NCBI RefSeq assembly: GCF_014931565.1
Contig: NZ_CP063353.1
Span: 2,418,001 to 2,482,000 of the forward strand
DNA length: 64,000 nt
Direction of reading: 5' to 3'
From: Clostridium sp. 'deep sea'
Lineage (GTDB): Bacteria > Bacillota > UBA994 > PWPR01
Shown here piece after piece: positions 1 through 64,000 of the stretch; position 1 is the stretch's first letter, and the number at the start of each line of letters is the position of its first letter. Below the pieces are notes generated by a model that was not told where the DNA came from, did no database searches, and saw only the letters and a program-made list of their open reading frames with translations. Position numbers and translations under genes: made by a program.

Positions 1-34
1 TATGGGAAAACCCAATCTTAGGATAACTGCTAAA

Positions 35-70
35 AGATTTAGCCTAATTTGGCTAAGTCTTTTTCTTTTA
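35..70 (+). terminator. Rho-independent terminator
   Basis: A 10-bp stem (AGATTTAGCC at 35-44, GGCTAAGTCT at 51-60, one G-U pair) with a 6-base loop is followed by a T-rich run at 61-69. It would end a transcript entering from the left of the window; that gene lies outside the window. Confidence 0.75.
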
Positions 71-170
71 TAAAACAACTATGATGCAACTTTAAACCTA
101 AATACAGTATATATTTTTAGACCTATCTATTATAATAAAACATAATAAAAATACTATAGGAATAAATAAA

Positions 171-890
171 ATGAAAAGTAGCAAAGTCAGTTTAAAAAAA
201 CGTGGTTATATTGAAGAATCTGAGATAATCAATTATCAGCATCTCAGTGAGCAAGAATTAATTACTATACTCAACTCTACACTTGCATATGAGAGAACTA
301 TTGCAGTACGTTTATTATCAAAAATAAGGAATATAAATGATTTAAAATTTGCTGAGTTGTTATTAAAAGCACTTTATAAGGAAAAAAGTTTATACAGCAA
401 ACTAGAGATATGTAACCTATTAAAACAAGGCAATATTAATGTTGCTAGATTAATGACCCGCTATTTAGGGTGCATTGGCAATAATCAGTACAAGCAATTA
501 CCAAAAAAAGTTTCAAAGAAAAAGAGTTATCCCTTACCACGAGACATTATTGCCCGCAGCTTGGCAAAAATGGATCCTTTAATTATTCCTGCTCTTATAG
601 AAGTTTTACATGGAGATGATATTAGCAAATTATCGGAGGCTATAGATGCTATAGGATTTATATTATTTTATAATCAAAACGAGCTTAGAGATGGCTATTA
701 TAATATACTAATTAGCACAATGCAAAAATACCATAACAACAATATTATTTATTGGAAATGTGTTACTTGTTTATCGGCTTTTAACACCTCTAAAAGTATA
801 AGTCTACTAAAAAGTATCCTTACTGGAGATACGCCAAAAATAATTAAACAAGAGGCAAATCGTTCTCTTTTAATACTTAAGCAATATTAA
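171..890 (+). CDS. HEAT-repeat-like hypothetical protein
   Basis: A 239-residue soluble protein with no signal peptide or membrane segment. From about residue 40 to the end it is a run of paired helices with the hydrophobic spacing of HEAT/armadillo repeats, for example the helices around 'ARSLAKMDPLIIPALIEVL' and 'SEAIDAIGFILF'. Such folds bind proteins or nucleic acids; no catalytic motif is visible and no partner can be named. The start is an ATG preceded by a weak AGGA about 10 bases upstream. It is monocistronic and points towards oriC, against the main direction of this arm. A second HEAT-type protein, a lipoprotein, lies at 52839-54200, but I see no close similarity between them. Confidence 0.7.
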   Translation: MKSSKVSLKKRGYIEESEIINYQHLSEQELITILNSTLAYERTIAVRLLSKIRNINDLKFAELLLKALYKEKSLYSKLEICNLLKQGNINVARLMTRYLGCIGNNQYKQLPKKVSKKKSYPLPRDIIARSLAKMDPLIIPALIEVLHGDDISKLSEAIDAIGFILFYNQNELRDGYYNILISTMQKYHNNNIIYWKCVTCLSAFNTSKSISLLKSILTGDTPKIIKQEANRSLLILKQY

Positions 891-1450
891 AGAAAATTCT
901 TTTAAATCATTTAATTAATATTAGTTAACACTTAAATGTTAAAGATTATTATTCAATTATCAAAATATCTGATAAAATCAATAAGCTAGTAATTTTCATT
1001 GCTTTTACAAAACATTTTTGTAAATGATTAATGAATTTAATGAAAATACAGTTATAAAACTAATCCTTAACGCCTCAGCATCTTTTTATAGTTAATTCAT
1101 TTTTATAAATATTATTGTTAAGTCTCATTCTTAACCCACCAATTATGTTAAATCCCGATACCTCTTTGTGCCCTTTGTGCACTTAGTGTTTAAAATTTAT
1201 TTTAACTAATTGGAGAGTATGTTTTTTAAAGCTTAATGTAACAACAATATTTGAGGATTAAAAATCAAGCTTCAGGTAAATATTTAATGTTTTTAGAAAC
1301 CACCAAGTGCACAAAGAGAAAAGAAGGTGTGGCAGGTTTATGATAATCCTTACGCCTCAGCACCTTCATCTGTAGTCTTTTATGTTTATATTAGTTTAAT
1401 TAGGTCTTGTCTTTGTAGAGTTAGTGCGACAGCCCCTTTTTTGCTCATAT
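891..1450. repeat. Intergenic region with direct and inverted repeat units
   Basis: No gene is seen in these 560 bases. A roughly 20-base direct repeat (core CGCCTCAGCA) occurs at 1061-1080 and 1344-1361 with one base of length difference. Between the copies lies an inverted pair: the CTTTGTGCACTTAGTG type at 1173-1188 and its complement CCAAGTGCACAAAG at 1303-1316. This looks like a small palindromic intergenic element of about 300 bases rather than coding DNA. Other copies would have to be sought elsewhere in the genome. Confidence 0.5.
1312..1367 (-). terminator. Probable terminator of the pcp operon
   Basis: Read on the minus strand, GAAGGTG (1367-1361) pairs with CACCTTC (1329-1323), followed by TTTTCTCTTT. 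The loop is long (31 bases) and the hairpin lies inside the repeat element, so the terminator role is inferred from position about 85 bases past pcp. Confidence 0.45.
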
Positions 1451-2059
1451 TTATTTTGTTATTACCTCTAACATTTGCTCTAGAGCTTTAACCACTAAAC
1501 CTAAATCCATACTTGGGAATTTCGCAGGGCGTGCTTTCACCGCAATCTGCTCGGGAATATATGGTATATGAATAAAAACAGATTTTAAATCTACATTGTT
1601 TTTTTCTGCATAATGTCTAACTGAGTAAAAAATATAGTTACATAAATATAAACCAGCTGTATTAGAAATATAACAAGGAATACCAGCTTCGCACACAGCT
1701 TTGCTCATTTCTGAAATCGGTAAGGTACTTAAATATGCATCTGCTCCATCTTCTTTTACCACTGCTTCGTTTTTTTCTACATCTTTATTATCTTTACCAT
1801 TAGCTCTATTTACAGCAACTCTTTCTATAGCAATAGCATTTCTACCACCTGCTTGCCCTACGCATATCATTACGTCTGGTTGATGTTTATTTATTGCCTT
1901 TAAATAGGCTTCATCAATTTCATTCCAAACAACTGGCATTTCCTCTACAGCTATTTCAGCACCGTTTACTATTCTTCCTTTAAACTGTTTAACAGCCTCC
2001 CAAGAAGGATTAATTGATTCTCCACCAAATGGTTCATATCCTGTTAGTAAAATCTTCAT
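1451..2059 (-). CDS. pcp: Pyroglutamyl-peptidase I (pyrrolidone-carboxylate peptidase)
   Basis: Cytoplasmic cysteine peptidase of family C15 that removes N-terminal pyroglutamate from peptides. The 202-residue length is usual for the family. The N-terminal 'TGYEPFGG' motif is present, and the catalytic triad can be placed at Glu79 ('AIERVAVN'), Cys140 ('GLYLCNYIFY') and His164 ('FIHIPYIPEQ'). The ATG is preceded by AAGGAGC at good spacing. It lies 12 bases downstream of an M20 amidohydrolase on the same strand, so the two are probably co-transcribed as a peptide/amino-acid-derivative salvage pair. Confidence 0.95.
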   Translation of the reverse strand: MKILLTGYEPFGGESINPSWEAVKQFKGRIVNGAEIAVEEMPVVWNEIDEAYLKAINKHQPDVMICVGQAGGRNAIAIERVAVNRANGKDNKDVEKNEAVVKEDGADAYLSTLPISEMSKAVCEAGIPCYISNTAGLYLCNYIFYSVRHYAEKNNVDLKSVFIHIPYIPEQIAVKARPAKFPSMDLGLVVKALEQMLEVITK

Positions 2060-2071
2060 TTTTGTGCTCCT

Positions 2072-3301
2072 TTATTGCTCAATTAATTTTTTTACTACAA
2101 AGTATAAAAGATTGGCTGCTTCTTTTATGTCATCGGGGTAAGAGTATTCCTGTGGGCAGTGGCTCAAGCCAGCTACACTTTTAACAAACAGCATTACTAC
2201 ATCTGTTAGCTTAGTCATGTTCATAGCGTCATGGGCAGCTCCACTAATCATTGTTAGAGCTTCAATACCATGCTCACAAGCTGTTATTTCGCAAATATCA
2301 ACTAATTGCTCGCTTAATAAAACAGGTGCTACAGCAGATAGTTCTGTTATCTCATAGTCTAAATCTCTCTTTTCTGCAACCCTCGCTATTTCTTGCTTAA
2401 TCTCCATAACAGCCCATTCTCTATTTGTAAGATTAATATCTCTTACATCAAAGCTCATTACAACTTTTCCGGGTATAACATTGGTAGCGCCAGGGCTCAC
2501 TTCTAATTTACCCACAGTAGCTACAGTTGTTTCACCAGCGCGCTTAGCAATAGACTCGGTAGTTAAAGCTACCTCACAGGCAGCTAATAATGCATCTTTT
2601 CTCATTGTCATAGGGGTCGCTCCAGCATGGTCAGCTTTACCTGTAAACTCAGCCAAAAAATGTACTGGACCAGCAATACCTTTAACTATTCCTACGCCTA
2701 AGTTAGATTCTTCAAGCACATGGGCTTGCTCAATATGAACCTCAATATAGGCCTTAAATTCAGAACTACTTCTATGAGCATTGGCTAATTTACTTGGATC
2801 AAGACCAAAATCTTGTAAGGCTTGAAAGGCAGATATTCCATTTTCATCTACTCGAAACAAAGCATCTTCTTCTAAAATACCTGTCATTACCTTGCTACCA
2901 AATAAACCACCACCAAATCTAGCCCCTTCTTCATCGCTAAATACAATTATCTCAAGAGGGTTAACTGGTTTAATGTTTTGCTCTTTAAGTTTTTTTGCTA
3001 TTGCAATAGCTGTAGTTACACCTAACGGCCCATCATAAATACCCCCGTTGGGTACAGAGTCAATATGAGATCCTAAAGCAACAGCTGGTTTATTATAATC
3101 ACCTAATCTACCAATTATATTGCCTGCTTCATCAACCCTTACTGACATATCACATTCTTTCATCCACTTTATTACCAACTCACGTGCCTTCATATCGTTT
3201 TGCGTAAACGAGTATCTTGTAACACCCCCCTCTGGGGTTCTACCAAATTTAGCTAATTCTTGTAACATCTCACCAATGGTATTATAGTCAATAAGTTGCA
3301 C
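2072..3301 (-). CDS. N-carbamoyl-L-amino-acid hydrolase / allantoate amidohydrolase family (M20)
   Basis: Zinc-dependent amidohydrolase of the hydantoinase/carbamoylase family, which splits N-carbamoyl amino acids, ureidopropionate or allantoate; the substrate cannot be told from sequence. Metal-site motifs appear in order: 'GSHIDSVPNGG', 'YDGPLGV', 'FSDEEGARFGG', 'VHIEQ' and, near the C terminus, 'LSHCPQEY'. The dimerisation-lid motif 'DHAGATPM' is present. Start choice: the longest frame begins at an ATG at 3316 with no ribosome site before it, but that ATG overlaps GGAGGG, which sits 7 bases before a GTG at 3301. I take the GTG as the start (409 residues). It is first in a two-gene unit with pcp. 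Confidence 0.88.
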   Translation of the reverse strand: MQLIDYNTIGEMLQELAKFGRTPEGGVTRYSFTQNDMKARELVIKWMKECDMSVRVDEAGNIIGRLGDYNKPAVALGSHIDSVPNGGIYDGPLGVTTAIAIAKKLKEQNIKPVNPLEIIVFSDEEGARFGGGLFGSKVMTGILEEDALFRVDENGISAFQALQDFGLDPSKLANAHRSSSEFKAYIEVHIEQAHVLEESNLGVGIVKGIAGPVHFLAEFTGKADHAGATPMTMRKDALLAACEVALTTESIAKRAGETTVATVGKLEVSPGATNVIPGKVVMSFDVRDINLTNREWAVMEIKQEIARVAEKRDLDYEITELSAVAPVLLSEQLVDICEITACEHGIEALTMISGAAHDAMNMTKLTDVVMLFVKSVAGLSHCPQEYSYPDDIKEAANLLYFVVKKLIEQ

Positions 3302-3424
3302 CAGATTTCCCTCCATTTTTAATATTATAATCTTATTATATACTAAAAATAGTCTTTCAATATTGTTGCTAATGTAATCTTATTTAATATTTTTTTATAT
3401 CTATAAACATTTTAATCTTAGAAT

Positions 3425-3474
3425 TATTAAAAAATAAAACAGCTATTACACTGAATTTTACAAATGCAATAGCT
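3425..3474 (-). terminator. Terminator of the methyltransferase/CvpA unit
   Basis: AGCTATT (3441-3447) pairs with AATAGCT (3468-3474); on the minus strand the stem is followed by GTTTTATTTTTT. The rest of 3317-3595 is AT-rich and shows no gene. Confidence 0.55.
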
Positions 3475-3595
3475 TTTATATAAATGTATTTTTTATGGTA
3501 ATTTCCTGGGCAATAATTTTTCTAAAGATTAAATAATAATATAGACAAAATACTTGTACAAATTATAAACTACTTCAAGTCGTTTATTTTAATTA

Positions 3596-4246
3596 TTACC
3601 TATTTTTTCTTTTTCTCTTTTTACTTTTTTCTAAGCGTTTTAAGTGCTTTTGTTTGATCTTTTTCTCTTTTTTAGGTGGTCGTTTTTGTGATCTTTTTTC
3701 TGCTATTAGTATATAATATCCATCTGTTTCTGCTATTACTTTAACTCCACCAAAAACTGCGGCTAACTTATTTTTGTACCATAATAACCTCTTTACCACC
3801 ATTACCATTTTGCCACCTATAACTAACGATTTATGGCCATTTTCAATAAAACCTTTGGCTATTTTAAAATCTGTATGATAAGGAGGATTAGAGAGTATTA
3901 ATGTAAAATCATTATCTTTAATGTTACTGAAGCCATCAGATACTATAATATTTTTAATATCTACGTCATTTATTTCTATGTTTTGTTTACTATATAATAC
4001 TGCATTTTCATCAATATCACACATAGTAATATTATTAACACCAAACTCTTTAACTAAATATATTCCAACAAAGCCGTAACCACAACCCAAATCTAAAACC
4101 TTATCTTCCGAGCTAACAGTTATGTTTTGTAACATTGCCAAGGTACCTTTATCAATATTCCTTGGCGAAAACAGACTCTGTTTACTTACAAAGTTTAGAG
4201 TATCACCATTACTTAATTTATATTTTACATAATCGTTATTTTTCAT
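3596..4246 (-). CDS. Class I SAM-dependent methyltransferase, RsmC-like
   Basis: The SAM-binding motif 'DLGCGYGFVGIYL' (about residues 52-64) and the catalytic 'SNPPYHTD' motif of N-directed methyltransferases place this 216-residue protein in the MTS/RsmC-like group, whose best-known members methylate guanine in 16S rRNA. The N-terminal pseudo-domain of proteobacterial RsmC is missing, as usual in Firmicutes homologues. The last 35 residues are an extremely Lys/Arg-rich tail that would suit RNA or ribosome binding. Its ATG overlaps the TGA stop of the CvpA-like gene upstream (ATGA), implying translational coupling. The exact target is not determined. Confidence 0.8.
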   Translation of the reverse strand: MKNNDYVKYKLSNGDTLNFVSKQSLFSPRNIDKGTLAMLQNITVSSEDKVLDLGCGYGFVGIYLVKEFGVNNITMCDIDENAVLYSKQNIEINDVDIKNIIVSDGFSNIKDNDFTLILSNPPYHTDFKIAKGFIENGHKSLVIGGKMVMVVKRLLWYKNKLAAVFGGVKVIAETDGYYILIAEKRSQKRPPKKEKKIKQKHLKRLEKSKKRKRKNR

Positions 4247-4902
4247 ATTATTAAATTAGCTATCCTTAATAGTATTGCACTTAAGACTGAGTTATGAACA
4301 AGATCGGCAACTTTAGTACTATATGACATAACGATAGGAATAATAAATGTAATAATTGCTATTGATAAAGCCACTCCCATAGCTGAGCCTAAAATAAAAC
4401 CTAAAAGACGATCAGCAAAGCTCATAGTTTGAGATGTTTTTAAGGCTGCGGAAACTAAACTGCCTATTAAGCCAACTGCTATTTTAATTGCTAAAAACAC
4501 CAATATATATCCTAAACATGTACAGACTATATTAATTAATAATGTTGTTACACCATTACTGGCATTTGTAGTTACTGCTTGGCTATCAAACAAGGCTTTA
4601 TATATTGGATTATTTACAATAACTGAACCAATTTTGGGGTCATTAAGCACAGTAGAAGTAGCTTCAGGATCCATGCCATTAACCCCTATACTTGCTAAGT
4701 TTGAGTTGATTGTATTTTGTAATGAATTTATCATTCCGGTATTTTTAAACCAAGTTCCTACTGTTTCACCCCAAATTCTTGCCCCATAAAAAGCAGCAAC
4801 ATATCCACCTAAACCAATAACACTAGCTAAAAATCCCTTTAAGAAACCCCACAGTGCTAATATAGCTATTAAGCCAATAAATATATAATCTAAATTGTTC
4901 AA
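4243..4902 (-). CDS. CvpA family membrane protein
   Basis: A 219-residue integral membrane protein with an N-terminal helix and 'GFLKGFLASVIGLGG', typical of the CvpA/colicin V production family, then further hydrophobic segments around residues 120-145 and 160-190. The 'DRLLGFILGSAMGV' stretch is the second conserved family motif. The start is a TTG (4902) with GGGGG about 10 bases upstream; no ATG offers a better site. The biochemical role of the family is not settled, though it is linked to envelope stress and biofilm traits. It is coupled to the methyltransferase behind it. Confidence 0.8.
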   Translation of the reverse strand: MNNLDYIFIGLIAILALWGFLKGFLASVIGLGGYVAAFYGARIWGETVGTWFKNTGMINSLQNTINSNLASIGVNGMDPEATSTVLNDPKIGSVIVNNPIYKALFDSQAVTTNASNGVTTLLINIVCTCLGYILVFLAIKIAVGLIGSLVSAALKTSQTMSFADRLLGFILGSAMGVALSIAIITFIIPIVMSYSTKVADLVHNSVLSAILLRIANLII

Positions 4903-5240
4903 TGCTTAACCGCCCCCTTTAAGTAGAAGATAAATTTTTAAAGAATATTTATAGTAAAAAGTAACTATCTTGTTGTCAAGCTTGTTTATATTATACATTA
5001 TGAAACTTTTTTCTACTACTCTTAAGTTAATATATTTATTGATAATTAAGTTACTACCCAAAATTAATAAAAAGTTTCAATTGACATGCCTATATATTTA
5101 TAATATCTTAATATACGCAGACAAAAAATTAATGTTTTGTAACAATTTAATATTATGGTATCCGTGTCATATATTATTGTGTTTTAGTATATCTTAAAAG
5201 AGTAAACTTATTTATTTAATAAGTTAATGGGGGATTATTT
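4903..5240. other. Intergenic region between divergent cvpA-like gene and mntP
   Basis: About 340 AT-rich bases that must carry promoters for both directions. A 75-codon open frame (4970-5197) has no ribosome site and a low-complexity Leu/Ile composition, so I do not call it. I looked for the yybP-ykoY manganese riboswitch expected before some manganese exporters and could not recognise its conserved core. Confidence 0.5.
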
Positions 5241-5801
5241 GTGGGAATTTATTCAACTATGATGTTAGCAGTTGGTTTATCTATGGATGCTATGGCGGTA
5301 TCTATTACCTGTGGCATCAGCAACCCAGCAGAAAGATTAAAAAATGCCATTAGAGCCAGTATAGCTTTTGGTTTATTTCAAGCCCTTATGACGGCTATTG
5401 GCTGGTTTGTTGGCTCTACTTTTAGTGCCTATATTGAGGCTGTAGATCATTATATTGCTTTAATACTCTTATCTTTTATTGGTATTAATATGATAAAAGA
5501 GGGCATAAAAGGTGATAAAGAACCATTATCATTAACAAGTAATTGGTTGCTATTTACTCTAGCTATTGCTACAAGTATTGATGCTCTTGCCGCTGGAATT
5601 AGCTTATCTTCTTTAGGAATATCAATTATTATGCCAGCACTATTAATAGGATTATTTACTTTTAGCCTTTCTTTTATAGGAGTTTTTTTAGGATGTAAAC
5701 TAAGTAAAATATCTAATTTAAGTGGATTTGTTGATATTTTAGGTGGTTTAATTTTGGTTTCACTAGGACTAAAGATCTTTGTTGAACACGTATTTTTATA
5801 A
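5241..5801 (+). CDS. mntP: Manganese efflux pump MntP
   Basis: A 186-residue, six-helix membrane protein of the MntP (formerly DUF204/YebN) family, which exports Mn(II). It has the two internally repeated signature segments with acidic residues in the membrane: 'GLSMDAMAVSITCG' in helix 1 and 'ATSIDALAAGISLSS' in the second half. Translation starts at a GTG with GGGGGA about 8 bases upstream. It stands before plsY with a 106-base gap, so it may have its own promoter. Confidence 0.9.
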   Translation: MGIYSTMMLAVGLSMDAMAVSITCGISNPAERLKNAIRASIAFGLFQALMTAIGWFVGSTFSAYIEAVDHYIALILLSFIGINMIKEGIKGDKEPLSLTSNWLLFTLAIATSIDALAAGISLSSLGISIIMPALLIGLFTFSLSFIGVFLGCKLSKISNLSGFVDILGGLILVSLGLKIFVEHVFL

Positions 5802-5907
5802 TATTTGCAGTCTTCTAATAATTTAGTGAATTTATATTATTGTAATTTACTTATACATTATTAGCGTTTATAATTTAACTATGTAAAATACAGAGGGAGG
5901 ACTGCTA

Positions 5908-6510
5908 ATGCTTAACATTTTTTTATCCACACTAATTGGTTATATATTTGGCTGTTTTCAAAGCTCCTATATATTGGGCAAGTTATTTAAAAATATAGAC
6001 ATTAGAGAACATGGTGTTAATAATGCAGGGGCATCTAACACAGTTATAGTATTAGGATGGAAGTTTGGAGCTATAGTAGGACTACTTGATATCCTTAAAG
6101 GATTTTTGGCTGTTTTTATTGCTAAATTATTATGGCCAGACTTAACTATTGTCTGGTTTGCTGCTGGTGCAGGTGCATTTATAGGGCACTGTTATCCTTT
6201 CTTTATGAACTTTAGGGGTGGTAAAGGAACCGCTACTTTTATTGGAATGACATTCGGAATAAGCCCCTTTATTGGCCTAATTTGTTTATTATCAATTGTT
6301 ATAACAGCACTTATCTCTGATTATATTTTTATTGGAACACTTGCTATTCTTCCTATGTTTTGCTTTTTAATAATATTTTATGACTATTCAATTTTTGCTA
6401 TATCTATTACTATATTAATGATTTCTATTAGCATGTATAGGCATAGATTAAATTTCGTAAGACTATACAGGGGTCAAGAATCTCATATTAGTAGTTTTCT
6501 AAAAAAATAA
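5908..6510 (+). CDS. plsY: Acyl-phosphate:glycerol-3-phosphate acyltransferase PlsY-like
   Basis: Membrane enzyme that moves an acyl chain from acyl-phosphate to glycerol 3-phosphate, the first step of phospholipid synthesis in Gram-positive bacteria. The 200 residues carry five to seven hydrophobic helices and the three PlsY loops: 'GCFQSSYILGK', 'HGVNNAGASNT' and 'GHCYPFFMNFRGGKGTAT'. The second loop departs from the usual GSGNxGATN (GV-NNAGASN), so this may be a specialised paralogue. A strong GAGGGAGG site precedes the ATG. It converges on the 3D-domain gene and shares a terminator hairpin with it. Confidence 0.85.
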   Translation: MLNIFLSTLIGYIFGCFQSSYILGKLFKNIDIREHGVNNAGASNTVIVLGWKFGAIVGLLDILKGFLAVFIAKLLWPDLTIVWFAAGAGAFIGHCYPFFMNFRGGKGTATFIGMTFGISPFIGLICLLSIVITALISDYIFIGTLAILPMFCFLIIFYDYSIFAISITILMISISMYRHRLNFVRLYRGQESHISSFLKK

Positions 6511-6565
6511 AAACTATAATAGCTTAAAAACAAAGATTTTAGTACTGTTTTTAGGCTATTTTTCT
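6511..6565. terminator. Bidirectional terminator between plsY and the 3D-domain gene
   Basis: A 15-bp stem (6518-6532 with 6546-6560, one G-U) is flanked by A-rich sequence on the left and TTTCTTC on the right, so it can serve both converging genes. The right arm covers the stop codon region of the minus-strand gene at 6556. Confidence 0.75.
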
Positions 6566-7452
6566 TCAATAACAAAGGCTCTCATTTGCCTTACTCCAAA
6601 TATGTACATTTCATCGGTATCTTCCATATAAACATCTATTCTATTTCCTTTAATAGCTCCACCTGTATCTGTTGCAGTATATATTCCTGTATATTGATTG
6701 CCAACTTTATCTTGTCCCTCTATATATACCTTACTATGCATTGCAATAATCTTAGGATCAACAGCAATATGACCAATTTTTACAGGCAGGCCACTGGCAG
6801 TAATACCAAAGTCTGGATGACTGGGTGTTTTTCCTGTACATTCATAATACTTTGTGTAAGCCGTTGCTTTAACATTTAAACAATTTAATACTTTATATTC
6901 TTTATTATTAATAGTTATAGTAGTGTCAGTTCCAAAATTTATCACCCTATTTATAGGCTTTTTTATTTCTGTTACAAAAAAAACTTGCTCTTTAATTGGT
7001 TTATTATTGAGTTTTGTTACCATTACTTTTCTCTCTATTATGCCTTCTTCTCCACCAACAACTTCTTTTTTTTCTCCTATATAGAGGCTATCATCAGGAA
7101 TTCTCTTTTCTTGATATGGTGTATTAATTTTCTCAATATATGTATGTTTAGTTATTCGCAGTATAGTAATACTTTTAACCGTATTAAGGCTTTGCTTTAT
7201 ACTGGGTAAAATAATATCCTCATCGTTAAGACTAATCTGCTGTTCTCTTAATAAATCACCCACTGTTAATGCTGTTGTAAGAATATTAGATACCTTGTCA
7301 CCATCATTTATTACTATACTTCTTGGTTGCATAGTACTCAGTAAATTATTAATGGAGCTTGCCATAATAGGGCTATTAATATTTTGTTTAAGGCCAATAA
7401 ATATTATTATAATAATAAATAATAACAAAAAAAGCACTTTATAAAATCTCAT
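6556..7452 (-). CDS. YabE/Rpf-like cell-wall protein: DUF348, G5 and 3D domains
   Basis: Probable exported or membrane-anchored peptidoglycan-acting protein (298 residues). The order is: an N-terminal hydrophobic anchor (residues 5-22), a ubiquitin-like DUF348 domain ('TVGDLLREQQISLNDEDII'), a G5 domain (about 125-190) and a C-terminal 3D domain from about 195 to 295. The 3D domain carries its Asp signature in 'ATAYT', 'GHIAVDPKIIAM', 'YTATDTGG' and 'NRIDVYMED'. 3D domains share the double-psi barrel of lytic transglycosylase MltA, so peptidoglycan cleavage is likely. Bacillus yabE also lies in the origin region. The ATG has GGAGAG upstream. Confidence 0.88.
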   Translation of the reverse strand: MRFYKVLFLLLFIIIIIFIGLKQNINSPIMASSINNLLSTMQPRSIVINDGDKVSNILTTALTVGDLLREQQISLNDEDIILPSIKQSLNTVKSITILRITKHTYIEKINTPYQEKRIPDDSLYIGEKKEVVGGEEGIIERKVMVTKLNNKPIKEQVFFVTEIKKPINRVINFGTDTTITINNKEYKVLNCLNVKATAYTKYYECTGKTPSHPDFGITASGLPVKIGHIAVDPKIIAMHSKVYIEGQDKVGNQYTGIYTATDTGGAIKGNRIDVYMEDTDEMYIFGVRQMRAFVIEEK

Positions 7453-7809
7453 ATTCTCTCCTTATAACTCAAAAATTATAGTATGTATATTAGTTTATCG
7501 GTGATTTTTGCTTTTGTTTAACTACACAATACTTTATTTACATTAATATCACCTTTTAAATATTACACCTAAGAACAATATCATAATCTTAAAAAATAAG
7601 CTACTTTTTTTGATGTTATGATAGTTTTGTAAAAATATTATCAGCTACTTTAGTTTTAGTTTTTCACAATGTTCACTTTTGGATATTATCCTGTACTTGT
7701 GTATATTTTTATTAATGCAAGTATAATAACATAATAAAACACCCCATTCCCTAGACTTTACGTCTTGTAATTGGGGTGCGTTCATTAGGGGATAGTCCCT
7801 TTTTATACA
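7453..7809 (-). terminator. Intergenic region with ileS terminator
   Basis: No gene is seen. On the minus strand, CACCCCA (7778-7772) pairs with TGGGGTG (7746-7740), with an inner AGAC/GTCT helix, and is followed by TTTTATTAT: a good terminator for ileS. A small AGGG/CCCT hairpin next to a T-run (7787-7805) points the other way and is probably incidental. Confidence 0.75.
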
Positions 7810-10800
7810 TTAATTTTTAGCTAACTTTATTCCTGTTTCATAACCATTAAGGTTTATTATTTCTAAATTTTCATTTACTTCTTGCAGTGCATCAGCAAGT
7901 GTTTCTTGTTTAACCCACTCATTATATTCATGTAATGCTGTAGCAACTTCAGCAGTGGACTTAAAATAAATGCTGATTCTATCACTTACATCATAGCCAT
8001 TATTTTTACGCATTTGCTGAACTTTAGAAACAAACTCTCTAGCCAAACCTTCATTTATTAGCTGCTGGCTTAATTGTGTATCTAAAATTATAAACAAGTT
8101 GTTTTCCATGCTCACTGTAAAGCCTTCTCGAGCTGCCAAGTTGACTTGTATAAGTTCCTTATTTAACTTAACAACTGTATCCGCAACTTTAATTGTAGGT
8201 TCTTCACCATTCTCAAGGCTCATCGCAATTTCATATGCATTTAGTAGATTTAACTGTTTATTAAAAGCCCCTACATTTTTACCTAACATAGGTCCAGCTA
8301 CTCTAAAGTTTGGCTTTAAACTAAAACTCATGTATTGTGAAAGTTCGTTAGTAAATACCACTTTTTTCACATTGAGTTCTTCTTTAATTAAATCAACCAT
8401 ATCACCAATGAGGCTTTCATACTTTCCATCAACTAGTACCTGTGAAATTGGCTGGCGCACTTTAATTTTAACTGATTCACGACCAGATCTACCTAGTTTC
8501 ACTAAGTCTCTAACTAAATCCATTCTTTTTTCAGTTAATTCATTAATTAAACTACTGTTACTCTTAGGATAAGTACTTAAGTGTACTGACTGCTCTCCTG
8601 TTAAATTTTTATATAGCTCTTCAGCTAAAAATGGAGAAATAGGAGCCATAAGCTGACTAATACCCACTAAAACTTCATATGTTGTTTTATATACTGATTT
8701 TTTATCATTTGTAAGCTCTGTTGCCCAAAATCTGCGTCTATTCCTACGAATAAACCAGTTTGATAAATCTTCATTTACAAACTGCTGCAGTCTGCGAACC
8801 GCCTGAGTTAAATTATAATCATCCATTGCTTGATTTACATCTTTAACTAAATTATTATATTTAGAGATTATCCATCTATCAATCTCAGGACGATTTTCGA
8901 CCTTAATCTCAAATTCTCTAGGATTAATATTATCTGATTCAGCATAAAGAGCAAAGAATTTATATACATTTTTTAAGGTAGAAAAGTATTTACTGATAAC
9001 TTCTTTAACTGAGTCCTCATCAAAACGCTTTGGCAACCAAGGAACAGAACTATATAGTAAATACCAACGCAATACATCTGCACCGTATTTCTCAAACATT
9101 TGAAATGGGTCTACTGTATTACCTCTTGACTTAGACATTTTGCGTCCTTCATTATCAAGAATTAAATCATTTACTAAAACTCTTTTGTAAGACGCTTTAC
9201 CTGTCAAAAATACTGAAATTGCTAGTAATGAGTAAAACCAGCCTCGAGTTTGATCAATTCCTTCACTTATATAATCAGCTGGATATAATTTTTCGAAAAA
9301 CTTATCTTTATTTTCGAATGGATAATGATGTTGAGCAAATGGCATTGAACCGCTATCAAACCAGCAGTCAATTACTTCGCTAACACGGGTCATAGGTTTG
9401 CCACACTTTTCACATGTTAAATGAATATCATCGACATAAGGACGGTGTAGCTCTATACTTTCATCGATATCCTCAATAGCTCTCTCCACTAACTCTTTAC
9501 GTGAACCTATTGTATCAAAATGTCCACAATCACATCTCCATATGTTTAAAGGTGTTCCCCAATATCTACTGCGAGATAAAGCCCAGTCGTTTAAATTCTC
9601 TAACCAGTTACCAAATCTTTTTTCTCCAACGTAGGGTGGGTACCATTCAATTTGATTGTTGGCTTCAATTAGTTTATCCTGAATTTTAGTAATCTCAATA
9701 TACCAGCTTTTTCGGGCATAATACAGCAAAGGAGTTTTACATCTCCAGCAATGAGGGTAGTTATGTTCCATTCGCTGTTTACTATACATTTTACCTTCAG
9801 CACGCAAATACTTAATTATCTCTGGGTCAGCATCCATAACAAACATACCCTGCCATGGTGTTGCTGTATATTTACCGCTATTATCTACAGGCTGTAATAC
9901 AGGTAGGTTGTATCTACGTCCTGTTTCATAGTCATCTTGACCAAAGGCAGGCGCCGTATGAACAATACCAGTTCCATCAGATGTAGTTACATAATCTGCG
10001 ACTGTAACAAAGAATGCTTTTTTATCGGTCTTTAGAAATGGCATAAGTTGCTCATATTCTTTATACTCTAAATCTTTACCCTTAAAGGTCTCTAATACTT
10101 GAAAATCACCTTTTATCACATGAGAGGCTAAGTCTTTAGCTAAAATATATACTGTGTTATCTTCTTCTGACCGTACCTTAACATAATCTACATCAGCATT
10201 AACTGCTAAAGTAACGTTAGAAGCGAGTGTCCAAGGAGTAGTAGTCCAAGCTAAGAAATAAGCATCTTCGTCTTTAACTTTAAACTTGGCAACTACAGTA
10301 TCAGATTTAATTTCTTTATAACCCTGAGCAACCTCATGACTAGCTAAACCAGTACCGCAACGAGGGCAATAAGGTAAGATTTTATGTCCTTCATAAATAA
10401 AACCTTTTTTATGAAACTCGTTTAAAATCCACCACACTGATTCAATATAATTATTATCAAGAGTTATATATGGATCATCTAAATCAATTAAATAACCCAT
10501 TTCACGTGTCATTTTACGCCATAATTCCTCGTAACTAAAGACAGATTCTCGACACTTTTTATTAAACTCAGCTAACCCATATTTTTCTATATCTTGTTTG
10601 CTACTTAGCTTAAGCTGTTTTTCAACCTCTATTTCTACCGGCAAACCATGTGTATCCCAGCCGGCTTTACGTTTAACCTGATAACCCTGCATAGTTTTAT
10701 ATCTACAAACAGTATCTTTAAGGGTTCTTGAGATAACATGGTGGATACCAGGATGACCATTAGCTGTTGGAGGTCCTTCATAAAATACAAAACTCTCAGC

Positions 10801-10911
10801 ACCGTTTCTTTCAGTAATACTTTTTTCTAATAAATTAATTTCATCCCAATAATCAGCAACTCTTTGCTCTGTTTGATAAGCAGATTCATTTTTCAACTGC
10901 GGAAAAATCAT
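7810..10911 (-). CDS. ileS: Isoleucyl-tRNA synthetase, type 2 (eukaryote-like)
   Basis: Charges tRNA-Ile with isoleucine. The class I core shows the ATP motif as 'GHPGIHHV' (GxHH in place of HxGH) and 'KMSKS' in 'GRKMSKSRGN'. The CP1 editing domain is present ('WTTTPWTLASN', 'GTGIVHTAPAFGQDDYETG'), followed by a helical anticodon-binding domain and a long C-terminal extension. The length of about 1033 residues and the motif variant identify the IleRS2 branch, known for natural mupirocin insensitivity. Start choice: a GTG at 10920 lies inside the ribosome site AAAGAGGTGA, so the ATG at 10911 is the real start. A T-box regulates it. Confidence 0.96.
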   Translation of the reverse strand: MIFPQLKNESAYQTEQRVADYWDEINLLEKSITERNGAESFVFYEGPPTANGHPGIHHVISRTLKDTVCRYKTMQGYQVKRKAGWDTHGLPVEIEVEKQLKLSSKQDIEKYGLAEFNKKCRESVFSYEELWRKMTREMGYLIDLDDPYITLDNNYIESVWWILNEFHKKGFIYEGHKILPYCPRCGTGLASHEVAQGYKEIKSDTVVAKFKVKDEDAYFLAWTTTPWTLASNVTLAVNADVDYVKVRSEEDNTVYILAKDLASHVIKGDFQVLETFKGKDLEYKEYEQLMPFLKTDKKAFFVTVADYVTTSDGTGIVHTAPAFGQDDYETGRRYNLPVLQPVDNSGKYTATPWQGMFVMDADPEIIKYLRAEGKMYSKQRMEHNYPHCWRCKTPLLYYARKSWYIEITKIQDKLIEANNQIEWYPPYVGEKRFGNWLENLNDWALSRSRYWGTPLNIWRCDCGHFDTIGSRKELVERAIEDIDESIELHRPYVDDIHLTCEKCGKPMTRVSEVIDCWFDSGSMPFAQHHYPFENKDKFFEKLYPADYISEGIDQTRGWFYSLLAISVFLTGKASYKRVLVNDLILDNEGRKMSKSRGNTVDPFQMFEKYGADVLRWYLLYSSVPWLPKRFDEDSVKEVISKYFSTLKNVYKFFALYAESDNINPREFEIKVENRPEIDRWIISKYNNLVKDVNQAMDDYNLTQAVRRLQQFVNEDLSNWFIRRNRRRFWATELTNDKKSVYKTTYEVLVGISQLMAPISPFLAEELYKNLTGEQSVHLSTYPKSNSSLINELTEKRMDLVRDLVKLGRSGRESVKIKVRQPISQVLVDGKYESLIGDMVDLIKEELNVKKVVFTNELSQYMSFSLKPNFRVAGPMLGKNVGAFNKQLNLLNAYEIAMSLENGEEPTIKVADTVVKLNKELIQVNLAAREGFTVSMENNLFIILDTQLSQQLINEGLAREFVSKVQQMRKNNGYDVSDRISIYFKSTAEVATALHEYNEWVKQETLADALQEVNENLEIINLNGYETGIKLAKN

Positions 10912-10927
10912 TTTTATCACCTCTTTA

Positions 10928-11184
10928 AAATAAATAAATCCCTGAGTAATTTCTTACCCAGGGACGATAATAACCGCGGTACCACCCTAGTTCTAAACCT
11001 AATAATAAGTTTAGCTCTCTTAAATTTAACGCATTTTACGTATACTCTTACTAAAGTTCAGAATATAGGCTCCTAGGTGATTCCTATAAATTTGTGTAAG
11101 TTGCCTTACAGCCTAGAGCAACCTCTCTTCTACACTTCAAAATAGCATTCCTAATCTTAGCCTCTACTATATTAGATTAGAGAC
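10928..11184 (-). promoter_or_regulatory. T-box riboswitch leader of ileS
   Basis: The minus strand carries the T-box sequence AGGGTGGTACCGCGG (10988-10974), which pairs with the uncharged tRNA acceptor end. It is followed by a terminator helix (TCCCTGGGTAA with TTACTCAGGGA, 10963-10938) and TTTATTTATTTT. Upstream stems include a perfect TGTAAG-GCAA-CTTACA hairpin (11110-11095) inside a longer helix. An ATC triplet in the 3' internal loop of that helix (11081-11079) would fit an isoleucine specifier, but I cannot confirm the fold by eye. Uncharged tRNA-Ile should stabilise the antiterminator and switch ileS on. Confidence 0.93.
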
Positions 11185-11213
11185 ATTATACATTATATAT
11201 ATCACTAGTTCAA
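11185..11213 (-). promoter_or_regulatory. SigA-type promoter of the ileS T-box transcript
   Basis: The -35 element TTGAAC (11213-11208) and the -10 element TATAAT (11190-11185) are separated by exactly 17 bases, directly before the first leader stem. Confidence 0.85.
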
Positions 11214-11223
11214 GTTTTTTGGT

Positions 11224-11853
11224 TTATCTTAAAAAATTTTGCAGTTGTAACTCTGTAATAACTGTATGATTAACATTTAAGTCATACAATCTTAAACCTA
11301 CAGCTAATTGATTTAATTCTATACTTTTATTACCAAAACTAGTTATTTTGTGTTTATAATACGACCAAATACATCCAGTTGAATCATTAAAAGTTTGAAC
11401 ACTATTAAGAGGTCTCCTAAATCCTTGGGACACATCTTCTAAAGTAATATTATTGAGCAAGCTAACTTTGTTATTTTTATAGCCAGGGTAGTTAACAGTA
11501 ATGTCTATAAATTTATTGCCCCTATCTTCCTTACATTTTAGTTCTAGAGCAAAATAGCTTGCCATGTTTATATTTTTAGCAGCAAGAAAAGCTACTAGCT
11601 CATCATCGTTTTTATAGTATGGTGAATTATAAAACTTTGCTCCATTAATTATTAACGGATTATTACTAATATCTTTTTCTGCTAAGCTATTATGAATATT
11701 TAGCAGTAAAGTTATCATTTGATTTTTTAATTGTTGTACTGTAGTTTTTTTACGAGACTCATGAACTATAGGAACTACTATTACAGCAATTAATGATAAT
11801 AAGGCTAAAAACAATAGTATTTCTAACAAAGTAAAACCCTTATTATTTTTCAT
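11224..11853 (-). CDS. Type IV pilin-like protein with N-terminal methylation motif
   Basis: The N terminus 'MKNNKGFTLLEILLFLALL' is a textbook prepilin signal: a short basic leader, G/F cleavage site, Glu at +5, then about 20 hydrophobic residues. The remaining 170 residues form a soluble head I do not recognise. It could be a minor pilin/pseudopilin of a type IV pilus or a competence-type system; no assembly ATPase or prepilin peptidase gene is next to it. AAGGAGAG precedes the ATG. It follows the large surface protein gene on the same strand with a 38-base gap, so the two may be co-transcribed. Confidence 0.85.
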   Translation of the reverse strand: MKNNKGFTLLEILLFLALLSLIAVIVVPIVHESRKKTTVQQLKNQMITLLLNIHNSLAEKDISNNPLIINGAKFYNSPYYKNDDELVAFLAAKNINMASYFALELKCKEDRGNKFIDITVNYPGYKNNKVSLLNNITLEDVSQGFRRPLNSVQTFNDSTGCIWSYYKHKITSFGNKSIELNQLAVGLRLYDLNVNHTVITELQLQNFLR

Positions 11854-11891
11854 TTGCTCTCCTTACTATTAAATTAAACCTATGTTAATTT

Positions 11892-14800
11892 TTATTTACG
11901 AATCTCAATTGGCTCAAATGCACCTTTGTATTTAACCCTAAAACCTAGCTCATCGGCAACCATTCGTAATGGTACCATTACTCTACCTTCATCGTTATAA
12001 TATGGTGCCATTTGCAACTTACTCATTTTACCATTTATCATAGCGTAGCTACTACCTATTGTCATTGTTATCTCTTTATTTCCTCTTACATACGTAACTG
12101 TATGAGTATTACTATTCCAGCTCATTTCTGCGCCTAAATCTTCAGCAAATTTTACTGGCACCATAGTAACATTATTTATTAACACAGGGGTTCCATAAAC
12201 ACCTTTTTCTCCTATTTTAAAAACTATTGGCTCAAAATCTTTTTCGTAAAATACTGTTATTGTTTCGCTATAGGACATATGCTTCCTATCGTATATATCA
12301 ACCTTAATTTCATTATTACCTGGTTTTAAATTATTAACCTTTGCCATGTAGAAATTCGCAGGTCTTTTCAGCATTTGATCTTCACCATTTACAAAAATAT
12401 GGAGCATTTCTTCACTATGAGTTAATCTTATTGTAACACGTGGTTGTTTAACAATATTTTGAGCGCTTACTATTTTATTATTAATCACAGAATCTTCCAT
12501 TGTATCTTTTATGTTTATTTCGTATTCAACAAATCTATATTTAACGTCAGTATCCCCCAATACACTTAATGAATCTGCTTTAGTTGCAATATAATAATGT
12601 ATTTTTCCTTCATTATCAGTGTTACCACACTTTCTATAATTAATTTTTATTAGTTTATCTTTTATTGGGTAACCCATAGCATCAACATATGTTATAACAA
12701 TATCTTTTGTATTCTCAAACACCTCTATTGGTGTAACATATAATTTAGCTTTTTCTATAGGGATATCAATTAACTTTATATCTCCACCAGTGTCATCAGA
12801 AACCATATTGATTCTTAGTAATGGGCTAACTCCTGCATAATTAATCTCTTCAAAGTTTAGATTCTTAATTAATGCATAAACTTTGTATACACTATTACCA
12901 GCAAGTTTATCTAGTTTGTTTTCTAAAGCATCAGAGGAGTCGTACAGTCCACCTTCTACACTTGTTCCGCAATCAATTAACTCATAATATAAGTCTTCAT
13001 ATACTGGTTCACCTGTTTTAGGATCTATAACTGAGAATTCTAAACTTTTAATAAAATCTTGAGTGATTATTGGCAGTTCACTACCCATAAATTTTATTTC
13101 AGGTCTTATAACCTCAACAATTACGGATCCTGTATTTGAACTATATTTATTTTTAGGTACAAACTCTAAATCTCCAACCGTTTCATTCCTACATGTATGG
13201 ATTATTCTTATGCCATCATTAGTAATATTTGAATTTATCTCTATTGAATTTATAGTTCTCCAACCAATACCATCTTCTAGTATATCTATTGAATCTGGAA
13301 TAACTACATTTCCATTTCCATCATAAACATTTAGGTAGTATATTTTTTCTTCCCCAGGCCTTGTACTAGTTTCACTGATTTGAACATTCCAGGCGTTTAT
13401 TCCTTTTACTAATATAGCTTTATCTAAAACTGCCATTCTAGTAACCGACCCATCCATATTTTGGCGATACACAACAACATTTAGGTATCCACTACCCTCA
13501 GCGTGCCAGTTACTAACACGATAAATGCCTTCAACAATATTTAAAGTAGCAGAGTCAATAAACATATATCCTTTTTCTCCTGCATACTTACCATTTTCAT
13601 CTAAAGCGTAAGACATTGATCTCCGTATTTCAGGGTGGTTTACACCATATATATTTTTACCAATATAAATTATGGCATTATTAATAGCATAGCCATTCTC
13701 ATCTTTAACAGTAATAATTTGCTCAACTTTTTTGTTAGGGTAAACTATATTTTCTTTAACAGAGACCTGAAAACCATTTAAATTAAAGTGACCATTTTTC
13801 GTATAACAACGTTGGTATTTTCCATTATTAATTTCATAAACATCTAATATATACCTAAATTCGCCACCTTGATATAAAGGTATATTTACTACTGATTTGC
13901 TTATTCCTAAGAATTGAGCCTGTGATAGTCCAGCTGGTAATAAAGACGGATATGGAGTTTTTTTATCTTCATCACTAAGTAAGGTATGTACAATTTTTGG
14001 TCTTTGTCCTGGAGAGAAATATTTTAATACATATCCCCCGATTAACTGTTTTTGTGACTTTTCATTTTTTATTGCTTTACCGTCTTTATAATAAACAATG
14101 TCATCATATGGAGAACTATAATCTATACCACCTAAATCAACTATTAAAGATCCACAATCTCGATCAATGAACAAATCTTCTCCAACCAAGATATCTCCTT
14201 CAGATGATGTGACTTTTATTTCAAAGCTATTCATATAGATATCTTCACTAACTGTATATCCGCAATCTTTTACCTTCTTCAAAACTACAACGACTTTGTA
14301 ACTACCAATTGTTAGCTTATTAAGTGCCGTTCTACTAAATGGAGTAAATGTTAACAATTCACTCTTACCACTATTAATAAGTAAGCCAGATTTACCTACT
14401 TTAGTTATTTCATCATCTTTATAGTCGTATAATTTTGCTACTAATATATAATCTTCATTTAATTTGTCTTTATAATAATACCAATTGGGCAAATCATTAA
14501 CCATTATTCTAAAATTGGTGTTTAAAGTACCTTGCGGAATAACGCTGTGACTCAATGTTGCATTAAGTTTTAAATGATTCACCTTTCCTGTTGCAATTAC
14601 AACTTCATATCTTTTTATTACGTCATCACCTGAATCATATTCTGGTCTCATTTCTAAAACCAACTCCAAAGTACCTCCATGATCCAAATCGATCTTATTA
14701 TTAAGTAAAAAACCAAAACTACCATTATTTCTGACTTGAACAGTATCTATAAAGCGTTCACCCTTATATCTAATTCCTATATCTTGCTTATCGGAATTAT

Positions 14801-15293
14801 ATATTTTACCAGATATACTTACATAACCTTTTTCACCACAGTTAAATTCAATTTTATTATCAAGCTCAAATTCAGGTATAACTGCATAGAAAGGCATTAA
14901 TATTCTATACTCTTCTTTATCTTTAACATTATTTTTATTTACATCTAAATAAATTGTTGATCCTATATTCTTTATCAAATCTGATAAAACCATTTCTAAA
15001 TCATATCTACCAGATGAAGCAGTTAAAATAGACAGTTTAAAATGTCCACCATCAATCTTTGCAGTTAATCCTGTTCTTTTATCATATATTTTTTGTCCAT
15101 TAAGGGCATTTGATATATTATTTGTAGATGTATCTATTACAAAACCATCTATACTTTTTATTAATTGACCATCAACATACTTTATAACAGGGTCTTCTAT
15201 TCTAAGTTCATACTTTAAATCCTCCGCTTCTGCCTTAACTGCTGGAATAAATAGTATACAAAATACCAATAAAAATATTATCTTTTTCATCAT
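11892..15293 (-). CDS. Large exported surface protein with C-terminal stalk (copper amine oxidase N) domain
   Basis: About 1130 residues with an N-terminal signal peptide ('IIFLLVFCILFIPAVKAEA'), a long series of beta-rich Ig/CNA-like modules and, from about residue 1020, a copper-amine-oxidase-N (stalk) domain marked by 'TMVPVKFAEDLGAEMSW' and 'VMVPLRMVADELGF'. It is a diverged paralogue of the S-layer-like protein at 57547-60762: matching blocks include an Asp-rich 'IYLDVNKNNVKDKEEY' loop, 'NAWNVQIS' and 'PEIKFMGS'. The stalk domain presumably holds it to the wall, as SLH domains do elsewhere. The start is ambiguous among TTG-ATG-ATG; GGGAG fits the ATG codons at 15293 or 15290. Confidence 0.85.
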   Translation of the reverse strand: MMKKIIFLLVFCILFIPAVKAEAEDLKYELRIEDPVIKYVDGQLIKSIDGFVIDTSTNNISNALNGQKIYDKRTGLTAKIDGGHFKLSILTASSGRYDLEMVLSDLIKNIGSTIYLDVNKNNVKDKEEYRILMPFYAVIPEFELDNKIEFNCGEKGYVSISGKIYNSDKQDIGIRYKGERFIDTVQVRNNGSFGFLLNNKIDLDHGGTLELVLEMRPEYDSGDDVIKRYEVVIATGKVNHLKLNATLSHSVIPQGTLNTNFRIMVNDLPNWYYYKDKLNEDYILVAKLYDYKDDEITKVGKSGLLINSGKSELLTFTPFSRTALNKLTIGSYKVVVVLKKVKDCGYTVSEDIYMNSFEIKVTSSEGDILVGEDLFIDRDCGSLIVDLGGIDYSSPYDDIVYYKDGKAIKNEKSQKQLIGGYVLKYFSPGQRPKIVHTLLSDEDKKTPYPSLLPAGLSQAQFLGISKSVVNIPLYQGGEFRYILDVYEINNGKYQRCYTKNGHFNLNGFQVSVKENIVYPNKKVEQIITVKDENGYAINNAIIYIGKNIYGVNHPEIRRSMSYALDENGKYAGEKGYMFIDSATLNIVEGIYRVSNWHAEGSGYLNVVVYRQNMDGSVTRMAVLDKAILVKGINAWNVQISETSTRPGEEKIYYLNVYDGNGNVVIPDSIDILEDGIGWRTINSIEINSNITNDGIRIIHTCRNETVGDLEFVPKNKYSSNTGSVIVEVIRPEIKFMGSELPIITQDFIKSLEFSVIDPKTGEPVYEDLYYELIDCGTSVEGGLYDSSDALENKLDKLAGNSVYKVYALIKNLNFEEINYAGVSPLLRINMVSDDTGGDIKLIDIPIEKAKLYVTPIEVFENTKDIVITYVDAMGYPIKDKLIKINYRKCGNTDNEGKIHYYIATKADSLSVLGDTDVKYRFVEYEINIKDTMEDSVINNKIVSAQNIVKQPRVTIRLTHSEEMLHIFVNGEDQMLKRPANFYMAKVNNLKPGNNEIKVDIYDRKHMSYSETITVFYEKDFEPIVFKIGEKGVYGTPVLINNVTMVPVKFAEDLGAEMSWNSNTHTVTYVRGNKEITMTIGSSYAMINGKMSKLQMAPYYNDEGRVMVPLRMVADELGFRVKYKGAFEPIEIRK

Positions 15294-15471
15294 CAATTCT
15301 CCCTATGTAGCTGTTTAATCTTTATTATTAGTTGTTTATTTAACTCATTATAGTTTATATCGGCATTAATTATTTTTTTTAGAAATTCTGAGGTTAAGTA
15401 CATCATATTATCTATTATGACTTAACTATATTATAGTAGTTTAGCTTTTCTATTCACTAAAACCACTTTAC

Positions 15472-15561
15472 CTAATCATTATTAATATAAATATCATCAT
15501 TGCTCCAATTAATTTTAAATTCTAAGCAGTGACTAAAAAACTCTACTGGTATCAATATTAC
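15472..15561 (-). pseudogene. Remnant of a stalk (copper amine oxidase N) domain
   Basis: On the minus strand this 29-codon stretch, ending in TAG, reads 'LIPVEFFSHCLEFKINWSND'. It matches the C-terminal half of the stalk domains of the two intact surface proteins in the window (pattern: hydrophobic-P-V/L-R-F/M..A..L-G-F.V.W). It has no start and is closed by stops on both sides. An upstream fragment in the same orientation (about 15587-15640) reads like the beginning of such a domain. I infer a third surface-protein gene that has decayed to its tail. Confidence 0.55.
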
Positions 15562-15800
15562 TTTATCTTATAATATTGTTACTTAGTTTACTTCAATATT
15601 ATTTAGGGTAAGTATTTTTACTTGCAAAGGTTTAATATCTTGTTTAATTTTTTACAGTGATTAATCAATTTTTTGGTCTAGTCTTTAGTAAAAGCAAAAA
15701 TTAACATCTCAATAATAGGACGATTTTTTTAAGTTTTTTGTTTCAGGCAGCTTTAAACTAGCTTAGTTTTATTATACACAATAATACTACCTAAAAAGAT

Positions 15801-15840
15801 AAAAAAATGAGTAAATAGCTAAATTTTTAACTATCTACTC
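15801..15840 (-). terminator. Terminator downstream of the small basic protein gene
   Basis: GAGTA (15809-15813) and TACTC (15836-15840) close an imperfect AT-rich stem; the minus strand then runs into TTTTTTT. Confidence 0.55.
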
Positions 15841-15913
15841 TTAATATATTTATGATATTTTCATCTATTTAATATTTTATTACTACACAAAAATCACTCT
15901 AAATTTAACTTTT

Positions 15914-16186
15914 TTAATAACCCTTTAGTTTTATTTCCTCTTGTTTTTTACTTATAATATTATTCTTTTCTACAACAATTTTTTCATCTGTATAATAGTA
16001 TTTTTGCTCAACCTCTATAGGTTTATTTTTCTGCCTACTCTGCCATTCCTGTAGTAGTTTAATAACATTACGCCTGTTTCTGCTTTTGTTGGGTTTTTGA
16101 AGCCTCTTAGAGTAAGTAATATTCTCATCACTGTATTGCTTTTTTTTATCATTAACAATATTAGAGCTAATTTTTTTTTGAAACAT
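15914..16186 (-). CDS. Small basic hypothetical protein
   Basis: A 90-residue Lys/Arg/Asn-rich protein without hydrophobic segments. The middle ('KRLQKPNKSRNRRNVIKLL') is strongly basic and could touch nucleic acid. I do not recognise a family. It is called real because AGGAGTG stands at proper spacing before the ATG and a terminator follows. It is divergent from ung. Confidence 0.6.
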   Translation of the reverse strand: MFQKKISSNIVNDKKKQYSDENITYSKRLQKPNKSRNRRNVIKLLQEWQSRQKNKPIEVEQKYYYTDEKIVVEKNNIISKKQEEIKLKGY

Positions 16187-16356
16187 AGGTAAACACTCCT
16201 AAAGCTTAGTACTAATTTACTACAAAAAGCAATCTATATATACCTTTGTTTGTTTTTTTGTAGTATGCTTTTAGTAACAAAAGGTTTTTTCATTTGACTA
16301 ATTTTTACACTCAATTAATCATTTTGTCGAAAAATTAACTACTAGGAGAGAGAAAA

Positions 16357-17025
16357 ATTAATATTACTAATACCAATTGGCATAACATGTTAAAAGAAGA
16401 ACTTAACAAACAATATTATATTGAACTAAAGCAATTTTTAAATAAGGAGTATGCTAGTAAAGTAATTTATCCACCTCAAAAAGATGTTTTTAGAGCCTTT
16501 GATTTAACAGATTATAATCATGTTAAAGTTGTTATTATAGGACAAGATCCATATCACGGCTTTGGACAAGCTCATGGTTTAAGCTTTTCAGTTAAAGTAG
16601 GAGTGTCTATTCCACGTTCACTTAAAAATATTTATAAAGAATTGAAAAATACATTGGGATGTAAAATAGCTCCTCATGGTAATTTAACTAAGTGGGCACA
16701 ACAAGGAGTGCTTTTGTTAAATAGTGTTCTTACTGTGGAAGCAGGCAATCCTAATTCTCACAGAAATAGGGGTTGGGAAAAACTTACTAATAAAGCTATT
16801 GAATTACTAAATGAAAAAGAGCAGCCTTTGGTGTTTATGTTATGGGGTAATAATGCCCGAAAAAAAAGCTGTTTAATCACCAATAAAAAGCACCTAGTTC
16901 TGCAAGCAGCTCATCCTAGTCCTTTATCTGCCTCCCGAGGTTTTTTTGGTTGTAATCATTTTAAACTTGCTAATGATTTTTTAATCAACAATAATAAAAG
17001 CTCTATAGATTGGTGTATTACTTAA
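16357..17025 (+). CDS. ung: Uracil-DNA glycosylase, family 1
   Basis: Base-excision repair enzyme that removes uracil from DNA. The water-activating motif 'GQDPYHG' and the 'HPSPLSA' minor-groove/His loop are intact, as is 'LLLNSVLTVEAG'. Start choice: the first ATG (16387) has no ribosome site. The frame stays open upstream and encodes 'NTNWHNMLKEEL', which matches the conserved Trp-containing N terminus of bacterial Ung. GGAGAG at 16345 stands 8 bases before an ATT at 16357. I therefore extend the gene to that ATT as a rare start (222 residues); 16387 is the conservative alternative. Confidence 0.85.
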   Translation: MNITNTNWHNMLKEELNKQYYIELKQFLNKEYASKVIYPPQKDVFRAFDLTDYNHVKVVIIGQDPYHGFGQAHGLSFSVKVGVSIPRSLKNIYKELKNTLGCKIAPHGNLTKWAQQGVLLLNSVLTVEAGNPNSHRNRGWEKLTNKAIELLNEKEQPLVFMLWGNNARKKSCLITNKKHLVLQAAHPSPLSASRGFFGCNHFKLANDFLINNNKSSIDWCIT

Positions 17026-17029
17026 TATC

Positions 17030-17056
17030 AAAAAGAGGCCGGAAAAGTCCGGCCTC
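17030..17056 (-). terminator. GC-rich hairpin between ung and the Hsp70-like unit
   Basis: A perfect 9-bp stem (GAGGCCGGA 17035-17043, TCCGGCCTC 17048-17056) with loop AAAG. The T-run follows on the minus strand (TTTTTGAT), so it mainly ends the leftward Hsp70-like transcript; it may also stall ung transcription. The 240 bases up to 17293 hold no gene, only a perfect ACAACAAT/ATTGTTGT hairpin near 17129-17147. Confidence 0.75.
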
Positions 17057-17293
17057 GTATAATGCCAAAATTAATTTATAATAATCACTTATTTATATAG
17101 TACATATATTACCGTTTACTGGGGTAATAACAACAATAAAATTGTTGTTTCGTAAATATAAATATTTAATATTATGCTTTATTAATCTTGGCTTTTATAG
17201 TATTCCTAGTTATAAGCTTTATATTCGTTAAAAACATTTTTTTATACTAAAGCTCCATGTAATTTTTGGTATTAATATATGTAAAGGTAATTT

Positions 17294-17968
17294 TCACTTA
17301 ACGTCTTTATCTGTAATTTTAGCATGTAGTCTTATTCTTATTTCATTTACATCTTTACCTAAACGTTCTGTTATATCTTTTAAGTGTTCAATACTACCAG
17401 AAATTCTTTCAATTGATACTAAACAACTCATTAAAAACTCATTTTCTACTTTATCAATTTTAGATTTTTGCTCACTTAAATGTGTAAGGTTAGTATTCAT
17501 TTTCATATTACTAACCTCTTTATCAGCATAGTTAATACTTTTTTCAATAACATCACAATCATTTATTATATCAATAATAATTTTTTCCATTAAATCTTCT
17601 TTTTGATTATTATTTATTTTTTTAATAACATCACTCATATAAATTTTATTGTTCAAACACTCTTTAAACTGAGGGCATTCAGATAAATGGCACCTGCACT
17701 CTACATAAAACTCATTATTTTCATCTACAACTAAGCCCCATGAATTTTTGTGTTTGCAATTGTCCAAGGTTACTCCTGCATGAGTCAATTCTGCTACCTG
17801 TAGATTATTTAAAGTTAAAGCAGAATTGCTTTTATTGTTAATTTTACTAGCTAAATATGCTAAAGCCTTTCTTCCCCTAACTTTTGAATGGAATTTTGTG
17901 TCGTTTAATAGCTCACTGGTGAGCAAACTAATATTACTGCACAGCTTCACATTTGATTTTCTCAACAC
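17294..17968 (-). CDS. Cys-rich, partly coiled-coil hypothetical protein paired with the Hsp70-like gene
   Basis: A 224-residue soluble protein of unknown family. Around residues 70-106 there is a cysteine cluster with CxC-x4-C-x5-C spacing ('ECRCHLSECPQFKEC') preceded by 'DNCKHKNSWGLV', which could hold zinc or an iron-sulfur cluster. The C-terminal 100 residues are charged and helical with heptad character. Translation probably starts at a GTG with AGGTGA 6 bases upstream. It starts 18 bases after the Hsp70-like gene stops, with a shared terminator after it. The arrangement suggests a dedicated partner or client-binding factor for that ATPase; this is inference. Confidence 0.65.
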   Translation of the reverse strand: MLRKSNVKLCSNISLLTSELLNDTKFHSKVRGRKALAYLASKINNKSNSALTLNNLQVAELTHAGVTLDNCKHKNSWGLVVDENNEFYVECRCHLSECPQFKECLNNKIYMSDVIKKINNNQKEDLMEKIIIDIINDCDVIEKSINYADKEVSNMKMNTNLTHLSEQKSKIDKVENEFLMSCLVSIERISGSIEHLKDITERLGKDVNEIRIRLHAKITDKDVK

Positions 17969-17986
17969 CCTAAATCACCTACTATG

Positions 17987-19429
17987 TTAGTATTTTGGCA
18001 ACTCATACTTAAACTTTGGCATTATATATTGCCATTCTTTAGCATACTCATTTGTTTTACGATTACTACAAGCTCTTACATGTACAACATTGTTATTATC
18101 TGCCCATATATCTACAACAATCTTTTCCATAAAAAATCCATATACAGGAACCTTCATATATCCTATTTGTTTGCCATCACTATCACAAAAAATAAAATAA
18201 GCATCATCACAATCTTCTACTACTGCAAAATTTAGTTCATCTTCAATAAAGTCTAAATCTTTATTAGGGCTTACCAATTCAAATAAAGTACCCTCAGAAA
18301 GCATTACGTTTAATGAGTTGGATGTATAATATCTACCATGTAAAAGTGCTAATTTTGCAGCTCCCATACTAGCCTTATACAGATAGTTATTATTGCTTTT
18401 AACCTCTTTATTAAACTTGTTTATAAACTGTTGTTTAATATATGGTGCATTAAAGTTACCTCCTACAAACTCAATACAGCTAATATCATTTAGGGTTATT
18501 TCATAACCTTTTAGAGTATCTTCAACAAAGTTTATAGCCTTTTTCACTACTGGACAAATTACCTGTTGTAATTCCTCGTCTGTTATATGTCTTCTTAAAC
18601 CTATTGTATTTCCGTAGTTTGTTATACTAAGCTCTGATATAGCTCTTTTAACCAACTGTCTTTTTATTTTTTCACATTTATTAATTAGTTTTCTTCGACA
18701 GTTATTATCTATGTCTACAAAAATTTTATTTGCATTTCCATTGAGAATTAAATCATTATGAATAAATTTAGCCAAACTTTCATTAATATTATCCCCACCT
18801 ATATTTAACTGTGATTGAAATACTTCTTGTAAAAAGCCGCCTTCATTTTTTATTAACATCAAACTTAATGATGTTGCGCCCCAGTCTATAACCAAAATAT
18901 TTTTTAACTCTTTTATATTATTAAAATTACTATAGATTGAAGCTATACACTCATGTACCATATGAATTATTTCTATTTTTGCTTTTTTGGCTGCTTCTCT
19001 AAGATTTTTTCTAGCCAAAGGTGTAAAGTCATTGTCTATAGCAAATACTGCTTTTTCAATAAGCACCCCTTGAGTTCTATTTTTTACTTTTTCCTTTAGC
19101 TCATTTAATAAAAATGCAGTAATATCACTTGCTGTGTACTCAAAACTACCTACCTTTACAGGTTTGGAATCACATAAAATCTTTTTTATAGAAGAAACCA
19201 CATAATAATCACTGTTTAAATCATCCCAATCATTTAGTACATCTCTACCACATAACATTTGTCCAGAGCTTTTTTCAATAACTACATGAGTTGCAAATGT
19301 AGTTGCTTGATTATCTTTAAAATTTAATACTTTATCTGTCTCGTTATTATAGCTAGAGCAAGTTATCGAACTATAACCTATATTAATACCAAAAACATAT
19401 TGTCCCTTATTTCTATTTATGCTATCCAT
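17987..19429 (-). CDS. Divergent Hsp70/DnaK-like ATPase
   Basis: About 480 residues aligning with the Hsp70 nucleotide-binding fold over roughly residues 10-390: 'VFGINIGYSSITCS' at the phosphate-1 loop (DnaK: GIDLGTTNS), 'HECIASIYSNF' in place of EPTAAALAYG, 'ILVIDWGATSLSLML' at phosphate 2, and 'FVGGNFNAPYI' at the adenosine loop. The rest resembles a short beta-type substrate domain, and the helical lid and acidic tail are missing. The altered phosphate loops mean ATP turnover cannot be assumed. Start: a TTG at 19447 overlaps the GAGAGGA site, so the ATG at 19429 is chosen. It is the first gene of a two-gene unit. Confidence 0.78.
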   Translation of the reverse strand: MDSINRNKGQYVFGINIGYSSITCSSYNNETDKVLNFKDNQATTFATHVVIEKSSGQMLCGRDVLNDWDDLNSDYYVVSSIKKILCDSKPVKVGSFEYTASDITAFLLNELKEKVKNRTQGVLIEKAVFAIDNDFTPLARKNLREAAKKAKIEIIHMVHECIASIYSNFNNIKELKNILVIDWGATSLSLMLIKNEGGFLQEVFQSQLNIGGDNINESLAKFIHNDLILNGNANKIFVDIDNNCRRKLINKCEKIKRQLVKRAISELSITNYGNTIGLRRHITDEELQQVICPVVKKAINFVEDTLKGYEITLNDISCIEFVGGNFNAPYIKQQFINKFNKEVKSNNNYLYKASMGAAKLALLHGRYYTSNSLNVMLSEGTLFELVSPNKDLDFIEDELNFAVVEDCDDAYFIFCDSDGKQIGYMKVPVYGFFMEKIVVDIWADNNNVVHVRACSNRKTNEYAKEWQYIMPKFKYELPKY

Positions 19430-19693
19430 TTTAGCCAATCCTCTCAAACTAATCAGTGTTAATCTATTTATTTTGTCTTTATATATATATTTACAATGAA
19501 ATTAGTTGTAAAATGTGATTATATTTATTCTTATTTTAATTATACTTTTTATAGTGGTAAAAATAAACAAATAATTACTGCTTATTTATAATAATAAAAA
19601 TTTTATAATTATTAAAATCAATAACTTGCATAAAATTATCAATACCAGTAGATGCTATTATAGACATATATAGGAACAAGGAAAGGATTGGTT

Positions 19694-20422
19694 ATGAATA
19701 AGTTAATTTATTTACTTTCAAAAAACTATTTAAAAAATGAGGGTACTAAACTAACCTGGCTAAAGTTATTTTTATCAATTAGTTTTTCATTTTTAATTCA
19801 AGTTATTCTAAATTTTTTTTTACTTTACTTAAAATCAATAAATGTAAGTATATCTGCCAACAATATAACTATATTAAATATCACTCATAACCTAATCTCT
19901 ATTTTTATTATAATAGCTATTTATAAATGGAGTTTTGTAAAAAAGAAAATGATAGTTGTTAATATGGGTTTTAAAGATCATATTAATAATGGATTATCTT
20001 GGGGTTTAGTAGTTTTATTAGTTAATTTATTAGTCGGTTTAATTATGTTATTTATTTATAATACACTAGGAGTAGATGTAACAGCGCAGAACGGTTCCCA
20101 AATAATTAACAACATTACAAAACAAAATGCTGTTTTAGTCTTTTTAGCTATTGTTATAACTGCTCCAGTAGCAGAAGAGTTAATGTTTAGAGCAGTTATC
20201 TATAAAACACTAGCTAAACATTTCAATACAGTTACATCTCTTATTTTAAGCGGTTTAATCTTTTCATTACTTCATTTAGATATATACTATATACCACAGA
20301 TATGGATTATGGGAACTCTATTAGCGTATAGCTATAACAAAACAAAAACACTAATAACACCAATTATAGCACATATGGTAGTAAATGGTATGTTTTTTTT
20401 ATCTTGGCTACAGATGCCTTAA
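19694..20422 (+). CDS. CPBP family intramembrane metalloprotease
   Basis: A membrane protein of about 242 residues in the CAAX-protease/bacteriocin-processing (Abi) family. Several hydrophobic helices precede the active-site motifs: 'EELMFRAVIY' (EExxxR), 'FSLLHLD' (FxxxH) and 'IAHMVVN' (HxxxN). Members cleave prenylated or other membrane peptides and can give immunity to bacteriocins; the target here is unknown. The ATG at 19694 is chosen because AAAGGA stands 8 bases ahead; a TTG at 19688 would be too close to it. Confidence 0.85.
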   Translation: MNKLIYLLSKNYLKNEGTKLTWLKLFLSISFSFLIQVILNFFLLYLKSINVSISANNITILNITHNLISIFIIIAIYKWSFVKKKMIVVNMGFKDHINNGLSWGLVVLLVNLLVGLIMLFIYNTLGVDVTAQNGSQIINNITKQNAVLVFLAIVITAPVAEELMFRAVIYKTLAKHFNTVTSLILSGLIFSLLHLDIYYIPQIWIMGTLLAYSYNKTKTLITPIIAHMVVNGMFFLSWLQMP

Positions 20423-20451
20423 GCTAATAATAATTCTTTTTAGCAAAAAGA

Positions 20452-22321
20452 ATCGAGTAGGAGGCTAATCATTAGTTGATTAGCCGACCTCTCACACCAC
20501 CGGACGTACGGATCCGTATCACGGCGGTTCAATAACCAAGCCTACTAATGTAGTAAGAATGCAGTGATAAGAGACCAGCTTTTGCTAGTCTCTTATTTGT
20601 TATCGTTTTATGGAGTATGGGACTTTTAGCTGTCCGCCATGCTCCCTTTCTAGTATTTCCATACTCGTATGCTTTCTGAGGAGGACACCCTAGTTTTGTT
20701 AAGTTCCGAATTTTAGTCCTTATCCTTTTCCATCTCCGCCAATATATCATTCTTATTCTTCGCCTTATCCATTGGTCTAGCTCCATTAAGAATTGCTTCA
20801 TATTTGCAAGTATGAAATAATTAATCCAACCTTGGCACATTCTTTTCAGTCTGATATACAAAGTTTTGATGTTTTGTACTTTTCGACTTGTTAACAGTGC
20901 CTTGATTTTCTCTTTGAGTTTCTTCTTGCTTTTCTGGTGCACTCTAAATTGCACACCATTAGCAGATATGTAAAAGGAGTACCCTAGAAATTTGGTCTTT
21001 CAGGGTCGACTAATTTTGCTTTTATCTCGATTGACGACAAGCTTTAATTCCTTTTCAAGAAATTTGGTTACATTCGTTAAGGTACGCTCTGCTGCTTTTC
21101 TACTTTTTACATAGATTGAACAGTCATCAGCGTATCTAACGAACTTATGCCCTCTTCTCTCTAGTTCCTTATCTAACTTGTCAAGCATTATATTGCTAAG
21201 CAATGGCGATAATGGACCTCCTTGTGGAACCCCTTGTCGAGTCTTTTCATATTTACCATCTATTACAACTCCTGATAGAAGATATTTCCTGATGAGTCTT
21301 AAAACTCTGCTATCTTCTATCTCTAGGTACATTTGATGCATAAGTTTGTTATGGTTGACTGTGTCAAAGTATGATGCTAAGTCTATATCTACTATCCACG
21401 TGTAACCTGCTTCTATATACCGTTTGCATTGTTGAAGTGCATCATGGGCACTACGCTCTGGTCTAAATCCATAGCTGTATTCTGAAAATTTCTCCTCAAA
21501 TATTGGCGATAGCACTTGATTAATGGCTTGTTGAATTACTCGGTCTATGACCGTTGGTATTCCTAGTTTTCTAGTCTTACCATTGTCTTTTGGTATTTCC
21601 ACTCTTCTTACTGGACTAGGCTTGTACGTCACTTCTAGCAGCTCTTGGGTGAGGTTTTCTAAGTACCTGAGATACCATTCTGAGAACTCAGAAACTTTCA
21701 TACCGTCTACCCCATGGCTTCCATTATTACTTTTAACATGACCATAAGCTTTCATCATATTCGGATACGATACCACTTCTTCCATCAGTTGATTTGTGTT
21801 TTGCTTTTGCTCTTGTTGAATCCCTTGAGCACTAACTGCTCTCTCATTACTTTTAAGTTCCACTTTATCCTCCTGAGATAAGCCCTCTTTCGAGGTTGTC
21901 TAGTTTTTTTTTCGTACTCTTAGGTCTCATAGTTTACAAAACTGTTATTGTTCAGCCCTTCCTGAAAAAAAAATAATTTCAGTACTATGACTTCTGCTGA
22001 CTTCTCTCATCCCCTCTGCTCATCACTGAGTAGCGTTTGGTTTAGGATGCGAGACCTCCCTGGGTAAGTCCACACTCTTTCTTTCCATATATCTGCCACA
22101 TTTACTAACACACCCTTCGGTTAGTACGGATTTTGTTTTGATTAGCAAACTCATCCAGTTTGCATTAGCCTCATGTGATTCGTGTTCCTCAGACCAGAAA
22201 TTTGCCTCCAACTTCCTTCAGATTCCTCCTCGCGAAGGACACCCTTGTTTTCAGCTAACGGCTATACTAACTTCACCGCTCGGGACTTTCACCCTATAGA
22301 TTGTGAATATGCCAGGCGCAC
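20452..22321 (-). mobile_element. Group II intron, full length (~1.87 kb)
   Basis: The minus strand begins with GTGCGCC at 22321, the conserved group II 5' end, followed by about 450 bases of structured RNA, the maturase frame, then domain V (starting GAACCGCCGT at 20530 and including GGTGGTGTGAGAGG) and domain VI (GGCTAATC...GATTAGCC stem). It ends CTACTCGAT at 20452, giving the usual AY end. The insertion lies 6 bases after a perfect hairpin that follows the flavoenzyme gene, a site type favoured by class C introns, but I leave the class open. It sits between genes and interrupts none. Confidence 0.88.
20529..21863 (-). pseudogene. ltrA: Group II intron reverse transcriptase/maturase with in-frame TGA
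   Basis: Reverse transcriptase blocks are clear: 'RKLGIPTVIDRVIQQAI', 'FSEYSYGFRPERSAHDAL', 'IVDIDLASYFDTVNH', 'RQGVPQGGPLSPLL' and the catalytic 'FVRYADDCSIYV'. After 'KSKISRP' a TGA (21000-21002) stops the frame. The same frame then continues with 'KTKFLGYSFYISANG', the maturase X domain and the GIIM domain ('GWINYFIL', 'RRIRMIYWRRWKRIRT'), ending at 20529. Relatives usually have Trp here (RPWKxKFLG), so TGG has become TGA. TGA is a normal stop in this genome (for example in the CvpA-like gene). A GTG start with AGGAGG upstream is intact. Confidence 0.85.
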
Positions 22322-22327
22322 TATATA

Positions 22328-22364
22328 GAGGGTTATCATAAATCATGATAACCCTCTTTTTTTT
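22328..22364. terminator. Hairpin after the flavoenzyme operon, adjacent to the intron
   Basis: A perfect 12-bp stem (22328-22339 with 22345-22356) directly follows the TAA of the flavoprotein gene. On the plus strand it is followed by eight T residues. On the minus strand the T-run that would follow is interrupted by the intron 6 bases on; after splicing the exon would continue with TCTTTTTG. Confidence 0.7.
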
Positions 22365-23508
22365 ATACAACATTTGGCTCTTTAATTAGTTCTCCTCGTT
22401 TATATCTGTCTAAATTATAAATACTAATCGGTAAAGTTGTTTTTTGACCCAATATATGTTCTGCCATTAATTGAGCTGTCATGGGAGCAATCATAAATCC
22501 GTGGCCACTAAAACCTACAGCTAAATAAAAACCCTCTACATCAGGAACACTACCTAAAATTGGCGCTGCATCTGGTGTAACATTATACATACCTGACCAC
22601 TGCCTTATTACTCGTAAGTTTTTAAGTGGTGGTAGCAAATCTGTTATTATTTCCGCCATTTCATGCATAAACTGCCAGGTATTATCTATATTAAAACCTC
22701 GTGGTTCGTTAGGATCACCTAAACCCATTATAAAACTGCCATGAGGAGATTGCTGACAATATATGCCATGATGAAATGACATAACCATTGGTCCTTGCAC
22801 CGCTTTTACAGGCTCAGTTACTAGTATTTGATGACGTTCTGAGTGTACCGGTAAATCTACACCCACCATATTTGAAATGACGTTAGACCATCCTCCTGCT
22901 GCATTTATAACTCTATTGGTAGCTATTTCACCTTTTGTTGTTACAACCTTAGTAACTTTATTATTTTCTTTAATAATATTTGTGACCTCTGTAAAGGTTA
23001 AAAACTCAACACCCAAACGTTTTGCAGCTTTATAATAAGCATCAGTTACTTTAAAGGGGTTTGCGTGTCCATCTTTTTGATAAAATGTAGCACCTGTTAA
23101 GCCTTCAATGTTTAAATATGGCACAATTTCTTTGGCTTCTTTAGGTGTTTTAACTTCACTCATAACGTTGTGTTTATGCTGAAGTTCAACATTTTTTAGA
23201 AACTGATTCCACATTTTGTCACCATAAGCCAATAATAAGTATCCACCTTGTTTAAACTCTATATCATCATCGTAATCTAAGGCTACATTCATGTTCTCTA
23301 ATGCTTCACAACTATATTTAGATAATAAAATATTGCTTTCTAAACCCCATTGTTGGCGAACACCAGCTCCACACCTACCTGTAGCTCCACTTGCTAAATA
23401 ATTTTTCTCTACTACAGTTATATTAGTCATGCCTCTTTTTGCTAATTCATAAGCTATAGCACAACCAATAACGCCTCCTCCAATAATTACAGCGTCTCTA
23501 CTCTTCAT
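22363..23508 (-). CDS. FAD-dependent amino acid dehydrogenase, DAO family (beta-type subunit)
   Basis: A flavoprotein of about 381 residues in the D-amino-acid oxidase/sarcosine oxidase-beta/dye-linked L-proline dehydrogenase-beta group. The FAD motif is 'DAVIIGGGVIGCAIAYELAKRG', split here as 'DAVIIGGGVIGCAIAYEL' near residue 4; 'GATGRCGAGVRQQWG' and the C-terminal 'AVGFSGHGFMIAPM' complete the FAD site. It is the last of five overlapping genes and most likely the substrate-oxidising subunit that passes electrons to the partners upstream. Proline, hydroxyproline, sarcosine or a D-amino acid are possible substrates. The ATG at 23508 follows GGAGGTGA by 8 bases and overlaps the preceding gene; a GTG at 23520 lies inside that site. 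Confidence 0.85.
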   Translation of the reverse strand: MKSRDAVIIGGGVIGCAIAYELAKRGMTNITVVEKNYLASGATGRCGAGVRQQWGLESNILLSKYSCEALENMNVALDYDDDIEFKQGGYLLLAYGDKMWNQFLKNVELQHKHNVMSEVKTPKEAKEIVPYLNIEGLTGATFYQKDGHANPFKVTDAYYKAAKRLGVEFLTFTEVTNIIKENNKVTKVVTTKGEIATNRVINAAGGWSNVISNMVGVDLPVHSERHQILVTEPVKAVQGPMVMSFHHGIYCQQSPHGSFIMGLGDPNEPRGFNIDNTWQFMHEMAEIITDLLPPLKNLRVIRQWSGMYNVTPDAAPILGSVPDVEGFYLAVGFSGHGFMIAPMTAQLMAEHILGQKTTLPISIYNLDRYKRGELIKEPNVV

Positions 23509-23788
23509 GGTTATGGTCACCTCCGGCTGCTAATGTTCCCAATTTTATACCTTTAATAGGGCCACGCTGGCGATGCTGATAAAGATTCTCTACTTTTTTT
23601 CCTGTCATAATAGCTATTTCTCTTTCGATAATAGGACCACAAGTTTTACCTTGACATGGACCCATACCAGCTCTTGTAATTCTTTTTATTTCATCTAATG
23701 TTGTGTAACCTTTTTTAATTAAATCTCTTACTTGCTCTAGGGTCACATCACTACAACGGCAAACTATTGTTTGTTTTTTATTCTCCAT
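23498..23788 (-). CDS. BFD-like [2Fe-2S] protein of the dehydrogenase complex
   Basis: A 96-residue protein with the bacterioferritin-associated-ferredoxin/Fer2_BFD pattern CxC ('VCRCSDVT') and, 31 residues later, CxxxxC ('GPCQGKTCGP'). Such domains relay electrons in dye-linked proline dehydrogenase and in sarcosine oxidase-like and HcnB-like complexes, often as part of a larger subunit; here it is a separate chain. The His-rich end 'GGDHNHEE' is coded by the ribosome site of the next gene. Its start codon overlaps the stop of the ferredoxin gene upstream. Confidence 0.88.
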   Translation of the reverse strand: MENKKQTIVCRCSDVTLEQVRDLIKKGYTTLDEIKRITRAGMGPCQGKTCGPIIEREIAIMTGKKVENLYQHRQRGPIKGIKLGTLAAGGDHNHEE

Positions 23789-24279
23789 TAAAATGACCCC
23801 CTATCTATACTTCTTACTTCCATCATTTCAGCTTTTGGAACAGCTAAATGAATAATACGTGTTCTATCAAAAAATTTACCGTCTTGAATATTAACTACTT
23901 TAGCCTTGCCAACTGGCTCGCCAGCTCTATTCAACGTTTTTACAATAGCACCTTTTTTAGGCAAGGGTAATAACTCCCACGGCAGCTTTACCAATGCCTC
24001 TTTTTCACTATAGGTTGCATCTACCACAAAAATAGCCAAGCCTGGGCAACGTGAAACACAAATGCCACAGCCATTGCAATTTTCTGGGACTATTACTGGT
24101 CGCTCATTTATATCTTCCATTTTTTTAATGCCTTCTCTAGGACAGGCCATTGAACATGGATTACATGGTATTTTTTGAAAACACTCAATTATTGCTATGG
24201 GTCCTTTACTCAATCTTTCTTCACTTGGGGTTACGCCTTTAATATCTTCTGGAGTAGCAACTCCTGTATGTTTTAACAT
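23788..24279 (-). CDS. Ferredoxin-like protein with two [4Fe-4S] motifs
   Basis: A 163-residue protein. An N-terminal part of about 30 residues is followed by cysteine clusters 'CFQKIPCNPCSMACP' (Cys x5 Cys x2 Cys x3 Cys-Pro) and 'CNGCGICVSRCPG' (Cys x2 Cys x2 Cys x3 Cys-Pro), then about 75 residues with beta strands rich in 'GEPVGKAKVVNI'-type sequence. It presumably links the flavin subunits with an external acceptor. It overlaps both neighbours by 1-7 bases, which implies coupled translation at fixed stoichiometry. Confidence 0.88.
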   Translation of the reverse strand: MLKHTGVATPEDIKGVTPSEERLSKGPIAIIECFQKIPCNPCSMACPREGIKKMEDINERPVIVPENCNGCGICVSRCPGLAIFVVDATYSEKEALVKLPWELLPLPKKGAIVKTLNRAGEPVGKAKVVNIQDGKFFDRTRIIHLAVPKAEMMEVRSIDRGSF

Positions 24280-25364
24280 TGCTGACGTACCTCCTCTAAT
24301 TTTTTAATTCCTTCTCTAATTCTTACTCCTACTGGACCACTTCTTAAATCGTGTAATTCCTCGTGTGCTTGTTTAATTATTTTTGTGGCTTCTTTGGGAC
24401 AAAGTCCTAAAGCTTTTGCAGCTGCTGCTCCAGCTAACTTACCTTCCACCATAGCACTACTAGCCTCTTCCACACCTGCTAAATCACCAGCAACAAATAC
24501 CCCATCTATTGTTGATTGTAAATCTTCACTGTGCACAGGAACATATCCACTTAATTCTTTAATGAAACTAAGCTTTCCACCGCCCTGAGCTATTAACTCT
24601 GTTAACGGAGTTAATCCTACTGCTAAACATATGGTATCCACATCTAAGGTTTGCTCAGAACCTTCTAACACATTCCATTTTTCATCTAATTTTGCAATAA
24701 CAGCACCGGTTACTTCTTTTTCACCAATAGCTTCTACTATAGTGTGCGATGTTAAAATCGGAACACCTAGTCTTCTTATCTTTGAAGCATGTACTAAGTA
24801 TCCTCCAATATTTGGAGATGCCTCAACAATAGCAGCAACATCAACTCCTGCTTGTAACAATTGGTATGATACAATTAGTCCTATATTTCCTGCACCAACC
24901 ATTAATACTTTGTTTCCTGGTTTAATGCCATAGACGTTCATTAAGGTTTGTACTGCACCAGCACCATACACGCCAGGTAAATCGTTGTTAGGAAAAACTA
25001 TCATCTTTTCACTAGCTCCTGTAGCTAGTATCATTTTTTGGGGTTTAATTTTAATGAAATTTTCGTTTTGATTTATACCTAAAACTGCATCTGGATAATA
25101 TCCCATAGCAGTTGAATTTAACAAAACTTCTATATTTTTATGGGTTTTAACCTTATTTACTAACATTGAACTTATGTCAATACCTCGGGTGCCTGCGTGT
25201 TGTTTTTCGCTACCAAAAAACATATGGGTTTGTTTTACTAGTTGACCACCTAAAGCATCATCTTGCTCAATAAGGACTACCTTAGCCCCTAAATCTGCAG
25301 CCGTAATAGCGGCACATAAACCCGCTGGCCCACCACCAACAATTGCTAAATCTGTAGTTTTCAT
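24273..25364 (-). CDS. FAD/NAD(P)-binding oxidoreductase, alpha-type subunit
   Basis: A 363-residue pyridine-nucleotide-disulfide-oxidoreductase-fold flavoprotein. The first dinucleotide motif is 'LAIVGGGPAGLCAAI', the second 'KVLMVGAGNIGLIVSYQL', and the FAD motif 'GVFVAGDLAGVEEASSAMVE' lies near the C terminus. It lacks a redox CxxC. It resembles the alpha subunits of dye-linked L-proline dehydrogenase and of HcnB/opine-oxidase-A complexes, which hold a second FAD and may reduce NAD+ or ferredoxin. It is the second gene of the unit, overlapping both flanking genes. Confidence 0.88.
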   Translation of the reverse strand: MKTTDLAIVGGGPAGLCAAITAADLGAKVVLIEQDDALGGQLVKQTHMFFGSEKQHAGTRGIDISSMLVNKVKTHKNIEVLLNSTAMGYYPDAVLGINQNENFIKIKPQKMILATGASEKMIVFPNNDLPGVYGAGAVQTLMNVYGIKPGNKVLMVGAGNIGLIVSYQLLQAGVDVAAIVEASPNIGGYLVHASKIRRLGVPILTSHTIVEAIGEKEVTGAVIAKLDEKWNVLEGSEQTLDVDTICLAVGLTPLTELIAQGGGKLSFIKELSGYVPVHSEDLQSTIDGVFVAGDLAGVEEASSAMVEGKLAGAAAAKALGLCPKEATKIIKQAHEELHDLRSGPVGVRIREGIKKLEEVRQQC

Positions 25365-25669
25365 TGTGGTAACTCACCCTTTCCTAGTTGTCGCTCAACA
25401 CGCATGCCTTCTTGTAGCTTCGTTACACATACGCGTACATTTGGCTCACCATTAACCACCATTAAACATGAAGAACAGTTACCAATAGCACAAAATAAAC
25501 CACGTGGGCGATGCATTTCTTCACTTTCGCGTAGCTCCTTAATACCATTAGCATGTAAAGCAGCTGCAATAGTTTCTGTTTCAAATCCTTCTAGCTCATT
25601 ACCTTCAAAACAAAATTTAACTTTCTTCCCTTTATCCCATGTTAGGATTGGGTGCTCTTTTATACGCAT
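25361..25669 (-). CDS. [2Fe-2S] ferredoxin-type small subunit (HcnA/SoxA N-terminal-like)
   Basis: A 102-residue plant-type ferredoxin fold with 'FCAIGNCSSCLMVVNG' followed by 'VRVCVTK': C-x4-C-x2-C then a distant C, the [2Fe-2S] pattern of HcnA and of the N terminus of sarcosine oxidase alpha. It is the first gene of the five-gene dehydrogenase unit. Start choice: the long frame begins at 25726 but gives an unrelated basic N terminus without a ribosome site; the ATG at 25669 follows GAGGAGG and begins 'MRIKEHPILTWD', as in relatives. Confidence 0.87.
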   Translation of the reverse strand: MRIKEHPILTWDKGKKVKFCFEGNELEGFETETIAAALHANGIKELRESEEMHRPRGLFCAIGNCSSCLMVVNGEPNVRVCVTKLQEGMRVERQLGKGELPQ

Positions 25670-25886
25670 ATTGCGCCTCCTCACTACAATAATTGACTGA
25701 ATATAATTCAACATATATGAAGCCATTTCCTTTTCTAATAATGATTTACCAAATAATATACTAATAATTATCTGGGTTTGTGCTAAATGTAAAGCTTATT
25801 GCTTTGTTTACTTAACTGCTGGGTAGATATAAAGAACTAATAATTGCTCAGTTACTTTATGATAATAATTAAATACACTTAGTAAA

Positions 25887-25936
25887 ATATAAAAAAAAAT
25901 AAGCACAATTATTAACTAATTAGTTAATAATTGTGC
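25887..25936 (-). terminator. Terminator after the first M20D gene: perfect 34-base palindrome
   Basis: Bases 25903-25936 form an unbroken 34-base palindrome beginning GCACAATTATTAAC. On the minus strand it is followed by TTATTTTTTTTTATATT. It lies 10 bases past the stop of the amidohydrolase gene. Confidence 0.85.
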
Positions 25937-25946
25937 CCATCCTTAT

Positions 25947-27131
25947 TTACTGTAATTCATTAAGTGCTTCTAAGGTAGACTCTGCTAACATAGCCATACC
26001 AACTGGTATACAATCTTCATCAAAATTATATTTTGGATGGTGACCAGGATAGTGGCAGTTTTTAGACTCATTTAGAGCTAATAAATTAAAAAAACATGAC
26101 GGTACTTCTAAGCTAAAGTAGCAAAAGTCCTCTCCTCCCATTGAGGCCTTTTTTAACTTGAAAACATTTTGTTCTCCTAAGACTCTATTACCCACTTTTT
26201 CAACCAACTTAGTTGCTTGCTCATTATTAATAACTGATGGAATGCCTTGGCGATAATCTAATTCATAGGTACATCTCAAACTATCACATACTCCTTTTAT
26301 AATTCTGTTAAAACGTTCTGGCATACCTAATTTAACATCTTGGCTTAGGGTTCTTATTGTACCTGTCATTTCAACTTCATCGGCTATAACATTATAACGA
26401 TATCCACCTTTTATTGTGCCCATAGTAATAACTACTGGCTCAAGAGGATCAATTTCCCGGGAAATTATAGTTTGCAGTGCTGTTAAAACATGGGCTGAGG
26501 CCATAATTGCATCTACTGATTTATGAGGGTGAGCTCCATGACCACCATATCCTTTGATTTTAATTCTTGCAAAGCCTGTTCCACCAGAACTTGCACCATG
26601 TTTAAAGGCTATTTGGCCAGCCTTACCCTGCTTGGTACTAATATGTAAACCAAACATCATGTCTACTTTAGGATTTTGTAATACACCTTCATTAATCATA
26701 GGCAGAGCACCACCTGGTCCTTCTTCTGCAGGCTGAAATATAAATTTCACATTGCCTTTAATTTTGTGTTTACACTCAGTAAGCAATTTTGCAACTCCCA
26801 TTAAAATTGCAGTATGTCCATCATGGCCACAAGCATGCATAACACCCTGTACTTTTGATGAATAAGGTGCTTCACTTTGTTCTAAAATTGGCAAGGCATC
26901 CATATCTGCTCTTAAACCTATTGTTGGTCCTTGTTCTAAACCTTTTAACAAGGCAACAACCCCTGTATTAGCAACTCCAGTTTTCACATCTAAACCTAGA
27001 TTTGTTAAAAACTCTGCAACTATTTGAGCTGTTCGGTTTTCTTGCATACCTAGCTCTGGGTGTTTATGAAAGTCTCTTCTGTAATTTATAAACTCCTGTT
27101 TTAACTCGTTTGCTCTGTTTAATAAAGACAT
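25947..27131 (-). CDS. M20D metallo-amidohydrolase (N-acyl-amino-acid/hippurate hydrolase type)
   Basis: A 394-residue cytoplasmic zinc/nickel amidohydrolase that removes acyl groups from N-acyl or N-aryl amino acids or splits small peptides. Motifs: 'GLRADMDALPI', the metal Cys/His pair in 'HACGHDGHTAIL', 'PAEEGPGGALPMI', the dimer-lid 'GYGGHGAHPHKSVDA', and 'SMGGEDFCYF' near the end. It is a close paralogue of the next gene (27297-28484) and a more distant one of 61974-63143. GGAG precedes the ATG. A perfect Noc-site palindrome lies in its coding sequence over 'IISREI'. Confidence 0.92.
   Translation of the reverse strand: MSLLNRANELKQEFINYRRDFHKHPELGMQENRTAQIVAEFLTNLGLDVKTGVANTGVVALLKGLEQGPTIGLRADMDALPILEQSEAPYSSKVQGVMHACGHDGHTAILMGVAKLLTECKHKIKGNVKFIFQPAEEGPGGALPMINEGVLQNPKVDMMFGLHISTKQGKAGQIAFKHGASSGGTGFARIKIKGYGGHGAHPHKSVDAIMASAHVLTALQTIISREIDPLEPVVITMGTIKGGYRYNVIADEVEMTGTIRTLSQDVKLGMPERFNRIIKGVCDSLRCTYELDYRQGIPSVINNEQATKLVEKVGNRVLGEQNVFKLKKASMGGEDFCYFSLEVPSCFFNLLALNESKNCHYPGHHPKYNFDEDCIPVGMAMLAESTLEALNELQ
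26451..26466. promoter_or_regulatory. Putative Noc-binding site (NBS)
   Basis: The 16-base palindrome AATTTCCCGGGAAATT contains the 14-base Bacillus subtilis Noc consensus ATTTCCCGGGAAAT without mismatch. A Noc homologue is coded at 51807-52601 in this window. The site is inside a gene, as many known Noc sites are. Confidence 0.65.
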
Positions 27132-27254
27132 TTTTTTTACTCCTTAATTTTATTTACTAGCTTAAACAATAATTATTAATTAAATTATAACGATATACTA
27201 ATTATTTGACAATAGAATTAATTGTTTTGGTATTATTTTGCAGGTTAATGTAAT

Positions 27255-27314
27255 AGTAATAAATCTTAAAAGAGTTTGGTTAATGAACATGGTTCATTAA
27301 CCAAACTCTTTTAA
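27255..27314 (-). terminator. Terminator overlapping the stop codon of the second M20D gene
   Basis: A perfect 23-bp stem (27266-27288 with 27292-27314) closes on the 3-base loop ATG. Its right arm encodes the last codons and the TAA (27299-27297) of the gene. The minus strand continues GATTTATTACTATT. Confidence 0.75.
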
Positions 27315-28484
27315 AGCTGTTAAAGTTATATCTGTAAGCAGAGCTACTCCATACGGAAGACAGTCTTCATCAAAGTTAAACTTAGGGTGATGTAAAGGAT
27401 AGGTGCATAGTTTATTTTTATTACCTGCATGTAACCTAAAATAACAACAAGGAACCCTTTCACTAAAATATGAAAAATCATCCCCACCCATAGAGGGATG
27501 TGCCATAAGAAACACATTATTTTCGCCTAACAACTGCTCTGCAACTTTTTTTACAATAGCTGTTGCTTTATTGTTATTTATTAGTGAGGGCAACCCTTGT
27601 TTTATTTCTAATTCATAACTACATCTTAAGCTATTACAAATTCCGCTAACTATTCTTTCTATTTTATTATCAATACTTACTCTAATGTCCTCATCTAGTG
27701 TTCTAATGGTTCCAGTCATCTCTACTTCATCAGCTATAACATTATGTCTATAACCCCCATGTATAGTTCCAATGGATATTACTATAGGAAGTAATGAATT
27801 AATTTCTCGAGAGGCTATCGTTTGTAATGCAGTTATTACATGTGCTGCAGCTATTATAGCATCTACAGACTTATGAGGATGAGCTCCATGTCCTCCAAAT
27901 CCGTTAATTCTCAATTTAAAATATTTTGTGCTAGCTGTTATGGCTCCTGTGGCTAGCGATATTTGACCAACTTCACCGTTAGTAGGAGCAATGTGCAAAC
28001 CAAACATCATATCAACTTTGGGATTAATTAACACTCCTTGTTTAATCATAGGTAAAGCACCTGCTGCAATTTCTTCCGCTGGTTGAAATATTAATTTAAC
28101 TTTACCTTTAAAACTTCTTCTTTTAACTGTTAGTAGTTTTGCTACTCCAAGCAAAATTGCAGTATGTCCATCATGGCCACAGGCATGCATTTTACCTTTA
28201 ACTAAAGAAACATAACTGTGATTATTTTGTTCTTGAATAGGTAATGCATCCATATCTGCTCTTAAAGCAATAGTTGGTCCCTTACCAACACCTTTTATTA
28301 CAGCTACTACCCCAGTGTTTGCTATACCTTTAGTAACTTCTAGTCCTAACTTACTTAGGTATTTAGCTACTAAATCAGCAGTTCTAAACTCTTCGAGACC
28401 AATTTCTGGATATTTATGAATTTTTCTTCTTATTTCAACTAGTTTGTCTTTTATTTTTAATGCTCTATTTATTGAAGAGATCAT
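27297..28484 (-). CDS. M20D metallo-amidohydrolase, second copy
   Basis: A paralogue of the neighbouring amidohydrolase with the same motif series: 'ALRADMDALPIQEQ', 'HACGHDGHTAILLG', 'PAEEIAAGALPMI' (one Gly-rich loop changed), 'GFGGHGAHPHKSVDA' and 'SMGGDDFSYF'. The tandem arrangement, each copy with its own terminator, points to duplication followed by separate transcription and perhaps different acyl-amino-acid preference. Start: a TTG at 28502 precedes the GGGGGA site, so the ATG at 28484 is taken (395 residues). Confidence 0.92.
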   Translation of the reverse strand: MISSINRALKIKDKLVEIRRKIHKYPEIGLEEFRTADLVAKYLSKLGLEVTKGIANTGVVAVIKGVGKGPTIALRADMDALPIQEQNNHSYVSLVKGKMHACGHDGHTAILLGVAKLLTVKRRSFKGKVKLIFQPAEEIAAGALPMIKQGVLINPKVDMMFGLHIAPTNGEVGQISLATGAITASTKYFKLRINGFGGHGAHPHKSVDAIIAAAHVITALQTIASREINSLLPIVISIGTIHGGYRHNVIADEVEMTGTIRTLDEDIRVSIDNKIERIVSGICNSLRCSYELEIKQGLPSLINNNKATAIVKKVAEQLLGENNVFLMAHPSMGGDDFSYFSERVPCCYFRLHAGNKNKLCTYPLHHPKFNFDEDCLPYGVALLTDITLTALKEFG

Positions 28485-28561
28485 TATTATCCCCCTAAAC
28501 AACGATTATATCTATTAACTATCTAAAATCTATGCTTAGTTTTTGTTATTATGATAATATT

Positions 28562-29251
28562 CTAAAATAGAGACATAAGTTTAACTATTAAAATTGGCAT
28601 AAAAATAGCTGGCAACATATTACCTACTTTAATATTACTTATGCCTAATAAGTTAATACCAATAGCAGTAATAAGTAAACCACCAGTTGCACTCATTTCC
28701 AATATAATAGTTGAATTTAAAAATAAATTTAAATATCCTGCAAGTATAGTAATTGTACTCTGGTATATAAATACTGGTAATGCTGAAAAAAGTACTCCAA
28801 TTCCTAAGGCCGAAGTAAACACTATAGCTGTAATTCCATCTATAATTCCTTTTGCAATGAGAGTATTATGTGTATTTTCTAGCCCACTCTGCAATGCACC
28901 CATAATAGCCATTGCTCCTACACAATAAACAAGGCTACTTGTTACAAAACCCTTTGCAAAGCCACCCTTAAAATTTTTGGCAAATTTATTTTCTACAAAT
29001 AAGCCGAACTTTTCAAGTTTAGCTTCAATATTTATAATTTCACCAATTACAGTGCCTATACCTAAACTTATAATAACAGTTATTATACTTTCACTTTTTA
29101 TTGCCATTTGTAATCCTACGAGTATTACAGCTAGAGCCATAGCTTGCATTAACGTTGTTTTAGCTTTATTCGAAACACCTTTTTGAAGAAAAACACCTAA
29201 TAGCGATCCTATAATAATCAGTATTGCGTTAATAATGCTACCTTTTAACAT
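28562..29251 (-). CDS. DUF554 family membrane protein (YdfK/YqgA-like)
   Basis: A 229-residue protein with about six to seven membrane helices. The N terminus 'GSIINAILIIIGSLLGVFL' and the internal 'LGIGTVIGEIINIEAKLEKFG' are the marks of the DUF554 family, whose molecular job is unknown (possibly a small-molecule transporter). It lies 16 bases downstream of parB on the same strand and is probably the last gene of the parAB transcript. GGAGAA precedes the ATG. Confidence 0.82.
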   Translation of the reverse strand: MLKGSIINAILIIIGSLLGVFLQKGVSNKAKTTLMQAMALAVILVGLQMAIKSESIITVIISLGIGTVIGEIINIEAKLEKFGLFVENKFAKNFKGGFAKGFVTSSLVYCVGAMAIMGALQSGLENTHNTLIAKGIIDGITAIVFTSALGIGVLFSALPVFIYQSTITILAGYLNLFLNSTIILEMSATGGLLITAIGINLLGISNIKVGNMLPAIFMPILIVKLMSLF

Positions 29252-29267
29252 GTCATTCTCCGATTTT

Positions 29268-30152
29268 CTATTTTCTAAACTTACGTATCAGCCTATCTAA
29301 ATCTTCATCACTATAGTAATCTATTATGATTCGACCTTTGTTTTGAGCATCTTTTATCTGAACTTGTGTTTTTAGTAAACTTTTTAGGTCATTTTCATAT
29401 TCTTTAATGATAAGGAATCTTAAATTGTCTTCTGGAGATGTTTTCTTAATCTCTTTTTCCTTAACTTGTACTGAATTGTTCTGTTTTCTAACTATTTTTT
29501 CGATATCTCTTACACTTAAATTATTTTTCACTATTTCGTTAGCGAATACAATCATTTCTTCTCTAGTATTTAATGATAAAAGTGCTCTAGCATGTCCATA
29601 AGATATTCTATTTTCAGTAACGAGCTCTTGAACTTCAATAGGTAGATCTAGTAGCCTAATCATATTTGAAACATAAGATCTACTTTTTCCTAATTTTTTT
29701 GCTAAATCGGTCTTACTTACGGATAACTGTTCTGTTAACGTATGTAAAGCAGTTGCTTCTTCTAAAGGCATTAAGTCTTCTCTTTGAATATTCTCTATTA
29801 ATGCCAATTCTAACACTTTGGTATTGCTTAGTTTGCGGATTATACAAGGTATTGTTTTTAAATCTGCCATTTTAGCAGCTCTGTATCTTCTCTCACCAGC
29901 CACTATTTTATAGTTTATGCCTTCTTGTACCACTATAATTGGTTGTAAAATGCCATGTTCTTTTATTGATTCGGATAGTTCTTGTAATTTTTCATTATCA
30001 AAGTCTCTTCTTGGCTGATTATGGTTTGGAATTATTTTAGTAATATTTATCTGTCTTATAAACTCAGTAGTTGAGTCGTTATTTTCATATAAAGGTTTAT
30101 CAGGCAATAATGCGCCTAACCCCTTACCTAAACCTCTACTTTTACTACTCAT
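29268..30152 (-). CDS. parB: Chromosome partition protein ParB (Spo0J)
   Basis: A CTP-dependent DNA clamp that loads at parS, spreads, and works with ParA and condensin in origin segregation. The N terminus 'RGLGKGLGALLPD' is the ParA-stimulating signature; the CTPase/ParB-N motifs 'NQPRRDF', 'GERRYRAAKMA' and 'ALIENIQREDL' follow, then a helix-turn-helix around 'TDLAKKLGKSRSYVSNMIRLL' (cut here as 'AKKLGKSRSYVSNMIRLL') and a C-terminal dimer domain. The ATG at 30152 has AGGGAGGT upstream and overlaps the parA stop by 8 bases. Confidence 0.96.
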   Translation of the reverse strand: MSSKSRGLGKGLGALLPDKPLYENNDSTTEFIRQINITKIIPNHNQPRRDFDNEKLQELSESIKEHGILQPIIVVQEGINYKIVAGERRYRAAKMADLKTIPCIIRKLSNTKVLELALIENIQREDLMPLEEATALHTLTEQLSVSKTDLAKKLGKSRSYVSNMIRLLDLPIEVQELVTENRISYGHARALLSLNTREEMIVFANEIVKNNLSVRDIEKIVRKQNNSVQVKEKEIKKTSPEDNLRFLIIKEYENDLKSLLKTQVQIKDAQNKGRIIIDYYSDEDLDRLIRKFRK

Positions 30153-30906
30153 TTGCAATTACCTCCCTAGCTAACTCTGTGTATGCCATTGCACCGCTAC
30201 TGTTAATGTCATAAGAAATGATAGGTTTACCATGACTTGGTGCTTCGCTTAGTCGCACGTTTCTATGAATGATTGTGTTAAAAATTTTGTCTGGAAAATA
30301 TTTTTTCACTTCTTCTGCTACCTCTTGTGACAATTTAGTTCTACTATCATACATAGTTAATACTACACCACCTATATTAAGGTTTTTGTTTAAGTATTGC
30401 CTAGCCAAGTTAATAGAATTTATTAATTGTGATAATCCCTCTAAAGCATAAAATTCACATTGTATAGGAATTAGAACATCTGTTGCTGCTGTAAAAGCAT
30501 TAAAAGTTAGTAAACCTAATGATGGCGGACAATCTATTAATATGTAATCATATGTGTCTTTTACATATTCTAAAGCATCATCTAGTTTACTTTCACGAGA
30601 AAACATGGGTACAAGTTCTATTTCTGCTCCTGCTAAGTTTAATGTAGCGGGTACTATATCAAGGTTGTCTATTTCTGTTTTTTTTATAACCATTTCTAAT
30701 GGATAATCATCTATTAAAACATTGTATATACAGTATTTTAGGTCATGTTTTCGTATACCTAAACCACTTGTTGAATTTCCTTGAGGATCAATGTCCACTA
30801 AAAGTACTTTTTTACCTTGTTTAGCCAAACATGCAGATAAATTCACCGCAGTAGTAGTTTTACCTACCCCACCCTTTTGATTTGCTAATGCGTAAATTCT
30901 TATCAT
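30145..30906 (-). CDS. parA: Chromosome partition ATPase ParA (Soj)
   Basis: A 253-residue deviant-Walker ATPase. 'ANQKGGVGKTTTAVNL' is the signature Walker A with the lysine of the MinD/ParA class; 'VLLVDIDPQGNSTSG' and 'DYILIDCPPSLG' are the A' and B motifs. Besides segregation, Soj controls DnaA in Bacillus. It is the first gene of the parA-parB(-DUF554) unit, with AGGAG before the ATG and two parS sites just upstream. Confidence 0.96.
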   Translation of the reverse strand: MIRIYALANQKGGVGKTTTAVNLSACLAKQGKKVLLVDIDPQGNSTSGLGIRKHDLKYCIYNVLIDDYPLEMVIKKTEIDNLDIVPATLNLAGAEIELVPMFSRESKLDDALEYVKDTYDYILIDCPPSLGLLTFNAFTAATDVLIPIQCEFYALEGLSQLINSINLARQYLNKNLNIGGVVLTMYDSRTKLSQEVAEEVKKYFPDKIFNTIIHRNVRLSEAPSHGKPIISYDINSSGAMAYTELAREVIANE

Positions 30907-31072
30907 CTTTTCACTCCTAGTATTCTAAAGGTTAATTAACTAAGTACCTAATGATATAAATGTATTTAAAACATATTTAGAATAAAATAATGAATATCAG
31001 AAATGTTTTTAATAACTTCAATTCTTGTATTCTAAGAATAACATTAATATAGCAATCAATCTATACTTTTTT

Positions 31073-31088
31073 CGTTTCACGTGAAACG
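31073..31088. promoter_or_regulatory. parS centromere site 1
   Basis: CGTTTCACGTGAAACG is a perfect palindrome that matches the parS consensus TGTTTCACGTGAAACA at 14 of 16 positions. It lies about 170 bases upstream of parA. Confidence 0.92.
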
Positions 31089-31179
31089 TTTTAGTTTATT
31101 TGTTAGATTTGTGTCGAATACTTACACAAATAAGGTCGAAACTTGACACTTACCATCATTATATGCTAGCTATATCTCA

Positions 31180-31230
31180 GATATAATAAAAAGCTGATAA
31201 ACGTTTCACGTGAAACATATATCAGCTTTT
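31180..31230 (-). terminator. Terminator of the gyrase/XRE transcript with parS in its loop
   Basis: An 11-bp stem (AAAAGCTGATA 31189-31199, TATCAGCTTTT 31220-31230) encloses the second parS site. On the minus strand the stem ends in TTTTTATTATAT, 35 bases past the XRE gene stop. Confidence 0.8.
31202..31217. promoter_or_regulatory. parS centromere site 2
   Basis: CGTTTCACGTGAAACA matches the parS consensus at 15 of 16 positions. It sits inside the loop of the terminator hairpin described at 31180-31230, so it can also fold as an inner helix in RNA. Confidence 0.93.
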
Positions 31231-31264
31231 TTATTTATTAAATTATACTTTATTCAACTTTTTA

Positions 31265-31495
31265 CTAAAATATCACATCAAAAACATCATCTATCTGTAA
31301 TTTAAGTACTTTGCAGATATTACGTGCAGCTTTAATACCGGGATCAATTCTACCATTCACAATACCAGACAAATAACCTTTATCTATACCTGCAGCTGAT
31401 GCAAAATCTGCGAAAGGATGATTACTTAGTATAAAATCATCATATGCGTAAATCATTTTTTTAAGATCTATAGATTTTTTAATACGGTAACCCAT
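31265..31495 (-). CDS. Small XRE-family helix-turn-helix regulator
   Basis: A 76-residue, single-domain Cro/CI-type DNA-binding protein. The HTH covers about residues 24-58, with recognition helix 'DKGYLSGIVNGR' and the family's closing 'KAARNICKVLKLQIDDVF'. It begins 11 bases after gyrA stops, with GGAGAAGG before its ATG, so it rides on the gyrB-gyrA transcript and is followed by the parS-containing terminator. Its targets are unknown; autoregulation or a link with supercoiling is possible but not shown. Confidence 0.82.
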   Translation of the reverse strand: MGYRIKKSIDLKKMIYAYDDFILSNHPFADFASAAGIDKGYLSGIVNGRIDPGIKAARNICKVLKLQIDDVFDVIF

Positions 31496-31506
31496 AACCT
31501 TCTCCT

Positions 31507-33945
31507 CTATTTTTTAGATTCATTAATAGCTATTCTTGCAATTGCAACAATTTTATCGTCTGTCTCTAAATTTTGTAGACGAACGCCACGTGTATTACGA
31601 CCATAACTAGGAATTTCATCTACAGCAACCCTTATAATAATACCAGATTCAGTAATCATCATTACATCATTACCATCTTCTATTACTTTAAATCCTACAA
31701 CATGACCAGTAATTTCGTTAGTTTTCATTAAGATAACGCCTTTACCATATCTGTTTTGCTGTCTAAACTCAGATGAATCTGTTCTTTTGCCATAGCCATT
31801 AGCTGTCACACTAAGAACCGCAGAATTTGCTGTAATAACATCCATTTCCACTACAGCATCATCACCAGAGAGCATAATTCCACTAACACCTCTAGTCGCC
31901 CTACCCATTGGTCTTATTTGGCTTTCAGGAAATCTAATTACTTTTCCGTGATAAGTTCCAATTAAGATATCATTTTCACCATTGGTTAGTTTTACGCCTA
32001 TTAACTCATCATCATCTTGTAAATTAACAGCTATTAAACCACCCAACCTCATACTTTCATATTCAGTACAAAGGGTACGCTTTACAAATCCTTTTCTGGT
32101 AGAAGTTAATAAATACTTGTAGTCATCAAATGACTTAATTGGCATAGTAGCCATAATTTTTTCGCCACGCTTTAAGGCAGTTATGTTTTGAATAAGTACT
32201 CCACGCGAGTGTCGACCAGACTCAGGTATTTGGTAAATAGGAACTCGATACATAATGCCCCTATTTGAGAACACCAACAATTGGTGGTGAGTAGTACTAA
32301 TAAATAATTGCTCAACAAAGTCTTTATCTTTTGACTTAAATCCAGTTCTACCTCTACCTCCTCTACGTTGACTACTATATTCACTAAGAGATTGACGTTT
32401 TATATAACCTTTATGAGTAATTGTAACTACAACATCTTCATCTGCGATTAAATCAATAACATCAATCTCACCCTCTGCGGCTATAATTTCTGTTCTTCGA
32501 TCATCTGCAAATTTATCTCTTACTGCTAATAATTCATCTTTTATTATTTGTAGTAATAAAAGCTCATTATTTAGTATTGATTGTAATCTAGCTATTTCTT
32601 TTAATAAACTTTTATATTCTTCTTCAATTTTATCTCTTTCTAAACCTGTTAATCTTTGTAGTCTCATTTCTAAAATGGCTTTTGCTTGAATTTCTGATAA
32701 TCCAAAATTAGTAATTAAGCCATTCTTAGCAACCTCAACAGTTTTAGAAGCTTTTATTAATTTAATAACTTCATCTATATTATCAAGAGCAATTCTATAA
32801 CCCTCTAATATATGTGCTCTGTCTTCTGCTTTTTTTAGTAAGTACTTGGTTCTACGCCTTACAACTTCTTTTTGATGATCAACATAATGACCTAACATTT
32901 TTTTAAGGTTCATTACCTTCGGTTCATTATTAATTAATGCAAGCATAATAATACCAAATGACTCTTGCAGTTGACTATTTTTGTATAATCTATTTAAAAC
33001 TACATTGGGATCAACATCTCTTCTTAATTCTATTACTACACGAATACCGTCTCTATCACTCTCATCACGTAAATCAGTTATACCTTCAACTTTTTTATCA
33101 CGTACAATATGAGCAATTTTTTCAATCATCCGAGCCTTATTTACATTATATGGTAACTCTGTAACTACTATCCTTGATTTTCCATTACGCATCTGCTCTA
33201 TTCTGGTTTTAGCACGTACTTTTAGCACACCTCTACCAGTTCTATATGCTTTGTGTATCTCATCTCTTCCCATAATAAATCCGCCTGTGGGAAAATCTGG
33301 TCCAGGTATAACTTCAATTAACTCTTCGATTGTTAAATCAGGATTATCAATTAGAGCAACACAGCCATCTATAACCTCACCTAAATTATGTGGTGGAATA
33401 TTAGTTGCCATACCAACAGCAATTCCAGATGATCCATTCACCAATAAATTAGGATATCTTGCAGGTAACACAACTGGTTCTTTTAATTGCTCATCAAAGT
33501 TAGGCTTGAAATCTACTGTTTCTTTATCTAGATCTCTTAACAGTTCTAGGGTTATGTGTTCTAAACGAGCTTCTGTGTAACGCATTGCAGCAGCAGAGTC
33601 TCCATCTATAGAACCAAAGTTTCCATGTCCATCTACTAATGGGTACCTAATATTAAAGTCTTGTGCCATTCTTACCATGGTATCGTATACTACTATATCA
33701 CCATGTGGATGATATTTACCTAGCACCTCACCTACCGTACGTGCTGACTTTTGATACGATTTATTAGGAGCTAAACCCATTTGGCTCATTGCATACAAAA
33801 TACGTCTATGGGCAGGCTTTAAACCATCTCTTACGTCAGGTAGGGCTCTGCCAACAATAACAGTCATTGCATAAGTTAAATATGATTTACTAATTTCATC
33901 ACTTATATCTACAGGTAATATTTTACCTTGTTTAAATTCAGACAT
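31507..33945 (-). CDS. gyrA: DNA gyrase subunit A
   Basis: The breakage-reunion subunit of gyrase. The winged-helix/tower core has the catalytic Tyr123 in '[11 protein letters not shown]' and the quinolone-determining segment '[18 protein letters not shown]'. Residue 84 (Escherichia coli Ser83) is Ile, a change that gives quinolone resistance in other species. The C-terminal pinwheel follows, with the GyrA box 'QRRGGRG' that allows negative supercoiling. The ATG at 33945 follows GGGGG; a TTG at 33966 overlaps the end of gyrB. At about 812 residues it has a usual length. Confidence 0.97.
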
Positions 33946-33955
33946 TGTATACCCC

Positions 33956-35905
<1,950 letters not shown>

Positions 35906-35940
35906 CTAAGATTTGATACTTTTTATCCTCTACAAATACT

Positions 35941-35965
35941 TAAAACCGCGATTAAAGCGGTTTTA
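35941..35965 (-). terminator. Hairpin between recF and gyrB
   Basis: A 9-bp stem, TAAAACCGC with GCGGTTTTA, and a 7-base loop. The U-tract is only the stem end (TTTTA), so termination of the dnaA-recF transcript would be partial and read-through to gyrB is likely. Confidence 0.5.
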
Positions 35966-36036
35966 GGCGCATATTCATTATATCACACTAAATACATACA
36001 ACAAAGCTTTCAAGGGTAAAATTGAGACTTAGAGAA

Positions 36037-37188
36037 TTACTCTCTATTTATTTTACTACCTTGCTCAAAGAACTTTCCGTTTTCAACTCTATAAATATTG
36101 GCATCTCTAATTATTTTATCGGATAAAAGAGAAATATCTGTTGTTGCTACAAAGGTTTGGCTATTTCCTGCTGCTGTTTCTAATAATAAGGTTTGTCTTT
36201 TACGATCTAATTCACTTAACACATCATCTAACAGTAAAATAGGCATCTCTCCTGTTTCTGATTTCATAAATTGGAGCTCAGCAAGCTTTAGTGACAAAAC
36301 CGTTGTTCGTTGCTGACCCTGAGAACCAAATCGTTTAACGTCATGTCCATTTATTATAAAACCTAAATCATCTAAGTGTGGGCCAACTAAAGATGTTCTT
36401 CGCTCTTTTTCTTTTTTACTTACTAACTTTAACTTTTGAAAGAACATATCCTCAATAATATCTTTTTTTATTTTATAAACTTTAGAGATATCATCTTCAA
36501 GCCCTAAACTTGACTTATAGTTAATTATTAAATTATCTTCACCATTGCTTATATTTCTATGTGCCAACTTAGCCAAAATACTTAATTTATATAACATTTC
36601 AAGTCTTCTTAATATAATATTTGTACCTAAGTTTATCATTTGATCATTAAAAGTTGCCAAAATACTCTCTGAAAAGCCATTTCGATGAGCATTTTTTAAA
36701 AGCATGTTTCGCTGCTTAATTATTCTATCGTATTGCTGACAGGTTTTATAGTAAGCAGGAATAACTTGACTAATTTCTAAATCTATAAATTCTCTCCGTA
36801 AACGTGGTCCCCCACTAACTAACTGTAAGTCTCTCGGAAAAAAAGACACAACATTAAGGTAACCTAATAAATCGGCTACCTTTTTTCTGTTTATTCCATC
36901 TATAGTTAACTGCTTTTTATTTTCTGAAATACCTAAATATAAGCTATAGTTGCTTTCTTTTTTTTCTAAATCTATCACAACTTCACTTTTTGTTTTGTTA
37001 AAATTAATTAAATCAGAAGTTTTAGTTGTTCTGTAAGATCTTCCTGACACAAACATATAAATAGATTCTAAAAAATTAGATTTACCTTGAGCGTTACTAC
37101 CCAAAAAAATATTAAGGTTTTTTGCTGGTTTAATGTCTGCTTTAAGGATATTTCTAAAATTGTAGCTAACAACTCTAGTTATTTTCAT
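36037..37188 (-). CDS. recF: DNA replication and repair protein RecF
   Basis: An SMC-like ATPase that helps load RecA at single-stranded gaps. Walker A is 'LGSNAQGKSNFLESIY', the ABC signature 'RFGSQGQQRTTVLSL', and Walker B 'ILLLDDVLSELD'. The 383-residue length is normal. Its start overlaps the S4-domain gene by 14 bases, and the ribosome site is weak, in line with coupled translation in the dnaA-dnaN-S4-recF unit. Confidence 0.96.
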   Translation of the reverse strand: MKITRVVSYNFRNILKADIKPAKNLNIFLGSNAQGKSNFLESIYMFVSGRSYRTTKTSDLINFNKTKSEVVIDLEKKESNYSLYLGISENKKQLTIDGINRKKVADLLGYLNVVSFFPRDLQLVSGGPRLRREFIDLEISQVIPAYYKTCQQYDRIIKQRNMLLKNAHRNGFSESILATFNDQMINLGTNIILRRLEMLYKLSILAKLAHRNISNGEDNLIINYKSSLGLEDDISKVYKIKKDIIEDMFFQKLKLVSKKEKERRTSLVGPHLDDLGFIINGHDVKRFGSQGQQRTTVLSLKLAELQFMKSETGEMPILLLDDVLSELDRKRQTLLLETAAGNSQTFVATTDISLLSDKIIRDANIYRVENGKFFEQGSKINRE

Positions 37189-37399
37189 TAATAATAACCA
37201 CCAGTTTTAATTGATTATCTATTTCAACAATATCTCCATGTTTCAATTTTCTACGATACCTGTACTCACTATCGCCATTAACAGTAACTAGTCTTTCATC
37301 AACTAACATTTTAACTTCACTACCGCTAACTACCACATTAGCCCACTTTAAAAACTGCATTAAATTTATTTCTTTACTATTAACCACAATTTGTTCCAT
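37175..37399 (-). CDS. yaaA: S4-domain RNA-binding protein (YaaA-like)
   Basis: A 74-residue protein made of one S4 RNA-binding fold: 'INLMQFLKWANVVVSGSEVK' followed by 'VTVNGDSEYRYRRKLKHGD'. The dnaN-yaaA-recF position is conserved across Firmicutes; YaaA homologues associate with the ribosome. The ATG follows the dnaN TAA directly, with AGGAAG inside the end of dnaN. Confidence 0.92.
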   Translation of the reverse strand: MEQIVVNSKEINLMQFLKWANVVVSGSEVKMLVDERLVTVNGDSEYRYRRKLKHGDIVEIDNQLKLVVIINENN

Positions 37400-38512
37400 T
37401 TAATTTCTTCCTGCAACTGGCATTAATAAAGCAAATCCTCTATCATCGCCCTCTGGTTGAGCTACAACCATATTATACTTTTCAGCAAACTTCATAAATA
37501 CAACATCGGAGTTTATATGTTTAACTAAATCCTGTAAATATTTTAGAGTAAACGATACTTGGATATCATCGCCATCTCTTTCAACAGCTACTTCCTCTGT
37601 ATGTTGACCTAAATCTATTGACTTACCATGTACAGTGAAAACGTTGTCTTTACAAGTAATATTTACTACTCCATTTTGTGAATCTCTAATAATTAGGGCG
37701 GCGCGCTCTAGGCTTCCTTGTAAGTCAGATTTAACTATTTTAACACTTGAGTGATATCCACTAGGTAAATATTGCACTATATCTGGATATTGTCCTTCTA
37801 TCAGCTTGGAGTAAATACTAACCCCACCGATATTAAGCATAATTTGACCGTTTCCAAACATTATTTCTGTTTCTTCTGAGTCAATTGATTGTAGTAACCT
37901 AATTATCTCTTGACCATTTTTCCCAGGCAATACTAATCTTCTATTTTCGCCTTTATAAAAACACTCTCTCTTAATTGAAGAAATTCTAAAACCATCGCAT
38001 GCGCTTAATCTAATAAGATCCTCTTGAAACTCCATTAAAACTCCCGTAAATATAGGTCTAATATCATCTTTAGAAGCTACATATAGGGTATTATCAAACA
38101 TTTTCAATAACTCTTGAGAATTTAAGTTTAAGCCTGCAGTATACTCTCCCCCTGTAACATTAGGAAACTCTACACCAGGGAGTCCTACTAATTCCATTTT
38201 AAACATGTCACCTTTTATGGTTGTACGATAATTATTATAATTCACATTAATTTCTAGTTTATCTACATTACTTTTTCTTACTATATCCAAAAAAACAGAG
38301 GCTGGTAAAATAACACTACCCATTTCTATTACTTCACAATCTATGGCACATTTAACTGTAAACTCTAAATTAGAAGCGGTCATAGTTAAGGAATTTTCAT
38401 CTACTTCTAGGAGTATCCCCCCTAGTGTATCTAAAATATCTTTGGTAGATGCAGCACGTGCAGTTAAGGCTACTGCATAATTTAATTCATTTCTGTTACA
38501 TATAATATTCAT
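37400..38512 (-). CDS. dnaN: DNA polymerase III beta subunit (sliding clamp)
   Basis: A 370-residue clamp of three similar domains that tethers the polymerase and repair proteins to DNA. The N terminus 'MNIICNRNELNYAVALTARA' and the domain-3 end 'VVAQPEGDDRGFALLMPVAG' are typical. It follows dnaA after a 179-base spacer and has GGGGG before its ATG. Confidence 0.97.
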   Translation of the reverse strand: MNIICNRNELNYAVALTARAASTKDILDTLGGILLEVDENSLTMTASNLEFTVKCAIDCEVIEMGSVILPASVFLDIVRKSNVDKLEINVNYNNYRTTIKGDMFKMELVGLPGVEFPNVTGGEYTAGLNLNSQELLKMFDNTLYVASKDDIRPIFTGVLMEFQEDLIRLSACDGFRISSIKRECFYKGENRRLVLPGKNGQEIIRLLQSIDSEETEIMFGNGQIMLNIGGVSIYSKLIEGQYPDIVQYLPSGYHSSVKIVKSDLQGSLERAALIIRDSQNGVVNITCKDNVFTVHGKSIDLGQHTEEVAVERDGDDIQVSFTLKYLQDLVKHINSDVVFMKFAEKYNMVVAQPEGDDRGFALLMPVAGRN

Positions 38513-38691
38513 AAAAAAACCCCCTTAGTTTATACATCAATAATTATTTTAAAGTAATAATAATAATAATAAGGTCTGTTAAAACTGTGTATAACCCAAT
38601 ATTGCATTATATTTAGACAAATTTCGCATGTTAATATTTTGTGCAAAACTCATAGTAAACTAACTAACTTATTAACTAAATTCACAGATAA
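38513..38691. promoter_or_regulatory. dnaA-dnaN spacer with a DnaA box
   Basis: TGTGTATAA at 38586-38594 is the complement of TTATACACA, a match to the DnaA-box consensus TTATNCACA. A spacer of this size with a DnaA box suggests the second half of a bipartite origin, as in Bacillus, or DnaA control of dnaN. Confidence 0.55.
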
Positions 38692-40071
38692 CTATTTAGG
38701 TTTAATTTTATTTTTTAGTTCTGCTATTACACCAGCCAACTTAAAATCTGTTTTTATTTTTTGGTTTATCTTATCGCATGAATGCAGCACAGTAGTATGA
38801 TCTCTTCCACCAAACTCATTACCTATTTTAGGTAATGAATGATCTGTTAATTCTCTTGCTAAAAACATCGCCACTTGTCTTGGCAATACAATACTTTTAT
38901 TACGTTTATTAGAGATTAAAACTGTTTCAGTTAAGTTATAATATTCTGCAACTATCTTTTTAATTAAATCTATAGTAACTGGTCTAAAGCTACTCTGTGG
39001 TAACACATCTTTTAGTACAGCTCTAATAGATTCTATAGATAAAGGTACTTCATTAATACTTGCATAGGCATTTATTCTGGTTAATGCACCTTCTAGTTCT
39101 CTTATATTACTATTAATATTTTCAGCTATAAAAAAGGTGATGTTTTCAGGAATATCATACTTCTCCATCTCACATTTTTTTCGCAAAATCGCAACACGTG
39201 TTTCTAACTCTGGAGGTTGAATATCTGTTAATAGTCCCCACTCAAATCTAGACCTCAAGCGCTCTTCTAACTCACGTATTTCTCTTGGTGGTCTATCACT
39301 AGATATGATTAGTTGCTTCTTAGCATTATATAGTTCATTAAAGGTGTGGAAAAACTCAACCTGAGTACGCTCTTTGTTTTCTAAAAATTGAATATCATCA
39401 ATCATGAGAATATCAGCATTTCTGTATTTATTTCTAAATTTTGAAGTAGTATTGTTTTGAGTTGCATCAATAAACTCGTTAATAAATTTTTCTGAAGATA
39501 TATAAATTATTCTTAAATCGGGGTGTTTTTCACGTACATGATGTCCTATTGCGTGCATTAAATGGGTTTTACCTAAACCTGATCCACCATATAAAAACAA
39601 AGGATTATATGATTCGGCTGGATTTTTAGCCACAGCAAGAGAAGCTGCATGAGCAAATCTATTACTTTCACCTATAACAAAGGTATCAAATACATATTTG
39701 GGGTTTAGATTTAATTCATTATGAATTTGCAAGGGTTTGTTGTTACTATTTATATCAAATTTTAGTTGTTGATTTTCCACAGTAATGTGATTATTTACAA
39801 TACTTAAATAGCCATCTACTTCAGACTTTTCTATAAATTCTACATCATAACTTTCATCACAAATTTCACTTAGGCATTCTTTAAAGAGATGTAAGTAGTT
39901 TTTATTTAGCCAATGAATAAAAAAAGAATTAGGAACCTCTACAGCAACAATATTGTTGTGAATTAATATTGCATTAGTGTTTTTCACCCATATATCGAAG
40001 CCTGCCTTATTTGTACGGCTCTCCATTTTTTCTAAAACACGTTGCCAAATTGATTCAACATTTAAAGACAC
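38692..40071 (-). CDS. dnaA: Chromosomal replication initiator DnaA
   Basis: A 459-residue initiator. Domain I covers 'IWQRVLEKMESRTNKAGFDIW', shown here as 'IWQRVLEKMESRTNKAGFD', and is followed by a short linker. The AAA+ domain has Walker A 'YGGSGLGKTHLMHAIG', Walker B 'ILMIDDIQFLENKERTQ' and 'RLRSRFEWGL'. The C-terminal DNA-binding domain carries the signature 'GGRDHTTVLHSCDKI'. Translation starts at a GTG 6 bases after GAGGTGA. The TTATCCACA-rich region lies directly upstream, which supports autoregulation. Confidence 0.98.
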   Translation of the reverse strand: MSLNVESIWQRVLEKMESRTNKAGFDIWVKNTNAILIHNNIVAVEVPNSFFIHWLNKNYLHLFKECLSEICDESYDVEFIEKSEVDGYLSIVNNHITVENQQLKFDINSNNKPLQIHNELNLNPKYVFDTFVIGESNRFAHAASLAVAKNPAESYNPLFLYGGSGLGKTHLMHAIGHHVREKHPDLRIIYISSEKFINEFIDATQNNTTSKFRNKYRNADILMIDDIQFLENKERTQVEFFHTFNELYNAKKQLIISSDRPPREIRELEERLRSRFEWGLLTDIQPPELETRVAILRKKCEMEKYDIPENITFFIAENINSNIRELEGALTRINAYASINEVPLSIESIRAVLKDVLPQSSFRPVTIDLIKKIVAEYYNLTETVLISNKRNKSIVLPRQVAMFLARELTDHSLPKIGNEFGGRDHTTVLHSCDKINQKIKTDFKLAGVIAELKNKIKPK

Positions 40072-40102
40072 AGGAAATCACCTCATTAAATTTAAGAATA
40101 CC

Positions 40103-40131
40103 AGTATACTATTTTAACAAAAAATAAACAA
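40103..40131 (-). promoter_or_regulatory. Candidate dnaA promoter
   Basis: TTGTTT (40131-40126), a 17-base spacer and TATACT (40108-40103) lie 30-60 bases before the dnaA start. The -35 is imperfect, so confidence is moderate. Confidence 0.45.
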
Positions 40132-40480
40132 TTCATAGAGAATCATTTTTTAAAAATGGATAACTATATTAGTTTTCCACATAATATTAGAGGTATAATT
40201 TATAGTATGATTAAGAAATTAACAAGTTATAAACAGATACTTGCTAAAAAAATAAATAAATTAGTTAATTTCAGAGTTATTAAAAAATAATTGGTAATTC
40301 TGCTCACTAAAAGAAACAATTTATCCACAAGAAACTCAATATTTGTGTATATACATATAGTTAATATTGATATCAACTATAATAATAGCAAATTAAAATT
40401 GCATCAGCAACAAAATATCGACTTAATTTTCTGTTGAAAACCCTGTTAATTACTTATTTTTAGCTACTTTCGACACTCCT
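40132..40480. other. Putative oriC (rpmH-dnaA intergenic part)
   Basis: About 350 AT-rich bases between divergent dnaA and rpmH. DnaA-box-like 9-mers are: a perfect TTATCCACA at 40321-40329, TTTTCCACA at 40173-40181, TTATCCATT (minus) at 40163-40155, TTATAAACA at 40227-40235, and ATATACACA (minus) at 40352-40344. The AT-rich stretch around 40235-40300 could be the unwinding element. Gene strands switch from leftward to rightward exactly here, as expected at a bidirectional origin. Confidence 0.8.
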
Positions 40481-40483
40481 TTC

Positions 40484-40512
40484 TTGACCTTCATTAAGAT
40501 AATAATTATAAT
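40484..40512 (+). promoter_or_regulatory. SigA-type promoter of rpmH-rnpA
   Basis: TTGACC (40484-40489) and TATAAT (40507-40512) are separated by 17 bases, 34 bases before the rpmH start. Confidence 0.88.
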
Positions 40513-40545
40513 ATTAAGGACGCGAGCGGGGAGGTGTATAGAATA

Positions 40546-40680
40546 ATGAAAAGAACATTCCAGCCTAATAATAGAAAAAGAAAAAAAACACATGGCTTCC
40601 GCAAACGCATGAGTACTTCTGATGGAAGAAAGGTATTAAAAAGACGTCGCTTAAAAGGCAGAAAAAGAGTTTCAGTTTAG
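40546..40680 (+). CDS. rpmH: Ribosomal protein bL34
   Basis: A 44-residue, very basic protein, '[18 protein letters not shown]' at the N terminus and ending 'GRKRVSV', the standard bL34 of the large subunit. GGGGAGGTG precedes the ATG. It opens the rightward rpmH-rnpA-yidD-yidC-jag cluster. Confidence 0.97.
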
Positions 40681-40736
40681 ACCACTAAATAGTGGTCTAT
40701 TGAACTTTGACTAAATACTTTTTTAAGGAGCGCTGT

Positions 40737-41090
40737 ATGCGTCGAAAATACTCACTTAAAACGAAAAGAGATTTTGTTCGTTTATATCGACGTGGCAAAA
40801 CTAGCGTTGATAGCAGATTAGTAGTATATGCAAAAAAAGGTGAAGCTAATAACTGTAGAATAGGATTTTCAATTAGTAAGAAAATTGGAAATGCAGTAGT
40901 ACGAAATCGCATTAAACGGCAACTACGAGAAATATTTCGCTCGCGCAACCATGAATTTAACAAAAATTATGACTTAGTAGTTGTTGTCCGTAAAGGAAGC
41001 GTTGGTGCAACGTATCAGCAATTAGACAAAACATTTTTTTACCATTGTACTAAACTAGGTTTGATTGACAATGTAAAAGGAGATGATTAA
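40737..41090 (+). CDS. rnpA: Ribonuclease P protein component
   Basis: The basic protein cofactor of RNase P, which matures tRNA 5' ends. It begins 'MRRKYSLKTKRDFVRLYRRG'; the RNR motif 'KIGNAVVRNRIKRQLREIFR' is the RNA-binding signature. The ATG at 40737 has AAGGAG 7 bases upstream; an earlier in-frame start (40707) gives a non-conserved extension without a ribosome site. Confidence 0.96.
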   Translation: MRRKYSLKTKRDFVRLYRRGKTSVDSRLVVYAKKGEANNCRIGFSISKKIGNAVVRNRIKRQLREIFRSRNHEFNKNYDLVVVVRKGSVGATYQQLDKTFFYHCTKLGLIDNVKGDD

Positions 41091-41091
41091 G

Positions 41092-41301
41092 TTGCAAAAG
41101 ATAATTTTGCAGCTAATTAAGTTTTACCAAAAAAAAGTTTCTCCAAGTATGGGTGCTCATTGTCGTTTTCGACCAACTTGTTCTCAATATGCTTATGAAG
41201 CTATAAGTAGATTTGGTTTGATAAAAGGTGGGATCAAGGCTTTATGGAGGGTTATGCGGTGTAATCCCTTATTTAAAGGCGGATATGATCCAGTAAAATA
41301 A
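41092..41301 (+). CDS. yidD: Membrane protein insertion efficiency factor YidD
   Basis: About 69 residues with the family's 'RFRPTCSQYAYEAI' and 'RVMRCNPLFKGGYDP' motifs; YidD assists YidC at the inner face of the membrane. Start choice: AAGGAG stands 9 bases before a TTG at 41092, while the ATG at 41083 is only 2 bases from it, so I prefer the TTG. It follows the rnpA stop immediately. Confidence 0.92.
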   Translation: MQKIILQLIKFYQKKVSPSMGAHCRFRPTCSQYAYEAISRFGLIKGGIKALWRVMRCNPLFKGGYDPVK

Positions 41302-41323
41302 TAAAGGAGGTTGGTCATACAGG

Positions 41324-42019
41324 ATGGGATTTTTATCTAATATAGTACTTTCCATCGTTGATTTTTTTTATGGGGTAACAAAGAATTATGGTGTTAGTAT
41401 AATTCTTCTTACACTTACAGTACGATTTGCATTATTACCCCTAAACATTAAGAGTATGAAATTTACCCATATTTCTAAAGTTTTAAACCCTAAAATGCAG
41501 GAAATACAAAAGAAGTATAAGAATGATAAAGAAAAACTTAATCAAGCAACATTAGAGCTCTGGCAAAAGTATAAAGTAAACCCCGCAGCAGGTTGTTTAC
41601 CTTTATTTATTCAGTTTCCGATACTTATTGCAGTAATTACTGCGTTGCGTTCTCCAGATTTCTTTAAAGTTGCTCAACCAATGTTTTTAGGTATAAATTT
41701 AAAATTACCTGATACTGGTTACGCATGGGCATTTGGAATTAAGTATTTAATACTTCCAATTTTATCGGTTGTAACAACATATCTTCAAACTAAAGTAACA
41801 TCTGCGGGAAATCCTCAGGCTAACATGAAGTCTATGACAATAATGATGACAATTATGATGGGATGGATCACTATAAGTTATCCATCAGGAATAGCTCTAT
41901 ATTGGGTAACTGGTAATATATTTGCTATAGTTCAATATATGGTCTTTAATAGAATAATGGATGGTAAAGATCTTTTACCAGAAGAAGGGGTTAAAGATAG
42001 TGAAAAAAAGCGTAATTAA
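41324..42019 (+). CDS. yidC: Membrane insertase YidC (SpoIIIJ type)
   Basis: A 231-residue, five-helix insertase of the short Gram-positive type. The core starts with 'YGVSIILLTLTVRFALLPL', which carries the groove Arg of 'TVRF'; the coiled cytoplasmic hairpin 'MQEIQKKYKNDKEKLNQ' and 'AAGCLPLFIQFPILIAV' follow. No lipobox is seen at the N terminus, unlike Bacillus SpoIIIJ. AAAGGAGG precedes the ATG, and the end overlaps jag by 20 bases. Confidence 0.95.
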   Translation: MGFLSNIVLSIVDFFYGVTKNYGVSIILLTLTVRFALLPLNIKSMKFTHISKVLNPKMQEIQKKYKNDKEKLNQATLELWQKYKVNPAAGCLPLFIQFPILIAVITALRSPDFFKVAQPMFLGINLKLPDTGYAWAFGIKYLILPILSVVTTYLQTKVTSAGNPQANMKSMTIMMTIMMGWITISYPSGIALYWVTGNIFAIVQYMVFNRIMDGKDLLPEEGVKDSEKKRN

Positions 42020-42997
42020 AAGCGCTAAAACAGTTGAAGAGGCTGTTAGGCTCGCTTTAAAAGAGCTAAATACTACTGAAGATAAAGTTGATATTAATAT
42101 TATAGAACAACCTTCATCTGGCTTTTTAGGAATAATAGGTGTTAAGCCAGCAATAATTAAAGTAGTAGAAAAAGACGATAGAAAAAGTGACTATTCCTTA
42201 AAATCACAGATTAATGTAACCAATAAACACAGAGAGTCAAAAAAAGAAACAAAAAAACCATAGAAAAAAGGCAAGTTAGTAATACCTTAAATAGTCGTAA
42301 ACAAGATATAGACATAGTTGATTTTGTTCAGCAAATTTGTGATAAAATAGTTGCTGGCTGTAAAGTTAATAAACTATCGGAAGATGAAGAAGGTTTAAGT
42401 TTAACTATTATAGGTGACGACATAGGATTAATAGTAGGTAAACATGGTGAAACTCTAAATTCTATTCAATACTTGGCTGCTATGGTATACAGTAGACAGC
42501 AAGGAAGTTATAAAAGAGTTAGTGTAGATGCAGGTGGTTATCGTGAAAGAAGAGAAAAGAAAATAATTGAGTTTGGTACTCGTATGGCTCAAAAGGCAAG
42601 TAGAACAGGAAGAAGAATTTCATTAGAGCCTATGAACTCATATGAACGAAGAATAGTTCATATGGCATTACAAGATATGGATGGTATAAGCACCTTTAGT
42701 GAAGGTGAAGAGCCAAATAGAAGAGTGGTTATTGCTCCTGCTAATGAAAGAAGTAGCAATAGATACAGTAGAAGTAATAGAAAGTATAATAATTCTAAAG
42801 ATGATAGATATAGAAAAGACAGACCTAATAACACACCACATAGATCATCTAATAGGTCATCAAACTCTAATAATAACAACACAAGTAACAATAATACAAA
42901 GAATAACAATACAAAAAAGGTTGTTAAACCTAAAAAGAACGAGAGTAATCCATACGAGCATTATTATAGCAAGTATGATAATCGTTATAAAAAGTAA
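42000..42997 (+). CDS. jag: RNA-binding protein Jag/KhpB, reading frame broken at an A7 tract
   Basis: An RNA-binding protein partnered with KhpA and linked to cell division and elongation in streptococci. The GTG at 42000 follows GAAGGGG and opens the Jag-N domain ('VKKSVIKSAKTVEEAVRLAL', shown without the initial Met). The frame stops at TAG 42261, right after a run of seven A (42251-42257). The rest continues in the -1 frame: linker, KH domain ('IVGKHGETLNSIQYL'), R3H ('NSYERRIVHMAL') and a long Asn/Ser/Arg-rich tail to 42997. No ATG, GTG or TTG precedes the KH motif in that frame. An indel or slippage at A7 explains this. Confidence 0.85.
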
Positions 42998-43005
42998 ACT
43001 CTATA

Positions 43006-43035
43006 AAAGCTGTGCAATTTGCACAGCTTTTTGTT
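43006..43035 (+). terminator. Terminator of the rpmH-jag cluster
   Basis: AAAGCTGTGC and GCACAGCTTT form a perfect 10-bp stem with a 5-base loop, followed by TTTTTG. Confidence 0.9.
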
Positions 43036-43154
43036 AATTTAGTGAGTTTTATAGTGTACAAATAAACTAATAAATTGTATGATTATTATCTGTAGAGATA
43101 TACTTATTAGTGGATATATTTTTTTATAGGTATCTTGTTTATGGGGTGAATATA

Positions 43155-44525
43155 ATGGATACAATAGTTGCTATAGCAACGGCAATGGGTGAAGGTGGTA
43201 TTGGAATAATACGTTTAAGTGGTCCTGAGGCTGTTTATGTAACAGATAAAATATTTGTACATGTTAAAGGAAAAAAACTTATAAACCTCGACTCCCATAA
43301 GATATATTATGGAAATATTATTGATAAAGAAAACAGAATTATTGACGAAGTTCTTGTTAGTTTAATGAGAGCTCCTTTAACCTATACCAAAGAAGATGTT
43401 GTTGAAATTAATTGTCACGGTGGAATACAGCCTCTAAATCAAATACTACAGTTACTTTTAGCACAACCCAATATTCGCTTAGCTGAGGCAGGAGAGTTTA
43501 CCAAAAGAGCCTTTTTAAACGGTAGAATTGATTTAGCTCAGGCTGAGTCTGTAATAGATATTATTAGGTCAAAAACTGATAGTGCTTTGAGAGTGTCTAT
43601 GGGTCAGTTACAAGGGATATTATCTAAAAAAGTAAATGAGCTTTATGATAACTTACTTGAATTACAAGCAGAAATATCGCTAAATATAGATTACCCTGAA
43701 TATGATGAATATGAAAGCAGTAAAAGTAATGTTCAAGAAAAACTAAAAAATATAAGTAAAAAAATAGATTTACTTTTGCACAATAGTAAACTTGGGAGAA
43801 TTGTACGAGAGGGGATTAAAACAGCCATTGTTGGTAGACCTAATGTTGGTAAATCGTCTCTTTTAAACGCCCTACTAGGAGAAGATAGAGCTATTGTCAC
43901 AGATATTCCTGGAACCACCCGTGATACAGTTGAAGAGTCTTTAAACTTAGGTGGCATTCCATTACATGTTGTTGATACTGCTGGTATTCGTGATTCAAAC
44001 AATATAGTTGAAAAAATTGGCATAGAACGATCAAGAAAAGCTTTGATTTCAGCAGATTTAGTATTACTGGTGATTGATGTATCACATAATTTAACGGTAG
44101 AAGACTTAGAATTACTTAATAACGTTCCTAATGATAGAACTATCTTAATTCTAAATAAAAATGATTTACAAAAAGTAATTACAGAAGAAGAAATAAAAAA
44201 ATATAAACTACCTATTGTTGAGTTATCTGCTCTAAAGGGAGTAGGCATAAAAGGTCTTGAGGAATTAGTTAAAAAAATGTTTATGACAGGTAAAATAGAG
44301 AGTAATAATACAGCCTTAGTAAGTAATGTACGTCATATCGATCTACTAAAAAAAGCTTGCCAAGATATTGAACAGGCCTTAACTGCTTTACACGACAATA
44401 TGCCTATAGATTTAGTAAATATAGACATTCAAAATGCTCGTGAAAATATAGGTAGTATTACTGGAAAAACGGTTCACGAAGAATTACTCGACTTTATTTT
44501 TGCTGAATTTTGTGTAGGGAAATAA
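43155..44525 (+). CDS. mnmE: tRNA modification GTPase MnmE (TrmE)
   Basis: Works with MnmG to place carboxymethylaminomethyl or aminomethyl groups on wobble U34. It has an N-terminal tetrahydrofolate-binding domain ('DTIVAIATAMGEGGIGIIR'), a helical domain with an inserted Ras-like G domain ('GRPNVGKSSLLNALLG', 'DIPGTTRDTVEE', 'DTAGIRD', 'LNKNDL') and the catalytic Cys in the terminal 'FCVGK'. The ATG at 43155 follows GGGGTGA; earlier codons are not conserved. mnmG, usually the next gene, is 4.5 kb away here. Confidence 0.96.
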   Translation: MDTIVAIATAMGEGGIGIIRLSGPEAVYVTDKIFVHVKGKKLINLDSHKIYYGNIIDKENRIIDEVLVSLMRAPLTYTKEDVVEINCHGGIQPLNQILQLLLAQPNIRLAEAGEFTKRAFLNGRIDLAQAESVIDIIRSKTDSALRVSMGQLQGILSKKVNELYDNLLELQAEISLNIDYPEYDEYESSKSNVQEKLKNISKKIDLLLHNSKLGRIVREGIKTAIVGRPNVGKSSLLNALLGEDRAIVTDIPGTTRDTVEESLNLGGIPLHVVDTAGIRDSNNIVEKIGIERSRKALISADLVLLVIDVSHNLTVEDLELLNNVPNDRTILILNKNDLQKVITEEEIKKYKLPIVELSALKGVGIKGLEELVKKMFMTGKIESNNTALVSNVRHIDLLKKACQDIEQALTALHDNMPIDLVNIDIQNARENIGSITGKTVHEELLDFIFAEFCVGK

Positions 44526-44562
44526 GTAATACTAACTTTATTAAAATTAATTGAAGTAATCT

Positions 44563-44610
44563 ACACCCCGATTTCTGGATGTAAAAGTATAGAAACGGGG
44601 TGTTTTTATT
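44563..44610 (+). terminator. Terminator of mnmE
   Basis: ACACCCCGATTTCT (44563-44576) pairs with AGAAACGGGGTGT (44591-44603, one bulge), followed by TTTTTATT. Confidence 0.85.
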
Positions 44611-44767
44611 AGGACTAATATATGTCTTGTACAATACCTAAACAAGTGATTTAATTGTAGGCTAGTAGCTAATAATACAACTTTAAATTATCACATTCAT
44701 TTTTATCATAAGCTAAATTTTTAACATAATAAAATTATACACTTATCCTTAATGTGCCCTATCAAGT

Positions 44768-47700
44768 TTACTTTAGAATCCAAGCACTTTTATTATCAGG
44801 TAGTAAAGAATTGCTTAAGGATAGTGTGAAATAGTATCCTTTTGATCTTAAGGACCTTAATATAGTTCTCATATTTACTGTATCTATAATATATAAGTTT
44901 CCTTGAGGACGGTAGTCATAGTATTCATAGTTATTTTTTACTAACCAGTCTATTAGGTTAAATTTATCACTATCAGTATGCTCTTTTATATCTTCTTGTT
45001 GTAAGTACAAGTTTGCATATGTGTCGCTATCTGGGTTAAAAGCAGTAGGATTTTTTTCATAAGTTATATTGCTATTGTTAACTGAAGGAGTTGTATTTGC
45101 ATCTTTTGTTAAGCTATGTTGCTCATTGGTGAATGGTTCAAAGCTAAAAGTTTCATCATAGCCAATATCCTCATCACTAAAGTTAAATAAAGCAGCTTTA
45201 TTATTAATATCTGAATCAGTAAAGCCATATTTAGTATTTCTTTTGTTTTTAGTTAAAACATCTTTTAGAGAATTAATTTGATTTTTAAGGCTTTTGTTAA
45301 TTTCATTAAAACCCTCATTATCTGCTACCAAATTATCACTAACTGCAACCTCCTTAAATGGAATATTTAATTCTTTTTTAATGCATTCGTTTGTTGTCGC
45401 TTTAAAATTAGTTAGATACTTATTAAAAAATTCAGTATAATTAAAATCATCAATAGCTAGTTTTGTTATAAAATCAATATTTATGGTATTCTTTAAACAT
45501 GTATATAGACTATCAACATTCTGTTCTAAGTCAACTAAAATTACTTGTAAATCACTTTTACTTAGTTGTAATAATCTCTTAATTAAGCTCTCATTTAAGC
45601 TAGTTACTTTACGTTTATCAATAATTAGAATTGGTGTTTTTATAATAATAGCTAAATCTATCTCTAAGTTATTTAACAATATGTTTTGTTGAGATCTAAT
45701 GCCATGCTCAGCTAAACTGTTAGCTAGGTTTTTAACAGCTGTATTGCTGTAAGTTATACTATTATGGATACTGTTGAACTCAATGAAATCTACTAACTCA
45801 TTTTGAATTGGTAAAAGATCATTAGTGTGACTTGTATTATACATATAACAAAAAAACTCTTGAGTTCTTGCTAGTATGGTACATAGTTCTGCCCTTATAT
45901 TGTTGTCGTATTTTAACACCTTTGAGTAATCATTATGAAAATCTAAAGCCAAAACAATATCATAGTAGTCATTACTTAAACCGTTTATATTGCTAACTAA
46001 GACATTTGATAAATTATTTTCATTGATTAATTTATTTAACATAAGGTATAAATTATTGCTTAAATCAACTAAGATTATTTTTTTACTAGAGTTAGTCTTT
46101 TTATTTAAATCTGTAATCATTTTTAGTATATAGTCGTAGAATTTATTTTCATTTTTAATTATACTGGTCATATCAATAGCAAAAATTGAGTTATTAAATT
46201 TATTTCCTAAATACCTTAAGTTGTTGTTATAACAAAGTTTGTTTAGGCAGTTAACAACAGACAATGGATTGATTGTATTATTATTGAGAGAATATAAAGT
46301 AACACAGTTACCTTCTATTAAATCAAATAAGTTATTGCTGTTTATAATGTTAGATTTATTTTTTACATTAGCCAATAATGACTCACTTAATTCAGATATG
46401 GTTTCATAATCATTTAGCACACACTCTTTATAATACTGGCTTTTATCTCCAATAACTAAGCATTTTTCAGTAACACATAAAGCTAATACCCCATATATAT
46501 CTATTTTTTCGCTATTATTTATGATGATTAAGTCATAAAAGCTATCATTATTTTTAATAGTTTCATCTATAAATTGTTGGTAGGTCATTATGTTAAAACT
46601 GTTTTTATACATAGAATTGAAGTTTTGCTCATAACCAAGATTAATCTCATTTTTGATGGCATTAATTGGCTTAAGAGAGGCTGTTAAATCTATTACACAA
46701 CTCTCAGTATTTATTAAATCAGTAACATTTTTATTAGAATCATACAACAAGTCTTCTTTTGTATATTTAATTCTATCTGTTAACAATTTAGTTAAATCAG
46801 TAAGTGCAAACTTACTTAAAGTATCAATTAAATCATGCTCAATATATTGTTGAGCATATTGATTGAAAAATTCTTTCCATTTAAATCCACATTCAAGTAA
46901 TTTGTTTATATATATCCTCCAAGTATTTTCATACCAATTTGAAGATTTTACTATGTTATTATAGTATTTTGATAAACACTTGATTAAATTATTGTCTTTT
47001 TTGGATAACTCACCTTCACCAATTGTAACCATCATTTTGCTCCACATTTGAATTAGCTTATTTTTTAGTATTTGCCTCTCAATGTGCATTTTAATTAGTA
47101 AAAAATCATTAAGTATTTTTGGTTTGTGATTATTTACTAAACAACTATTAATGACATTTTTCCACGGCCTTGAAAAGGTATAGTCTAATCTTCGTAGTTT
47201 ATGCTTTCTTTTAAGATAATCTATTATTTCATTAACTGTTTTAAGAATAAAATCTAATTTTAGCAGCTTATTGAGTTCAATATTGACTCCATTAAGAGTT
47301 TTTTTAGAGCTTTTATAAAAAACTGTAAAGTCGTCAATGAGTTTTTTTAGCTTTAGCCAGTCTTCATTTAGGGATTTAATTTTATTTTGATTAGCTATAA
47401 TTTTTGTATAAGGGTATTTCTCAAAAATATCGTAGATTATGTTATTAGTATCTTTTAAAACTCCTATTAGAAGACCTTTTTGGTAAACAGCATCATCATT
47501 CCAATATAGTTGATTATTATTTTTAGATAAATCATTGCTATAAATACCTTTTTTTATATTACATTCTTTAATATTATCTAGTGCACAAGCTAAGTTATTA
47601 TAAGACTCTTTGTACTCTTTAAATAAATTATTATCAAAACTTTTTGAGTTAGCCACATTTTTATTAAATATTATACTTGGTAAGTTTTTAGTTAGGTTAT

Positions 47701-48823
47701 TAACATACTTTTGGGTAGGCTCAATAATTAGTATATTTTTTTCCTTACTTAAATAATGACTTATTGCATTTGTTATAATGCTAATATAATCAGTACTGGC
47801 ACGAGAATTTACTAAGCATATATTATCCTGCTCTAAAGTAGTTAAAATATCTATGCTAGTAAGGTCCAAATTAAGTAAATTAAAATTACCTAGATTATCA
47901 AGTGCATTAGTATTACTTAGTTTAGGAAGGCTACAGTTTAAAAAATAATCTAAGGCAGAAGCTTTATTTCTGTTTTTTTGGAAAATCAGCAAATTATTAA
48001 TAATATCACTAAATGGTTTTTTTATAGGTAATAAAAACAAAACTGGAGAATAGTTTAAGCTAATTAAATTTCTATTACCGGTTGTAATATTTTTGAAAAT
48101 TTCAGTTAATATAGAATTGAGCTTAGTGCCACCAGGTAAATCTAGTTTGTTTTTGGAAAATCTATCTATGCAATTCTCAATGGCTAGGGCACTAACACCG
48201 GGTATTGATGTAAGGATATTGGTATTTAGATAAGGCTCGCTAATTTTTTTTAAAACAATGTTGTTGTCATTTGCAAGTATTAAAGATACTGGCTGATGTA
48301 TTAAAGGGAAGTGAATATCTACGCCATCTTTATTTAGTTTTAATAGCCCGTTACCTAATACTAAATTTAGGTTATCATTATTGTTGTATGTAAAAATTAA
48401 ATCCTTTAATTCACAATAGAGCTTAGAGTATTTATCAAAGGTAACTAGATCGTTAAGCCATTGCGTTCGATCGTTAAAATATTTGCTCATTTTAGATTTA
48501 ATTTCAAGATATAATGTATTATTTTTACAATCATTTAGGTTTAAGCTTTTTAGAATAATGTCATTGCTTAATTGTGGGTCACAAAAATCACTAGTAATAA
48601 AACTAGCTAAGCTTTTATCTGGTAATGGACAAGCTGGTGAGCAAGGGTGTAAAAATCTAAGTAGCTCATTACTCTCACTACACTGTAATACATAGGGGTT
48701 TTCACTTATTGAATTGAGCCATACTGTATGCTCAAATCCTTCAATATTGTTTACAGTTTTGTTAGTTATCTTATAATAAGCTTTTAAAAATCTCAGTAGT
48801 TGTGAACTAGGATGTATATTCAT
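44768..48823 (-). CDS. Large degenerate superfamily 1 helicase/nuclease-like protein
   Basis: A 1351-residue soluble protein keeping the framework of large SF1 (DUF4011/AAA_11-AAA_12-like) helicase-nuclease fusions but not their catalytic residues. The N-terminal part has 'WLNDLVTFDKYSKLYCELKD' and 'NLVLGNGLL'. At 338-353, 'VNSRASTDYISIITN' aligns without gaps to VQGPPGTGKSQTITN, so Walker A is lost. At 763-773, 'YDLIIINNSEK' replaces Walker B (YDLVIFDEASQ type). 'LVIGDKSQ' (789-796) recalls motif III and 'RAELCTILARTQ' motif VI. Residues 1020-1110 resemble a Vsr-like nuclease fold with altered acids, and 1290-1351 a common C-terminal add-on. A good ribosome site and one long intact frame argue for a functional product of unknown role. 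Confidence 0.72.
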   Translation of the reverse strand: MNIHPSSQLLRFLKAYYKITNKTVNNIEGFEHTVWLNSISENPYVLQCSESNELLRFLHPCSPACPLPDKSLASFITSDFCDPQLSNDIILKSLNLNDCKNNTLYLEIKSKMSKYFNDRTQWLNDLVTFDKYSKLYCELKDLIFTYNNNDNLNLVLGNGLLKLNKDGVDIHFPLIHQPVSLILANDNNIVLKKISEPYLNTNILTSIPGVSALAIENCIDRFSKNKLDLPGGTKLNSILTEIFKNITTGNRNLISLNYSPVLFLLPIKKPFSDIINNLLIFQKNRNKASALDYFLNCSLPKLSNTNALDNLGNFNLLNLDLTSIDILTTLEQDNICLVNSRASTDYISIITNAISHYLSKEKNILIIEPTQKYVNNLTKNLPSIIFNKNVANSKSFDNNLFKEYKESYNNLACALDNIKECNIKKGIYSNDLSKNNNQLYWNDDAVYQKGLLIGVLKDTNNIIYDIFEKYPYTKIIANQNKIKSLNEDWLKLKKLIDDFTVFYKSSKKTLNGVNIELNKLLKLDFILKTVNEIIDYLKRKHKLRRLDYTFSRPWKNVINSCLVNNHKPKILNDFLLIKMHIERQILKNKLIQMWSKMMVTIGEGELSKKDNNLIKCLSKYYNNIVKSSNWYENTWRIYINKLLECGFKWKEFFNQYAQQYIEHDLIDTLSKFALTDLTKLLTDRIKYTKEDLLYDSNKNVTDLINTESCVIDLTASLKPINAIKNEINLGYEQNFNSMYKNSFNIMTYQQFIDETIKNNDSFYDLIIINNSEKIDIYGVLALCVTEKCLVIGDKSQYYKECVLNDYETISELSESLLANVKNKSNIINSNNLFDLIEGNCVTLYSLNNNTINPLSVVNCLNKLCYNNNLRYLGNKFNNSIFAIDMTSIIKNENKFYDYILKMITDLNKKTNSSKKIILVDLSNNLYLMLNKLINENNLSNVLVSNINGLSNDYYDIVLALDFHNDYSKVLKYDNNIRAELCTILARTQEFFCYMYNTSHTNDLLPIQNELVDFIEFNSIHNSITYSNTAVKNLANSLAEHGIRSQQNILLNNLEIDLAIIIKTPILIIDKRKVTSLNESLIKRLLQLSKSDLQVILVDLEQNVDSLYTCLKNTINIDFITKLAIDDFNYTEFFNKYLTNFKATTNECIKKELNIPFKEVAVSDNLVADNEGFNEINKSLKNQINSLKDVLTKNKRNTKYGFTDSDINNKAALFNFSDEDIGYDETFSFEPFTNEQHSLTKDANTTPSVNNSNITYEKNPTAFNPDSDTYANLYLQQEDIKEHTDSDKFNLIDWLVKNNYEYYDYRPQGNLYIIDTVNMRTILRSLRSKGYYFTLSLSNSLLPDNKSAWILK

Positions 48824-49058
48824 GGATTAGGAGTCCTCCCTGAATTTGATGTTTTGTCATTGATGTATTTTTCACATAATTTATTATTATTTTACAACAT
48901 AATGTACTATTAGTTAAGAACATTAGCTAAGATATATTGTATTATAGTAGTTTATATCAATAGTTTGAAAACTAAATCTATGGAAATGTTATTATCCAGC
49001 ACTAAGTTTGTTATAATAATAAAAGCTTGTTGTTAAAGAATATTAGAAGGTGTATATA

Positions 49059-50924
49059 ATGAAATATAGCTACGATGTAATAGTAATAGGTGCAGGGCAT
49101 GCTGGTGTTGAGGCTACATTAGCAGCAGCTCGTATGGGTTGTAATACTGCTATTTTAACTTTAAATTTAGATAATGTAGGCTTAATGCCGTGTAATCCAT
49201 CTGTAGGTGGACCAGCAAAGGGTCACGTTGTTTGTGAAATAGATGCTCTTGGTGGTGAAATGGCTAAGGCTATAGATGATAGTTACTTGCAAATAAGAGT
49301 TTTAAATAAAAGTAAGGGTCCAGCTGTTTATGCATTAAGGGCTCAGGCAGATAAAATAATGTATCAGCAACGAATTAAAAAAACATTAGAAAATCATAAA
49401 AATATTGATTTAATACAATCAGTAGTAACAGATGTTTTAACTAAAGAAAATAGAATATATGGAGTAAAAACTAATACCGGAGCTATTTATGAGGCTAAGG
49501 CTGTAATTTTAGCAACTGGTACTTATTTAAATGGCAGAATAATATATGGAGATGTAGCTTATTCTGGAGGACCTAACGGACAATTTGCAGCTCAAAGGCT
49601 TAGTAAAAGTTTAGCCAAACTTAATATAGAGTTAGGTAGGTTTAAAACTGGAACACCACCTAGAATTAATGGCAAAACGGTTGACTATAGTCAGCTAACA
49701 ATTCAGCCAGGAGATGAAGATATTGCTGGGTTTTCATTTGATTCTACTAATCAAAAATATCGTCAACTACCCTGTTGGTTAACCTTTACAAATGAAAATA
49801 CTCATAATGTTATTAGGGATAATCTACACAGATCACCTCTTTTTGGAGGGGTTATTGAGGGCACAGGACCAAGATACTGCCCTTCTATTGAAGATAAAGT
49901 GGTAAGATTTCCAGATAAGGAACGCCATCAAATATTTTTGGAACCTGAAGGGTTTCATACAAACGAAATGTATGTTAATGGTTTATCTACTAGTTTACCA
50001 GAGGATGTTCAATGGAAAATGTTAAGAACTATACCTGGTTTAGAGAAAGCAGATATTTTAAGACTTGGTTATGCCATAGAATATGATTATATTTTGCCTC
50101 TGCAATTAAACCCTACTTTAGAATTAAAAAAAATTAGTGGATTGTATGCTGCCGGACAAGTAAATGGATCATCGGGTTATGAAGAGGCAGCAGGACAAGG
50201 ATTATTAGCAGGTATTAATGCTGCTGCTAAAATAAAGCAATTACCGGCTTTAATTTTACGTAGATCTCAGGCTTATATAGGTGTGTTAATAGATGACTTG
50301 GTTACTAAGGGTACAAATGAACCGTACAGACTCATGACCTCTAGGGCAGAGCATAGACTTCTGTTAAGACAAGACAATGCTGATTTAAGATTAACTGAGT
50401 TGGCAAGACAATATGGAATTATTAGTGATGAAAGATGGAGAAAATTTCAAAAGAAGCAGGAGCAATTAAAACTAGGTAGATTGTGGTTGAAAACTACAAA
50501 AGTAAAGGCTACTAAGGAAAACAACGAATATCTTGAAACCTTAAATACCTCTGCACTCAAAGAAAGCGTTAGTGCTTTTAGTTTATTAAAAAGACCTGAA
50601 GTTAATAGCGAAGTTATTTTACAACTAGCACCTGACTTTTTGAATTTGTCTAAAGAGGTTAGGTATCAGCTGGAGATTGAAACTAAGTATGAGGGTTATA
50701 TTAAGAAACAGCAGTTACTTGTTGATAAATTAAATAAAATGGATGATAAACTACTGCCGACAGATATTGACTACATGATTTTAAAGGGAATCTCATATGA
50801 AGCCAGAGAAAAACTCAATAAAATTAAGCCAAAATCTGTAGGTCAGGCCTCCAGAATCTCTGGTGTTTCCCCTGCTGATGTGTCTGTTTTACTTGTATTC
50901 TTAGAAACCTATAAAAGGAAATAG
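49059..50924 (+). CDS. mnmG: tRNA modification enzyme MnmG (GidA)
   Basis: The FAD-dependent partner of MnmE in wobble-uridine modification. It has an N-terminal FAD motif '[17 protein letters not shown]', '[16 protein letters not shown]', the GidA signatures '[17 protein letters not shown]' and '[17 protein letters not shown]', and a C-terminal helical domain that binds MnmE. The ATG at 49059 is chosen; a GTG at 49050 lies within the AAGGTG ribosome site. It heads a rightward unit with rsmG and probably noc. Confidence 0.97.
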
Positions 50925-50930
50925 CTTATT

Positions 50931-51650
50931 ATGAACCGTACAATAGAAATATTTAATAAAGTATTTGCTGATTCTAAACTTACTTTGAGTGATCAGCAGC
51001 TGTGTAAAATGGTGAAATTTTATGAGTATTTAAATGAGGAAAATAAACAATATAATTTAACAGCTATTATAGACCCACAAGAATCTGCTATTAGGCATTT
51101 TGTGGACTCTTTAATGTTGAATCTAAGTAAGGAGTTTTTAAACGCTCAAACCGTATTAGATGTAGGCAGTGGTGCGGGTTTTCCGGGCATCCCCTTGGCT
51201 ATTTTTTATGATTTAAAGCAGTTTACTTTATTAGATTCTCTACAAAAGAGAATTAATTTTTTAACAAATACTGTGGATTTATTAAACCTTAATAACGTAA
51301 ATTGTGTACATGAAAGAGCTGAAACCTTTTCTAAACAAGCTATTTATAGAGAGCAATTTGATATAGTAACGGCAAGAGCCGTTGCAAATTTAAGTATATT
51401 GGCTGAATATTGTTTACCAGCTGTAAAATGTGGAGGCTATTTTATAGCCATGAAAAGCAAGGAAATTGAAAATGAAGTATCTTGTGCATATAATGCAATT
51501 TCATTGCTTGGAGGAGGCAATATAGAGGTTAAAGAGTATGATTTACTTGATGGTAGGGAGCGTCAGTTAATTATAGTTAAAAAAATTAATACTAGCCCTC
51601 AAAAATATCCAAGAAGACCTGGTATTCCAAAAAAACGTCCTATAACTTAA
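50931..51650 (+). CDS. rsmG: 16S rRNA (guanine527-N7)-methyltransferase RsmG (GidB)
   Basis: Methylates G527 in 16S rRNA; its loss gives low-level streptomycin resistance. The SAM site is 'VLDVGSGAGFPGIPLAI', with 'VTARAVANLSILAEY' and 'GGYFIAMKSK' as later motifs. The 239-residue length is normal. It starts 6 bases after mnmG stops, with AAAGGAA inside the mnmG end. Confidence 0.95.
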   Translation: MNRTIEIFNKVFADSKLTLSDQQLCKMVKFYEYLNEENKQYNLTAIIDPQESAIRHFVDSLMLNLSKEFLNAQTVLDVGSGAGFPGIPLAIFYDLKQFTLLDSLQKRINFLTNTVDLLNLNNVNCVHERAETFSKQAIYREQFDIVTARAVANLSILAEYCLPAVKCGGYFIAMKSKEIENEVSCAYNAISLLGGGNIEVKEYDLLDGRERQLIIVKKINTSPQKYPRRPGIPKKRPIT

Positions 51651-51806
51651 AAAAACAATATCATTTAGATAAAAAGTCTTATATAATATAAAGCTGTACC
51701 AAAGAAATCGTCATCATTCATCATTATTCTTAGAAAATAAAAATGATGAGAAGGATATATAAGCAAAAATGACGAAAATATTTAATTATTAAGAGGGGGT
51801 AAAATT
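51651..51806. other. rsmG-noc spacer with inverted repeats
   Basis: TCGTCATCATTCATCATTATT (about 51708-51728) has complementary segments at 51742-51750 (AATGATGA) and 51768-51775 (ATGACGA), giving a possible stem before the AGAGGGGGT ribosome site of noc. It could be an attenuator or an operator; there is no T-run. Confidence 0.3.
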
Positions 51807-52601
51807 ATGAATTTCTTTGGAGGAGATAGGCCCGATAAGGTAATACAGATACCACTAAACCATATCAAAATTAACCCATATCAACCTCGAAAAGAGTTTG
51901 ATTTAGATAAATTACAGGAGCTTTCTGAATCTATTAAAGATATAGGATTACTACAACCAATTGTTGTAAGAAAAAAAGATCATGGTTATGAGTTAATTGC
52001 AGGTGAAAGAAGATTAAGAGCTTCAAAAATCGCTAATTTGCAAAAAATACCTGCATTGGTTAAGAATTTTTCTGATAATGAAATAGCCAGGGCTGCCTTA
52101 ATAGAAAACATCCAAAGAGAAAATTTAAACCCCTTAGAAGAGGCATTAGCCTTTAATTCATTACTAAAAACTTTTGATATGACCCAATCTGAACTAGCAA
52201 AACAAGTAGGCAAAAGTCAATCAACTATAGCCAATAAAATGAGGCTCTTAAAGTTACCAGAAGATGTTAAAGGTTTGATTTCTGGAGGTAAATTAACTGA
52301 GCGACATGGAAGAGCGTTGTTAGTTTTGCCTGAAGAGCAAAGAAGTGATATTGCTCATACAATTATTGAACAGGGTTGGAATGTTAGACAAACTGTCAAG
52401 AACATAGAGACAATGGTAGAAGTAGCTGCTACAACAGAGCGTATTTCAAAACGTAGACCAGTTGTTATTAGAGATGTAAGAATTTTTATTAATGCCATAA
52501 CTTCAGCCTACAAATCTATGAAAGAAGCTGGCATTGCTGCTGAACTAAATCAAAATGATAGCGAAGAATATCATGAGTTTATAATAAAAATACCTAAATA
52601 A
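51807..52601 (+). CDS. noc: Nucleoid occlusion protein Noc (ParB family)
   Basis: A ParB paralogue that binds palindromic NBS sites and blocks septum formation over the nucleoid. It has 'NPYQPRKEF', the CTP-binding 'GERRLRASKIAN' and 'ALIENIQRENLNPLEEAL', and an HTH at 'LAKQVGKSQSTIANKMRLLK'. The N terminus is short: 'MNFFGGDRPDK' keeps the FFG of the Bacillus membrane-targeting helix but not its full length, so membrane binding may be weaker. Position after rsmG is the usual one for noc. A strong AGAGGGGG site precedes the ATG. Confidence 0.88.
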   Translation: MNFFGGDRPDKVIQIPLNHIKINPYQPRKEFDLDKLQELSESIKDIGLLQPIVVRKKDHGYELIAGERRLRASKIANLQKIPALVKNFSDNEIARAALIENIQRENLNPLEEALAFNSLLKTFDMTQSELAKQVGKSQSTIANKMRLLKLPEDVKGLISGGKLTERHGRALLVLPEEQRSDIAHTIIEQGWNVRQTVKNIETMVEVAATTERISKRRPVVIRDVRIFINAITSAYKSMKEAGIAAELNQNDSEEYHEFIIKIPK

Positions 52602-52606
52602 ATTGT

Positions 52607-52643
52607 AAGCCTAGGATAAATATAAATAAACTAGGCTTTTTTT
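52607..52643 (+). terminator. Terminator after noc
   Basis: AAGCCTAG (52607-52614) pairs with CTAGGCTT (52631-52638), followed by TTTTT. Confidence 0.8.
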
Positions 52644-52838
52644 AATTTTAAACAAGTTAAATGATAAATTACTATTAAGCTACTTTATTTTATAATCTAT
52701 AATTGATTTATTTAATCGGTACATAATTAGCTTAAAAATAATCAATAATATTTTATGTCACATTAAGTATTATAAAATATAAATTATGTGTGATAATATA
52801 AAAAAATAGTTAGACATAAGACACTAGGAGTTGTATAT

Positions 52839-54200
52839 ATGCGTAATAAGAATGTTTTAATTTTATTTATTATTTTATTATTAAGCTTGTTAGTTGCTTG
52901 TCAACAATCAACAGATGATATTATAGCTAAAAATATTAACAACCTAACTAAGTCAAATCCCTACTTAAGAATAAAAGCAATAACATCTTTAGCAAGCACT
53001 GAAGATGTAAGGGCAATATTACCAATTGCAAAAATGCTTAATGACCCAGATCAAGGTGTTATAAATCAAGCCTATATAGAGTTAAATAAGTTAAGAAACA
53101 CAGGAATAGCTGTTGATTACAAAATACTTAAGAGTTTAAGTAGCTTTAATGCAAGTGAGCAAAAGGCTATTACAAAGTATACTATAATAGCGCATCAAAA
53201 TGGTATAGATATTCAAACTGTATTATTAACAGTTTTACCAAAAGTGAATCAAATAGACAATTATGCTGACCTAATAATTTACGTACATTCTAGAGCTAAC
53301 TCTAATTTGTATCCGCTGTTATTAGCAGAACTATCAACTAGTAATGGTGGAGTAGCGGCAGATGTATTACTTTTACTTGATAAGTATGGCTATACACCAT
53401 CAAAGGCTTTAGTAGATGAGTTAATAAATCAGGGCTATAAAATATCTGAAGCTACAGGCCAACTATTAGTACAATTTGCTTGTAGGGAAAGCTATGCTAA
53501 ACCTAATAATCCTAATAATCAATATCAAGTTTTTTATCAAAATGGAAATATTATTATTAATGATAATAGCAGTTCTAGTTTAGAAAGATGCAAACAGGGA
53601 GACATTATGTTTAATAACCTTCCTCATAACATAACATATTTAACTAGGCTGGCAATACTGTATAATCAACCAGATGTTCCAAAAGAAATTAAGGGTTTGT
53701 TTAATACATTTGTAAACATGGATCAGGAAAAACTAGTATCAATGGTACTTAAAGATAACGAGATACTTTGTAACAATGAAAAACTGAGAGAGTCAGTTAT
53801 TACAGTGTTTGCCAATAATAGCACAATAAATAGTTGGATAAATGCTGAGTTAAAACCCCTAGATGTTACAGCTGTAATAACACCCATAGCTGAAGTAGAG
53901 AATGGCTCAGAATCTAAACCAGATAGCGATAGTAATGATACTGAGATTAAAGAGCAAGCAGTTTTAATAATAGGAGATGATGGATTAATAATTGGCGAAT
54001 ACCACTGGTATTTACCACAAAAATTTAGACCACTAAAAAAAGAGGATATTAGGTACGTAATTAATATAGCTAGTGATGGCACTATATATATAGCAGATAT
54101 TATTAAAAAAGAGCTTGTTTTGTATCAAGAGCTAAATGACTCAAGTAAAATTTATAAGCTAATAGATGAGTTTATTTTAGGAATAGATTTAGATGATTAA
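52839..54200 (+). CDS. HEAT-repeat lipoprotein
   Basis: A 453-residue exported lipoprotein. The signal peptide 'VLILFIILLLSLLVACQQ' ends in a lipobox (L-V-A-C), so the mature protein is tethered at Cys21. Residues 30-220 contain helical repeats of the HEAT type ('YLRIKAITSLASTEDVRAIL', 'VINQAYIELNKL'). The C-terminal part has an acidic Ser/Asp linker ('SKPDSDSNDTEIKE') followed by a small beta-rich domain. The function is unknown; HEAT lipoproteins generally act as protein-binding scaffolds. An AGGAG site precedes the ATG. Confidence 0.8.
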   Translation: MRNKNVLILFIILLLSLLVACQQSTDDIIAKNINNLTKSNPYLRIKAITSLASTEDVRAILPIAKMLNDPDQGVINQAYIELNKLRNTGIAVDYKILKSLSSFNASEQKAITKYTIIAHQNGIDIQTVLLTVLPKVNQIDNYADLIIYVHSRANSNLYPLLLAELSTSNGGVAADVLLLLDKYGYTPSKALVDELINQGYKISEATGQLLVQFACRESYAKPNNPNNQYQVFYQNGNIIINDNSSSSLERCKQGDIMFNNLPHNITYLTRLAILYNQPDVPKEIKGLFNTFVNMDQEKLVSMVLKDNEILCNNEKLRESVITVFANNSTINSWINAELKPLDVTAVITPIAEVENGSESKPDSDSNDTEIKEQAVLIIGDDGLIIGEYHWYLPQKFRPLKKEDIRYVINIASDGTIYIADIIKKELVLYQELNDSSKIYKLIDEFILGIDLDD

Positions 54201-54203
54201 CAA

Positions 54204-54235
54204 AAAAGATCCTCTCTATTTGAAGGGGATCTTTT
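54204..54235. terminator. Bidirectional terminator between the lipoprotein and delta-like genes
   Basis: AAAAGATCC (54204-54212) pairs with GGATCTTTT (54227-54235); the A and T runs at both ends suit the converging genes. Confidence 0.8.
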
Positions 54236-54249
54236 ACATATATATATGA

Positions 54250-54708
54250 TTAGTACTCAGGATAATCATCTTCATCTTCATCATAATCATCTTCTGCATC
54301 GTTGTCCTCTGGTTCATCTACTAACTCTATCTCTTCACCATCATACGGAACTAATAATTCACTTTCGTCATCAGCAGAATCTTCTTCGTCTTTGGTCCAT
54401 TTGTAATCTTCTTTTACTGGTTCGTATTCAACCTCTAACAAATCAATCTCATCATAATTTTTTCTTTTTAAATGTGGAACCTGGCTTTTTAAAGCCCATG
54501 TTTTGTCACTTAAAAAGATAAATCTACCATCCAAATTTAATTCAGTGTGTAAAGCGCTTATAGATATATGATATTTATCTACCAAAGACTTTTCTATTAG
54601 GTAATAAAGTTCTTTTAAAGACAAAGCTTTATCGGACTTTTTTAACGCTTGATATGCGGCTCCTGGTAAGTCTATACGCTTCTTTTTACGTGGGGGTCTT
54701 TGTTTCAT
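54250..54708 (-). CDS. rpoE: RNA polymerase delta subunit-like protein
   Basis: A 152-residue protein. A basic start is followed by a HARE-HTH domain at about residues 12-78 ('LSLKELYYLIEKSLVDKYH', 'ALHTELNLDGRFIFL', 'WALK') and a long, very acidic tail ('DAEDDYDEDEDDYPEY'). This is the architecture of the Gram-positive delta factor, which displaces nucleic acids from core polymerase and speeds recycling. The basic N terminus is longer than in Bacillus. It lies 89 bases after the ArgRS-like gene on the same strand, recalling the argS-rpoE neighbourhood of other Firmicutes. GGAGGAC precedes the ATG. Confidence 0.78.
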   Translation of the reverse strand: MKQRPPRKKKRIDLPGAAYQALKKSDKALSLKELYYLIEKSLVDKYHISISALHTELNLDGRFIFLSDKTWALKSQVPHLKRKNYDEIDLLEVEYEPVKEDYKWTKDEEDSADDESELLVPYDGEEIELVDEPEDNDAEDDYDEDEDDYPEY

Positions 54709-54797
54709 TACTGTCCTCCTGAGTTAACATAATTTGTTTTACTATCTATTACTCAAAAAGCATAAAATTATGCTAAAAAAATGCAAAAATATTAGAA

Positions 54798-55766
54798 TTA
54801 CTTTAACAGCATGATGATACAGTGTTTGATAACACTTTGTATTGTATTATTAAAAGATGTTTTTTCGGTACAATTTTGCCACAAATCATACTCAAAAGTC
54901 AATCTTGTTAATGAATTTAAATAGCAAAAAATTTCTTTAAAATTAGAGCCTGTGCTACATAATTCGACCTTTAAGGGATAAATTAGCAATTTTTTGATAA
55001 TTAATACAGCTGAAATTGTTTTTGGTTTGAACAAATTATTTATACATTCATTGTTATAAATATAATGCGTTAAGTACAAAGAATTATGGGTATTTAGTGA
55101 TAAATTTTTACTTATATCAATGCTCTTATTGCTGTTGTTGCTAAGAATTAAATAAGCAAGCTCAAATGTGGAAATATTGTTTAATAAACTAGGCCAATCA
55201 CGATTATTGCATATTTGTAAAAAATCATATCTATAGTGTTTGTAATTAAAAGAAATATCTATAAAAGGTAGACTATTAAAATCAGAATAATTAATTAGCT
55301 TTATTTGATAGCCCTGAGCTCTAAAAATATTCTCTTTTGCTTTTAAAAAAGTATTTATTCTATATAATAAGCTATGATTTATGGTGTTATTGTTATATGT
55401 TATTTGCACTAGATTGGTTTTATCAGCTGGTTTTTGTAAAAAGCATTGTAGTTTATAAAGCAATTGGTAACAGGTATCATCTGTAATAATAAAATTAATA
55501 TACCCACTATCACCTTGTATTTTTTTAATTCTATTTAAAGGGTCATAAAACCTCTCAGCTAACACTTGACTAAGTTTGTGGACATTTATATTTAACTTAT
55601 TTGCTAGATTAAAACAAGTAGTACTAAAGATAAAGTCATCTGATACTGTAATGTTCCAATCTATACTACTTTTATTAGGACATTCTAAATTTGATTTGTA
55701 GCTTTTAAATGCTAAAGTTAATCCTTTACTTAAATACTCTATTAAAATTCTATGGGGTATATTCAT
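54798..55766 (-). CDS. Degenerate arginyl-tRNA synthetase-like protein
   Basis: A 322-residue protein that aligns with ArgRS at both ends. Residues 1-105 match the Add-1 N-terminal domain that reads the tRNA D-loop ('FSTTCFNLANKLNI', 'GDSGYINFII'). Residues 118-160 align with the HIGH segment: 'NHSLLYRINTFLKAKENIFR' then 'AQGY', so HIGH has become HSLL. The rest of the catalytic domain, with KMSK, is cut to about 40 residues. From about 215, 'IDISKNLSLNTHNSLYLTHY' and the following helices match the DALR anticodon-binding domain. Aminoacylation should be lost, but tRNA binding could remain. The ATG has AGGTGAT upstream; the frame is intact. Confidence 0.72.
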   Translation of the reverse strand: MNIPHRILIEYLSKGLTLAFKSYKSNLECPNKSSIDWNITVSDDFIFSTTCFNLANKLNINVHKLSQVLAERFYDPLNRIKKIQGDSGYINFIITDDTCYQLLYKLQCFLQKPADKTNLVQITYNNNTINHSLLYRINTFLKAKENIFRAQGYQIKLINYSDFNSLPFIDISFNYKHYRYDFLQICNNRDWPSLLNNISTFELAYLILSNNSNKSIDISKNLSLNTHNSLYLTHYIYNNECINNLFKPKTISAVLIIKKLLIYPLKVELCSTGSNFKEIFCYLNSLTRLTFEYDLWQNCTEKTSFNNTIQSVIKHCIIMLLK

Positions 55767-55897
55767 TTAATCACCTACTATTTTAGTGATATCAGAGTTT
55801 AATTAAAATTATACGTCACATATAACATATTTACAAAACGTTGTGAAGGATTTAATCACATTAAATCGAAGAATATATAGTTAGGGAGGGATTAAAA

Positions 55898-56896
55898 ATG
55901 TTATTAGATAAATTACCTAGGATACCGCTGGCTTTTATACCTACTCCACTTCAGAAAACAGAGCGATTGGCCCAGAAAATAGGATTAAAAAGTCTGTATA
56001 TTAAGAGAGATGATCAGACCGGTCTGGCTTTAGGTGGAAATAAAGTAAGAAAGCTTGAGTATTTATTAGCAGATGCTCAAAAAAATAATGCAGATATAAT
56101 TTTAACAGTAGGGGGACCCCAATCAAATCATTGTAGAATGACCGCAGCAGCAGCCCGTGCTTGTGGCTTTGAATGTGCCCTAATATTTGGTGGCTCTGAA
56201 ATTCAAGAAGTTCAGGGTAATATGGTTTTAGATAAACTTCTTAAAGCCAAATGGTATTTTTCAGGTGAGCAAGATAGAGATGTTAAAATGCAAGAAATAG
56301 CAGAAATGTACAGCAAGAAGGGCAAAAAGCCCTACATAATACCGTTAGGTGGTTCAAATGCTTTGGGCGCAATGGGTTATGTAAAAGCAGGACTAGAGTT
56401 AGCTCAGCAATGTAAGGAGCAAGACATAGATCCAGATTATATTTTTTGTGCCTCTGGCTCAGGTGGAACTCAAGCAGGATTAATTTTAGGCTGTCACTTA
56501 GGGGGATTAAGCTCTAGAGTTATTGGTATTAGTGTCTCTGGTTCTGCTGATGAATTAACCGAAAAAATTAATATGTTATTAGTTGAAATGGGTGCTAGCT
56601 TAGATGTAGATGTTAGCTGTTTGCATCCAGTTACTGTCTATGATGAGTTTGTGGGGGAGGGTTATGGTAGGCCAACAGAGTTATCCCAAAGAGCTCTAGA
56701 ATACATGGCAAGCGAAGAGGCTATTATTATAGACCCTGTTTACACAGCAAAAGGCTTTGCTGGTCTTATTGGCAAGCTAGAGCAAAATAAAATAACTAAA
56801 GATAGTACTGTAGTGTTTGTTCACACTGGTGGTATGCCGGCTTTGTTTGCTGATACAGATTTATATTGGAAACCTGATACAGACATTACACGATAA
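55898..56896 (+). CDS. dcyD: D-cysteine desulfhydrase / ACC deaminase family PLP enzyme
   Basis: A 332-residue fold-type II PLP enzyme. Lys49 in 'GLALGGNKVRKLEYLL' is the PLP lysine; 'GGPQSNHCRMTAAAA' holds the cofactor and 'CASGSGGTQAGL' the phosphate. The family includes D-cysteine desulfhydrase (D-Cys to pyruvate, sulfide and ammonia), ACC deaminase and L-cysteate lyase; the first is likeliest but not certain. GGGAGGG precedes the ATG. An ATC-hydrolase-family gene, another enzyme of cysteine-related chemistry, is 4.5 kb downstream. Confidence 0.85.
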   Translation: MLLDKLPRIPLAFIPTPLQKTERLAQKIGLKSLYIKRDDQTGLALGGNKVRKLEYLLADAQKNNADIILTVGGPQSNHCRMTAAAARACGFECALIFGGSEIQEVQGNMVLDKLLKAKWYFSGEQDRDVKMQEIAEMYSKKGKKPYIIPLGGSNALGAMGYVKAGLELAQQCKEQDIDPDYIFCASGSGGTQAGLILGCHLGGLSSRVIGISVSGSADELTEKINMLLVEMGASLDVDVSCLHPVTVYDEFVGEGYGRPTELSQRALEYMASEEAIIIDPVYTAKGFAGLIGKLEQNKITKDSTVVFVHTGGMPALFADTDLYWKPDTDITR

Positions 56897-56993
56897 TTAC
56901 TCATCTTTAATATTGGAATAAATTGGTGTGTTGTAACAATTAGAATTTTTAACACCTTAAGCATAGCCTAAAAAACAAAAATAAATCATTTAT

Positions 56994-57041
56994 GAGCCTA
57001 ATTTCTTGGTAGATGCCAAAAAATTAGGCTCTAGTATTTTA
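56994..57041 (+). terminator. Terminator after the desulfhydrase gene
   Basis: GAGCCTAATTT (56994-57004) pairs with AAATTAGGCTC (57021-57031) and is followed by TAGTATTTTATT. Confidence 0.7.
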
Positions 57042-57546
57042 TTAAAATACAATAGCATAAAATAATTTTTGCTTGGTGTTTACTAATACAATATAAAATT
57101 AAAAAACTTTCTTTATACTATATTATCCACTTACACATCGCTAAAATAGTTTTATATGCTAACTCTTAATACATTAATACCTAAAAACATTATTAATTGT
57201 TCCGGGTATTTAAAACACTTAAATAAACTGAAATATAGGTACTATGTCCCAAGTATTACGCTTAAATTAAACATAATGATAACCACTTGTATCATTATGT
57301 TAATAAAAGTATGATTAGAGCGTATTACAGGTTTTAGCACAATCGTCTTGCTGTAGACATGCCAGCATCAAGAAAACAACTCCTAAGAAACGCATGACAC
57401 CTTAGATCTACATCAGTCAGTAATCTATATAGAAGTGTTCAACTCAATTTTCGGATAAAGCATAAAAAACACTTCTAGATGGGCGTTATGTGTTAAGGCC
57501 TGTTTTTTTACGCTTCGAAACATCAACTATGAGGAGGTAACACCAA
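57042..57546 (+). promoter_or_regulatory. Long structured leader of the S-layer-like gene
   Basis: About 500 bases without a gene before a highly expressed-looking surface protein. It has a perfect 10-bp hairpin CATAATGATA/TATCATTATG (57272-57299) nested inside an imperfect 10-bp pair (57253-57262 with 57319-57328), and a 10-bp TAGAAGTGTT/AACACTTCTA stem (57430-57477). The region from 57330 is less AT-rich than other spacers. A GAGGAGGTAA ribosome site stands 9 bases before the ATG. Long stable leaders are common on S-layer genes and extend mRNA life; no known riboswitch was recognised. Confidence 0.55.
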
Positions 57547-60500
57547 ATGAAGCGAAGTTTAGCGATGATCGCAATATTGGCTATGATAGTCAGTTTGTTC
57601 AGTGGTGTCGTATTTGCAGATACTACAGTAGACTGCAAAATTGATCTGGATCAAGATTCTGTAAATTATTCAAAGAGTTTTGCTACAGCAAAAATTACTG
57701 GACGAATTTTAAACAGTGCAACAAATGCCTTATGGAAAACAGATAGCACAATTAAAGTTTATATTGATGCTAACAACAATGGTACATTAGAAGATGATGA
57801 AAAAGAGGTTGCAGATGTTTTATACTCTGTAACAGCTAGTAATGGTACTTTTGAAATTACCATTGATACAAGTGCTCACGATGTAGCTAATATGTTTGTA
57901 GTAGCCGAAGGTACTGGCGTTGCGTTTGCAGATGCAGCTGCGTTTCGCATTGTAAGGGCTATGGAAATAGACGGAGAGTATACATTACAATTTGATTATC
58001 CAAAATCTGGGCAAGTTGTTTTCCAAGCTGCTTATACAAATGAAGATGGAAATACAAGTGATGATGTTATTTTAGCTTATATAGATTCAAATAACACAAA
58101 AGGTCAAGATATTTCTGTAGCTAATTTTAAGGGTACAGACAGTGTTGGATTCTTATTTAATGGTGAGAAATTTGGCCATGTTGGTGAAATAGGTTTATTC
58201 ATTAACGGTGTTTTAACACTTAAAGGTGAAGTAACTGCTCCAACATTAAACTTTGAAATTACTAACTCAGTTCCACGTAAACTTGGTAATCAAGACATTA
58301 AATTTGATTTTGATATTGAAGATAAATACCTTGATAAAGACGAAAATAGATTGGCTAGTGGTTATCAACTAAAATATACAGTTAAAGATTCTGATGATAA
58401 TGTGTATACATTTACATCTGGAAGTAGTGATGTAACATTAGAAAATGAAGTTTTGGTAGATGATAATACAAACCTATTTAGCGACGTTGAAAAGCAAGAA
58501 AAAACAGTTTCTATAGACTTTGAAAACTGGGCTTCTGGTAAATATACAGTAAAAGTTGAATTAGTTAAAGTTGGTACAACAGTAGTAGCTGAAGCAGAAA
58601 AACAACTTACAGTTGTTAACCCTTCTCGCTATACATTAATGGGTTGGACTTTAGATAATGAGCTTGAAAATGGTACCTTTAGACTTCAGTTCCCAGAGAA
58701 TGATGCGGATCACTTAACAGATGCTCCTGATTACTCATCAGTTTCTGATGTTAGTGAACAATTAGAAGTAAAAGAGTATATTAACAATAGTATTAAATAT
58801 GTTAATCTATTTGAAGTTAAAGTTAGTGGTTGTGGCATAGATGAAACATATGCTAACTTTGGCACACATAAAGTTACAGCCGATGGAAGTGCTTTATATG
58901 CAGACATTACACCTGAAACAACTGGTACCTTAACCTTAACAATTAAGGCATACAAGTCAGCTGATGGTGATGCAGTTGCAACCTTCACAAAGACAATTGA
59001 GATTACTGGTTGGAATATGCAAATTAGCACAAACTCAGTATTAGTTGGTAGTGAAAATGATGTAGTATTTACAATTACTGATGAAAACGGCGAACCAGTT
59101 AATAATGCAATTATTAAATCTGGATCTGATACTTTAGTTGATGGTACAACTACAAATATTGTTGGTGGCGTTTACACATATGAAGACGATGATAAGGATT
59201 TATTTGATACAGTTGGTATGGTTCCTATAACTGTTACAAATAGTGCTAGTTCAACAAAAATCTCTAAGACAAATGCTATTGATGTAATTGGTGAAGAGAT
59301 ATTTACAGTTACATCTGATAAAGACGTTTTAATTAATGGTATAGAAGAGAAAATATATGTAACAGTATTAGATCAAGATGGCGAAATTGTTTATCCATCT
59401 ATAGAGAGATTTGATATTGCTACAGATGGTACAAAAACACCTAATACAGCATTTGAAATTGGTGCTCGTAAAGACCTAGATGGTGATGGAATAAAAGAGG
59501 CTATAGCCGTTACAGTTGAGCCTACTAAAGACCAAGAATCAATGATTATTAGAGCTACTACAGATGCTGGTAAAAAAATGGGTCAGGTTACACTCGATAT
59601 TCAAAAGCCTGAAGTTATTATGACCGGTGCTACAAAATTAACAGAGAATTTCAATAGAAGTTTTGAGTTTAAGGTTGTTGATCCTCGTGATGACAGTGTT
59701 ATTACAGACAACATTACTTTTGTAGAGGCAAGTGACTATATTGCTGATGATAAGCTTGAGTTTGAAACTGACTTAAATGAAGATGCTGGTATTTTTAGAG
59801 CAGAAGCTCGCGTAACAGAAGTAGATTGGGAGCAAGCTGAAAAAGACGAAAAAGCTGTTAATGCTCAAATTAAAATGGGTGAAGTAGTAGTATTAGAGGT
59901 GCCTGTAGCTAAAGCTAACTTAACAGCTACGCCTGAAAATATTATTATTGGTGCACCAACAAATATTACATTAACTTATACAGATGCTGATGGAAACGCT
60001 TTAGAGGGATATAAAGTAACTCTAAATGACGAAGAAATCAATACAACAGATGAAGATGGTAAGGTTGTATACTCTACATCTTCAACAAGTTCATTATCTT
60101 TAACATTTGTTGCTGAAACTGATGTTGATGAAAAGACAACTGAGTTAAAGGTTAAATCTGGCGCTGATACAGAGGCTCCTGTAGTTGAGGCCCCTGAAAC
60201 AGTTACAACAGATAGTGCTGTTATAACAATTAAAGATAATGTATTAGTAAAAAGATTAATGGTTAATGGACAACCTGTAGAGTTATATTTCCCTAAAGCT
60301 GAAGTGACTTATGTTGCTAACAACTTAAAAATGGGTGATAACACATTTGTAGTTGAAGCTATTGACAATAAAGACAACTATACAAAAGAAGTTGTTACAA
60401 TTAAAAGAGAAGCAGTAACTGGCGAAGTTGAATTCCAAATTGGGGTTGCTACACAATATGGTACTCCTATATTAGTGGAAGGTACAACTATGGTTCCTGT

Positions 60501-60762
60501 AAGATTTGCCGAGGAACTAGGCGCTACAATTGCTTGGAATAATACCACAAAAACAGCAACATACACATTAGGTGAGAAATCTATTTCAGTAACAATCGGT
60601 AGTAAAACTGCTATTGTAAATGGTGAAAATGTACAAGTTACTCAAACACCATTCATTAATAGTCAAAACCGTACTATGGTTCCTCTAAGAATGATTGCTC
60701 AAGAACTAGGATTTGAAGTTCACTGGGTATCAAATAATCAACCAATTAAAATTGTGAAATAG
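57547..60762 (+). CDS. S-layer-like surface protein with C-terminal stalk (copper amine oxidase N) domain
   Basis: A 1071-residue exported protein. The signal peptide ends 'SLFSGVVFA' with cleavage before 'DTTVDCK'. The mature part is acidic and beta-rich, with several Ig-like modules ('GSENDVVFTITDENGEPVNN', 'APTNITLTYTDADGNALEG'), an Asp/Asn-rich calcium-type loop ('YIDANNNGTLEDDEKEV'), and a final stalk domain ('TMVPVRFAEELGATIAW', 'TMVPLRMIAQELGFEVHW'). It is the better-kept paralogue of 11892-15293. Codon use is more uniform than in neighbours (GCT, ACA, GTT favoured), which with the leader and terminator suggests strong expression, perhaps as the main surface-layer protein. Confidence 0.88.
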   Translation: MKRSLAMIAILAMIVSLFSGVVFADTTVDCKIDLDQDSVNYSKSFATAKITGRILNSATNALWKTDSTIKVYIDANNNGTLEDDEKEVADVLYSVTASNGTFEITIDTSAHDVANMFVVAEGTGVAFADAAAFRIVRAMEIDGEYTLQFDYPKSGQVVFQAAYTNEDGNTSDDVILAYIDSNNTKGQDISVANFKGTDSVGFLFNGEKFGHVGEIGLFINGVLTLKGEVTAPTLNFEITNSVPRKLGNQDIKFDFDIEDKYLDKDENRLASGYQLKYTVKDSDDNVYTFTSGSSDVTLENEVLVDDNTNLFSDVEKQEKTVSIDFENWASGKYTVKVELVKVGTTVVAEAEKQLTVVNPSRYTLMGWTLDNELENGTFRLQFPENDADHLTDAPDYSSVSDVSEQLEVKEYINNSIKYVNLFEVKVSGCGIDETYANFGTHKVTADGSALYADITPETTGTLTLTIKAYKSADGDAVATFTKTIEITGWNMQISTNSVLVGSENDVVFTITDENGEPVNNAIIKSGSDTLVDGTTTNIVGGVYTYEDDDKDLFDTVGMVPITVTNSASSTKISKTNAIDVIGEEIFTVTSDKDVLINGIEEKIYVTVLDQDGEIVYPSIERFDIATDGTKTPNTAFEIGARKDLDGDGIKEAIAVTVEPTKDQESMIIRATTDAGKKMGQVTLDIQKPEVIMTGATKLTENFNRSFEFKVVDPRDDSVITDNITFVEASDYIADDKLEFETDLNEDAGIFRAEARVTEVDWEQAEKDEKAVNAQIKMGEVVVLEVPVAKANLTATPENIIIGAPTNITLTYTDADGNALEGYKVTLNDEEINTTDEDGKVVYSTSSTSSLSLTFVAETDVDEKTTELKVKSGADTEAPVVEAPETVTTDSAVITIKDNVLVKRLMVNGQPVELYFPKAEVTYVANNLKMGDNTFVVEAIDNKDNYTKEVVTIKREAVTGEVEFQIGVATQYGTPILVEGTTMVPVRFAEELGATIAWNNTTKTATYTLGEKSISVTIGSKTAIVNGENVQVTQTPFINSQNRTMVPLRMIAQELGFEVHWVSNNQPIKIVK

Positions 60763-60774
60763 TATTACTCAAAC

Positions 60775-60808
60775 AAAAAGACCGCCTACGCACTAGGCGG
60801 TCTTTTTA
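60775..60808. terminator. Strong terminator after the S-layer-like gene
   Basis: A perfect 14-bp stem (60775-60788 with 60794-60807) with loop CGCAC has T-runs on both strands. It also serves the convergent GNAT gene. Confidence 0.93.
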
Positions 60809-60811
60809 CTT

Positions 60812-61294
60812 TTAAACAGTTTTAATAAAATAGCCTCCAGCTATCTTTTTTCCATTACTTTCAATAAAACTAGGTGCAAATGAGAATCCTAGCTTAAGTT
60901 TTAATTGATAATTTCCCTTTTTATCGAAACTAGACCAACTTCGCAATTGGTAACAGTTTTGGCTTTTGGTTTCAGTTAAAGCTAGTTCCTGCAAACTAAG
61001 ACCTATCCCTAACCTTCTATACAGCTCACTTACATGAAATGTTTGTACAAATAACTCCATTATTATTTTATTAGCAATTTTTAATGTTTCATTATAAACA
61101 GGCACAGTTAGGGGTTGCTTTATTAAAGATAAGTGCCCAACTATCTTGTTGTTTTTAATAGCTACAATTATTGTAAGATTATTCAACCATGCATCGTTGT
61201 TTTGTAACCACCTTAAATAGTTTAAGTTAAACAAGTAGTTTATAATCTTTTCATCGTTTAAATCACAGCTTTTAAGTATTTTATATTTAACCAT
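60812..61294 (-). CDS. GNAT-family N-acetyltransferase
   Basis: A 160-residue GNAT fold. Motif A with the acetyl-CoA pyrophosphate loop is 'ELYRRLGIGLSLQELAL' (R-x-x-G-x-G/A). Upstream strands 'LTIIVAIKNNKIVGHLSL' and the later 'KLKLGFSFAP' fit motifs D and B. The substrate is unknown. AAGGAGA precedes the ATG. The gene runs against the direction of this arm and shares the S-layer terminator. Confidence 0.82.
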   Translation of the reverse strand: MVKYKILKSCDLNDEKIINYLFNLNYLRWLQNNDAWLNNLTIIVAIKNNKIVGHLSLIKQPLTVPVYNETLKIANKIIMELFVQTFHVSELYRRLGIGLSLQELALTETKSQNCYQLRSWSSFDKKGNYQLKLKLGFSFAPSFIESNGKKIAGGYFIKTV

Positions 61295-61401
61295 GAAGGT
61301 CTCCTTTTAGACTAGACTAATAACAATTATTATCTAGAAAATGCAGGAATAAATCAAGTTTTTTAGAATAAATAAGTAGAATAGCTCGGAGGGTGTTTAT
61401 T

Positions 61402-61974
61402 ATGAATGATAACGATCAATATATAACCCGTGAAGAAGCAGCATATGAAGTTGAGTTGGCTTGTAGAAGATTAGGTATGCTTCATATAGCCTATGCCAAA
61501 ATGTTAGTGAAGAAGTTTGGTAAAGAGCAAGGAACAAAACTTGTGTTAGAGGCTATAAAAAACTATGGAGAGTTAGTTGGTGAACAAACGAAAAAGGCAG
61601 TATTATCAGAGGGATTAACTGCTGATCCTGAAAACTTTGGTAACGGAAAATCACGTAGCCTACCTAAGTTAGGATTGTGTGAAAGTGTAGATGAGCATGA
61701 TGGTGAATTAAGAGTTAAAAACTGTACTATGGCAAAGGTTTGGAGAGAACTAGATGAGGAAGACTTAGGTGGCCTATATTGCTATATTGATACAGCAAAA
61801 TATATGTACTATAACCCTCAATATAAGCTTACACATGCTAAAGCTATGCCTTGTCATAAAACGGATTACTGTGTGTTTGAATTAAAGCAAACTACCGAAA
61901 AAGAAAGAGACGATTTTTTTAATGGTAAAGACTGGCGCTATTTAGATAAAAAAATAATGAGAGGTGACAAATAA
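61402..61974 (+). CDS. L-2-amino-thiazoline-4-carboxylate (ATC) hydrolase family protein
   Basis: A 190-residue protein resembling the ATC-hydrolase family, named for the Pseudomonas enzyme that opens ATC to S-carbamoyl-cysteine on the way to cysteine. The helical N-terminal half ('LGMLHIAYAKMLVKKFGKEQ') and the Cys-containing C-terminal half ('NCTMAKVWRELDEEDLGG', 'YCYIDTAKYMYYNP', 'PCHKTDYCVFEL') follow the family pattern. In anaerobes these genes are often found next to amidohydrolases, and the true substrate is unknown. The ATG at 61402 follows GGAGGG; its TAA overlaps the next ATG by one base, so the two are coupled. Confidence 0.72.
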   Translation: MNDNDQYITREEAAYEVELACRRLGMLHIAYAKMLVKKFGKEQGTKLVLEAIKNYGELVGEQTKKAVLSEGLTADPENFGNGKSRSLPKLGLCESVDEHDGELRVKNCTMAKVWRELDEEDLGGLYCYIDTAKYMYYNPQYKLTHAKAMPCHKTDYCVFELKQTTEKERDDFFNGKDWRYLDKKIMRGDK

Positions 61975-63143
61975 TGTTTAAAGAAAGCATAAAACAAATA
62001 ACACCAGACGTAATTACTTGGAGACGCTATATTCATGCCCATCCGGAGCTAGGAATGCAAGTGTGGGGCACTGCTGATTACGTTGAAAAAATATTAAGAG
62101 ATAATGATATTGAGGTTATCCGTTATGAACACATGCCAGCTGTTGTGGGTATTTTAAAAGGTGGAAAACCAGGCAAGGTAATTGGCTTAAGAGCAGATAT
62201 GGATGCTTTGCCTATGCAAGAAGTTGTTGATGTGCCATTTAAGTCTGTTTATGAGGGTAAAATGCACTCCTGTGGGCATGATATGCATGCTGCAATACTA
62301 TTAGGTACAGCTGTGGTATTGGCTAAGCACAGAGAAGAGGTTAAGGGAACAGTTAAGTTTTTCTTCCAGCCAGCTGAAGAAGGACCAAATCCCGGTGGAG
62401 CATTGCCAATGATTGAAGCTGGTGTTATGGAAAATCCAAAAGTTGAAGCCTGTTTTGGTCTACATGTTTTCCCATCAGGCACACCAGGTGGATATTTCTG
62501 TAAAAAAGGAGTAGGTTCATCTAACTCAGATAAAGCAGTAATTAAAATAATTGGTAAAGGTGGTCACGGAGCGTCACCTGACAATGCAGTTGATCCTGTA
62601 CTTATTTCTATGTATGTAGGAATAGCTTTACAAAGCATAGTTAGTAGAAATGTTTCACCAATGGATTCAGCTGTGGTTTCAATTGGCTCAATTCACTCTG
62701 GAACAGCCCCTAATATAATACCTGCAGAGGCTGAAATGCAGTTATCTATTAGGTCATTTAGTAAAGAGACAAGAGAGCTATTAGCAAAAAGAATTAGAGA
62801 GATTTCTGAGGGTATTTGTCAATCCATGGGAGCTACTTGCGAAATAGACTACTCATTTGGTTATCCAATGATGGTTAATGATGATAGGGCTGTAGATTAT
62901 TTTGTAAAAATTATGGGTGAAGAAAGAGTTATGATTGGTGATAAAGCAATTTCTGGTAGCGAAGACTTTTCATACTTCTTGCAAAAGGCACCAGGAGTTT
63001 TTATTGGCTTACCTGCAGCACATAAAGACAAGGAAAACTACTATAATCATCATCCAAAGTTTAACCCCAATGAGGACTGTTTAGCTTATGGTGTTGAGGC
63101 ATTTGTAAAAATTATAATGGAACAAGACAAAATGGTTTTTTAG
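61974..63143 (+). CDS. M20D metallo-amidohydrolase, third copy
   Basis: A 389-residue amidohydrolase with 'GLRADMDALPMQE', 'HSCGHDMHAAILLG', 'PAEEGPNPGGALPMIEAG', 'GKGGHGASPDNAVDP' and 'ISGSEDFSYFLQKAPG'. It is clearly more distant from the two tandem copies at 25947-28484 than those are from each other. Coupling with the ATC-hydrolase-like gene (TAATG overlap) suggests that one removes an acyl or carbamoyl group from the product of the other. AGAGGTGA precedes the ATG. Confidence 0.9.
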   Translation: MFKESIKQITPDVITWRRYIHAHPELGMQVWGTADYVEKILRDNDIEVIRYEHMPAVVGILKGGKPGKVIGLRADMDALPMQEVVDVPFKSVYEGKMHSCGHDMHAAILLGTAVVLAKHREEVKGTVKFFFQPAEEGPNPGGALPMIEAGVMENPKVEACFGLHVFPSGTPGGYFCKKGVGSSNSDKAVIKIIGKGGHGASPDNAVDPVLISMYVGIALQSIVSRNVSPMDSAVVSIGSIHSGTAPNIIPAEAEMQLSIRSFSKETRELLAKRIREISEGICQSMGATCEIDYSFGYPMMVNDDRAVDYFVKIMGEERVMIGDKAISGSEDFSYFLQKAPGVFIGLPAAHKDKENYYNHHPKFNPNEDCLAYGVEAFVKIIMEQDKMVF

Positions 63144-63184
63144 TTTAGCAAATAAAATTATTATATAATCATACTTAATAACAG

Positions 63185-63228
63185 ACTGCCAAGAAGACAA
63201 TTACACTGTTTACTTGGCAGTATTTTTA
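63185..63228 (+). terminator. Terminator after the third M20D gene
   Basis: ACTGCCAAG (63185-63193) pairs with CTTGGCAGT (63213-63221), then ATTTTTATA. Confidence 0.8.
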
Positions 63229-63339
63229 TATATTTATTCTTTAACTAATATTGAGTGAATTATTTGAAAAGTATAATATGCTAGCAGTTGGGTTATAACT
63301 ACTTTATGTATTTAACTATGGATACGAAAAGAGGAAAAT

Positions 63340-64000
63340 ATGAAACCACTTATTATATTAGTAACTTTAAGTTTACTTTTAGTTAATGCAGTAGCTATGC
63401 CTTGTAGTAATTTGGAGATATATGATTGTTTAGATGACTTTTTAGCGAATTGGTTAACTAGAACTATTGTCTCAGCCCAAAAAAGTGATTTAGCTGGTTT
63501 AGAGTTCAACGCTAAAGTAGTGGATAGAAGCCCTTTACAAGTAAAAAAAACAGTTAATGAAATTAATGCACAAGCTAATAGAGTATATCTGCAGAATAGA
63601 AGTAATCAGTATTTATATAGGTATCAAATTAACAAAGGAGATACCTTGTGGGGTATTGCTAAAAGATATAATACCACTGTAAACAATATTAAAAACGTAA
63701 ACCCAACAGTTAATGCTAAAAAGCTAATAGTAGGTAGTTATATTTATTTAACATCGAGTTCTAAAGTTAAGCTTAATTTTAAGTGGCCTTTGCAAGGTAC
63801 CATCACAAGTCCCTTTGGTATGAGAAACAATAAACTACATAAGGGTTTAGATATTGCTGCAAATACTGGTACAAGAATTAAGGCATCAGCTACGGGTATA
63901 GTACTTGAAGCTGGGTGGCATAATTCGTATGGTTTTTATGTATTAGTTAGTCATATTAATGGTTATCAAACAAGGTATGCTCACTGCTCTAAACTGCTTG
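63340..64000 (+). CDS. LysM and M23 peptidase domain protein (cut by window end)
   Basis: The gene is open to the end of the window (220 codons seen). The ATG at 63340 follows GAGGAAAA. The order is: a signal peptide ('LIILVTLSLLLVNAVAMPC'), about 75 residues of unknown type, a LysM domain ('YQINKGDTLWGIAKRYNTTV', 'NVNPTVNAKKLIVGSYIYL') and a LytM/M23 zinc endopeptidase ('GTITSPFGMRNNKLHKGLDI' with the HxxxD ligands, later 'TRYAHCSKLL'). It probably cuts or modifies peptidoglycan cross-bridges during growth or sporulation. The second HxH ligand set is only partly inside the window. Confidence 0.9.
   Translation, partial: MKPLIILVTLSLLLVNAVAMPCSNLEIYDCLDDFLANWLTRTIVSAQKSDLAGLEFNAKVVDRSPLQVKKTVNEINAQANRVYLQNRSNQYLYRYQINKGDTLWGIAKRYNTTVNNIKNVNPTVNAKKLIVGSYIYLTSSSKVKLNFKWPLQGTITSPFGMRNNKLHKGLDIAANTGTRIKASATGIVLEAGWHNSYGFYVLVSHINGYQTRYAHCSKLL

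Follow-up and report, generated by a model that had tools for sequence, protein, structure and literature searches.

The window analysed here is a stretch of 64,000 nucleotides from Clostridium sp. 'deep sea' (contig NZ_CP063353.1, positions 2,418,001 to 2,482,000). It contains a pair of adjacent genes, one for an Hsp70-like protein and one for a cysteine-rich partner, with the features listed below (positions are those of the window; evidence in brackets).

17987..19429, minus strand: Hsp70-like gene, ATG start, 480 aa (Pfam HSP70, profile match to DnaK, residue table).
17294..17968, minus strand: partner gene, GTG start, 224 aa, with an N-terminal Cys domain (about residues 1–107) and a helical/coiled tail.
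17645..17758, minus strand: Cys cluster of the partner, a putative metal or Fe-S site (Cys positions in eight N-domains).
17297..17500, minus strand: conserved coiled tail of the partner (about residues 157–224), specific to the window genus (identity to the relative G001).
17035..17056, minus strand: terminator-like stem, 9 pairs then TTTTTG, which could end the pair's transcript (consensus scan only).

The Hsp70-like gene is upstream and separated from the partner gene by 18 bases, an operon-like arrangement in which purine-rich, RBS-like stretches (GAGAGGA, AGGTGA) precede both starts. The reading frames, coordinates and gap were given exactly in an earlier note on this DNA, made from the letters alone. 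Its proposal of a shared terminator is plausible, the stem at 17056–17035 being the sole one on that strand past the pair, but termination would not be immediate, as the stem lies ~240 bases past the partner stop, just beyond ung. The pair is flanked by ung and a gene for a CAAX-type protease. A group II intron maturase/reverse transcriptase, split in two ORFs (RVT_1 and GIIM; 20529–21863, minus strand), lies between the protease gene and an oxidoreductase operon and is missing there in the two relatives G001 and G002 described below. As the earlier note had also held, the pair is apart from chaperone operons: it lies at 2.44 Mb, whereas the genome's remaining Hsp70 genes map to 0.36 and 3.50 Mb, and DnaK, the second Hsp70 and the MreB-type genes are all located away from it. 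The main dnaK, which is behind grpE (L003:1492-3225, C1 about 362456), carries an in-frame TAG at codon 121 within a locally scrambled stretch (VPA*RFQPQRQATKDAG, compared with VPAYFNDSQRQATKDAG in DnaK), reflecting either an assembly error or a strain lesion.

The Hsp70-like protein matched Pfam HSP70 with an E of 1.4e-24 and DnaK over its full length in a profile comparison (hhalign probability 100, E 1.8e-43). It consists of an actin-type nucleotide-binding domain (about residues 10–365) and a beta domain (about residues 366–480), the latter collinear within the full-length match and weak when aligned alone (P 0.008). The profile of the whole group ends with the SBD-beta of DnaK and the protein stops after its beta domain, indicating that the helical lid is missing, as had been proposed for the window protein. 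Nor does the ~11-residue hydrophobic interdomain linker of DnaK (VLLLD type) have a counterpart anywhere in the group. An AF2 model from a two-sequence alignment was weak (mean pLDDT 52.7), with no helix past residue 378, and in a Foldseek search with this model DnaK ranked first; structure models were used for fold assignment only, being too weak beyond that. In Hsp70 proteins, the classical chaperone cycle depends on the lid and the interdomain linker for its allostery. Since the whole group is without either, such a cycle is unlikely even in the members with canonical phosphate loops.

The altered loops noticed earlier, NIGYSSITCS and DWGATS, are both present. Where DnaK has DLGTTNS and DLGGGT, the window protein has GINIGYSSI and DWGATS, including the changes D8N and T11Y. 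The equivalents of K70, E171 and D194 are retained in the residue table, so some nucleotide chemistry may remain.

The partner contains C71 and the cluster C91-x-C93-x4-C98-x5-C104, the latter exactly the CxC-x4-C-x5-C pattern first seen in the letters. C71 lies 19 residues ahead of the cluster, in line with a rule common to eight N-domains, x19–24 to the first following ligand and then (C-x-)C-x4-C-x5-C. Judged by the sequence, either zinc or an iron-sulphur centre could be bound there. In database comparisons, nothing in Pfam or NCBIfam scored above the curated cut-off, there was no match in PADLOC or PHROGs, and neither a J-domain nor GrpE was matched in Pfam. The earlier note's statement that the partner belongs to no known family is nevertheless incomplete: a profile search matched its first ~115 residues to the N-terminus of UvrD-type helicases, and its N-terminal domain is the Cys domain of such helicases in DISARM-linked clusters. 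The helicase part, with its Walker A, is absent from the 224-aa window partner. The helices of the partner are predicted at low confidence (AF2, two-sequence alignment, mean pLDDT 44.2).

Within the family of the window, the pair was adjacent between ung and the CAAX-type protease gene in all three genomes examined (the window genome G000, G001 and G002), with open frames free of stops in each. Identity to the window is 49% (Hsp70-like) and 45% (partner) in G001, and 21% and 30%, respectively, in G002, where the partner is shortened to 175 aa. Preservation of an intact, adjacent pair at only 21–49% (Hsp70-like) and 30–45% (partner) identity argues that the pairing is more than chance. Between the window and G001, the Hsp70-like gene differs by 0.406/0.269/0.581 at the three codon positions and the partner gene by 0.424/0.281/0.614, in both cases a pattern reflecting purifying selection at the protein level. 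The pair is real and under selection. Its genes are more diverged (41–48% identity) than most of their neighbours (58–85%), the flanking protease gene being similar at 49%. Conservation is uneven along both proteins. In the Hsp70-like protein, identity to G001 is best in the C-terminal domain (61%), compared with 40% around phosphate loop 1 and, at worst, 33% in the adenosine region, and in the partner it is 58% in the coiled tail, 45% in the Cys domain and 35% in the middle. At the ATP site, G001 has K70R and DWGASS, and G002, the most changed of the family, has D8N, K70Y, E171P, DITTEN and PPLAV. No partner homologue was found in 12 further genomes of the same class.

Searching 398 genomes of the phylum with the partner profile located the N-terminal domain in five more genomes (G092, G046, G174, G120 and G089), in each case as the start of a longer protein; one further weak match (G300) covered the tail region only, in an unrelated protein. 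The proteins of G092 (791 aa) and G046 (798 aa) continue into a UvrD helicase (E 3.8e-25 and 1.3e-21) with Walker A present, and an 824-aa Cys-UvrD protein with the Walker A sequence GPGTGKT is encoded on L103, a contig from a viral collection. The proteins of G174 (563 aa) and G120 (541 aa) retain the Cys domain and a C-terminal part and lack the first motor domain together with its Walker A. The G089 contig ends after 191 aa of the Cys-domain gene. Behind the motor-less gene of G174 (L076:3194-11211) are a PLD-family gene, a 1,019-aa protein without matches and a full UvrD helicase encoded on its own, which may supply the missing motor in trans.

Directly upstream of the Cys-domain gene in each of these genomes is an Hsp70-like ORF of 476–493 aa, in which GIDFGTTN(S/T), the K70 equivalent, the E171 motif and DWGGGT are all intact. 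ATP-site residues are thus intact in the helicase-linked and helicase-derived members and altered in the window family. The reciprocal search of the same 398 genomes with the Hsp70-like profile (E ≤ 1e-60) returned exactly the Cys-domain genomes together with the window and G001; G002 was too diverged to reach this threshold. The searches from either gene return the same genomes, and the two genes are adjacent in all nine loci found. Co-occurrence of the genes in other genomes, which the earlier note had suggested as a check, is accordingly observed, and of its proposed dedicated chaperone/partner module the module part holds; the chaperone part does not fit the missing lid and linker and the altered ATP site. 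In a tree, eight Hsp70-like proteins group apart from DnaK, HscC-like and other Hsp70 proteins with support of 100/100. The base of their clade is unresolved, and G002, G120 and the window have long branches.

Other readings were considered and rejected. Of the two results that the earlier note had named as refuting, an unpaired partner in relatives and a decayed dnaK copy, neither was seen; the second is ruled out by the separate clade and the lack of stops. The Hsp70-type ORFs of G029 and G026 are not members: in the tree they join the DnaK side, and neither lies next to a Cys-domain gene. A recent mobile-element gene was rejected because neither the Cys domain nor the 1,030-aa operon protein described below has relatives in plasmid or phage records; the plasmid matches to the Hsp70-like query were ordinary Hsp70s, under 29% identical. 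In a wider contig scan, most matches were Hsp70s of Desulfuromonadales/Geobacter without a Cys-domain neighbour.

The genes around the helicase-bearing forms are those of defence loci. The gene order in G092 is a DrmMII methyltransferase, a 1,016-aa protein, a 448-aa coiled-coil protein, Hsp70-like, Cys-UvrD, DrmA (PADLOC, E 4e-248), DrmB (NCBIfam DrmB_fam, 6e-154) and NERD/UvrD. G046 has a similar methyltransferase-like ORF, a 1,040-aa protein, a 450-aa coiled-coil protein, Hsp70-like, Cys-UvrD and DrmA, after which the contig ends. L103 has AbiEi, AbiEii, a 449-aa coiled-coil protein, Hsp70-like, Cys-UvrD, DrmA (1.7e-235) and a partial ORF that is DrmB-like by sequence and too short for a PADLOC match. 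The coiled-coil, Hsp70-like and Cys-UvrD genes thus directly precede DrmA in three loci, with DrmB alongside in two. In G174 the pair is followed by the PLD-family protein, which is weakly like DrmC. The position of AbiEi/AbiEii immediately before the coiled-coil/Hsp70-like/Cys-UvrD/DrmA block on L103, an IMG/VR contig (L103:3013-13416), suggests that phage-like or other mobile elements can carry the block.

Three genomes encode, ahead of the coiled-coil gene, a protein of about 1,030 aa (L079:2680-5802, L078:12605-15655 and L077:2885-5506), 36–37% conserved and without a match in Pfam, NCBIfam or PADLOC, a putative component of a defence-type operon. The coiled-coil protein was considered as a GrpE-type exchange factor and rejected, having no Pfam GrpE match. 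Derivation of the partner's tail from this coiled-coil protein, or from the helicase, is likewise unsupported, no relation having been found. DrmA and a homologue of the ~1,030-aa protein are both absent from G000, G001 and G002.

The window pair shares its descent with the defence-associated Hsp70-like/Cys-UvrD pair, and the helicase is absent from the window family. On balance we take the window pair to be related to a defence-associated Hsp70/helicase module and to have been reduced and domesticated, with a probably weak- or non-hydrolysing Hsp70-fold scaffold that would be bound to its Cys/coil partner. In the full module, to which the neighbourhood of three loci would assign a defence role, the lidless Hsp70-like ATPase presumably binds and gates the SF1 UvrD helicase through the Cys domain, acting as an ATP-dependent switch for it. 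In the window family the helicase would be gone, with only the N-terminal Cys domain left and now joined to a coiled tail. Each species of this family has its own set of changes in the phosphate loops and catalytic residues of the Hsp70-like protein, whose C-terminal beta domain is its best-conserved part. Most likely, the two proteins would form a stable Hsp70-fold/Cys-coil complex, the Hsp70 part serving as a scaffold or switch with slow or no hydrolysis. The beta domain would hold the partner, and the partner's coiled tail may present the complex to some target. We consider it about an even call that the Hsp70-like/Cys-UvrD combination is an undescribed ATP-switch module of DISARM-type clusters which was domesticated, in one family, into a helicase-free pseudo-Hsp70 complex.

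The direction of change could also have been the reverse, the two-gene pair being an ancestral housekeeping regulator whose Cys domain was later fused to a UvrD helicase in defence clusters. The synteny is fixed in the window family (3/3 genomes) and occurrence elsewhere is sporadic (5 of ~395 other genomes; 1 of 63 in the class of G174), as expected from such an origin, and the unresolved basal branching of the Hsp70-like tree is compatible with it. However, it is the helicase-linked proteins whose ATP-site motifs match DnaK and the window-family motifs that are derived, the motor-less forms point to ongoing loss of helicase parts, and the pair is absent from the 12 other sampled genomes of the class. 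The derived ATP site and the motor-less intermediates together favour loss of the helicase over gain, and we regard the ancestral housekeeping pair as rather unlikely.

Still less probable is a client-specific chaperone that actively hydrolyses ATP and has in the partner a cochaperone akin to a J-protein or an exchange factor. The full-length Hsp70 fold and the retained K70, E171 and D194 equivalents would suit such a chaperone, and the zinc-type Cys cluster may recall cochaperones. It is opposed by the lack of lid and linker across the group, by the substitutions at the ATP site (D8N, T11Y and the changed GGGT loop in the window, K70R in G001, E171P in G002), and by the failure of the partner to match a J-domain or GrpE in Pfam. 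A decaying, functionless remnant of a defence module heading for loss is very improbable: G002, with its strongly altered ATP site (PPLAV, DITTEN), 175-aa partner and very long Hsp70-like branch, resembles one, but the frames are open in 3/3 genomes, the codon pattern is that of purifying selection, and the C-terminal domain and coiled tail are strongly conserved.

If the window pair is a reduced module, it makes a concrete candidate for the conversion of a defence component into a resident chromosomal gene pair. The series from full helicase through motor-less helicase to Cys domain plus coil would be a natural reduction series, in which the surfaces of the Hsp70-like protein used for ATP switching could be told apart by experiment from those that bind the partner.

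Compared with known systems, the window protein shares with Hsp70/DnaK (Pfam PF00012) the nucleotide-binding domain, and the full-length alignment continues through its beta domain, weakly matched when taken alone, as far as the end of SBD-beta, but its group differs in having no lid, no linker and a separate clade, and its family in having changed phosphate loops. The tie to DISARM is that DrmA directly follows the full form of the pair in three loci, accompanied by DrmB in two; the difference is that the window genome and its two family members are without DrmA and the pair is no named DISARM component in PADLOC. The link between an Hsp70 fold and a UvrD helicase in DISARM-type loci is a combination absent from profile libraries and searchable papers; our literature search of open-access main texts, which is weak evidence of absence, found no description of it.

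The CnuD proteins of CoCoNuT defence operons are lineage-specific and Hsp70-like, with an NBD and an SBD; their Walker A-like motifs are degenerate, very weak hydrolysis is predicted for them, and they are linked to McrB/McrC-type proteins and HEAT-like repeats (PMC11090510). Common to CnuD and the group described here are the Hsp70-like build, the link to defence operons in the full form and, in the window family, degenerate motifs; the partner differs, being a Cys domain connected with a UvrD-type helicase, and the window pair's neighbours are ung and a CAAX-type protease gene, with no McrB/McrC. A second viral-collection contig (L104:333-7920) has a 644-aa Hsp70-type gene behind a restriction-enzyme-like and a McrC-like gene (by eye), and may be a CoCoNuT-like Hsp70 locus. 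Among PADLOC models, GajB of Gabija gives the best score for the helicase part of the full module (E 5e-19 to 6e-25). ARMADA Type II, too, has a GajB-like helicase, which is beside a YprA-type helicase (PMC12458937). The term 'Hsp' does not occur in the main text on ARMADA, and ArmD has an N-terminal RelE-like domain and no Cys domain (PMC12458937), whereas the helicase of the module described here begins with the Cys domain.

What the first reader, a model, noticed from the sequence alone, without database searches (positions are those of the whole stretch)
54798..55766. ArgRS-like protein that keeps tRNA-binding ends but has lost the catalytic signature, still upstream of the delta gene
The 322-residue product aligns with arginyl-tRNA synthetase over the N-terminal Add-1 domain and the C-terminal DALR domain. 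HIGH is replaced by HSLL, and the segment that should hold KMSK is shortened to about 40 residues (ArgRS is usually about 550 residues). The frame is open, with a good ribosome site, so it is not simple decay. Its place just upstream of an RNA polymerase delta gene matches the argS-rpoE neighbourhood of many Firmicutes. The ancestral argS locus may have been converted to a non-charging tRNA-binding protein, with the working argS elsewhere.
Basis: partly seen in the sequence, partly recalled or inferred. Interest (0 to 1): 0.85.

Follow-up and report, generated by a model that had tools for sequence, protein, structure and literature searches.

The report
Dead arginyl-tRNA synthetase relative beside rpoE
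A gene next to an RNA polymerase subunit gene encodes a shrunken, catalytically dead relative of the enzyme that loads arginine onto tRNA; it is kept in all three sampled members of one bacterial family while a separate normal enzyme does the loading, so it probably survives as a tRNA-binding protein.

Summary
The observation largely holds. The 322-aa ORF is on the MINUS strand (55766 to 54798), directly upstream of rpoE (delta). Its first ~158 residues are ArgRS-like: NCBIfam argS E 1.7e-6, profile-profile E 2.5e-11, and Foldseek hits to ArgRS N-domains from a model built only on three orthologs. The class I catalytic core is gone: no PF00750, HIGH or KMSK. The C-terminal DALR domain is likely but not proven; Pfam finds none and shuffle tests are mixed. 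A complete argS lies elsewhere on the single-contig genome, so this protein need not charge tRNA. Orthologs of 314-330 aa occupy the same dcyD / ORF / rpoE slot in the other two family genomes, all intact although only 24-29% identical (dcyD 65-70%, rpoE 46-58%). The tRNA-Arg A20-reading aromatic-x-Asn motif survives (YIN, YIN, HLN). In 12 other families of the phylum a full argS sits in this slot. Best reading: the old argS at the rpoE locus lost catalysis and is kept as a fast-evolving tRNA-Arg-binding protein; tRNA binding is inferred. Two DNA blocks at the ORF/rpoE junction are 88-97% identical to the sister genome: probable rpoE control signals.

The parts
54798..55766 (-). ArgRS-like ORF without a catalytic core, 322 aa
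55422..55766 (-). residues 1-115: ArgRS N-terminal (Add-1) domain
55494..55502 (-). residues 89-91 Tyr-Ile-Asn, equivalent to E. coli Phe82-x-Asn84 that reads A20 of tRNA-Arg
   Evidence: alignment; residue roles from PMC8975779
55296..55412 (-). residues 119-157: degenerate first half of the Rossmann fold; HIGH replaced (HSLL), following Arg136 kept
54801..55196 (-). residues 191-322: all-helical C-terminal part, probable DALR domain
   Evidence: not conclusive
55062..55085 (-). residues 228-235 NSLYLTHY, matching NPVYYVQY of ArgRS (N, Y, Y invariant in three orthologs)
55808..55836 (-). promoter-like TTGTAA-17-TATAAT upstream of the ORF
55770..55776 (-). ribosome site AGGTGAT
   Evidence: sequence
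54865..54904 (-). DNA block inside the 3' end of the ORF, 88% identical to G001 (TTGACT-18-CAAAAT, promoter-like)
54736..54775 (-). DNA block in the gap before rpoE, 97% identical to G001, unique in the genome
54250..54708 (-). rpoE, RNA polymerase delta subunit, 152 aa
55898..56896 (+). divergent neighbour, D-cysteine desulfhydrase-like (dcyD) gene; name from own reading of the sequence, not searched
   Evidence: same place in G001 and G002

Best explanation
The ORF is the old argS of the argS-rpoE pair, from which the catalytic centre has been lost. After a second argS took over charging (inferred), the rpoE-linked copy lost HIGH, KMSK and most of the Rossmann fold (shown) but kept the N-terminal D-loop-reading domain with its aromatic-x-Asn pair (shown) and very probably the helical C-terminal anticodon-binding domain (likely, not proven). 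It is probably co-transcribed with rpoE (inferred from layout) and works as a non-charging tRNA-Arg-binding protein, for instance a chaperone, a specificity partner for a tRNA enzyme, or a sensor of free tRNA-Arg (inferred).
For: Homology of residues 1-158 to ArgRS; the nine best structure hits are ArgRS, mostly its N-domain, from an MSA without any ArgRS. Full argS elsewhere in a single-contig genome. Same slot in all three family genomes. Intact frames of 314-330 aa where chance stop-free odds at that composition are 1e-9 to 1e-13; pN below pS in all pairs. N91, R136, G152, N228, Y235, L286 are kept in all three and in 44 of 44 ArgRS. A20 pocket: Y89-I90-N91 kept in window and G001, H-L-N in G002, roles from PMC8975779. 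A full argS lies under 0.4 kb upstream of rpoE in 14 genomes of 12 families of the phylum. Model with ArgRS rows in the MSA: pLDDT 77, pTM 0.75, 24 leading hits all ArgRS.
Against: DALR similarity is not significant in every test, and no family model reports it. The G001 protein is not basic (pI 7.06). The protein evolves very fast (24-29% identity; pN 0.50-0.57 against 0.56 for shuffled codons), so tRNA contacts outside the motif are mostly not conserved. The best-conserved protein block overlaps a DNA block kept at synonymous sites too (pS 0.31 against 0.78), so part of that conservation is not protein-level. The A3 model is biased by the ArgRS rows it was given.
Confidence: 0.5

Rival explanations
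1. The protein keeps the ArgRS-derived fold but its present job does not involve tRNA: it acts through protein contacts, for example with the working ArgRS (as HisZ does with HisG, from own knowledge), with delta, or with RNA polymerase.
For: Very fast divergence with intact frames; near-neutral charge in G001; strict linkage to rpoE in three genomes.
Against: The one motif that reads tRNA-Arg A20 is among the few residues kept; rpoE linkage is inherited from argS-rpoE order and so needs no functional tie.
Confidence: 0.22
2. A slowly dying argS: the frame is a remnant kept mainly because its 3' end and the gap hold rpoE control signals; the protein itself has no function.
For: Low G+C (25%, second lowest of 45 ORFs in the window), pN close to the shuffled-codon level, and two DNA blocks 88-97% identical at the ORF/rpoE junction.
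Against: Three lineages with saturated synonymous sites all keep 314-330 codons open; control signals at the 3' end would not keep 270 upstream codons open; protein homology upstream of the block is still E 1e-20 between window and G001.
Confidence: 0.15
3. A tRNA-Arg sensor in the operon: the protein, being encoded with delta, adjusts rpoE expression or delta activity to the level of uncharged tRNA-Arg.
For: Two-gene layout with an upstream promoter-like site and strongly conserved DNA just before rpoE.
Against: No direct evidence; the gap is not a confident RNA structure (z -0.8 and -1.6), no Rfam family is found there, and G002 has a different gap with its own TTGACA-17-TATAAA.
Confidence: 0.1

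Closest known systems
Arginyl-tRNA synthetase (argS; TIGR00456, PF03485 + PF00750 + PF05746)
   Same: N-terminal Add-1 domain, order of parts, A20-reading aromatic-x-Asn, position upstream of rpoE as in many relatives
   Different: 322 instead of about 560 residues; no HIGH, no KMSK, no catalytic domain; cannot be expected to charge tRNA
NrtL, ArgS-related anticodon-binding protein (NCBIfam NF045898, 327 positions)
   Same: Similar length and idea: an ArgRS relative of about 327 residues named for its anticodon-binding part
   Different: Window, G001 and G002 proteins do not match the NrtL model at E<=10; no paper naming NrtL was found; independent origin likely
DALRD3 (vertebrates; PMC7237682)
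   Same: ArgRS-type anticodon-binding domain without charging activity, proposed to descend from a duplicated ArgRS that lost catalysis; binds tRNA-Arg(CCU/UCU) and guides METTL2 m3C methylation
   Different: Vertebrate, own N-terminal extension; the bacterial ORF lies in the argS slot and no partner enzyme is known

Membership tests
Arginyl-tRNA synthetase | class I catalytic domain with HIGH and KMSK (PF00750) | tested here: not met
   no PF00750 hit at E<=10; HIGH columns read H-S-L-L, E-L-gap-gap, E-M-A-D in the three orthologs; KMSK region deleted
Arginyl-tRNA synthetase | N-terminal Add-1 domain (PF03485) | tested here: met
   Pfam E 0.0035 though below gathering score, profile-profile E 2.5e-11, Foldseek 1iq0 and 3gdz
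Arginyl-tRNA synthetase | C-terminal DALR domain (PF05746) | tested here: inconclusive
   no Pfam hit; 6/2000 and 4/300 shuffles as good; 31/300 and 88/300 in other tests; N-x2-Y-x3-Y motif kept
Arginyl-tRNA synthetase | charges tRNA-Arg with arginine | not testable with these tools
   needs an enzyme assay; the lost active site makes it very unlikely
NrtL (NF045898) | score above the curated cut-off of 340 bits | tested here: not met
   no hit at E<=10 for window, G001 or G002 protein; no genome among the relatives or in the phylum sample over the cut-off
DALRD3-like non-charging tRNA-Arg adaptor | binds tRNA-Arg and a tRNA-modifying enzyme | not testable with these tools
   works-like comparison only
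RNA polymerase delta (neighbour gene) | TIGR04567 above cut-off | tested here: met
   45.4 bits against 42

The most novel reading that the evidence does not exclude
A bacterial counterpart of DALRD3: an ancestral argS turned in place into a non-charging tRNA-Arg-binding protein that, being expressed with RNA polymerase delta, ties tRNA-Arg status to transcription or guides a tRNA-modifying enzyme.
Probability: 0.15. Interest if true: 0.8.

Novelty: new variant of a known kind. Interest (0 to 1): 0.5.

Why it matters
Dead relatives of tRNA synthetases that gained other jobs are known, but they usually appear as extra copies. Here the resident gene itself seems to have been displaced and recycled in its own operon, with a clear comparison across families: full argS next to rpoE, dead protein next to rpoE, or nothing. 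That makes the order of events (take-over by a second argS, loss of catalysis, retention) directly testable, and offers a bacterial case to compare with DALRD3.

Tried and rejected
Single-sequence search of genome contigs found nothing; the three-sequence profile found only the two known relatives. Phylum-wide search with the profile gave, beyond the family, only ordinary full-length ArgRS through their N-domains. NrtL as a family home was rejected. The tree of ArgRS types left the three dead proteins on the branch between the two types, with very long branches, so their parent type is unresolved; the NxxYxxxY motif and the profile-profile comparison (2.5e-11 against 5.6e-7) favour the NPVYY type, but the N-domain profile of the other type scored higher. 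The re-alignment shuffle test for DALR has no gap penalty and did not discriminate. The CTTTTGAGTA shared by the two DNA blocks is not rarer than chance in the window. No T-box, Rfam RNA or tRNA gene lies at the locus. The tRNA-Arg genes read (TCT, CCT, TCG) look ordinary.

Full report
WHAT IS THERE. The ORF runs on the minus strand from 55766 to 54798, 322 codons; the plus strand is closed. It starts with a ribosome site, has a promoter-like TTGTAA-17-TATAAT about 40 nt upstream of the start codon, and is followed after 89 nt by rpoE on the same strand (TIGR04567 above cut-off). A dcyD-like gene is divergent at 55898; a lipoprotein-like gene converges from the other side (both named from own reading).

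ARGRS HOMOLOGY. Pfam reports only Arg_tRNA_synt_N, below its gathering score; NCBIfam argS reaches E 1.7e-6 over residues 48-184. The same-genus protein (G001) gives argS E 2e-4. A three-ortholog profile matches a profile of 53 ArgRS at E 2.5e-11 over residues 1-158; the N-domain of window and G001 beats all 2000 shuffles, that of G002 does not (71 of 2000), while the HIGH-region stretch of G002 does (0 of 2000). AlphaFold2 on the three orthologs alone gives a fairly confident N-domain (block pLDDT up to 86) and a poor rest; its nine best PDB hits are ArgRS, including the isolated N-domain 3gdz at TM 0.66. The N-domain assignment is therefore safe.

WHAT IS LOST AND KEPT. There is no PF00750 match. 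In the alignment with 44 ArgRS the HIGH columns read H-S-L-L in the window and are equally lost in both orthologs; the span from the middle of the Rossmann fold to just after KMSK is missing. Kept in all three and in 44 of 44 ArgRS: N91, R136, G152, N228, Y235, L286. Y89 and N91 are the equivalents of E. coli F82 and N84, which stack on and hold A20, the main arginine identity base (PMC8975779; PMC9976931). The window and G001 have Y-I-N, G002 has H-L-N, the genome's working ArgRS has Y-V-N.

THE C-TERMINAL PART. Residues 191-322 align collinearly with the end of the catalytic domain plus DALR in every MAFFT set-up tried, including N-x2-Y-x3-Y against NPVYYVQY, and are predicted mostly helical with or without ArgRS rows. 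With ArgRS rows the whole model reaches pLDDT 77 and pTM 0.75 and all 24 leading hits are ArgRS, but that model is helped by the rows. Statistics are mixed: 6 of 2000 shuffles for the window sequence, 250 and 374 of 2000 for the orthologs, 4 of 300 for window plus G001 and 31 of 300 for all three, 88 of 300 in a re-alignment test without gap penalty. I call DALR likely, not shown.

THE WORKING ENZYME. The genome is one contig of 3.83 Mb with one full argS at 2053033-2054430, with all three Pfam domains and HVGHLR. G001 also has a full one, and G002 one on a short contig, both on other contigs than rpoE.

THE LOCUS IN RELATIVES. G001 and G002, the only other held genomes of the family, have a 330-aa and a 314-aa ORF in the same slot between dcyD and rpoE. 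The two other families of the class have rpoE upstream of pyrG without such an ORF, and a full argS elsewhere. In the phylum, 14 genomes of 12 families carry argS less than 0.4 kb upstream of rpoE (counted). The class members whose argS could be read all have the GETGPYLQY type, whereas the rpoE-adjacent ones read here are of the NPVYYVQY type. The simplest story is replacement by a second argS in the class ancestor, then loss of the old copy in two families and its conversion in the third; the tree is too poor to prove the parent type.

IS IT A LIVING GENE. The three proteins are 24-29% identical while dcyD is 65-70%, rpoE 46-58% and the full argS 67%. Synonymous sites are saturated in all genes (pS 0.73-0.87), so without selection the frames would have closed; stop-free odds are 1e-9 to 1e-13. 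pN (0.50-0.57) is below pS but near the level of shuffled-codon alignments (0.56), so selection on sequence is weak or narrow. Homology upstream of the DNA block is E 1e-20 for window against G001, and E 6e-6 overall for window against G002.

A SECOND, UNASKED FINDING. Two stretches at the junction with rpoE are nearly identical between window and G001 at DNA level, against a locus mean of 46%: 54904-54865 inside the ORF (88%) and 54775-54736 in the gap (97%). The first holds TTGACT-18-CAAAAT and is conserved at synonymous sites too (pS 0.31); the second is unique in the genome. They are probably the rpoE promoter and leader. G002 instead has TTGACA-17-TATAAA just after the ORF. The best-conserved protein block, YLNxLTxLTFEYxLWQNC, lies on the first of them, so it must not be read as protein conservation alone.

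HOW IT MOST LIKELY WORKS. Shown: an ArgRS-derived protein with the D-loop-reading domain and no active site, kept next to rpoE. Inferred: it binds tRNA-Arg through the A20 pocket and a degenerate anticodon-binding domain, without charging it. What it then does (chaperone; guide for a tRNA enzyme as DALRD3 does for METTL2, PMC7237682; or sensor) is open. Confidence 0.5 for a tRNA-Arg-binding role.

Noticed in passing
window 54736-54775 and 54865-54904 (minus strand): Two DNA blocks 97% and 88% identical to the same-genus genome at the junction with rpoE, one inside the coding sequence; probable rpoE promoter and leader.
   Followed up: partly
L076 3940-4029 (G002): The gap before rpoE in the third genome lacks those blocks and has a consensus promoter TTGACA-17-TATAAA instead.
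   Followed up: no
window 10957-11167 (minus strand): T-box leader upstream of an isoleucyl-tRNA synthetase-like gene (7810-10920; named from own reading).
   Followed up: no
window 21955-22239 (minus strand): Group II intron domains D1-D4 (two Rfam matches).
   Followed up: no
L001 1162-2901 (G000 C1:2054083-2054430 for the domain): The DALR domain of the working ArgRS scores near the bottom of about 100 relatives (88 bits; G001 97, G002 103; most others above 105), so the charging enzyme's own anticodon domain is also divergent in this family.
   Followed up: no
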